From assembly GCA_024401435.1 (NCBI GenBank), contig JAKSLB010000034.1, positions 1 through 32,536 on the forward strand: a stretch of DNA of 32,536 nt. Direction: 5' to 3'. A program made the position numbers and the translations under genes. Position 1 is the first letter of the stretch; the number at the start of each line of letters is the position of its first letter. This document shows, one piece after another, positions 1 through 32,536 of this stretch. The stretch comes from Paludibacteraceae bacterium (GTDB lineage: Bacteria; Bacteroidota; Bacteroidia; Bacteroidales; Paludibacteraceae). The notes under the pieces were generated by a model. It ran no database searches and was not told the origin of the DNA. It saw only the letters and a list, made by a program, of their open reading frames with translations.

Positions 1-51
1 AGCACCTGCCTTACAAGCAGGGGGTCCTAGGTTCGAATCCTAGTGGGACCA
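1..51 (+). tRNA. tRNA-Val (anticodon TAC), 3' part only
   Basis: The 5' acceptor strand and most of the D arm lie outside the window. What remains folds as an anticodon arm (CCTGC at 5-9, loop 10-16, GCAGG at 17-21) with anticodon TAC at 12-14. A T arm follows (CTAGG 27-31, loop TTCGAAT 32-38, CCTAG 39-43), then the 3' acceptor strand TGGGACC at 44-50 and discriminator A at 51. The next bases are CA, so CCA is not encoded. The anticodon-arm sequence is the usual one for bacterial tRNA-Val(UAC). Confidence 0.9.
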
Positions 52-203
52 CAAAATGAATTTAAGAGTTGATTGAAAATTCGACACATCGCATCAAAGA
101 TTTAAATGAGGAATATTAGGGTGACGTTTTTACATTAAATGGTAAGTAAATTCTTCTTAATGAAATAAATCAAAATCGAAATTAAAAAATCCAAAATTTA
201 CTA

Positions 204-211
204 TATCTTTG
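204..211 (+). promoter_or_regulatory. Bacteroidota-type -7 element before the 7TM-HD gene
   Basis: TATCTTTG matches the Bacteroidota primary-sigma -7 consensus TAnnTTTG exactly and lies 21 bases before the start codon at 233. No clear TTTG is seen at the expected -33 distance, so this is a half-supported promoter. Confidence 0.4.
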
Positions 212-232
212 TATTAGTAGAAAAAGATTGTT

Positions 233-2296
233 ATGAAACAAGGATTTTTTAATTTTGAATCTGCACCGATTGATAAAAAACTTCTTTTGAAGTATGTCAT
301 TGTTACGACTATTTTTGTTGTGGCTGGTGTCTTGATTTTTGAGTTTTTCCCCAATATTAATAAATTCCAATATACATACGAAAAAGGAAGTCCATGGAAA
401 TATGAGGAAATAACGGCTCCGTTTGCATTTGAAATTCGTAAATCTAAAGAAGATATTGCTAAAGAAGAGCAAACTTTGTTGCAAAAATTCGCTCCTATTT
501 ATAATTATGACCAATCGGTTTTGTCAAGTAGCAAAAGATTATTAAAAGATAAGTTTGGACAGACAGATGATGCTACGGCTCCTTACTATAAATATATTGA
601 ATCTCAATTAAATTCTATTTATAAAACAGGAGTGATATCAGCTTCCGAATTAGAATCTTATTTAGAAGCGGGTACTACAACGGTTCGTTTGGTTGACGAT
701 AATGTTTCAAAAGAGAAATTAATCACCCATTTTTATACAACTAAATCTGCATACGAAAAGATTATTAAGGAAGCTCCTCAATCTTTGAATCGCAATACTT
801 TGAGAGACTATAATATAAGCAATTACATTACGGAAAATGTAAAACTCGATGCGGAAAAAACTGAATATTTGCGGAAAGAATTGTTGCATACGGTTTCTTT
901 GACAAAAGGTCAGATTCAAAGTGGGGAAAAGATCATCGACCATGGTGAAATTATTACAGATTCCAAGTTTGATATTCTGAATTCTTATAAACAGGAGATA
1001 GAAGAGAACAATCAATTGAAAAATACGACAAGAGTCGCATGGGGACAGGCGATAGTGATAGTTTGTGCGCTTTTGGTGTTCTTCCTTTACTTCTTCTTGT
1101 TCAGGAAAAAATTTTTGGTGAAAAAACGTGATAGTGCGTTTATGTTGTCGTTGATGACCATTTTCTGTGTCTTGACATCATGGGCGGTTCGTAATGATGT
1201 GTCACCATATATCATACCCTATGCTTTAATACCAATCGTGGTGGCCTCCTTTTTTGATACACGAACGGCATTGTTTACTCATTTGACCACAATTTTGTTG
1301 TGCTCGTTTGTTGTCCCTCATGAATTCGAGTTTTTGTTTCTTCAGGTAATTATCGGTATGATATCTATCTGTACTTTAAAAACGATTTATCAACGTTCTC
1401 ATTTGATACGTGCTGTGGTATTTATTGTCCTTGGCTATATCGTTTTATATTTAGGATTTTCATTAATCCATGAAAGAGGTATGGAACAACTGCAAAATAT
1501 GATTAAATACTTTATCATTAATGGAGTGTTCCTTTTGTTCGCTAATCCTTTAATTTACATTATTGAAAAATTGTTTGGCTATACATCTGATGCAACATTA
1601 GTGGAATTGGCAAATACGAATAATGAAATTTTCCGTAAATTTTCAGAAGTGGCACAGGCAAGTTTTAATCACTCAATGCAGGTTTCAAATTTGGCAGAGG
1701 CTGCTGCGAAAAGTATTGGTGCTAATCCTATGCTTGTTCGTACTGGGGCACTATACCATGATATTGGTAAAATGAACAATCCGACTTTCTTTACGGAAAA
1801 CCAAAATGGGGTCAATCCTCATGTTGAATTGAATGATGAAGAAAAAAGTGCTCAAATTATTATTCGACATGTGACGGATGGCGTTGAAATCGCTAAAAAA
1901 TATGGATTGCCACTAAAAATTCAAGAGTTTATTTTAACTCATCATGGACATGGGAAAGCAACCTATTTTTACAATACATTTAAAAATAAATATCCTGACA
2001 AGGAAGTTGCCGAGGATTTGTTTACTTATCCTGGTCCATCACCATTCACAAAAGAGCAAACAATCTTGATGATGTGTGATGCGGTAGAAGCTGCATCTCG
2101 AAGTTTGGAATCGTATACCGATAAAAACATTAATGACTTGGTTGAAAAAATTATTAACAGCCAATTGAATGAAGGCTTGTATAATGATTCTCCGATCACC
2201 CTAAAACAAATTCAGACGATAAAGGGTGTGCTAAAAGAAAAACTAAAATCATTGTATCATACTAGAATTGTATATCCGGAATTGAAAAACAAATGA
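233..2296 (+). CDS. pgpH: 7TM-HD family phosphohydrolase, probable c-di-AMP phosphodiesterase (PgpH-like)
   Basis: 687 aa inner-membrane protein. It has one N-terminal membrane segment (about residues 18-38), an extracytoplasmic 7TMR-HDED-type region to about residue 265, a bundle of hydrophobic segments (about 268-450) and a cytoplasmic HD domain. Metal-binding residues are visible: a His in the FNHSMQ stretch, the H509-D510 pair in YHDIGK, the HHGHG motif and a later Asp in the MCDAVEA helix. By family knowledge, proteins of this architecture hydrolyse cyclic di-AMP, which affects osmotic and cell-wall homeostasis. The length is normal for Bacteroidota members. The gene stands alone, preceded by a tRNA and followed by a terminator shared with convergent folC. 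The substrate is inferred from the family only. Confidence 0.9.
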   Translation: MKQGFFNFESAPIDKKLLLKYVIVTTIFVVAGVLIFEFFPNINKFQYTYEKGSPWKYEEITAPFAFEIRKSKEDIAKEEQTLLQKFAPIYNYDQSVLSSSKRLLKDKFGQTDDATAPYYKYIESQLNSIYKTGVISASELESYLEAGTTTVRLVDDNVSKEKLITHFYTTKSAYEKIIKEAPQSLNRNTLRDYNISNYITENVKLDAEKTEYLRKELLHTVSLTKGQIQSGEKIIDHGEIITDSKFDILNSYKQEIEENNQLKNTTRVAWGQAIVIVCALLVFFLYFFLFRKKFLVKKRDSAFMLSLMTIFCVLTSWAVRNDVSPYIIPYALIPIVVASFFDTRTALFTHLTTILLCSFVVPHEFEFLFLQVIIGMISICTLKTIYQRSHLIRAVVFIVLGYIVLYLGFSLIHERGMEQLQNMIKYFIINGVFLLFANPLIYIIEKLFGYTSDATLVELANTNNEIFRKFSEVAQASFNHSMQVSNLAEAAAKSIGANPMLVRTGALYHDIGKMNNPTFFTENQNGVNPHVELNDEEKSAQIIIRHVTDGVEIAKKYGLPLKIQEFILTHHGHGKATYFYNTFKNKYPDKEVAEDLFTYPGPSPFTKEQTILMMCDAVEAASRSLESYTDKNINDLVEKIINSQLNEGLYNDSPITLKQIQTIKGVLKEKLKSLYHTRIVYPELKNK

Positions 2297-2311
2297 TGTT
2301 TGTAAATGAAT

Positions 2312-2353
2312 AAAAAGCCCCGAAATCGTTTGCTCGATTTTCGGGGCTTTTTT
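2312..2353. terminator. Bidirectional intrinsic terminator between pgpH-like gene and folC
   Basis: A GC-rich inverted repeat (AAAAAGCCCCGAAATCG, short loop, CGATTTTCGGGGCTTTTT, one bulge) is flanked by an A-run on the left and a T-run on the right. It can therefore stop transcription from both convergent genes. Confidence 0.9.
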
Positions 2354-2371
2354 AATGTGTGTAAGTTTAAT

Positions 2372-3655
2372 TTAGATTATTTCAGCCACGACATAAGTGC
2401 TACCGCCAATGTAAATAAGATCGTTAGGGCCAGCATTTTTCTGAGCTGCATTTAAAGCGTCTTTAACGGTTGGATAACAAATTCCTTTTAATCCTTTTTC
2501 TTCTGCTAATCCTTTTAATTTTTCTTCTGACATGGCTCTCTTGATGGAAGCACGTGTGAAATAATATATGGCATCTTTGGGTAGTAACTCTAATACATGT
2601 GAAACGTCTTTGTCTCCGACCATGCCAAATATAATGTGAAGTTTTTCGTGAGGCGTGTTTCGTAGTTGGTTGGCAACATAGGAGATTCCTCCTACATTGT
2701 GACCTGTGTCACATACTGTATAAGGATTTCTGTTTAGTATTTGCCATCGACCTAACAAGTGAGTATTGGAGATGACATTCTTAAATCCGTTTTGAATTTC
2801 CTCTTCTGACATATCAATCTTTTCAATAACGCGGATAAGATTGAATGCTATTCTACAAGTTGTCATGTTTTTGATTTGATAGTCACCCATTAGAGGTGTT
2901 GGTGTTATCTCTTCTCCAACTTGAAAATATTGGTAAGGAATACCGTCGATTGTCTTTTCGTATTTTTTTTCTACGTGAGTGTCATCTGCGAAGAATATAG
3001 GTGCATTCATTTGATGCGCTTTGTCAAAGAAGATGCGACGGATTTCGTCTTTCGATTCTCCGATAACAATAGGAGTGGCTTGTTTGATGATTCCCGCTTT
3101 CTCTCTGGCAATGTCAGCTTCCGTATTACCTAATATGTTTTGATGATCAAGACTGATGTTGGTGATGACACTGATAATGGGTTGAATAATATTCGTGCTA
3201 TCTAATCGACCGCCCAAGCCAACTTCTATGACAGCATAGTCCACTTTTTCCTGACGAAAATAGTCCATAGCCATTCCGAAACTGACTTCGAAAAACGAGG
3301 GGAAGGACTCTTCGAAAAAAGTTTTATGTTTCTCAATAAACTCAATAACAAATTGTTGAGGTACCATTTCCCCATTAACACGAATGCGCTCGCGAAAATC
3401 TTTTAAGTGAGGAGAGGTAAATAAACCTACTTTGAAGCCCTTCTGTTGAAGGAGTGAGGCTAAAGTATGAGAACAGGAACCTTTCCCGTTGGTTCCTCCT
3501 ACGTGAATGCATTTGAATGAATGGTGAGGATTGCCTAATCGGTTGTCGAGAGCAATCATACTATCTAGCCCTTCTTTGTAGCCAGATTTACCCACCATTT
3601 GGAATAGAGGCATACGACTGTATATGTATTCCACGGTTTCGTCGTAATTCATCAT
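2372..3655 (-). CDS. folC: Bifunctional dihydrofolate synthase / folylpolyglutamate synthase
   Basis: 427 aa, the usual length of FolC. It adds glutamate to dihydropteroate and to tetrahydrofolates in folate biosynthesis and retention, in the cytoplasm. The Mur-ligase P-loop GTNGKGS is near residue 55. It is followed by the LFTSPHL and RIRVNG segments, the central-domain EVGLGGRLDSTN stretch and the C-terminal CDTGHNVGG, which corresponds to the family's D-x-x-HN region. The coding start has two adjacent ATG codons; the outer one is used here, but the inner one would change a single residue. It is transcribed divergently from phoH across about 125-150 bp and converges on the pgpH-like gene. 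metF, another folate gene, lies elsewhere in the window and is not linked. Confidence 0.95.
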   Translation of the reverse strand: MMNYDETVEYIYSRMPLFQMVGKSGYKEGLDSMIALDNRLGNPHHSFKCIHVGGTNGKGSCSHTLASLLQQKGFKVGLFTSPHLKDFRERIRVNGEMVPQQFVIEFIEKHKTFFEESFPSFFEVSFGMAMDYFRQEKVDYAVIEVGLGGRLDSTNIIQPIISVITNISLDHQNILGNTEADIAREKAGIIKQATPIVIGESKDEIRRIFFDKAHQMNAPIFFADDTHVEKKYEKTIDGIPYQYFQVGEEITPTPLMGDYQIKNMTTCRIAFNLIRVIEKIDMSEEEIQNGFKNVISNTHLLGRWQILNRNPYTVCDTGHNVGGISYVANQLRNTPHEKLHIIFGMVGDKDVSHVLELLPKDAIYYFTRASIKRAMSEEKLKGLAEEKGLKGICYPTVKDALNAAQKNAGPNDLIYIGGSTYVVAEII

Positions 3656-3720
3656 TTTTTTTTAAATTTTTTGTTCGTTTAATTTTTATTTCTCAATTCA
3701 AAAAACTATTTTTACAACAA

Positions 3721-3751
3721 CGAAAGTAAATAATTAATTTGTTCTGACAAA
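3721..3751 (-). promoter_or_regulatory. Possible promoter for folC
   Basis: Read on the minus strand, TTTG (complement of 3748-3751) is followed after 19 bases by TACTTTCG (complement of 3721-3728). This is one mismatch from the TAnnTTTG -7 consensus, at the correct spacing. It lies in the divergent folC/phoH intergenic region. Confidence 0.35.
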
Positions 3752-3808
3752 GAAAATCATTTTGCTTTCGCCTTAAATTTAATGATTAACACTAAAAAAA
3801 GATTGATT

Positions 3809-5137
3809 ATGGGCGCAAAGAAGAATTTCGTATTGGATACAAATGTTATCCTTCACGATTATAAGTGTATCTACAATTTCCAAGAAAATGATATTTATCT
3901 TCCAATTGCTGTATTGGAGGAGTTAGATAAATTCAAGAAAGGAAACGAGCAGATCAATTTTAATGCTCGTGAATTTGTACGTGAATTAGATAGTCTAAGT
4001 GTTGATGCAGATTTCTTTAAGAATGGTGCATCGTTAGGCGTTGGATTGGGAAAATTGTTTGTTGTGACAACTCCGATTTATCCTGAAATTCTGTCAAAGA
4101 CTTTCACGGAAAAGACCCCAGATCATCGTATTATGGCAGTTGCATTAGATATGCAACAGAACAATAAAAAGACACGTACTATTTTAGTGACCAAAGATGT
4201 TAATCTTCGTATGAAAGCTAAATCTATTGGCTTGGATGTGGAAGATTATATTAATGATAAAGTTACTAATATAGATGTTTTCGATAAAGCTCAAGAAACA
4301 TACGAGGATGTGGATCCGGATTTGGTAGATCGTATATATGCAGAATCTGGTGGTGTTCCTGTAACTGATTGCAAGTTACCAGCATCTTTGGCTCCAAATG
4401 AATGCTTTATTTTGAAGAGCTGCCGTTCATCTGTTATGGCAAAATATGAAGCATCCACACAAACGGTAAAGAAGGTAAAGAAAGAAAAAGCGTTTGGAAT
4501 TGAAGGTCGTAATGCGGAACAAACATTTGCATTAGATGTCCTTTTGAATCAAGATATCAAGTTGGTGGCCATCACAGGTCGTGCAGGAACAGGTAAGACT
4601 TTGTTGGCATTGGCAGCAGCTTTACAACAACACGAGGCTTATAAACAAATTTTGTTAGCTCGTCCGATTGTTGCCATGTCCAATAAAGATTTAGGTTTCT
4701 TGCCAGGAGATGAAAAACAAAAAGTGGCTCCTTATATGCAACCATTGTTTGATAACTTGAATGTCATTAAACATCAATTTTCTGCAAGTAGTAAGGAACT
4801 TCGTTTGTTGGATGATATGCAGAAAAATGAGCAATTGGTGATTGAAGCATTGGCCTTTATTCGTGGTCGAAGCTTGAGTGATACTTATCTGATTGTAGAT
4901 GAGGCTCAGAATTTAACTCCACATGAGGTGAAAACAATCATCACTCGTGCAGGTGAAGGATGTAAGATTGTCTTTACGGGTGATGTTCAACAGATCGATA
5001 CTCCATATTTGGATATGCAATCCAATGGTTTGGTTTATATGATTGATAAAATGAAGGGACAAGAGTTGTTTGCTCACGTTAATTTGATCAAAGGTGAGCG
5101 TAGTAAATTGTCCGAATTGGCTAGCGTTTTATTATAA
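3809..5137 (+). CDS. phoH: PIN domain-PhoH family ATPase
   Basis: 442 aa from this start. The N-terminal PIN-like nuclease domain (residues about 5-150) begins with the acidic FVLDTNVIL motif and contains a later VTKDVNLRMKA segment. The PhoH-type P-loop ATPase domain (about 230-440) has Walker A GRAGTGKT near 256-263, Walker B LIVDEAQN and the FTGDVQQID sensor motif. By family knowledge these fusions (YlaK/PhoH2 type) act as RNA helicase-ribonucleases; the cellular role here is not shown. An in-frame ATG lies 9 codons upstream at 3782. I prefer 3809 because remembered Bacteroides homologues begin with MGAKKNFV-like sequence and an A-rich leader precedes it. A strong hairpin terminator follows directly. 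Confidence 0.9.
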   Translation: MGAKKNFVLDTNVILHDYKCIYNFQENDIYLPIAVLEELDKFKKGNEQINFNAREFVRELDSLSVDADFFKNGASLGVGLGKLFVVTTPIYPEILSKTFTEKTPDHRIMAVALDMQQNNKKTRTILVTKDVNLRMKAKSIGLDVEDYINDKVTNIDVFDKAQETYEDVDPDLVDRIYAESGGVPVTDCKLPASLAPNECFILKSCRSSVMAKYEASTQTVKKVKKEKAFGIEGRNAEQTFALDVLLNQDIKLVAITGRAGTGKTLLALAAALQQHEAYKQILLARPIVAMSNKDLGFLPGDEKQKVAPYMQPLFDNLNVIKHQFSASSKELRLLDDMQKNEQLVIEALAFIRGRSLSDTYLIVDEAQNLTPHEVKTIITRAGEGCKIVFTGDVQQIDTPYLDMQSNGLVYMIDKMKGQELFAHVNLIKGERSKLSELASVLL

Positions 5138-5149
5138 TACAATATTATT

Positions 5150-5189
5150 AATGGTTAATGGGACACACGTGCCCATTAACCATTTTGTT
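5150..5189 (+). terminator. Intrinsic terminator after phoH
   Basis: A perfect 13-bp stem (AATGGTTAATGGG at 5150-5162 and CCCATTAACCATT at 5172-5184) with a 9-base loop is followed by TTGTTT. It starts 12 bases after the phoH stop codon. Confidence 0.8.
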
Positions 5190-5190
5190 T

Positions 5191-5236
5191 ATCTCCTTTG
5201 TTGCGGAGATTACGGTTTGACTCGAATTGAGTCTCC
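5191..5236 (+). repeat. Overlapping, mutually exclusive hairpins in the leader of the first CotH gene
   Basis: ATCTCC (5191-5196) can pair with GGAGAT (5205-5210). The same GGAGA (5205-5209) can instead pair with TCTCC (5232-5236), enclosing a small GACTC/GAGTC hairpin (5219-5223 with 5229-5233) that it partly competes with. No known riboswitch is recognised. No clear promoter was found in the 5190-5398 interval, so it is not certain that this stretch is transcribed as a leader. Confidence 0.4.
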
Positions 5237-5398
5237 TTGTTTTGATGTATGTGATGGTGTTGCCGTGATGGACAATGGGTTAGTTGTGGTGTTTGAAAAT
5301 TCATAAGAATATACGTTGCCATTATCCTCTGTTTCTATTTGTACGTTATTGTACGGTGCGAGTTTTTTATTATTATCATTCCATTCATTTTTCTGCTT

Positions 5399-8300
5399 AT
5401 GAAAAAGACTGTATTGACAAGATTCGTATGTTTGACACTTTTATGTATCTTCTCTTCTTTTGTGCAAGCTAAGGTTAGCATTACAGAGATTATGGCATAC
5501 AATGTATCCACTGTCATGGATACAATAAAGGATGGAAGTGGGAACGTAAAGGGAGGAACTGGTAATTTCCCTGGATGGGTGGAGTTTTATAATGACGGTG
5601 AAATTCCAATAAGTTTGAAGGGAAGTATCATTGAACAACGGAAAAAAAATGGTAACTTGAAGTGGTCATGGGAAATTAAAGAGGATTCTGGATTTGTGAT
5701 TGAACCCCAAAAATATCTCATCATTTATTTTGATAAACAAGGATCCACGGAAGCTTATAAATATGGACATTCTCCCTATAAGATAGATCCTGATGGTGGA
5801 TCCATCACCCTTATAATGTCAGGCTCGGATACGTATAGCCTGTCATACAAGAAGATGTATCCATATCTCTCTTATGGACAAAAAAATGACACATTGGGTT
5901 ATATGATACCCACACCAAGGAAAGCGAATAAAACAGCCTATCTTGATCTTGAGACATCCAGATGTGCAAAGCCTTATTTCCTTGGATTGCAGCCTGGAGT
6001 TTATTCTAGTATAGATAGCGTGATTCGATTGAGATGTGCTACAGATAGTGTGAAAATATATTATACAACTGATGGTTCTGAACCTACCGAAAGCTCTACC
6101 TATTATGATGGCGGTTTCGAACTTGGTGGTAGTAAGGGCGTTCGTGCTCGTGCATATAAGAAAGGAATGTTGCCAAGTGAAATTTTAACAGGCTCGTTTA
6201 TAGCTAGAGGAAAGTATCAATTGCCTATCGTTTCCATATTATGTGATGATAAATATTTGACGAGTGGAAGTATCGGTATTTATACGACAGGTTCCAATGG
6301 CATAAAAGGAGAAAAAAGTTGTTTGAGTGATGCGGCAAATTATAATCAGGATTGGACAAGAACAGCCAATATGGAGTATTTTAAAGAAGGGAAACAAAAA
6401 TTTTCACAAGAAGCAGATATTTCTATCATGGGCGGTTGCTCCAGGAAAGAAGCTGTGAAATCTTTAAAAATTTCTACAGGGAAAAAATATTGTGCAGATA
6501 CCTTCGCTTATAATCCATTTAAAGATGATAAGAATAAGAAAGCAAACAAATATGTGAGTTTCCAACTGAGAAACGGAGGAAATGCATATGAGGATAAATA
6601 TCTTTGCTTCCGTGATGGTTTCATGCAAGCCGTAGCTAAGGGCATGGGAAATATTGATTATCAGGGTTATGTGCCTGTTGGCTTTTATCTTAATGGAAAA
6701 TATAAAAGATTAATGGGTTTGAGAGAACGCACAAACAAGGATTTTGTCTATTCGAATTATGGATATGATGAAGATGAAATAGACGTAATTGAAATAACGG
6801 AAAGAGGCGTGGGTGCTACAGCGGGAGATCGTGTGATGTATGATAGAATGATTCAGTATGCGAGAAATAATTACAAATCTTCTGATTATCTTGAAAAAAT
6901 GAATGATTTTATGGATATGGACGAATATCTTAATTATATCATTTTTGAACAATTTATTGTAAATACGGATTGGCCAGGGAACAATTATAAAATGTGGCGA
7001 CATCGTTCTGGTGGACGATTTAGATGCATCTTGTTTGATACAGATTTCGGGTTGGGTCTTTATAAAGGAGATAAAACTATTTGTAGTGATGAATTCAATA
7101 TGATTGAATGGTGTGATGGAACGTCGTCTACGGTAGATTGGGGGAATAGAGATCCTAATGATGGATCAGGATTTAATTTTAAAACAATCTTATTCTCTAG
7201 TTTGATGAAAAACGAAGAGTTCAAACTGATGTTTGTGACTAAGTTCATGATTCATTTGAACAACACTTTGAACTATCGTAATTTTAACACAGTCGGATAT
7301 GAGTTTGCTAGTTCGGTAATGCCGGAGTATGAAAAGAGCTTTGGTCATGAGTTAGATACTACTTCGGAAAATTCTGCTTTCCGGAAAATGTTGCAATTCG
7401 CACAAGCCCGATATGATAATATTCCATCACATCTTGCTGCAGTGTTAAAAGATGTTTCTTCTGACAAGGTTAATTTGACGTTGTCTTGTAAAACGGATGA
7501 TAATAAGACTTTGCAAGTAGGGTATACTTTGAATAATGTTAATGTTGTAGGTCCTGATTATACGTTTAGAGGATTGAAGGGCATGAAAGTGAATATTGGT
7601 GCCAACTTGCCAGATGGATATGTAGTAAAAAAGTGGAAAGTTGGTGATAAAGAGTATGCGACACCAACCATAAGTCTGAATTTGAAAAGTGAGACATCTG
7701 TGACTTTGTATTTGAAGAAAGATTCAGATAAAACGCCAAAAATCTTTATTAATGAGATATGCTCTAAAAATTCAATTATGAAGGATGATATGGGAGAGAC
7801 TCCTGATTGGATTGAATTGTACAATGCTAGTGATACATTGATTGACGTGGCAGGATATTATATTACGGACGATTCGAAAAACCTTAAGTTGCATCAGATT
7901 GCAAAAGGATATTCTTCGACAATTATTCCTTCCAAAGGTCATCTTGTCTTGTATGCAGATGGCGGTGTGAAGGCAGGACCTTTACATATAGGCTTTAAAC
8001 TTTCTGATACGAAAGGGGAAACATTGACACTCTCTAAAATTGTTAATGATTCGTTGGTGACTGTTAATAGTGTTTCATTTACATCGGTAGGCGAAAATTC
8101 TTCTACGGGAAGAGTTACAGATGGTGCTTCCAAATTTACGACTTTTCATGTGTGTGATGATGGCTATAATACAGAAGCAACGCCTGGTTTAGCCAACGGG
8201 TCAATTGATTGTGATTCTATTATGAAAGCAAATACTTATGAAGTTACACTTGAAGCCGATTGGTCGTATACTCATTATTTCTTTAATAATGAGAAGGTTG

Positions 8301-9262
8301 GTCATCATTCATATTATACGACAAGAATTAGAAAGGGTGATACAATCACATTAGAACCAGATATTGACGATAAGAATTTTGTCTCTTGGAAATGTTCTGA
8401 AATCGTTCCTTATACCTATGATCTTTTGACGTCCCAAACAGAGTGGTCTTATTTCTATGATAGTATAGCACCATCTCAGAATTGGATGAAAAATGATTTT
8501 GAGGAAGGAGAATCATGGAAAAAAGGGAAGGGTAAGATGGGCTATAATACTCGATATGATACCGTTTCATATGATACAAAGTTAAATTATGGATCGAATG
8601 GCAGCAAAAAGTATTTAACAGCCTATTTCAGGGCATCGTTTAATTTCAATTCTAAACAGGCCGATTCCATTGTGTTGTCATTGATTTATGATGATGCTGC
8701 GGTCGTCTATTTGAATGGAAAAATGTTAGGAAGTTTCAATATGGATTCTGATTCAGTCATAACGTATTCCTCGAAACCTGCCAAATACATAGATGATTCT
8801 ACGGCTACGATTGTATTACAACCATCAGACTTAAAAGCTACAAATGTGTTGGCTGTTGAGATTCACCAAATAGATGGTGAAAGTTCAGATTTGACATTTA
8901 AATTAAATATGAAACAGGCTGGGGAGACGGATATGTTCTATGACAAGGTTGTTACTTTCGTGCCAACACGAGATGTGTCGTTCTATTTGACGACACAGGA
9001 TAAGGTTGATGTGAAAAATGCGGAAAAATCGGAGGATCCAGTGATTGTTTATCCTAATCCGACATCGGATTTTGTTCATATACAATCAGTTGATAATATA
9101 TCGTTCGTTTCGGTTTGTGATATGTTGGGTAGATGCTTGAAAAAAATAATGCCACAGACGAATTCTTGTCAGTTGGATGTGAAAAATCTCAAAGAAGGAA
9201 GTTACATTTTGCAAGTGGAGTCGGAATCAAAAGTTCTAAAACAAATATTGATTGTAAAATAG
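5399..9262 (+). CDS. Secreted CotH-kinase / lamin-tail-domain protein with T9SS sorting tail (copy 1)
   Basis: 1287 aa, counted from the ATG that gives a clean signal peptide (MKKTVLTRF..., cleavage after FVQA); an upstream ATG at 5339 would bury it. Domains in order: lamin-tail domain (about 26-160), chitobiase-C-type beta domain (195-255, IYYTTDGSEPT), CotH kinase (275-670), InlB-like repeat (695-775), second lamin-tail domain (781-930), another short beta repeat, a jelly-roll-like module (1010-1190, ending AVEIHQIDGESSDLTF) and a T9SS type A sorting domain (from about 1211, YPNPTSDF). Kinase landmarks are GGCSRKEAVKS, GLRERTN, TDWPGNN and LFDTDFG with D547/D549. Known CotH proteins are atypical secreted kinases that phosphorylate spore-coat or surface proteins. 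Here the expected site is the cell surface and the substrate is unknown. A paralogue lies at 15521-19378. Confidence 0.88.
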   Translation: MKKTVLTRFVCLTLLCIFSSFVQAKVSITEIMAYNVSTVMDTIKDGSGNVKGGTGNFPGWVEFYNDGEIPISLKGSIIEQRKKNGNLKWSWEIKEDSGFVIEPQKYLIIYFDKQGSTEAYKYGHSPYKIDPDGGSITLIMSGSDTYSLSYKKMYPYLSYGQKNDTLGYMIPTPRKANKTAYLDLETSRCAKPYFLGLQPGVYSSIDSVIRLRCATDSVKIYYTTDGSEPTESSTYYDGGFELGGSKGVRARAYKKGMLPSEILTGSFIARGKYQLPIVSILCDDKYLTSGSIGIYTTGSNGIKGEKSCLSDAANYNQDWTRTANMEYFKEGKQKFSQEADISIMGGCSRKEAVKSLKISTGKKYCADTFAYNPFKDDKNKKANKYVSFQLRNGGNAYEDKYLCFRDGFMQAVAKGMGNIDYQGYVPVGFYLNGKYKRLMGLRERTNKDFVYSNYGYDEDEIDVIEITERGVGATAGDRVMYDRMIQYARNNYKSSDYLEKMNDFMDMDEYLNYIIFEQFIVNTDWPGNNYKMWRHRSGGRFRCILFDTDFGLGLYKGDKTICSDEFNMIEWCDGTSSTVDWGNRDPNDGSGFNFKTILFSSLMKNEEFKLMFVTKFMIHLNNTLNYRNFNTVGYEFASSVMPEYEKSFGHELDTTSENSAFRKMLQFAQARYDNIPSHLAAVLKDVSSDKVNLTLSCKTDDNKTLQVGYTLNNVNVVGPDYTFRGLKGMKVNIGANLPDGYVVKKWKVGDKEYATPTISLNLKSETSVTLYLKKDSDKTPKIFINEICSKNSIMKDDMGETPDWIELYNASDTLIDVAGYYITDDSKNLKLHQIAKGYSSTIIPSKGHLVLYADGGVKAGPLHIGFKLSDTKGETLTLSKIVNDSLVTVNSVSFTSVGENSSTGRVTDGASKFTTFHVCDDGYNTEATPGLANGSIDCDSIMKANTYEVTLEADWSYTHYFFNNEKVGHHSYYTTRIRKGDTITLEPDIDDKNFVSWKCSEIVPYTYDLLTSQTEWSYFYDSIAPSQNWMKNDFEEGESWKKGKGKMGYNTRYDTVSYDTKLNYGSNGSKKYLTAYFRASFNFNSKQADSIVLSLIYDDAAVVYLNGKMLGSFNMDSDSVITYSSKPAKYIDDSTATIVLQPSDLKATNVLAVEIHQIDGESSDLTFKLNMKQAGETDMFYDKVVTFVPTRDVSFYLTTQDKVDVKNAEKSEDPVIVYPNPTSDFVHIQSVDNISFVSVCDMLGRCLKKIMPQTNSCQLDVKNLKEGSYILQVESESKVLKQILIVK

Positions 9263-9384
9263 TATGAATCTAGGTGAGAATGGTTCTCTCAAACAGCTGA
9301 AAATAGACTTCATTTGATGCGATTCAATTTAAATCTCCTTATAGACATTTATGATACAAATGATGGATGTAAAAATATTATGTG

Positions 9385-9392
9385 TATATTTG
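9385..9392 (+). promoter_or_regulatory. Bacteroidota -7 element before the mini-lipoprotein operon
   Basis: TATATTTG matches TAnnTTTG exactly and is followed by C. It would give a leader of about 90 nt before the ATG at 9490. No good TTTG is seen at -33. The leader holds an 8-bp inverted repeat (ATAGATCC at 9426-9433 and GGATCTAT at 9469-9476) and a 16-codon ATG-to-TAA frame at 9434-9484. Confidence 0.5.
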
Positions 9393-9489
9393 CACGATTT
9401 TTGTAAGTCTTTTATTTGAATAAATATAGATCCATGAAGATGGAATGTATATATGAAAAAAATTTTCGGGATCTATTAAAATAAATAAT

Positions 9490-9669
9490 ATGATAAAAAA
9501 AATAGTTTTCATCTGCGCGATGACAATTTCTTTTGCAAGTTGTATTTCAATTAATGATTGTGAGTGCAAAGTAGAAGGTTCGGATACCTCTTTTGATCAT
9601 TATGATTATGAAGGCTCTTGCTCGGAATTGGATGAAGAAGAAGGTAACGTTACTTGTGTGGCAAGATAA
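9490..9669 (+). CDS. Small Cys-rich acidic putative lipoprotein (59 aa)
   Basis: I do not recognise a family. The N-terminus has a short Lys-rich start (MIKK), a hydrophobic core and ASC at residues 16-18, which can serve as a lipobox with lipidated C18, although Phe rather than Leu stands at -3. The remaining 41 residues are acidic, with four Cys (C24, C26, C44, C56), a DHYDYE cluster and an ELDEEEG patch. The stop is 15 bases before the MauE-thioredoxin gene, so the two are probably co-transcribed from the -7 element at 9385. The spacing, the secretion signal and the Cys content suggest a periplasmic or surface partner, or substrate, of the redox membrane protein; that link is inference. 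It is too short for most gene callers and may be missing from existing annotations. Confidence 0.65.
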   Translation: MIKKIVFICAMTISFASCISINDCECKVEGSDTSFDHYDYEGSCSELDEEEGNVTCVAR

Positions 9670-9684
9670 AAGACAGGAATCGTA

Positions 9685-10602
9685 ATGACAAGAGACACAT
9701 CTGATAAAATCTTTTATGGTTGTCGATGCTTGTTAGGTTTGATGTTCTTGATTTCAGCGATTTTAAAGTTTATATCAATAGGATCTTTTGAATCGTATGT
9801 TTTTTCTTTGGATTTTTTTAACCTGACAATGTCGTCTTATCTTTCCCGATGCTTATTGTTTGTTGAGGCTTCTTTGGGTTGTTTGCTGATAACAACTCTC
9901 TACAAAAAGGAAGTGGACATTCTCTCTTTCTTATTGCTTTTTTTATTTTCCAGTTTGCTAATTTATTTGGTAATTATTGGAGAAGAGGGGAATTGTCATT
10001 GTATGGGAGAGACATTTAGTTTTTCTCCGATTCAATCTTTACTGAAAAACCTATTGTTATTTATCCTGTTGTTTTTTGCTATGAAAAGCAAACCATTCCA
10101 ATTAAAATATCCTCGCATCATCTTATCGTTGATATTGCTTTCATCATTTGTTTTTTCCTTCGCTCAGTTACCCGTTGGGTTTGGCAATGAACGAGAGACA
10201 AAATTCAATGTTGAGGCATATGAAAAATTAGAACAGACACAGTCAGTCTTGCAGAATGTGAAAAAACAGGAGTTGTCGTTTGTCTGTTTTATGAGTGTGA
10301 AATGCAAGCATTGTAAATTGGCCATGCGCAAGTTGGAGGTTTGCTTGAAAGATGCGACTGTCCAACCTTGTGTGCAGTGGGTTGTGTGGGGTGATGAGGA
10401 AGGTATGAATGAATTTATAAAGGAAACAGGAGTTAAAATGCAATCCCACTTTTTTATGGATCCAGTGGATATGATGCCTATTACAGGGTATAATATTCCA
10501 TTGATATTGATTTTTAAGAAAGGGGAATTAGTGTCAAAAATGAGTAATGCGACATTTGATGATGAACTGTGTCGAAAGTTATTATCTGAACAAGTAAATT
10601 AA
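9685..10602 (+). CDS. MauE/DoxX-like redox membrane protein fused to a thioredoxin-like domain
   Basis: 305 aa. Five hydrophobic segments are visible (about 13-33, 51-72, 78-98, 120-134, 144-163). The loop after the third carries C104-H-C106 (GNCHCMGE), a hallmark of MauE-type redox-associated membrane proteins. Lys-rich loops after segments 2 and 4 place those loops in the cytoplasm, so the CHC loop and the C-terminal domain should both face the periplasm. Residues about 175-300 look thioredoxin-like: FMSVKCKHCK with C207-x-x-C210, and a late NIPLILIFKKGE segment resembling the cis-Pro strand. The expected role is thiol-disulfide exchange for an exported protein, analogous to MauE in methylamine dehydrogenase maturation. 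The natural substrate is unknown; the Cys-rich peptide encoded just upstream is the obvious candidate. hisA follows after 12 bases. Confidence 0.82.
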   Translation: MTRDTSDKIFYGCRCLLGLMFLISAILKFISIGSFESYVFSLDFFNLTMSSYLSRCLLFVEASLGCLLITTLYKKEVDILSFLLLFLFSSLLIYLVIIGEEGNCHCMGETFSFSPIQSLLKNLLLFILLFFAMKSKPFQLKYPRIILSLILLSSFVFSFAQLPVGFGNERETKFNVEAYEKLEQTQSVLQNVKKQELSFVCFMSVKCKHCKLAMRKLEVCLKDATVQPCVQWVVWGDEEGMNEFIKETGVKMQSHFFMDPVDMMPITGYNIPLILIFKKGELVSKMSNATFDDELCRKLLSEQVN

Positions 10603-10614
10603 AATTAAAAACAT

Positions 10615-11337
10615 ATGATAGAAATTATTCCCGCAATTGATATTATTGAAGGAAAATGTGTGCGTCTTTCGCAAGGCGATTATGCTCAAAAGAAAGTTTA
10701 TAACGAAAATCCTGTAGAGGTCGCAAAGGAATTTGAATCGGTTGGAATCCGTCGATTGCATTTGGTCGACTTGGATGGTGCGAAAGCACAACATATTGTT
10801 AATTACAAAGTGTTGGAATCAATTGCGACTCAGACCTCTTTGACCATTGATTTTGGTGGTGGTTTGAAAAGTGATGATGACTTGCGTATTGCATTTGAAT
10901 CAGGAGCCAAGATGATTACGGGTGGAAGTATCGCAGTGAAGAAACCTGAGGTATTCCTCTCTTGGTTGGATAAGTTTGGTGCGGAAAGAATTATCTTAGG
11001 AGCGGATGTGAAGGAAGAAAAAATAGCTGTAAGTGGATGGATTGAAACCACATCCTTAGATTTGCTTCCGTTTGTTCAAAATTTTGTCGATAAAGGTATT
11101 GATAAAGTGATATGCACAGATATCAGTAAGGATGGTATGTTGAAAGGTCCATCTGTAGAGTTGTACAAAAAAATATTGAAAGAAATTCCTTCTCTGTATT
11201 TGATTGCCAGTGGTGGAGTTAGTTCGATGAAAGATATAGAAGAGTTGAATGAAGCTAATGTTCCAGCAGTCATTACAGGCAAGGCAATCTATGAGGGAAG
11301 AATAAAAATGGAAGAAATAGCCTCTTTCTTGTTGTAA
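10615..11337 (+). CDS. hisA: HisA, ProFAR isomerase of histidine biosynthesis
   Basis: 240 aa, normal length. It is a (beta/alpha)8 barrel that isomerises ProFAR to PRFAR, the fourth step of histidine synthesis. The catalytic Asp pair is present: D9 in IIPAID and D131 in ILGADVKEE. The phosphate-binding signatures [25 protein letters not shown] and [10 protein letters not shown] are intact. It starts 12 bases after the MauE-thioredoxin gene and is followed 34 bases later by hisI. In many Bacteroidota hisF lies between hisA and hisI; here it does not. Confidence 0.97.
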
Positions 11338-11371
11338 TTTTTTGTAAATTCGCACATTAATATCTATAGGT

Positions 11372-11683
11372 ATGGAGTTAGACTTTAAAAAAATGGACGG
11401 ATTGGTTCCAGCAATTATTCAAGATGCCGATACACGTGTGGTTTTGATGCTGGGATTTATGAATGAGGAAGCATTTCAAAAAACAGTGGAAACGGGAAAG
11501 GTAACCTTTTTTAGTCGGACCAAAAATCGTTTGTGGACGAAAGGTGAGACAAGTGGGAACTTTTTGAATGTGGTTTCCATAAAAGAGGATTGTGACAAGG
11601 ATACATTGTTAATTAAAGTACATCCTGTAGGTCCTGTTTGCCATACGGGAACGGATACATGTTGGGGTGAAGTAAACAAATAA
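11372..11683 (+). CDS. hisI: HisI, phosphoribosyl-AMP cyclohydrolase, without the HisE domain
   Basis: 103 aa monofunctional protein. It opens the purine ring of phosphoribosyl-AMP in the third step of histidine synthesis. Family motifs are intact: [26 protein letters not shown], the Mg-binding [10 protein letters not shown] and the Zn-Cys region [12 protein letters not shown]. In Bacteroides-type relatives the same sequence continues past the CWGE motif into a C-terminal HisE (phosphoribosyl-ATP pyrophosphohydrolase) domain, about 200 aa in total. Here a stop codon falls four codons after CWGE and the next gene begins 9 bases later, so there is no room for a HisE remnant. A separate hisE must exist elsewhere if the pathway works. 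The gene itself looks healthy. Confidence 0.95.
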
Positions 11684-11692
11684 GCATAGCCT

Positions 11693-12403
11693 ATGTCTTT
11701 GATAGAATATAAGAATGTTAGTGTAACGCGACAAGAACAGGTCATTTTGAAAGATGTTAGTGTCACTGTAGAGGAGAAAGATTTCATCTTCCTTTTAGGT
11801 AAGGTGGGAAGTGGAAAGAGTACGTTCTTGAAATCTCTCTATTGTGAAGCACCAATAACATCAGGGTCTGCTAAGGTCTTAGATTATGATTTGAGTAAGA
11901 TTAAGTCGCGTCATGTCCCATATTTGCGTCGTCAAATGGGAATCGTATTTCAGGATTTCCAATTGTTGCACGATCGTTCAGTGGAAGACAATCTTATGTT
12001 CGTTTTAAAAGCAACATCAAAATGCACTAAAAAAGAGATGCATAATCGTATTGAGGAGGTTCTGAAATACGTAGGCATGTCAACGAAGGGATATCGCATG
12101 CCACATGAGTTGTCTGGCGGTGAACAACAAAGAGTCGTGATAGCACGTGCTTTGCTAAATCATCCAAAGATTTTATTGGCAGATGAACCAACAGGTAACT
12201 TAGACGCTCAGATGGGGGAGGATTTGATGAATCTATTTTACAAAATCTCACAAGAGGGAACAGCTGTTATTATGTCAACACATAATATGAAGTGGACTGA
12301 GATGTTCCCTGCAAGGGTGATGAATTGTGAAAATGGAATGTTGATAGAGTGTCAGGAAGAGCAGGAACAGATAGTAGAAGAAACAATGAGTGAAGAGATA
12401 TGA
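11693..12403 (+). CDS. FtsE-like ABC transporter ATP-binding protein
   Basis: 236 aa. A complete ABC nucleotide-binding domain is present: Walker A GKVGSGKST (about residues 37-45), Q-loop IVFQDFQLL, signature LSGGEQQR, Walker B ILLADEPTGNLD and the switch His in MSTHN. Sequence and size fit the FtsE/LolD branch, closest to FtsE, which with the membrane protein FtsX controls peptidoglycan hydrolases at division. No ftsX or other permease gene is adjacent. The C-terminal 25 residues are strongly acidic (ECQEEQEQ...). It sits 9 bases after hisI and overlaps metF by ATGA, which indicates translational coupling. The FtsE assignment is by resemblance only. Confidence 0.88.
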   Translation: MSLIEYKNVSVTRQEQVILKDVSVTVEEKDFIFLLGKVGSGKSTFLKSLYCEAPITSGSAKVLDYDLSKIKSRHVPYLRRQMGIVFQDFQLLHDRSVEDNLMFVLKATSKCTKKEMHNRIEEVLKYVGMSTKGYRMPHELSGGEQQRVVIARALLNHPKILLADEPTGNLDAQMGEDLMNLFYKISQEGTAVIMSTHNMKWTEMFPARVMNCENGMLIECQEEQEQIVEETMSEEI

Positions 12404-13356
12404 GTGTAAAGGATTTAATATTAAATAGTAAAAAGACAGCATTCTCGTTTGAAATCTTGCCACCATTGAAGGGTAATGGTATTGAGGCAATTTATAATAC
12501 GATTGATGAGTTGCGTGAATTTGATCCTAAATATATTGATATAACAACTCACAGAAGTCAGTTGGTTTATCGTACATTGGAAAATGGACTTTTCCAATGT
12601 GATCGTGTTCGCCAACGACCTGGAACGGTAGCAGTGGCTGCTGCCATCAAAAACAAGTATAACATTGATGTTGTCCCTCATATTTTGTGCAGTGGCTTTT
12701 CGAAAGAAGAAACAGAATATGTTTTGATTGATTTGGATTTCCTTGGTATATATGATTTGTTACTACTTCGTGGTGACAAGGCAAAACACGAAAATACGTT
12801 TATGCCAAGTGAAGAAGGTTATGCACATGCTTCTGAATTGCAATTGCAAATCAATCGATTCAATGAGGGCTTTTTCTTGGACGGAACAAAACAAAAGCAA
12901 CCTCGTACACGTTGTTTCACCTACGGAGTAGCCGGTTATCCGGAAAAACATGATGAAGCTCCTAATGTGGATTCAGATATCTATTGGTTGAAAAAGAAGG
13001 TTGAAAATGGAGCGGACTATATTGTGACACAGATGTTCTTCGATAATGAAAAATATTTCTCTTTTGTCGATCGCTGTCATAAAGAAGGTATTACGGTACC
13101 GATTGTGCCAGGATTGAAACCTATTACGACATTGAAACAATTGACCGTCTTACCCAAAACATTCCATTTGGATCTTCCAGAGGATTTGGCAATAGAATTG
13201 CGTAAATGCAAAACAGATGAAGAGGCTCGTGCGGTCGGAATAGAGTGGTGTACTATGCAGTCTAAGGAGTTGATGGAAAAGGGAGTCCCAAGCATCCATT
13301 TCTACTCAATGTCTACTGCTAAAAGTATAAAGGAGATCGCAAAGAGAGTGTATTGA
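12400..13356 (+). CDS. metF: 5,10-methylenetetrahydrofolate reductase
   Basis: 318 aa TIM-barrel flavoprotein. It reduces methylene-THF to methyl-THF for methionine synthesis. Landmarks are the N-terminal FSFEILPPLKG with the catalytic Glu, the YIDITTHRSQ strand, LLLRGDKA, the CFTYGVAGYPEKH stretch, ADYIVTQMFFDN and the C-terminal GVPSIHFYSM. The length is typical. The start codon overlaps the stop of the ABC ATPase gene (ATGA at 12400-12403), and the DUF4834-like gene follows after 22 bases. It is therefore in the middle of a likely operon from the hisA side toward gpmI. Confidence 0.97.
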   Translation: MSVKDLILNSKKTAFSFEILPPLKGNGIEAIYNTIDELREFDPKYIDITTHRSQLVYRTLENGLFQCDRVRQRPGTVAVAAAIKNKYNIDVVPHILCSGFSKEETEYVLIDLDFLGIYDLLLLRGDKAKHENTFMPSEEGYAHASELQLQINRFNEGFFLDGTKQKQPRTRCFTYGVAGYPEKHDEAPNVDSDIYWLKKKVENGADYIVTQMFFDNEKYFSFVDRCHKEGITVPIVPGLKPITTLKQLTVLPKTFHLDLPEDLAIELRKCKTDEEARAVGIEWCTMQSKELMEKGVPSIHFYSMSTAKSIKEIAKRVY

Positions 13357-13378
13357 TCATTAAGAACTAAGATTCGTT

Positions 13379-13678
13379 ATGGGAATATTGATTACGTTAT
13401 CGGTTATCTTTTTTCTTTTCTTTTTTTTTATTGCAGCCAGCGTTATGTCTGTTGCAGGAAAACTGGTGGGTGGCGTTTTTCAATTTTTCAAGAATTTTAT
13501 AGGAGGAGGAGATCGAAAACCTTCTTATGATGAAGATAATGAGGAGGAAGAACCTCAGCAATCGGAAAAGGGTGCTATTCGTATGAAAAAATTCAAGACG
13601 TTGGCAGAGGAAACGGAATACGAAGAGTGTGCTCCTGAGAAGATTGAACGTGAGGTGGAATATGAAAAATGCGAATGA
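13379..13678 (+). CDS. Small single-pass membrane protein, DUF4834-like
   Basis: 99 aa. A strongly hydrophobic N-terminus (about residues 3-28, rich in Phe) forms one membrane segment. A short Gly/Lys stretch follows, then a long charged tail with an EDNEEEEP run and a final YEKCE. The layout, size and tail ending in an acidic Tyr-containing motif resemble DUF4834 proteins of Bacteroidota, as remembered rather than searched. Function is unknown. It lies between metF (22 bases upstream) and gpmI (26 bases downstream) and probably belongs to the same transcript. Confidence 0.75.
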   Translation: MGILITLSVIFFLFFFFIAASVMSVAGKLVGGVFQFFKNFIGGGDRKPSYDEDNEEEEPQQSEKGAIRMKKFKTLAEETEYEECAPEKIEREVEYEKCE

Positions 13679-13704
13679 AATAATTACATATAAAATATAA
13701 AAAG

Positions 13705-15228
13705 ATGAACAAAAAAGTTTTATTGATGATCCTCGATGGATGGGGATTTGGAAACAAGTCAAAGTCAGATGTGATTTCTTCAACACCAACTCCTTATTGG
13801 GATTCTTTGTTGAAAAATTATCCTTATTCTCAATTACAAGCTTCTGGCGAATTCGTTGGTTTGCCTGATGGACAGATGGGTAACTCAGAGGTAGGTCACT
13901 TGAATATCGGTGCTGGTCGTATTGTTTACCAAGATTTGGTAAAAATTAATATGGCATGCAAGGAAAATACGATCATGGAAAATCCTGAAGTTAAGAGTGC
14001 ATTCTCATACGCTAAGGAAAAAGGAAAACAGATCCATTTTATGGGATTGGTTTCTAACGGTGGTGTTCACTCATCTTTGGATCACCTTTTCAAATTGATT
14101 GAGATTTCTAAGGCTTATGGCTTGGATAAAACATATGTTCACTGCTTTATGGATGGTCGTGATACTGACCCTAAGAGTGGAAAAGGTTTCATCGAACAAT
14201 TGGAAAACCAATTAGCTAAGAATACCGGTAAAATTGCTTCTATTGTTGGTCGTTTCTATGCAATGGATCGTGATAAACGTTGGGAACGTGTTAAAGAGGC
14301 ATATGATTTGTTAATCGAAGGCAAGGGTAAGGCAGCTACTGACATGGTTAAAGCTATGGAAGAGTCTTATGCTGATGGCGTTACAGATGAGTTTATCAAA
14401 CCAATCGCACGTGTGGAGAATGGCAAACCTGTTGGAACGATCCAAGAGGGTGATGTTGTTATCTTCTTCAATTATCGTAACGACCGTGCAAAGGAGTTGA
14501 CTATTGTATTGACACAACAAGATATGCCAGAAGCTGGTATGAAGACAATCAAGGATTTACAATACTATTGTATGACTCCTTATGATTCTTCATTCACAGG
14601 CGTACATATTCTTTTCAACAAAGAGAATGTGATGAACACATTGGGTGAGGTTGTCGCTAAAGCAGGTATGAAGCAATTACATATTGCTGAAACTGAAAAA
14701 TATGCTCATGTGACATTCTTCTTCAATGGTGGTCGTGAACAACCATACGAGAATGAAGATCGTATTTTGGTGCCTTCTCCAAAGGTGGCTACTTACGATT
14801 TGAAACCAGAAATGAGTGCATATGAGGTAAAAGACAAGTTGGTTGAGGCTATCGGAACCAAAAAATACGAATGGATCGTTGTCAACTATGCTAATGGTGA
14901 TATGGTGGGACATACAGGAATCTATTCAGCTATCGAGAAAGCTGTCGTTGCTATCGATAATTGTGTGAAAGATACTGTTGAGGCTTGTAAAGCAAATGGT
15001 TATGACGTTATTATTATCGCTGACCATGGTAACTGTGATAATGCAATCAATGCTGATGGTACACCTAATACAGCTCACTCATTGAACCCAGTTCCATTTG
15101 TTTACGTAAGTGACAACAAGGGCGCAAAGGTGGAAGATGGTAAGTTGGCCGACGTTGCACCTTCAATTTGCTCATTGTTAGGTATCGCACAACCTGCAGA
15201 AATGACGGGTAAGTGCCTTATTAAATAA
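13705..15228 (+). CDS. gpmI: 2,3-bisphosphoglycerate-independent phosphoglycerate mutase
   Basis: 507 aa, the standard length. It interconverts 3- and 2-phosphoglycerate in glycolysis through a phosphoserine and two Mn ions. The metal ligand D11 in MILDGWG and the nucleophile S61 in [10 protein letters not shown] are visible, as are [33 protein letters not shown], the late [13 protein letters not shown] and ADHGNCDNA. Codons look more biased than in the neighbours (frequent GGT, CGT and GTT), as expected for a highly expressed glycolytic gene. A terminator hairpin follows about 47 bases after the stop. Confidence 0.97.
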
Positions 15229-15274
15229 AATAGGTCATTTTAAAGGGCATCAATTATTTGCCTATACAAGAATT

Positions 15275-15309
15275 AGGAGTAATCGTTTTATGACGGTTAC
15301 TCCTTTTTT
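15275..15309 (+). terminator. Intrinsic terminator after gpmI
   Basis: AGGAGTAA (15275-15282) pairs with TTACTCCT (15297-15304), with partial pairing inside, and is followed by a T-run. Confidence 0.75.
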
Positions 15310-15520
15310 CATTTTATGGTTGTTGTAATGAATGTAAAAAACTTTGAAAAAAACTTATAAATTCTTTCGTTTTGTATAATTTTTGTTAAATTAGCAACCG
15401 CTTATGTTTTTTATAGGCTTTTTTGCAAATAATAGAGAGTTGATCTCCTATTGTGTGATTGTGAAAGGATATAATATGTTTAATGAGGGATATGTGTGTA
15501 ATCCCATAAAAAAGATTGAA

Positions 15521-18500
15521 ATGAAAATGATGAAAAGGTTGTTCGTTGCCTTTTTCCTGGTGATGAATAGTGTGTTGGCGTTGGCAGATGTGACAATTTC
15601 AGAAATTATGCCATGTAATATATCGACCTATATTAATGACAAAAAAGATTTTACGGGATGGATAGAGTTTTATAATGATGGAACCTCTGATGTTAGTTTG
15701 GAGGGTTGGGTTATCGGAAATTATATTAATAAGAGCAAAAGTGGATTGACACTTAAATGGAGTTGGACCATAGATAAAAATTTTATCGTGCCAGCGGGAG
15801 AGTATACCCTTATGTATTTTGACGAAGTGTCAGGTTCTAAACATGCACCCTATAAGGTAGATGTGGATGGTGGAATGTTAGAACTGATTGATAAGAAAGG
15901 AAATTCCTCTGTTCTTATGTATTCCCCTATGAAACCACATATTTCCTATGGTGTATATGAGAATACGTGGGGATACATGTCACCTACACCAGGGAAAAAG
16001 AATACTGTATGTTATGATGTTAGCAAAGCTTCCAAGTGTCAATGCGAGAAACCCACATTTACCAAGACTCAACCTGGTGTCTTTAGTGAACAACCTGATG
16101 AGGGAGAGAAGGAAACACGAAAAGTGACGTTGTCTTGCTCAACAGAAGGTGCTGTGATTCGATATACCCTTGATGGATCAGAACCTACCTCTTCTAGTGA
16201 AAAGTATACCGATTCAACTTCTATTAAATTTACGAGTACGATTTGTCTTCGTGCACGAGCTTTTAAAGACGGAATGTTACCAAGCGACATCTTGACGGGT
16301 TCGTTTATTGTGTATGAAAACAGAAGCAATTGTGACGGAGTGGATGCTCCAGTTGTCTCGATTGTGACGGATAAGAAATTTATGAAAGATCCTCAGATTG
16401 GTATTCATACAGTGGGTGATGCAGGTATTCCAGGTGCGAAATCTTGTATTGCTAATAATGCCAATTATAATCAGGATTGGCATAGAGCTGTCAATTTTGA
16501 ATATTTTGTAGATGGGAAACAGAAAGTTTCTCAAGAAGCCATGGCTGGTATCATGGGCGGATGTTCTCGTAAGTATGATGTTAAGTCATTGAAGATTACA
16601 ACAAGCAAACGTACGGGTAACGAAACATATGGTTATAATTTCTTTGCTCAAGAGAAAGGAAAAGAAAATAATGAATATACTAGCTTGCAATTAAGAAATG
16701 GTGGTAATGGTTATGAGACTGTTAGATGTCGAGATGGATTTATGCAATCGATAGCCAAGGGAATGGGGAATATCGATTATCAAGCCTATCAACCCGTTAG
16801 CTATTATTTGAATGGTGTTTATATGGGATTTATGGGGTTGCGAGAGAGAACGAATGAAGATTTTGTCTTTTCCAATTATGGGTTGGATAAAGATAAGATT
16901 GATGTCATTAAGTTTACCCAAGAGAAACCAGAAGTTTGTGTGGGCGATCGAGTAGCTTATGATGAGATGGTACGCTTTGTGACAGATAGTAATAATTACA
17001 AGCGAGATGATTATTTGATGAGACTCACCAATTATATGGATGTTGAGGAGTATTTGAATTATATCATATTTGAACAATTTATTGTAAATACTGACTGGCC
17101 TGGAAATAATCAGAAACTATGGAGAAAACATGTCGGTGGAAAATTCCGTTGGATTTTATATGATACGGATTTCGGTTTGGGCTTGTATTCAGAATATCCT
17201 AATTTCGGATATTCAGACATGAATATGATTAAGTTCTGTCTTGGTACTGGAGAAAAGAATTGGGCGAATGCCGATCCGGAAACGTATCAGATAGATGAGT
17301 TCAATGTATGGAAAACGGAATTCTTTAAAAGTTTGATGCAAAACAAGGAGTTTGGTAAAATGTATATGACCAAAGCCTTAATGTTACTATCTTCTACATT
17401 GTCATATGGCAATATTGAGAGCATTTGGAATACATTTTATGAAACAGTAAAGAAGGAACATTGCGTGAATAAGACGGTTACTTCAACCTATGCCAGTTTG
17501 AGTCAAACGGGTACAAATATGCTCGGATTCGCTAAAGCTCGTAATGGAAAATTTAAGGAACATTTGGCGGAGTATTTTGGTGTCGATACGACAAGTGTGA
17601 AACTAAAGGTTTCTTGTGCTGATAAAAATACAGGTTTTTATATTAATAACATTCCAGTCAATGAAAATTCCGTGTCAATGAAATGCATGAAGAAAATGGA
17701 AGTGACTCTGCGACCTATCTTACCAAGTGGATATGTGGTGGATAAGTGGACTGTGGATGATACGTTAACTTATAAGACACAATCTATCACGTTTACAATG
17801 AATAAAGAGAAGACGGTGAAGTTGACTCTTAAAGAGGAATCATACGATAAACCTCTCATCTTTATCAATGAATTGTGTTCAAAGAGTAGTATGTTCATAG
17901 AGCCAGAATCGGAAGAGTCATCAGATTGGTTGGAATTGTACAATGCGAGTGATGATTACATTGAAGTTTCAGGTTTCTATTTGTCGGATAATGATACAAC
18001 CATTCAGATTGCCAGTGGATATGGTTGTACCAATATTCCTCCGAAAGGATTCTTGTTGCTATGGGCTGATGACAGAGGTAAAAGTGGTGCGCAACATCTT
18101 GGCTTTAAGTTGTCGGATGCTGGTGAAACAATCACATTGACGAAAAAAGTTCGTGATTCTTTGATTGTGGTAGATAAAGTAACATACGGAACAATTGGAG
18201 AGAACAATAGTTACGGACGTGAAACTGATGGTGCAAGTAAGATGAGGATTTTCTCTGTTTGTTCTCAAAACACTGATTTCACGGAAGCTACTCCAGGAGA
18301 GGCTAACTCATTATATGATTGTGAAACGATTTTGGATACACGTACCTATAAGGTCAATATCACAAGTAATTCAACTAATGTCAGATATGATATCAATGGT
18401 AAGAGTTTCAAAGGAGCTAATGTTACTACCTATCTTATGAAGGGAAAAACTTTGACGGTTTCTCCGAACCTTCCTGCTAAATGTAAATTCATCAAATGGG

Positions 18501-19378
18501 AGTTGCCTTACTTTGTTGAAACAACGAAGGAAGTTTTAACGGCGGGAAACACATGGCGTTATCATTATATTGATTCGGCACCAAGTGGAGATTGGACTGC
18601 TTTGAAGTATGATGATGCAAAATGGTCGAAAGGAGAAGGAATCTTTGGTTATGATACAAAAGAAGATACGAAGAGACATTATGATACAGGGATGGAGTAT
18701 GGCGACAAAGATGATAAATACATCACAGCCTATTTCCGTAATGTGTTCACGTTGTCAGATACGGCAGGGTTAGAACGATTGGTGGCAAATATGACGTTTG
18801 ATGATGGTGTTATCTTATATGTGAATGGTAAGGAGATCAAGCGTTATAATATGCCGAGTGATTCTCTGATTGCCTATTCCGATACGACTCCGGATTATCA
18901 GGATGATGTGGTAAAGGAGGTGAAAATATTCCCAAGTGATTTGAAACTTGGTGAGAATGTACTTGCGGCAGAGGTGCACCAGTATAATGGAGAAAGTTCG
19001 GATTTGACATTCGCATTGAATATGAATGCTATATATCGTTCTCATTTTTCAGAAAACCCTACTATCACGTATACACCAACGTCGGATTTTTCCGCAAAAC
19101 TTTATGTAGAGGATAATACGGATATTTATGACATGTGGGGTGATGATGATTCATCTATTAGTTTCTATCCAAATCCTACCAATGACGTCGTCTTCTTGGC
19201 TGGCTGCAAAGAACCGACTACTGTAATTGTGTATGATCAGATTGGTACTGTGTTGAAAACACAAATGGTTGAGAATGACACACAAGCGGTTTCATTAGAA
19301 GGATTAAGTGCGGGCAGTTATGTGTTAGTGGCTACATCTAATAATGAACATGCTGTTGCTAAGATTTTGAAAAAATAA
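15521..19378 (+). CDS. Secreted CotH-kinase / lamin-tail-domain protein with T9SS sorting tail (copy 2)
   Basis: 1285 aa from the ATG that yields a normal signal peptide (MKMMKRLFVAFFLV..., cleavage after LALA). An upstream in-frame ATG at 15404 adds an unlikely 39-residue extension. The order of domains matches copy 1: lamin-tail, chitobiase-C-like beta domain (VIRYTLDGSEPT), CotH kinase, InlB-like repeat, second lamin-tail, jelly-roll-like module and a T9SS type A tail (from about 1213, SFYPNPTNDV). Kinase motifs are conserved: GGCSRKYDVKS, GLRERTNEDF, TDWPGNN and LYDTDFG with D548/D550. The two copies agree most in the kinase core. A leader of up to 200 bases and a terminator on each side make this a stand-alone gene. 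The surface substrate is unknown. Confidence 0.88.
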   Translation: MKMMKRLFVAFFLVMNSVLALADVTISEIMPCNISTYINDKKDFTGWIEFYNDGTSDVSLEGWVIGNYINKSKSGLTLKWSWTIDKNFIVPAGEYTLMYFDEVSGSKHAPYKVDVDGGMLELIDKKGNSSVLMYSPMKPHISYGVYENTWGYMSPTPGKKNTVCYDVSKASKCQCEKPTFTKTQPGVFSEQPDEGEKETRKVTLSCSTEGAVIRYTLDGSEPTSSSEKYTDSTSIKFTSTICLRARAFKDGMLPSDILTGSFIVYENRSNCDGVDAPVVSIVTDKKFMKDPQIGIHTVGDAGIPGAKSCIANNANYNQDWHRAVNFEYFVDGKQKVSQEAMAGIMGGCSRKYDVKSLKITTSKRTGNETYGYNFFAQEKGKENNEYTSLQLRNGGNGYETVRCRDGFMQSIAKGMGNIDYQAYQPVSYYLNGVYMGFMGLRERTNEDFVFSNYGLDKDKIDVIKFTQEKPEVCVGDRVAYDEMVRFVTDSNNYKRDDYLMRLTNYMDVEEYLNYIIFEQFIVNTDWPGNNQKLWRKHVGGKFRWILYDTDFGLGLYSEYPNFGYSDMNMIKFCLGTGEKNWANADPETYQIDEFNVWKTEFFKSLMQNKEFGKMYMTKALMLLSSTLSYGNIESIWNTFYETVKKEHCVNKTVTSTYASLSQTGTNMLGFAKARNGKFKEHLAEYFGVDTTSVKLKVSCADKNTGFYINNIPVNENSVSMKCMKKMEVTLRPILPSGYVVDKWTVDDTLTYKTQSITFTMNKEKTVKLTLKEESYDKPLIFINELCSKSSMFIEPESEESSDWLELYNASDDYIEVSGFYLSDNDTTIQIASGYGCTNIPPKGFLLLWADDRGKSGAQHLGFKLSDAGETITLTKKVRDSLIVVDKVTYGTIGENNSYGRETDGASKMRIFSVCSQNTDFTEATPGEANSLYDCETILDTRTYKVNITSNSTNVRYDINGKSFKGANVTTYLMKGKTLTVSPNLPAKCKFIKWELPYFVETTKEVLTAGNTWRYHYIDSAPSGDWTALKYDDAKWSKGEGIFGYDTKEDTKRHYDTGMEYGDKDDKYITAYFRNVFTLSDTAGLERLVANMTFDDGVILYVNGKEIKRYNMPSDSLIAYSDTTPDYQDDVVKEVKIFPSDLKLGENVLAAEVHQYNGESSDLTFALNMNAIYRSHFSENPTITYTPTSDFSAKLYVEDNTDIYDMWGDDDSSISFYPNPTNDVVFLAGCKEPTTVIVYDQIGTVLKTQMVENDTQAVSLEGLSAGSYVLVATSNNEHAVAKILKK

Positions 19379-19422
19379 GTAGAAGGAGTTTTATCAATTG
19401 CTTCTGACGATTTTGAAAACAT

Positions 19423-19460
19423 AAAAACTCGGGGAATTCGTATAAGTTCCCTGAGTTTTT
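19423..19460 (+). terminator. Intrinsic terminator after CotH copy 2
   Basis: AAAAACTCGGGGAA pairs with TTCCCTGAGTTTTT (one G-T pair) around a 10-base loop and is followed by a T-run. The A-run on the left could also serve the opposite direction. Confidence 0.85.
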
Positions 19461-19629
19461 TTATCATAATAGAGGCAGTCTCAACACTTTCAACGATAGG
19501 GGTAAGATGCGCTCTTTATTTCCTTGTTAGTAATTTTCGACGTGTTCTTTTGGCAATCACGATAAAAAATGCGAATATTGCATAATTTTATATTAATATG
19601 CATTATTACAAACAAAAACTTAGATAAAT

Positions 19630-20496
19630 ATGAGATTAGACGGAAGACGAGAGAGTTCCAATGTGGACGACCGTAGAAAAATGGGAAAAACAGGAAAGGC
19701 AGGCCTTGGTATTGGTGGTGTCCTTTTAGTTGCAGCGATTACCTATTTTACGACAGGTGATTTAGGTAGTGCTATTAGTGCAGGATTTAAAGTGGCACAA
19801 TCTTCTTCAACAACTACAACGGAAAGTTACACTCCAACAGCAGAAGAGGAAGAGTTGGCTTCATTTACTAAAAAGATTTTGGCTGGTACAGAAGATGTTT
19901 GGACAGATCAATTTAAGAAAATGGGTAAAACCTATCACAAACCAAAATTGGTGATGTTTCATGGTGCTGTTAATTCTGGTTGTGGTTCTGCAACCTCTTC
20001 ATCTGGACCATTCTATTGTTCTGCAGACCAGACTGTATATATTGATTTGGAATTTTTCACGACAATGAAGAAGCAATTTGGAACGGCTGGTGATTTTGCT
20101 TATGCGTATGTCATTGCTCATGAGGTGGGTCACCATGTTCAGTCAGAGTTGGGAATCTTAAATCAGGCACATCAACAAATGAGCCGTGTTTCAGAAAAAG
20201 AATCGAACCAAATTAGTGTTCGCTTGGAGTTGCAAGCAGACTTCTTAGCAGGAGTGTGGGCATATCAAGACAACAAGATGTTTAACTCGTTGGAACAAGG
20301 TGATATTGAAGAGGGATTGGCAATTGCTTCTAAGATTGGTGATGACTATCTTCAAAAGCAAGCACAAGGTTACACTATCCCAGAATCTTTCAACCATGGT
20401 ACATCAGAGCAACGTGCTCGTTGGTTGAAGAAGGGAGCTACTCGTGGAGATCTTAATGAGGGTGATACTTTCTCTCCAGCTTACAACCAATTGTAA
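19630..20496 (+). CDS. Neutral zinc metallopeptidase, YpfJ family
   Basis: 288 aa. The N-terminus starts with the family-typical MRLDGRRES, followed by one membrane segment (about 26-45) and a Thr/Ser-rich linker. The extracytoplasmic peptidase domain shows HEVGHH with zinc ligands H164 and H168 and catalytic E165, and a downstream LELQADFLAGVWA segment that likely supplies the third ligand. A conserved Cys pair occurs in SGCGSATSSSGPFYC. The protein length matches YpfJ-type proteins, whose physiological substrates are not established. It is a single gene between two terminators. Confidence 0.92.
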   Translation: MRLDGRRESSNVDDRRKMGKTGKAGLGIGGVLLVAAITYFTTGDLGSAISAGFKVAQSSSTTTTESYTPTAEEEELASFTKKILAGTEDVWTDQFKKMGKTYHKPKLVMFHGAVNSGCGSATSSSGPFYCSADQTVYIDLEFFTTMKKQFGTAGDFAYAYVIAHEVGHHVQSELGILNQAHQQMSRVSEKESNQISVRLELQADFLAGVWAYQDNKMFNSLEQGDIEEGLAIASKIGDDYLQKQAQGYTIPESFNHGTSEQRARWLKKGATRGDLNEGDTFSPAYNQL

Positions 20497-20548
20497 TGGT
20501 TGAGGCTAATATCAAAGAGAATTTATAAGCCTTTGGGAAATAAAAGCG

Positions 20549-20577
20549 AAGGGGATTTTTAGGGAAATCCCCTTTAT
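20549..20577 (+). terminator. Intrinsic terminator after the metallopeptidase gene
   Basis: AAGGGGATTT (20549-20558) pairs perfectly with AAATCCCCTT (20565-20574) around a 6-base loop. A short T-stretch follows. Confidence 0.75.
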
Positions 20578-20622
20578 TTAAGAAAAAACGGAAATTCAAT
20601 AAATTCACAAATAAATAAAAAA

Positions 20623-21348
20623 ATGAAAATAGCGTTGATTGGATACGGAAAGATGGGTAAAATCATCGAACGTATTGCGAAGAGTCGTGGACATGAGATT
20701 GTTTCCATCATTGATATAGATAATCTGGAGGATTTCAATTCATCAGCTTTTAAGAGTGCGGATGTTGCGATTGAATTTACACGTCCTGATACAGCCATAG
20801 AAAACATTCGTAAATGTTTCAAAGCCAATGTGCCTGTTGTTGTAGGAACCACTGGTTGGAATATAAATGAAGTGATGGATGAATTGAAGGCAGGAAACCA
20901 TACATTGTTTGTCTCTTCTAACTTCAGCATTGGTGTCAATGTGTTTATGGCAATCAATAGTTATTTGGCTAAATTGATGAACCGTTTCACAAATTATAAT
21001 GTTGATATGACGGAAGTTCATCATATTCATAAGTTGGATGCACCAAGTGGAACGGCAATCACCTTAGCAGAGGGCATTTTAAACAAGTTGGATAGAAAAG
21101 AGGCATGGACAAAAGAGGTAGAACAAAAACCTACAGATATTGCCATTAAGTCTATTCGTGAAGGTGAAGTTCCTGGTATTCATACCATTCATTATGAGTC
21201 AGAAGTGGATTCTATCACAATTACGCATGATGCTAAGAGTAGAGATGGATTTGCGTTAGGCGCTGTGATGGCTGCAGAATTTACTGCTGGTAAGAAAGGC
21301 TTATTGGGTATGTCTGATATGCTTGATTTCTTAAAATGTTTAGCATAA
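20623..21348 (+). CDS. dapB: 4-hydroxy-tetrahydrodipicolinate reductase
   Basis: 241 aa. It catalyses the NAD(P)H-dependent step of the diaminopimelate/lysine pathway and so feeds peptidoglycan synthesis. The N-terminal Rossmann motif GYGKMGK (residues 7-13), the EFTRPD and VGTTGW strands, the catalytic region VHHIHKLDAPSGTA with its His pair and Lys, and the C-terminal FALGAVMAAEF are visible. It is somewhat shorter than the E. coli enzyme, as is usual in Bacteroidota. lepB follows after 61 bases; a dapB-lepB order is also seen in Bacteroides, so this block looks ancestral. Confidence 0.96.
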   Translation: MKIALIGYGKMGKIIERIAKSRGHEIVSIIDIDNLEDFNSSAFKSADVAIEFTRPDTAIENIRKCFKANVPVVVGTTGWNINEVMDELKAGNHTLFVSSNFSIGVNVFMAINSYLAKLMNRFTNYNVDMTEVHHIHKLDAPSGTAITLAEGILNKLDRKEAWTKEVEQKPTDIAIKSIREGEVPGIHTIHYESEVDSITITHDAKSRDGFALGAVMAAEFTAGKKGLLGMSDMLDFLKCLA

Positions 21349-21409
21349 AACACAATTTTTCAAATATATATTAGTTCTATTGATAGATTGATAGATAATT
21401 AGGTAGAGT

Positions 21410-22867
21410 ATGTCGGAAGAGAAGGAGAAAAAAATAGAGATAGGATATAGAGAGCTAAAAGGAAAAAGTTTGAAAGAACGTATTCAAATGGAGCCAGTAA
21501 AACAATGGGTGAAATTCATTCTTGTTTTTCTAATCATTGTTGCTTTTTTCATTTGGTCTGGCGCATGGTGGTTGTGGCTCTTAGTTCCAATTGCTTTTGA
21601 TATCTATATTACTAAATATGTTCATTGGAGTGGATGGAAGGAGTCGAAAAATCCAAAATTAAGAACATTAGCAGAATGGGTAGATGCTATCGTATTTGCT
21701 TTGATAGCTGTCTATATTATCAACTGCTATCTTTTCCAAAATTATAAAATTCCTTCCCCTTCATTGGAAAAGACTTTGTTGGTAGGTGACTTTTTATTTG
21801 TCAGCAAAGTTAGTTATGGACCCAGAGAACCAATGACTCCTTTGTCTTTCCCTTTGGTTCAGCATACGTTGCCTATTCTCGAGTGTAAATCATATATAGA
21901 AAAACCACATTGGGAGTATAAGCGTTTGAAAGGTTTGGGAGATGTTCAACGAAATGATATTGTTGTGTTCAATTTCCCTGCAGGAGATACGGTTGCTTCC
22001 AAGTTTCAGCAATCAGATTACTATACTTTGTCCTATATCTATGGACGAGATGTGGTTAATAGTCGTAAATCTGCTTTCGGCGAAATTATTACGCGTCCTG
22101 TCGATCGTCGTGAGAATTATGTAAAACGTTGCGTGGGTATCCCAGGTGACACATTGCAAATTATAGATGGTATCGTATATATTGATGGTGAGGCATCCGA
22201 GAGCTTTGAGGGTCTTCAATATAATTATTATGTTGAAACGACCTCTATGTTAGAAGATAGAGTTGCGGAAAAACTTCATATACGTAAGGCTGATATTAGA
22301 ATACTCAACAATGACAAATATTATGGCATGGATTTCTTGAAATATGCCGGATATGTTGATTCGACAGGTAATGCTAATTATGTCTATTTGTTACCGTTGA
22401 CGAAGGAGAATCATGAAAAAATGTCGAAAATGTCTTCTGTGGTTTCCATTAAACGTTCGTTCCCTGATGGAAAAACATTCCCATTGTATAGACAAGATGG
22501 TTGGACACGATATGATTACGGACCAATATGGATTCCTAAAGCAGGTGCTACGGTAGCATTGAATATGGATAATATTCTATTGTATGAGCAAATTATCCGT
22601 AATTATGAGTTGAATAAATTAGAGATTAAAGATTCGGTTATCTACATCAATGATCAACCAGCAGATTCCTATACGTTTAAAATGAATTATTATTGGATGA
22701 TGGGAGATAACCGAGATAATTCTGCCGACTCTAGGTTTTGGGGATACGTTCCTGAGGATCATATAGTGGGTAAACCAATCTTTATATGGATGTCTTTGGA
22801 TGAAGACAAATCCTTCCCAAGCAATATCCGTTGGAGCCGTTTGTTTACAAAAGTACATCCTGATTAA
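21410..22867 (+). CDS. lepB: Signal peptidase I, enlarged Bacteroidales form
   Basis: 485 aa inner-membrane protease that removes signal peptides from exported proteins. Hydrophobic segments lie at about 35-65 and 88-110. The nucleophile S118 is in IPSPSLEKTLLVGD, where the usual Met after Ser is Leu. The general base K239 is in RRENYVKRCVGIPGD. The C-terminal box GDNRDNSADSRFWG is intact, and WGYVPEDHIVGKP follows. The Ser-Lys spacing (121 residues) and the long stretch before the GDNRDNS box are much larger than in the E. coli enzyme; similar large forms are known in Bacteroides. It lies between dapB and a DUF3108 gene (5 bases) and is probably co-transcribed with the latter. Confidence 0.95.
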   Translation: MSEEKEKKIEIGYRELKGKSLKERIQMEPVKQWVKFILVFLIIVAFFIWSGAWWLWLLVPIAFDIYITKYVHWSGWKESKNPKLRTLAEWVDAIVFALIAVYIINCYLFQNYKIPSPSLEKTLLVGDFLFVSKVSYGPREPMTPLSFPLVQHTLPILECKSYIEKPHWEYKRLKGLGDVQRNDIVVFNFPAGDTVASKFQQSDYYTLSYIYGRDVVNSRKSAFGEIITRPVDRRENYVKRCVGIPGDTLQIIDGIVYIDGEASESFEGLQYNYYVETTSMLEDRVAEKLHIRKADIRILNNDKYYGMDFLKYAGYVDSTGNANYVYLLPLTKENHEKMSKMSSVVSIKRSFPDGKTFPLYRQDGWTRYDYGPIWIPKAGATVALNMDNILLYEQIIRNYELNKLEIKDSVIYINDQPADSYTFKMNYYWMMGDNRDNSADSRFWGYVPEDHIVGKPIFIWMSLDEDKSFPSNIRWSRLFTKVHPD

Positions 22868-22872
22868 TATTG

Positions 22873-23685
22873 ATGATGTTGAAACGAATCATATTCCTTT
22901 TCGTCGTGCTTTTTAGCATGGTAATGAATGCACAGGTGCTTAAAGAACCAGCATTCAAAGAGGGGGAAACTGCCATTTATAATATCTATTATAATTTAGG
23001 ATTCGTTTGGATTCATGCGGGTGATGCTAAGTTTAGTGTCAAATCGGTAAAAGAGGATGGAAAGGATTTGTTCTATTTGGAATTGGCAGGATATACGGTT
23101 CGTAGTTTCGATAATTTTTATTGTATACGTGACACTTTTCATGTAACTGTGACAAAGGATGATTTGGTTCCCTATAATTATAGAGAGGTGAAACATGAAG
23201 ATACTTATTTCTGTGATAGAAGGTATCATTATGATTTTTCACAAACGCCAAAAGTCTATTGTAATTTTAATCGAAGGGGAGTTAAAACGAAAGATACGTT
23301 GTCGATTGAAAGTTCGGTGTTCGATTTGTTGACGGCATGTTATCGTTTTAGAAGTTTGGATATGTCACAGGTGAAACAAGGTGATTCTTTCCCTTTCAGT
23401 ATGTTATATGACAAAGATGTTTACAAATTAGGTCTGACGTATAAAGGGAAAGAAAATATTAAGTTGAAAAATAAATCCAAGTATAATGCTTTAAAGTTTA
23501 TGCCGAAGCTAATTACGGGTGATTTGTTTAAAAATGAGGATGACATGATTATATATGTTTCCGATGATGAGAATCATGTGCCTCTCTATATTGAGACGAA
23601 AATTAAAGTGGGTTCTGTAAAAGTTATGTTACAGTCTATTGAAAACACGAAGTATCCGTTTTCGTCCATCATAAAAAGTAAATAG
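22873..23685 (+). CDS. DUF3108 domain-containing exported protein
   Basis: 270 aa. The signal peptide (MMLKRIIFLFVVLFSMV, cleavage after MNAQ or nearby) is clear. The mature part is beta-rich and contains the DUF3108 hallmarks: EGETAIYNIYYNLGFVWIHAGDA near the N-terminus and a later IYVSDDENHVPLYIETK strand pair. The function of the family is not established; members are thought to be periplasmic or envelope proteins. The ATG at 22873 is chosen; a TTG codon directly before it is also in frame. The gene begins 5 bases after lepB and ends 14 bases before the response regulator, which suggests one transcript. Confidence 0.88.
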   Translation: MMLKRIIFLFVVLFSMVMNAQVLKEPAFKEGETAIYNIYYNLGFVWIHAGDAKFSVKSVKEDGKDLFYLELAGYTVRSFDNFYCIRDTFHVTVTKDDLVPYNYREVKHEDTYFCDRRYHYDFSQTPKVYCNFNRRGVKTKDTLSIESSVFDLLTACYRFRSLDMSQVKQGDSFPFSMLYDKDVYKLGLTYKGKENIKLKNKSKYNALKFMPKLITGDLFKNEDDMIIYVSDDENHVPLYIETKIKVGSVKVMLQSIENTKYPFSSIIKSK

Positions 23686-23699
23686 AAAAACGAATTGTA

Positions 23700-24866
23700 A
23701 TGGCAAAGATTTTAATTATTGATGATGAGAGAAGCATCCGTAACGCATTAAAAGATGTGCTTGAATTTGAAGGGTATGTCATAGAGTTGGCGGAAGACGG
23801 GTTGAAAGGGTTAGAAATGATTAAGTCAACGAAGTATGACTTGATTTTTTGTGATATTAAGATGCCAACGATGGATGGCATTGAGGTTTTGTCAAAGATT
23901 CGTGAAGAATATCCGGACCAAATGATTGTGATGATTTCTGGTCACGGAACAGTTGATTCCGCAGTGGAATGTATTAAGAAAGGTGCATTCGATTTTATTG
24001 AAAAGCCGTTAGACTTAAACCGCTTGTTGGTGTGTGTCAGAAATGCGTTGGATCACAAGTCGTTGGTTCAAGAGACGAAGGTTTTAAAGAAAAAAGTGGA
24101 ACAAAAAATGAAAATGGTGGGAGAGTCTCCTGCTATGCTTCATTTGCGTGACGTTATAGAGCGTGTGGCTCCTACGGATGCTCGTGTGCTCATTACTGGT
24201 GAGAATGGAACAGGTAAGGAGGTGGTTGCTCGCACTTTATATGAATTGAGTCATCGCTCTGCTGCTCCTTTTGTGGAGGTCAATTGTGCTGCAATTCCTT
24301 CCGAGTTGATTGAGAGTGAATTGTTTGGACATGAAAAGGGTGCCTTCACTTCCGCTATCAAGCAACGTATAGGTAAGTTTGAACAAGCTGATGGTGGAAC
24401 TATTTTCTTGGATGAGGTGGGCGATATGAGTTTGTCTGCTCAGACAAAAGTACTTCGTGTATTACAAGAAAAGGAATTGACAAGGGTTGGTAGCGATAAG
24501 AATATCAAGGTGGATGTGAGAGTCTTCGCTGCCACCAATAAAGATTTAAAAAAAGAGATAGCGAATGGTAATTTCCGTGAGGACTTGTATCATCGATTGA
24601 ATGTGATACCTATTCATGTTCCGCCATTGCGTGAACGTTTGGAGGATATTCCTTTGTTAGTAAATCATTTTGCTCAAATTATTTGTGAAGAACAAGGCAT
24701 ACCATTGAAAACATTCGATTCCAAGGCAATCGAAGAGTTGAAAAAGTTCACATGGAGTGGTAATATACGTGAACTACGAAACGTGGTGGAGCGTGTCATC
24801 ATCCTTTGCGGAAAATCTATTACATCAGAAGACGTGAAGATGTATGCTTCTCCTAATTTCTTATAA
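23700..24866 (+). CDS. NtrC-type sigma-54-dependent response regulator without a visible HTH
   Basis: 388 aa. The receiver domain (about 1-115) has the acidic pair DDE near residue 9, phospho-acceptor D52 in FCDIKMP and the late EKPLDL Lys. The AAA+ domain (about 140-310) has Walker A GENGTGKE, the sigma-54 loop GAFTSA at 214-219 (canonical GAFTGA), Walker B GGTIFLDEVGDM and the arginine-rich VFAATNKDL and LYHRLNVIP segments. The C-terminus stops soon after WSGNIRELRNVVER, so the Fis-type helix-turn-helix usual in NtrC proteins is absent. FlgR of Helicobacter is a known precedent for an activator lacking this domain. No sensor kinase gene is adjacent. It follows DUF3108 by 14 bases. Confidence 0.92.
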   Translation: MAKILIIDDERSIRNALKDVLEFEGYVIELAEDGLKGLEMIKSTKYDLIFCDIKMPTMDGIEVLSKIREEYPDQMIVMISGHGTVDSAVECIKKGAFDFIEKPLDLNRLLVCVRNALDHKSLVQETKVLKKKVEQKMKMVGESPAMLHLRDVIERVAPTDARVLITGENGTGKEVVARTLYELSHRSAAPFVEVNCAAIPSELIESELFGHEKGAFTSAIKQRIGKFEQADGGTIFLDEVGDMSLSAQTKVLRVLQEKELTRVGSDKNIKVDVRVFAATNKDLKKEIANGNFREDLYHRLNVIPIHVPPLRERLEDIPLLVNHFAQIICEEQGIPLKTFDSKAIEELKKFTWSGNIRELRNVVERVIILCGKSITSEDVKMYASPNFL

Positions 24867-24905
24867 TAAGAATTCTAACAAGCAAGTTGTTTGAATTTTT
24901 TAATT

Positions 24906-24925
24906 GGGGAATTTTTGAAGTCCCC
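24906..24925 (+). terminator. Weak hairpin between the response regulator and mutS
   Basis: GGGGA (24906-24910) pairs with TCCCC (24921-24925) around a 10-base AT-rich loop. The run after it is TTAAAA rather than a pure T-tract, so termination would be weak. Confidence 0.3.
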
Positions 24926-24970
24926 TTAAAAGTTTTTGGTAGGATAAACCATTGGTGAAAATAAACAGAC

Positions 24971-27601
24971 ATGGCAAATGTAGTTGAAACGCCCTTGATG
25001 AAACAGTATTTCGAGATTAAGAAAAAACATCCCGATGCTGTTTTGTTGTTTCGTGTGGGTGATTTTTATGAGACATTTTTGGATGATGCTGTTGCGGCAT
25101 CTGAGATATTAGGAATTACATTGACACGTAGAGCCAATGGCTCGGCACAATCTGTGGAACTGGCAGGTTTCCCTCATCATGCGTTAGACACCTATTTGCC
25201 TAAGTTGGTGCGTGCAGGTAAACGAGTTGCCATATGTGACCAATTGGAAGATCCTAAATTGACGAAAAAGTTGGTGAAACGTGGTATTACTGAATTGGTA
25301 ACTCCAGGTGTTTCCATCAATGATAACATACTTAACTATAAGGAAAACAATTTCTTGGCAAGTGTCCATATGACAAAGAAGGGGGCAGGTGTCTCTTTCT
25401 TGGATATTTCAACGGGAGAGTTTCTGACTGCGGAAGGATCTTATGATTATGTGGATAAATTGCTGAATAGCTTCTCTCCGAAAGAGGTGCTTTTTGAACG
25501 AAGCAAACGAGAGGAGTTTGAAAGTCATTTCAATTCTAAGTATTTTACATTTGAATTGGATGATTGGGTTTTCACAATTGAATCGGCTACCGATCGTTTG
25601 TTAAAACATTTCGAAACAAAAAGTTTGAAAGGATTCGGTGTACAAGATTTGACGTTAGGTATTATTGCCTCTGGCGCTGTTTTGTATTATTTGGATCAAA
25701 CACAACATACACAAATCGGACATATTACGCATCTATCCAGAATAGAGGAGGATCGTTATGTTTGGTTAGACCGTTTTACCATTCGTAATTTAGAGTTGTA
25801 TGGAACCCTTCATGATGAAGGAAAGACATTGGCGGATATCATAGATCAGACAATTACGCCAATGGGGGCTCGTTTGTTAAAACGATGGATTGCTTTTCCA
25901 TTGAAAGATGTCAAACCGATCAACGAACGATTGGAGATGGTGGAGTCGTTCTTCAAGGATTTAGACTTGAAGGAGACTTTGGTCTCTCAGTTGGCTTTGA
26001 TTGGTGATTTGGAACGTCTGATTTCAAAAGTGGCAGTGGGTCGTATTTCACCACGTGAGGTTGTTCAATTAAAAAATGCGTTGACGGCTATTACACCGAT
26101 TAAAGAGGTTTGTTTGGCATCCAATAATGATGGTTTGCAAAGAACTGGCGAGCAGTTAAATCCGTGTCCGAACATTCGTGAAAAAATAGAGAAAACAATC
26201 CAGCCAGATCCCCCTACTTTGTTGAATCGAGGTGGTGTGATAGCTACGGGTGTCAATACGGAGTTGGATGAACTGCGAAAGATTGCCTATTCAGGTAAGG
26301 ATTATTTGTTGCAGATTCAACAGAGAGAGTCTGAAAAGACAGGTATTCCAAGTTTGAAGATTAGTTACAATAACGTATTTGGCTATTATATTGAAGTTCG
26401 TAATACACATAAGGATAAGGTCCCTGAGGATTGGATTCGTAAACAGACGTTGACGGCTGCCGAACGATATATCACGCAGGAGTTGAAGGAGTATGAGGAG
26501 AAGATTTTGGGCGCGGAAGAGAAGATCTTATCGTTGGAACAGCAACTCTTTACTGAGTTGGTGATGGAGTTGACGGAATATATTCCGGCAATACAGGTCA
26601 ATTCGAATTTGATAGCCCAGTTGGATGTGTTGATGTCATTTGCCAGAGTGTCAGAAGAGAACAGATATGTTCGTCCTGTGGTGAATGATTCGGAGGTGAT
26701 TGAGATAAAGCAAGGAAGACACCCGGTAATAGAGAAACAATTACCATTGGGAGAGAGTTATATTGCGAATGATTTGTTTCTGGATAGCAATTCTCAGCAG
26801 ATTATGATGATTACGGGTCCGAACATGGCAGGTAAATCTGCTTTGTTACGACAGACTGCGTTGATTGTCTTGATGGCACAGATAGGGTGTTTCGTTCCTG
26901 CTGAATCTGCATCGATTGGGGTAGTGGATAAGATATTTACCAGAGTGGGGGCGTCCGATAATATTTCCATGGGAGAGTCTACATTCATGGTGGAGATGAA
27001 TGAAGCTGCTGGTATCATCAATAACTTGTCGCAAAGAAGTTTGGTTTTGTTTGACGAGTTGGGTCGTGGAACGAGTACCTATGACGGTATATCTATAGCA
27101 TGGGCGATTGTGGAATATATACATGAACATCCAAAAGCGAAGGCTAAAACATTGTTTGCCACACACTATCATGAGTTGAATGAGATGGAAAAGCAATTTC
27201 CACGTATTAAGAACTTCAATGTCTCTGTAAAGGAATCGGATGGAAAGGTTATCTTTATGCGTAAGTTGGTTCCTGGAGGAAGTGAACATAGTTTTGGTAT
27301 TCATGTGGCGAAGTTGGCGGGTTTACCTAATAATGTGGTGAATCGTGCGAATGAGATTTTGGCGCAATTGGAGGAGAGTAATTCACACACGGCAGTTACT
27401 TCATCGGAGAAAGGGAAGAAGACAGGTAAAAAGTCTGTGAAAGAGAAGACGGAGGATGGCATTCAGTTGAGTTTCTTCCAATTAGATGATCCTGTTTTGT
27501 CACAGGTTCGAAATGAGATTTTAGATTTAGATGTCAATAATCTTACTCCGTTGGAAGCATTGAATAAATTGAATGAAATTAAACGGATTATTACAGGATA
27601 A
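24971..27601 (+). CDS. mutS: DNA mismatch repair ATPase MutS
   Basis: 876 aa, full length. It recognises mismatches and small loops and recruits MutL. The mismatch-binding Phe-x-Glu motif is in RVGDFYETF near residue 36. The connector, lever and clamp regions follow, and the ATPase domain has Walker A GPNMAGKS (616-623), a signature helix [17 protein letters not shown], Walker [17 protein letters not shown] and the FATHYHEL His switch. The C-terminus contains a Lys-rich linker ([14 protein letters not shown]) and a short helical end. No mutL is nearby. Confidence 0.97.
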
Positions 27602-27684
27602 AGATAAGAAAGAGGTGACTGAATGAATTTCTTTCATCCGAGATGAAAAAAAGCAACAAAAAAAGAAAAAAAGCAATAAAATAG

Positions 27685-27716
27685 TTTGGCGTTGAAGAAA
27701 AAATACCATAAATTTG
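27685..27716 (+). promoter_or_regulatory. Promoter of the tRNA-Gly/tRNA-Leu unit
   Basis: TTTG (27685-27688) and TAAATTTG (27709-27716) are separated by 20 bases, a full match to the Bacteroidota -33/-7 consensus. Transcription would start about 40 bases before the first tRNA. Confidence 0.75.
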
Positions 27717-27765
27717 CACCGCATTTCTAGAGAGGGGTGCTGATTATAAAAGGTATAATTGACAT

Positions 27766-27841
27766 GCGAAAATAGCTCAGTTGGTAGAGCACAACCTTGC
27801 CAAGGTTGGGGTCGCGGGTTCGAGTCCCGTTTTTCGCTCCA
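27766..27841 (+). tRNA. tRNA-Gly (anticodon GCC)
   Basis: Full cloverleaf: acceptor GCGAAAA/TTTTCGC, D arm GCTC...GAGC, anticodon stem CAACC/GGTTG with anticodon GCC at 27799-27801, T arm GCGGG-TTCGAGT-CCCGT and discriminator T at 27838. The following CCA makes a template-encoded 3' end here, unlike the Val and Leu genes of this window. Confidence 0.95.
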
Positions 27842-27846
27842 AGGAT

Positions 27847-27931
27847 GCCGCAGTGGTGGAATCGGTAGACACGCAGGACTTAAAATCCTGTGATCATTGC
27901 GATCGTGCGGGTTCAATTCCCGCCTGCGGTA
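27847..27931 (+). tRNA. tRNA-Leu (anticodon TAA)
   Basis: Acceptor GCCGCAG/CTGCGGT (terminal G-T pair), anticodon stem CAGGA/TCCTG with anticodon TAA at 27881-27883, a long class II variable arm (about GTGATCATTGCGATCGT), T arm GCGGG-TTCAATT-CCCGC and discriminator A at 27931. CCA is not encoded. It starts 5 bases after tRNA-Gly, so both come from one precursor. Confidence 0.95.
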
Positions 27932-27938
27932 CTCACAT

Positions 27939-27967
27939 AAAAGCGGATTTTAAATCCGCTTTTTTTG
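27939..27967 (+). terminator. Intrinsic terminator after the tRNA pair
   Basis: AAGCGGATTT and AAATCCGCTT form a tight inverted repeat followed by a run of six or more T, starting 8 bases after tRNA-Leu. Confidence 0.85.
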
Positions 27968-27995
27968 TTTAGTATAAATGAATTTCCTAACTTTT
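27964..27995 (+). promoter_or_regulatory. Possible promoter for the esterase gene
   Basis: TTTG (27964-27967) and TAACTTTT (27988-27995) are 20 bases apart; the -7 box has one mismatch (T for the final G). It directly follows the tRNA terminator and lies 25 bases before the ATG. Confidence 0.3.
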
Positions 27996-28020
27996 CCCTC
28001 CAAATTTTATTTACAACAGT

Positions 28021-29190
28021 ATGAAAAAAGTATTAATGTTTATCTCTCTCTTGACGGTGTGCTTTTTAGCGTTACTATCATGTAACGAGTCAAGGGAACC
28101 CAAAGTGCAGATGGGAATTCAACCTTCTTATTTCGGTAGGGTGGAACCACAAAATGAGTGGATGGTCTATTCAGGAACGAAAGCACGAGTCCTTTTTGAA
28201 GGAAGCTGCCAAGTATCATTCTTGCTTCAAGATTCTTTGCCAGAAGGAAAAGAAGATCCGGATTGCGTTTATTTGATCATTGATAATGATACGACAAAAA
28301 AACAGTTGGAGCCTGGTTGCGTAAAGTATGATGCAATCGCCTTTGGAGAAGGTTTGCATTGTATTGAGATTGTTAAGTTGACGGAAGCTCAAGTGGGTAT
28401 GATTAAGGTCTTGTCTGTTATGATTAGTGATCAAGGAAAAGATTTCAAAGTTTTACCTGCCACCTATCCGAAGAGACGTACGATTGAGTACATAGGAAAT
28501 TCCATTACATGTGGATATGGCAATGAAGATTCGACCAATACGGTAGGCTTCCATGCAATTCATGAAAATGTAATGAAAACCTATGGCGCTTTGACGGCTG
28601 CCCATTACGAAGCTGATGCTTGTTTTATTGCCTATTCGGGTAGAGGTTTGGTTCGTAATTATGATGGAAGTCGAAAAAACTTGGTACCTGATTTTTATGA
28701 CAGATGGGTGCCAGACAATGCAACCAAACAGATGAGTGTGGATGCCTATTTGCCAGCCGATTTATTGGTGGTGAATGTGGGGACAAATGATTTGAATTCG
28801 GAGGTGACGACAGGCTCATCTTTGGATTCTCTTGAATTCGTCACTCGTTATGTGGAATTTTTAGGACATTTGCGGAAAATACATACGAAGTCGCCCATTA
28901 TTTGTACTGTGGGACCCATGTTGACGGACGCTTATCCTGAAAATGCCCGTTTCTTATCGCGTTGTCAAAACTATGTACGTCAAGCGGTTCAAAGTGTAAA
29001 TCAGGTAGGTGATAGCATTGTTTATTTTTATAACTTCACTCCTCAAACAGAACCATTTGGAGAGGATTATCACCCTTCTATAAAGACTCATCGACAGATG
29101 GCGGATGAACTAATCTCATGCATCGATTCTTTGCATGTGTGGGATGAGAAAAAAAATGAACGATTCTTTTATGTGAAATCCCAAATGTGA
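28021..29190 (+). CDS. SGNH/GDSL esterase lipoprotein, carbohydrate esterase family 2-like
   Basis: 389 aa. It has a lipoprotein signal peptide with lipobox LLSC (C21). An N-terminal beta domain (about 30-150) precedes an SGNH hydrolase domain. Block I is IEYIGNSITCGYGNE with nucleophile S161. Block III-like VVNVGTNDLN carries the oxyanion-site Asn, and block V DYHPSIKTH gives D349 and H351. A beta-sandwich followed by SGNH with GNSIT is the layout of CE2 acetyl esterases, which remove acetyl groups from xylan or mannan-type glycans; the substrate here is not shown. The expected location is the outer membrane or periplasmic face. It is a single gene bounded by a tRNA terminator and its own terminator. 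No polysaccharide-utilisation genes such as susCD are adjacent. Confidence 0.88.
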   Translation: MKKVLMFISLLTVCFLALLSCNESREPKVQMGIQPSYFGRVEPQNEWMVYSGTKARVLFEGSCQVSFLLQDSLPEGKEDPDCVYLIIDNDTTKKQLEPGCVKYDAIAFGEGLHCIEIVKLTEAQVGMIKVLSVMISDQGKDFKVLPATYPKRRTIEYIGNSITCGYGNEDSTNTVGFHAIHENVMKTYGALTAAHYEADACFIAYSGRGLVRNYDGSRKNLVPDFYDRWVPDNATKQMSVDAYLPADLLVVNVGTNDLNSEVTTGSSLDSLEFVTRYVEFLGHLRKIHTKSPIICTVGPMLTDAYPENARFLSRCQNYVRQAVQSVNQVGDSIVYFYNFTPQTEPFGEDYHPSIKTHRQMADELISCIDSLHVWDEKKNERFFYVKSQM

Positions 29191-29245
29191 CTTCCCGTGA
29201 TAATCGAGTTGAATGATAAAAAAACGGAGACATACTCTCTGATTT

Positions 29246-29279
29246 TAAATTTCCTGTTTCTCGAAATTTATTTTTTTTT
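29246..29279 (+). terminator. Intrinsic terminator after the esterase gene
   Basis: TAAATTTC (29246-29253) pairs with GAAATTTA (29263-29270) around a 9-base loop, followed by nine T. It lies between the convergent esterase and Rpn genes. Confidence 0.7.
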
Positions 29280-29309
29280 GATATTGCAATTCCGTAATGT
29301 CTGGCATCG

Positions 29310-30209
29310 TTATAATTTCTCTATTTCTTCAATGGATAATCCTGTGATTTCGGCGATGGTTTCGGTAGATAAACCCGCTTCTTTCATCTTTTGAACAGTG
29401 ATGTGTTTTTCTTGAAGTTTGCCTTGCTCGATTCCTTGTTTTATTCCTTGTTTTATTCCTTGTCTCATTCCTTTTTTGTATCCAGTTTTTTCGCGATATT
29501 CTAATGCAAGATTGGTGGTGCGATATTTGTCGAGACTCATATCGTAGAGACGACGCTCCTCTGGCGTAAGTGATGAAAGTTGTGCTGCCTCCTCCATCTG
29601 CTTGAAAATTGGTTTTTCGTCCGTAAATGGGAAATTTTCAAATCTGTTCATATTCGTTAATGTATAAAGCCATTTGTCTATTACATCCACGCATCTTGTT
29701 TCTCTTATTCTTCGATATTGTGGCAACTCAAGAATGTACATGGTCAGTTTGTCATAATAAACCTCATTTGTTAGATTATCAATCAACTGAACCTTCCTTA
29801 GTTTCTTCCTTTTGGAATGTCCGTCTAGATAAAAATTTAAGATAAATATTCCATATACGGGCACCAACTTGTAATTCCATTTTTGTCGCTCCTTTTTCGT
29901 CGAATAACAGTCTTGTACATCAATGAAACGTGACATGTAGAATACTGTCCGTTCTTTGAAGTTGCTGTGCTTTTCGTACTGCATCTCCACTATGAAATGA
30001 TCGTTCCCCTCTGTCGTGCAATAGAGATCAAATATCACTCCGTGTTCTTTCTCCATTTTTGGAACCACCTCTTTGTCTAAAAATGTCAGCTCTTTAATCG
30101 GTGAAGTCGGTTGCAACAAATCATTTAGAAACTCTCGCATGAATTCATCATGCCCAAAAATAATCTTAAATCCTCTATCTGCCAAAGGATTAATAAATTT
30201 TTCTTCCAT
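29310..30209 (-). CDS. Rpn family PD-(D/E)XK nuclease / putative transposase
   Basis: 299 aa. The N-terminal part (FINPLADRGFKIIFG, then FLNDLL) and the nuclease core FDLYCTTEGNDHFIVEMQ, with D61, E75 and Q77, match the Rpn/PDDEXK_2 family; the final position is Gln instead of Lys, as is common in that family. The YMSRFIDVQDC and VPVYGIFILNF segments follow. The C-terminus has short GI(K/E)QG repeats and a small helical tail (GLSTETIAEITGLSIEEIEKL-like). E. coli Rpn proteins stimulate recA-independent recombination and cut DNA; multicopy Bacteroidota members are often labelled transposases without evidence of transposition. No terminal inverted repeats or target duplications were seen around it. 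Confidence 0.9.
   Translation of the reverse strand: MEEKFINPLADRGFKIIFGHDEFMREFLNDLLQPTSPIKELTFLDKEVVPKMEKEHGVIFDLYCTTEGNDHFIVEMQYEKHSNFKERTVFYMSRFIDVQDCYSTKKERQKWNYKLVPVYGIFILNFYLDGHSKRKKLRKVQLIDNLTNEVYYDKLTMYILELPQYRRIRETRCVDVIDKWLYTLTNMNRFENFPFTDEKPIFKQMEEAAQLSSLTPEERRLYDMSLDKYRTTNLALEYREKTGYKKGMRQGIKQGIKQGIEQGKLQEKHITVQKMKEAGLSTETIAEITGLSIEEIEKL
29424..29471 (-). repeat. Four 12-bp tandem repeats inside the Rpn gene
   Basis: Units at 29424, 29436, 29448 and 29460 have the plus-strand form TTGttttATTCC; the two middle units are identical. They encode the four-residue G-I-(R/K/E)-Q type repeats near the C-terminus. Unit number could vary by slippage without breaking the frame. Confidence 0.85.
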
Positions 30210-30273
30210 AAATTTATACTAAATAACAAAACATAATAGAAAAATCATATTCCGTATAGACTTTTCCGTATTG

Positions 30274-30281
30274 CAAAGATA
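30274..30281 (-). promoter_or_regulatory. -7 element for the Rpn gene
   Basis: The complement of CAAAGATA reads TATCTTTG, an exact TAnnTTTG match 65 bases upstream of the Rpn start codon. No clear -33 TTTG accompanies it. Confidence 0.4.
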
Positions 30282-30584
30282 GTGTTTTTTTATTGCGGAT
30301 TTAAAAGATGTTTATAAAATGTTGTAGGATGAACAGATTTTGTCAGGTAGAATGATAATTTGAACTAAGATACAATTTGTGTGTATATTGAGACTAATTG
30401 AAAATTGGCAAGATGATAAAAAATGCACACTAAAGATTGGATAAACCTTTTATTTCCCAACATTTAGTTATGGAATTCACGTTAAAGAAGTTCCCTTACA
30501 TATTTCTTGGCGTTAAACTATATTTATTAAATAAAGTTATGACTGTACTTTTTTCTCATTGATAATGATATATTTATCTAAATT

Positions 30585-30617
30585 TTTGGTGGTTGAAAAA
30601 TAATTTTTCTATATTTG
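30585..30617 (+). promoter_or_regulatory. Promoter of the repeat-protein gene
   Basis: TTTG (30585-30588) and TATATTTG (30610-30617) are 21 bases apart, an exact consensus match. It predicts a 5' untranslated leader of roughly 155 bases before the ATG at 30781. Confidence 0.65.
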
Positions 30618-30780
30618 CAGTTTGAAACATAGTATTGATTACAAGCAAATTGTGGATGAGACAAAAATATTGCATACATTTAGAATTTATATTTATGTAC
30701 TATAATGTTATGATTGTGTGAGTTTTATAAACTTCACTGGATGCTTTTTTTGTTTATCTGAGATTTGGTTTAATATATAG

Positions 30781-32536
30781 ATGAGAATGAGAAAATATGA
30801 TCATATGAAATATAGAAAGTCTTTCTTTGCAACAGGGTGGAAAAGGGTAGCCCTATTTGTGATTTCTTTGCTAACTTTTGCTGTGGGGGCAGAAGCTGCT
30901 TACGTTGTGACATATCCGGAAGGGAAAACATCAGCCGACCCAGGGGATGTAGTAACAATTACGTTCGATGAGAATATCACGAATTTTGAGTTCAATTACG
31001 ATAAATTGGATGATTGTTCTCACTCCACATCCGACGCAGGTTTTTTTGACGCTCGTTGTGGTGAACCAGAAGATTGTCCTACGGGTTCCATTTTTAAACC
31101 AACAATCAGAAATAACGCTTTTGAAATAACGGTCCCTTCTAATTATACGGGAAGTGTATATAGTATTTATTATGGAACAAGATCCTCTGATAACTTTAAT
31201 TTCATAGGCTTGTTCTGCTACAATTATAAAATTTATACGTATGGTGGTCAGGTAAATATCAATGTCCATACCGAAAGTCCTGTTATTCGTTCGGAGGAAA
31301 CTTGTTTTTGTCCTTCCTCAACGATTATCGTTACTGCTGAAAATTTCAACCATGTTTCGTTGTCATGGTCTTATACGGATGCGGAGAATGGACAGGGAAC
31401 ATTGACTGCTACGAGTTTGGGTGGTGGAAAGTATGAGGTGAATATTCCTTCTTCTGTCACTTCTGATATTACAATTACAGCAAAGGGTGGTACGACAGAA
31501 ACGGCTTCTGTTTCCATTCCGATGTGTATACCAGAAATTCAGAATGCGCCTGATTGTGTAAGAAATAATGCAACATTTGAGTTCGACGTGATTAATGCGT
31601 GTCCGTCTTTGTCGTATCGCTTTAATAATCAAACTTATTCGGGTGCTTCTTCTTATCATTTTTCTGCTAAGTTTACAGGAAATAATCAACCTCAGACATT
31701 TACGTTATATCAAGGGAATAAAGCTGTACGTTCATTCACTGTTAGAAAATGTGATGTCACGTTAACATGTTCCGAGAATGTGCCATCTACGTTTACTTTA
31801 TCTGCAACTGAATGTTATAAAACCATCGATGATGTCAAAAATTATATAAACCCTACTCAAAGAGGAGGAACGGAGATTACAGACAAAGTTTACTATTTCA
31901 ATGAGGATGGCGGTGATTTCAAATCTGTCTCATCAATCACTAAGTTTGTCCCTGGAAAAACGTATATCGTTCGTGCCCAGGTCTATGTGGATGATGCTAT
32001 GGTGGGGTACTGCGAAACGAAAGAGTTTACCATTATAGATAATACAACTCCTGTTATCGAATCAGGATTGGAACAGGAAGCAGATGCTACTTGTGATGAA
32101 AGTAAGGTTCCGGATTTGTCTGATTTCGTGATCGCTCATACTACCGATAATTGCGAGGTTACTTTCGTAAGTCAATCTCCTGTGGCTGGTACGATTATCA
32201 CAGAGGATACTCCGGTTACGGTTACTGTAAAAGATAACTCTAATACGGCAACTGGTACGGTTACCATTCATCCGAATACGGTTTTAGTGACAAAAACGGC
32301 TGATACGACTGCAGTTGCTTGTGACTCGTTCACATGGTATGGTAAGACATACGATGTAAGTGGTGTTTATTCCGACACCTTTGCAACGGCAGCAGGTTGT
32401 GACAGCATCGTTACTTTGAATTTGACTATCAACAAGAGCATTTCAGTAGATACGATTGCCGTCGCTTGTGATTCGTTCACTTGGTACGGAAAGACATACG
32501 ATGTAAGTGGTGTTTATTCCGACACCTTTGCAACGG
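30781..32536 (+). CDS. Large secreted repeat protein (adhesin-like), 5' part, runs off the window
   Basis: 585 codons are open to the right edge without a stop. The N-terminus (MRMRKYDHMKYRKSFF) precedes a hydrophobic segment ending GAEA, a signal peptide with a long n-region; starts at 30787 and 30805 are alternatives. The mature part is Thr/Ser/Cys-rich and beta-predicted, with several Ig-like stretches. An HYR-like domain (about 420-505, DNTTPVIE...TDNCEVTFVSQSP) follows, and from residue 508 repeats of the CDSFTWYGKTYDVSG / GCDSIVTLNLTI type begin. Such repeats are typical of very large Bacteroidota surface proteins that end in a T9SS sorting domain; that tail would lie outside the window. 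A role in adhesion is inferred from architecture. All frames on the minus strand here are shadows. Confidence 0.85.
   Translation, partial: MRMRKYDHMKYRKSFFATGWKRVALFVISLLTFAVGAEAAYVVTYPEGKTSADPGDVVTITFDENITNFEFNYDKLDDCSHSTSDAGFFDARCGEPEDCPTGSIFKPTIRNNAFEITVPSNYTGSVYSIYYGTRSSDNFNFIGLFCYNYKIYTYGGQVNINVHTESPVIRSEETCFCPSSTIIVTAENFNHVSLSWSYTDAENGQGTLTATSLGGGKYEVNIPSSVTSDITITAKGGTTETASVSIPMCIPEIQNAPDCVRNNATFEFDVINACPSLSYRFNNQTYSGASSYHFSAKFTGNNQPQTFTLYQGNKAVRSFTVRKCDVTLTCSENVPSTFTLSATECYKTIDDVKNYINPTQRGGTEITDKVYYFNEDGGDFKSVSSITKFVPGKTYIVRAQVYVDDAMVGYCETKEFTIIDNTTPVIESGLEQEADATCDESKVPDLSDFVIAHTTDNCEVTFVSQSPVAGTIITEDTPVTVTVKDNSNTATGTVTIHPNTVLVTKTADTTAVACDSFTWYGKTYDVSGVYSDTFATAAGCDSIVTLNLTINKSISVDTIAVACDSFTWYGKTYDVSGVYSDTFAT
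32302..32536 (+). repeat. 147-bp tandem repeat in the adhesin gene (1.6 copies visible)
   Basis: Copy 1 is 32302-32448 and copy 2 starts at 32449 and is cut by the window edge after 88 bases. The period is 49 codons. From 32342 onward against 32489 onward the two copies are almost identical, including synonymous positions, with differences mainly in the first part. Each full unit carries two Cys (CDSF and GCDSI). Confidence 0.9.

Follow-up and report, generated by a model that had tools for sequence, protein, structure and literature searches.

A cysteine-rich mini-lipoprotein paired with a MauE-thioredoxin fusion in Bacteroidales: a candidate disulfide-forming module of the cell envelope

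What does a gene of 59 codons, coding for a presumed lipoprotein with four cysteines in its tail, do 15 bases upstream of a gene for a MauE-like membrane protein fused to a probable thioredoxin-like domain (hereafter MauE-Trx)? The two genes lie in a 32,536-nucleotide stretch of DNA from a Paludibacteraceae bacterium (the window, taken here at its full length), and an earlier reading of this locus, the original prediction, proposed that their products are redox partners. We ask here whether the small open reading frame (ORF) is a gene, whether the pair is conserved, and in which direction electrons might pass between its members.

The two genes and their cysteines

The features on which the argument rests are listed below; genus counts refer to 16 genomes of the same genus and locus counts to the 80 Bacteroidales loci described in the next section.

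9385..9392, plus strand: TATATTTG, predicted Bacteroidota-type -7 promoter box before the lipoprotein gene (TAnnTTTG match)
9490..9669, plus strand: CxC mini-lipoprotein gene, 59 codons, upstream of MauE-Trx in 16/16 genus genomes
9490..9540, plus strand: signal peptide, residues 1-17, up to the lipobox S-F-A-S, as read from the sequence
9541..9543, plus strand: codon of C18, the presumed site of lipid attachment, invariant in 16/16
9559..9567, plus strand: C24-E-C26 (CxC), each Cys invariant in 16/16
9619..9621, plus strand: C44, invariant in 16/16
9655..9657, plus strand: C56, invariant in 16/16
9685..10602, plus strand: MauE-Trx fusion gene, 305 aa, its ATG 15 bases after the lipoprotein stop codon
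9706..10080, plus strand: MauE domain, residues 8-132 (PF07291, 59.3 bits, cut-off 27)
9994..10002, plus strand: C104-H105-C106, in the loop that follows segment 3 and is predicted to be periplasmic, both Cys invariant in 16/16 genus genomes and 80/80 loci (the latter partly by construction, since one of the two patterns used to find the loci contained NCHC)
10252..10593, plus strand: thioredoxin-like domain, about residues 190-303, with weak profile matches to solved Trx-fold proteins
10303..10314, plus strand: C207-K-H-C210, presumed active-site motif, both Cys invariant in 16/16 genus genomes and 80/80 loci (for CxxC, not by construction)

The product of the small ORF has a basic start (MIKK), a hydrophobic run and the lipobox-like SFAS-C18, and the 41 residues past C18 contain C24, C26, C44 and C56. 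The lipobox-like motif and the invariant C18 suggest a bacterial lipoprotein, its lipidation being presumed from the sequence. The pattern of a lipobox followed by C..CxC..C..C is passed by one of the 211 ORFs of at least 35 aa in the window and by none of 21,356 ORFs found after mononucleotide shuffling of these 80 loci. In the genus, where the 16 lipoproteins were chosen by position and not by their cysteines, C18, C24, C26, C44 and C56 are invariant in all 16, as are D23, D39, E41 and L47. Additionally, dN/dS of the ORF was 0.06-0.34 in nine of 14 chosen pairs (out of 120 possible), values that are rough because several dS exceed 1.5; among the other five pairs, one had no amino-acid change and four were undefined (three saturated, one identical). 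Judged by these patterns, the small ORF is a genuine gene under purifying selection. TAnnTTTG, the form of TATATTTG, which we take to be the Bacteroidota-type -7 box, occurs at most 150 nt 5′ of the lipoprotein start in 13/16 genus loci and, since it precedes the lipoprotein gene there, this gene probably opens the transcription unit. The start of the feature in the original prediction, 9385, coincides with the first base of this predicted box.

We define CxC mini-lipoproteins as chains of less than about 170 aa with a lipobox Cys followed by C-x-C, C and C, a pattern that the window ORF shows. Neither Pfam nor NCBIfam gave a match to this ORF at E ≤ 1, and 47 of the 48 mini-lipoproteins scanned had no Pfam match at E ≤ 0.01. 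When a lipoprotein profile was compared with solved structures, one match was obtained (E 0.11), over profile positions 2-46 and, thus, starting inside the signal peptide. Two family assignments were tried and rejected: the PG1828 lipoprotein family (NF050142) did not match the window ORF, and the best of 10 relatives reached 22.0 bits over residues 1-41 for a cut-off of 50; the radical-SAM-associated lipoprotein family (TIGR04134) was likewise absent, NCBIfam having given nothing for the ORF at E ≤ 1.

PF07291 is matched not only by the window MauE-Trx protein but also by all 53 members of A3, a profile of diverse MauE-Trx relatives, at E ≤ 0.01. The window protein has five hydrophobic segments (residues 8-37, 51-74, 75-102, 111-134 and 142-167). 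By eye, lysine and arginine occur in loops 74-75 and 134-144, which are predicted to be cytoplasmic, and are missing from 38-50 and 103-117; from this confinement, both C104-H-C106 and C207-K-H-C210 are predicted to be periplasmic. Those four cysteines are the only ones invariant across the 53 A3 proteins. In the window protein, the C-terminal region has no Pfam match, thioredoxin families included, and is probably thioredoxin-like: of the 35 PDB sequences that A3 matched at E ≤ 1, 33 are Trx-fold proteins going by their names, each match being weak in itself (best E 0.002), and P272, the presumed cis-Pro, is invariant along with C207 and C210.

The original prediction thus had the 59-codon ORF, the four Cys in a 41-residue tail, the 15-base gap, C104-H-C106 and C207-x-x-C210 where we find them, and its five-segment MauE-like protein is borne out by the hydrophobic segments and the PF07291 match. 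Its periplasmic placement of both Cys motifs is supported, as a prediction, by the distribution of K and R. The fused thioredoxin-like domain that it described gains from the PDB profile matches, but these are faint one by one and are not joined by a Pfam match.

Linkage and co-occurrence across Bacteroidales

MauE-Trx is present in all 16 genus genomes, with a short lipoprotein ORF just 5′ of it in every one and with outer 5′ neighbours that vary. In the window, the stretch upstream (5339-9262) codes for a 1307-aa protein with CotH-kinase and lamin-tail domains and a type 9 secretion tail; the next ORF after the pair (10615-11337), hisA by reading, begins 12 bases after the MauE-Trx stop; and a 99-aa ORF at 13379-13678 matches DUF4834 below threshold (20.5 bits for a cut-off of 27.8). 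A hisA homologue lies 3′ of MauE-Trx in 14 of the 80 loci, which are genus members by their identity values, so that synteny contributes within the genus. Across 300 genomes of the family, MauE-Trx was found in 46 at E ≤ 1e-20 and matches to the genus lipoprotein profile in 32 at E ≤ 0.001; in 30 of these 32 the match adjoins MauE-Trx, the exceptions (G051 and G256) being weak matches in long frames.

The wider set comprises the best 80 of 113 confirmed Bacteroidales loci, of which 15 are the other genus genomes again, as judged by identity values, and a few others are shared with further samples (e.g., L096 and L035). An upstream lipoprotein ORF was seen in 71 of the 80, 68 by a script pattern and three by eye (L102, L140 and L156). 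This script pattern marked two or more upstream ORFs in 20 loci and, elsewhere, only four of 4072 ORFs. In two loci (L120 and L147) the lipoprotein gene is convergent with MauE-Trx, and seven (L108, L109, L124, L126, L131, L152 and L158) have no neighbouring lipoprotein. A tree was built from 81 MauE-Trx proteins; it has some long branches and unsure deeper joins. In it, these seven, the two convergent loci and L107 form one 10-row clade (100/100), and all 71 rows outside it, the window included, have the upstream gene. L107 carries identical mini-lipoproteins at 4068-4271 (minus strand) and 2445-2648 (plus strand), on either side of one MauE-Trx gene, which suggests a recent duplication or an assembly effect.

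Among 44 further family and order loci (L035-L048 and L159-L188), the script found the MauE-Trx frame in 35. A looser lipoprotein test was passed next to 23 of these frames, 20 of them convincing by eye (not L164, L166 or L185), and 12 had no adjoining lipoprotein under the same test; several of the 12 belong to genomes with unlinked copies (G498, G300, G566, G624 and G375). Outside the order, MauE-Trx was found at E ≤ 1e-40 in seven of 163 phylum genomes besides that of the window; one of these loci (L211, same class) has a lipoprotein with the same Cys pattern that ends 19 nt before the longest MauE-Trx frame, and no such lipoprotein was seen near the other six. Linkage between lipoprotein and MauE-Trx is, therefore, common and not universal.

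Do the two genes also occur together when they are apart? A3 matched 49 of 393 order genomes at E ≤ 1e-50, mostly near full length (the G657 match is partial, and that in G602 is split in two), and 326 in all at E ≤ 1e-15, many across the membrane part only. A4 is a lipoprotein profile built from copies near MauE-Trx, with the window sequence included; since its members were selected by their five Cys, the invariance of these in A4 is by construction. Among the matches listed, A4 at E ≤ 1e-6 was found in 38 of the 49 MauE-Trx genomes vs. four of the 344 others, a comparison in which the way A4 was built favours genomes carrying MauE-Trx; among these four, G478 does have a MauE match, though a weaker one (4.6e-27). 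From 11 of the 49 A4 was absent at this threshold, and another profile, A5, recovers four of them at E ≤ 2.1e-6. Again among the matches listed, 70 A4 matches fall in MauE-Trx genomes, 34 of them no more than 1.2 kb from that gene (27 genomes, 16 families): 27 upstream, three downstream, three divergent and one convergent. That the orientation relative to one partner varies speaks for function and not for a frozen operon. The remaining 36 are unlinked to MauE-Trx and occur both in tandem groups and singly. Genomes hold up to six lipoprotein relatives at E ≤ 1e-5, copy numbers that are lower bounds as at most 14-15 candidates per genome were scored with A4 and A5.

As A4 derives from lipoproteins near MauE-Trx, the comparison was repeated with A5, a profile from 12 lipoprotein copies away from it. 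At E ≤ 1e-7, A5 matched 28 of the 393 genomes, all 28 with strong MauE-Trx (21 of 21 when the seven seed genomes are left aside), and none of the 344 without it; 21 of the 49 MauE-Trx genomes had no A5 match at this threshold. Exceptions without strong MauE-Trx number two at E ≤ 1e-6 (G398 and G605) and six at E ≤ 1e-5. Counted by hand, 13 of 22 families with MauE-Trx have A5 matches vs. none of 91 others (Fisher test), although such tests treat genomes and families as independent, ignoring phylogeny, so that significance is overstated.

The window genome itself holds a second CxC mini-lipoprotein on another contig (L199:4534-4749), unlinked to MauE-Trx, flanked by an ORF that looks pheT-like by eye and by an apparently secreted one of 647 aa with no NCBIfam match at E ≤ 0.001. 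A4 matches this second copy (E 2.8e-10), and A5 matches it but not the window lipoprotein at E ≤ 1e-5; because of this miss, the window lipoprotein is tied to the A5 set through A4. Profiles A1 and A4 match the window lipoprotein and also contain it, whereas A5 does not contain it.

Around the unlinked lipoproteins, ten stretches were inspected and no neighbour was constant. A protein of about 700 aa adjoins unlinked copies in G375, G658 and G603, and two to four tandem mini-lipoproteins lie directly 3′ of it at L200:2204-5512, L202:3742-7102 and L203:1772-4454; the one from L200 (G375), the only one scanned, carries a type 9 sorting tail together with a partial match to metzincin. At L204:3768-5579 and L205:3414-4122, unlinked lipoproteins adjoin a putative lipoprotein of the radical-SAM-associated kind (TIGR04134, below cut-off); L204 also has a TIGR04133 radical SAM/SPASM gene above cut-off, and such a gene adjoins an unlinked copy in G498.

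In sum, the pair is real and widely conserved in gut and rumen Bacteroidales. The partnership put forward in the original prediction is upheld by linkage (16/16 in the genus and 71/80 loci upstream) and by the A5 co-occurrence, and the search that it proposed, for short Cys-containing ORFs upstream of MauE-Trx, found them conserved, with five Cys invariant in the genus and dN/dS values that indicate purifying selection; neither of the two outcomes that it named as refuting was obtained. The idea of one dedicated peptide substrate stands as regards the conserved pairing but not as regards its being single, as the relatives are several and often unlinked. Since several lipoproteins accompany each MauE-Trx, an enzyme with substrates is suggested, and the system looks like an enzyme with a client family rather than a one-to-one partnership.

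A candidate oxidising relay and its alternatives

Our preferred reading, to which we give a probability of about 0.5, is that lipoprotein and MauE-Trx would constitute a disulfide-forming envelope module, with a relay to a membrane acceptor and with all clients served. The lipoprotein would be exported, lipidated on C18 and would reach the periplasm with C24, C26, C44 and C56 reduced. The thioredoxin-like domain (C207-x-x-C210) would then draw electrons from these thiols, leaving disulfides in the lipoprotein, and pass them on to C104/C106 at the surface of the membrane, from where the MauE bundle would deliver them to a membrane acceptor, most likely menaquinone. One MauE-Trx per genome would serve the entire set of lipoproteins, linked or unlinked. 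We infer the contact between both proteins, the oxidising direction, the disulfide pattern and the use of a quinone from the sequences.

The direction is suggested by two residues. The second Cys follows a His in DsbA and protein disulfide isomerase (PDI), and the cis-Pro follows a Val in DsbA; thioredoxin and ResA have Pro and Thr, respectively, at these positions. In MauE-Trx, residue 209 is Y, F or H (C-x-[YFH]-C) in 78/80 loci, and the residue before the invariant P272 is hydrophobic in 78/80 and Thr in none. Oxidation is favoured because both are DsbA/PDI-like and not Trx/ResA-like, and these two sequence features, set against those comparators, suggest an oxidising relay analogous to DsbB/DsbA. 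DsbB (PF02600) and VKOR (PF07884) were each found in none of the 16 genus genomes, while the controls were positive in six and three of 14 genomes.

The opposite direction, in which MauE-Trx would hold the lipoprotein cysteines reduced, as DsbD/CcdA and TlpA do, and the lipoprotein would be a thiol shuttle or an envelope repair protein, strikes us as improbable, although linkage and co-occurrence fit it equally well and the PDB profile matches include ResA and other Trx-fold reductants. Two DsbD_TM matches in the window genome leave room for such a role. Nevertheless, no invariant cytoplasmic Cys pair exists among the A3 proteins to take electrons from inside; with all four invariant Cys predicted to be periplasmic, no DsbD-like path for electrons out of the cytoplasm is apparent. 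Moreover, the CxxC of MauE-Trx lacks the Pro typical of ResA/TlpA. Alternatively, the lipoprotein could itself be a redox carrier or disulfide donor, its CxC being charged by MauE-Trx so as to pass a disulfide, or form a covalent link, to envelope proteins. The invariant CxC would suit such a carrier, and a precedent exists in the Cys-x-Cys of SprF/PorG, envisaged in the available part of PMC12635249 as a strained disulfide attacked by GldK. However, C44 and C56 show the same invariance, in keeping with two internal disulfides, and several paralogues per genome with divergent loops suit clients over a common carrier; we regard this role as unlikely.

A metal or cofactor site, with MauE-Trx merely reducing the four Cys or aiding loading, is suggested by the presence of four Cys, including CxC, in so short a chain and by the acidic residues D23, D39 and E41, invariant within the genus. 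These residues vary across A4, however, and no constant metal-handling neighbour was seen at the part of the loci whose neighbours were read, so that we hold this explanation very unlikely. Finally, the two genes could be neighbours by descent, without functional link. The hisA synteny of the genus (14/80 loci) could alone explain the 16/16, but adjacency is found in 16 families and four relative orientations, the outer neighbours differ within the genus, and unlinked copies co-occur with MauE-Trx, all of which makes mere descent highly improbable.

If the disulfide-forming reading were extended, DsbB and VKOR might tentatively be joined by MauE-Trx as a third kind of membrane thiol oxidase, one that would drive disulfide formation in Bacteroidales without either of them and would have CxC mini-lipoproteins as its dedicated clients. 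The pair makes testable how Bacteroidales without detectable DsbB or VKOR form envelope disulfides, as it offers one enzyme, a recognisable group of short proteins as candidate clients and a clear-cut prediction for genetics. Additionally, the co-occurrence rule predicts which genomes carry mini-lipoproteins, nearly all of those scanned being without Pfam match.

Relation to known systems

Both DsbB-DsbA and bacterial VKOR-Trx combine a helical membrane domain that carries a periplasmic Cys pair with a periplasmic Trx-like domain. By analogy, MauE-Trx would have the same layout, as DsbA and DsbB in one chain; by contrast, its membrane part has CxC and not the CxxC generally described for DsbB and VKOR, and neither of these families is among the Pfam matches of the window protein at E ≤ 1. 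The BT_3928 family (NF045576) shares a related membrane half and was rejected as an assignment, as MauE-Trx reaches 47.9 bits over residues 13-159 for a cut-off of 250.

In Flavobacterium johnsoniae, the Cys-x-Cys of SprF and PorG has been envisaged as a strained disulfide whose attack by GldK leads to an inter-protein link (PMC12635249, in the part available). The likeness lies in a conserved periplasmic CxC in Bacteroidota and in disulfide exchange; unlike the mini-lipoproteins, SprF and PorG belong to the gliding and type 9 secretion machinery, and PMC12635249 contains no mention of MauE, DsbA, DsbB or thioredoxin. Fusions of glutaredoxin to MauE also exist, according to the accessible portion of PMC6315971, and lipidated RiPPs are described in PMC12636315, where the word MauE is absent. 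No report of the lipoprotein/MauE-Trx pair was found in the open-access PMC literature.

The maturation of methylamine dehydrogenase offers a functional analogy, and we do not assign the pair to that system. MauD is the thioredoxin-like partner of MauE, so that this system also joins a MauE membrane domain to a thioredoxin-like protein; here, by contrast, a single chain carries both MauE and the Trx-like part, and a lipoprotein of 59 residues is the presumed client. MauE has been speculated to help disulfide formation in the beta subunit of the enzyme (PMC7794033, in the part available). According to the same part of that paper, MauE, and in one family also MauD, is found in Streptomyces RiPP candidate clusters from decRiPPter beside a predicted precursor with at least eight Cys. 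MauE next to Cys-rich precursors is, consequently, already known, and the original prediction of a largely undescribed system stands for the Bacteroidales lipoprotein version, which is probably undescribed, but not for the general arrangement. In both cases a MauE homologue adjoins a Cys-rich small protein, although the Streptomyces clusters belong to another phylum and their precursor is not termed a lipoprotein in the available part of PMC7794033. In contrast to those clusters, the linkage described here extends over 16 Bacteroidales families, and the co-occurrence reaches unlinked copies.
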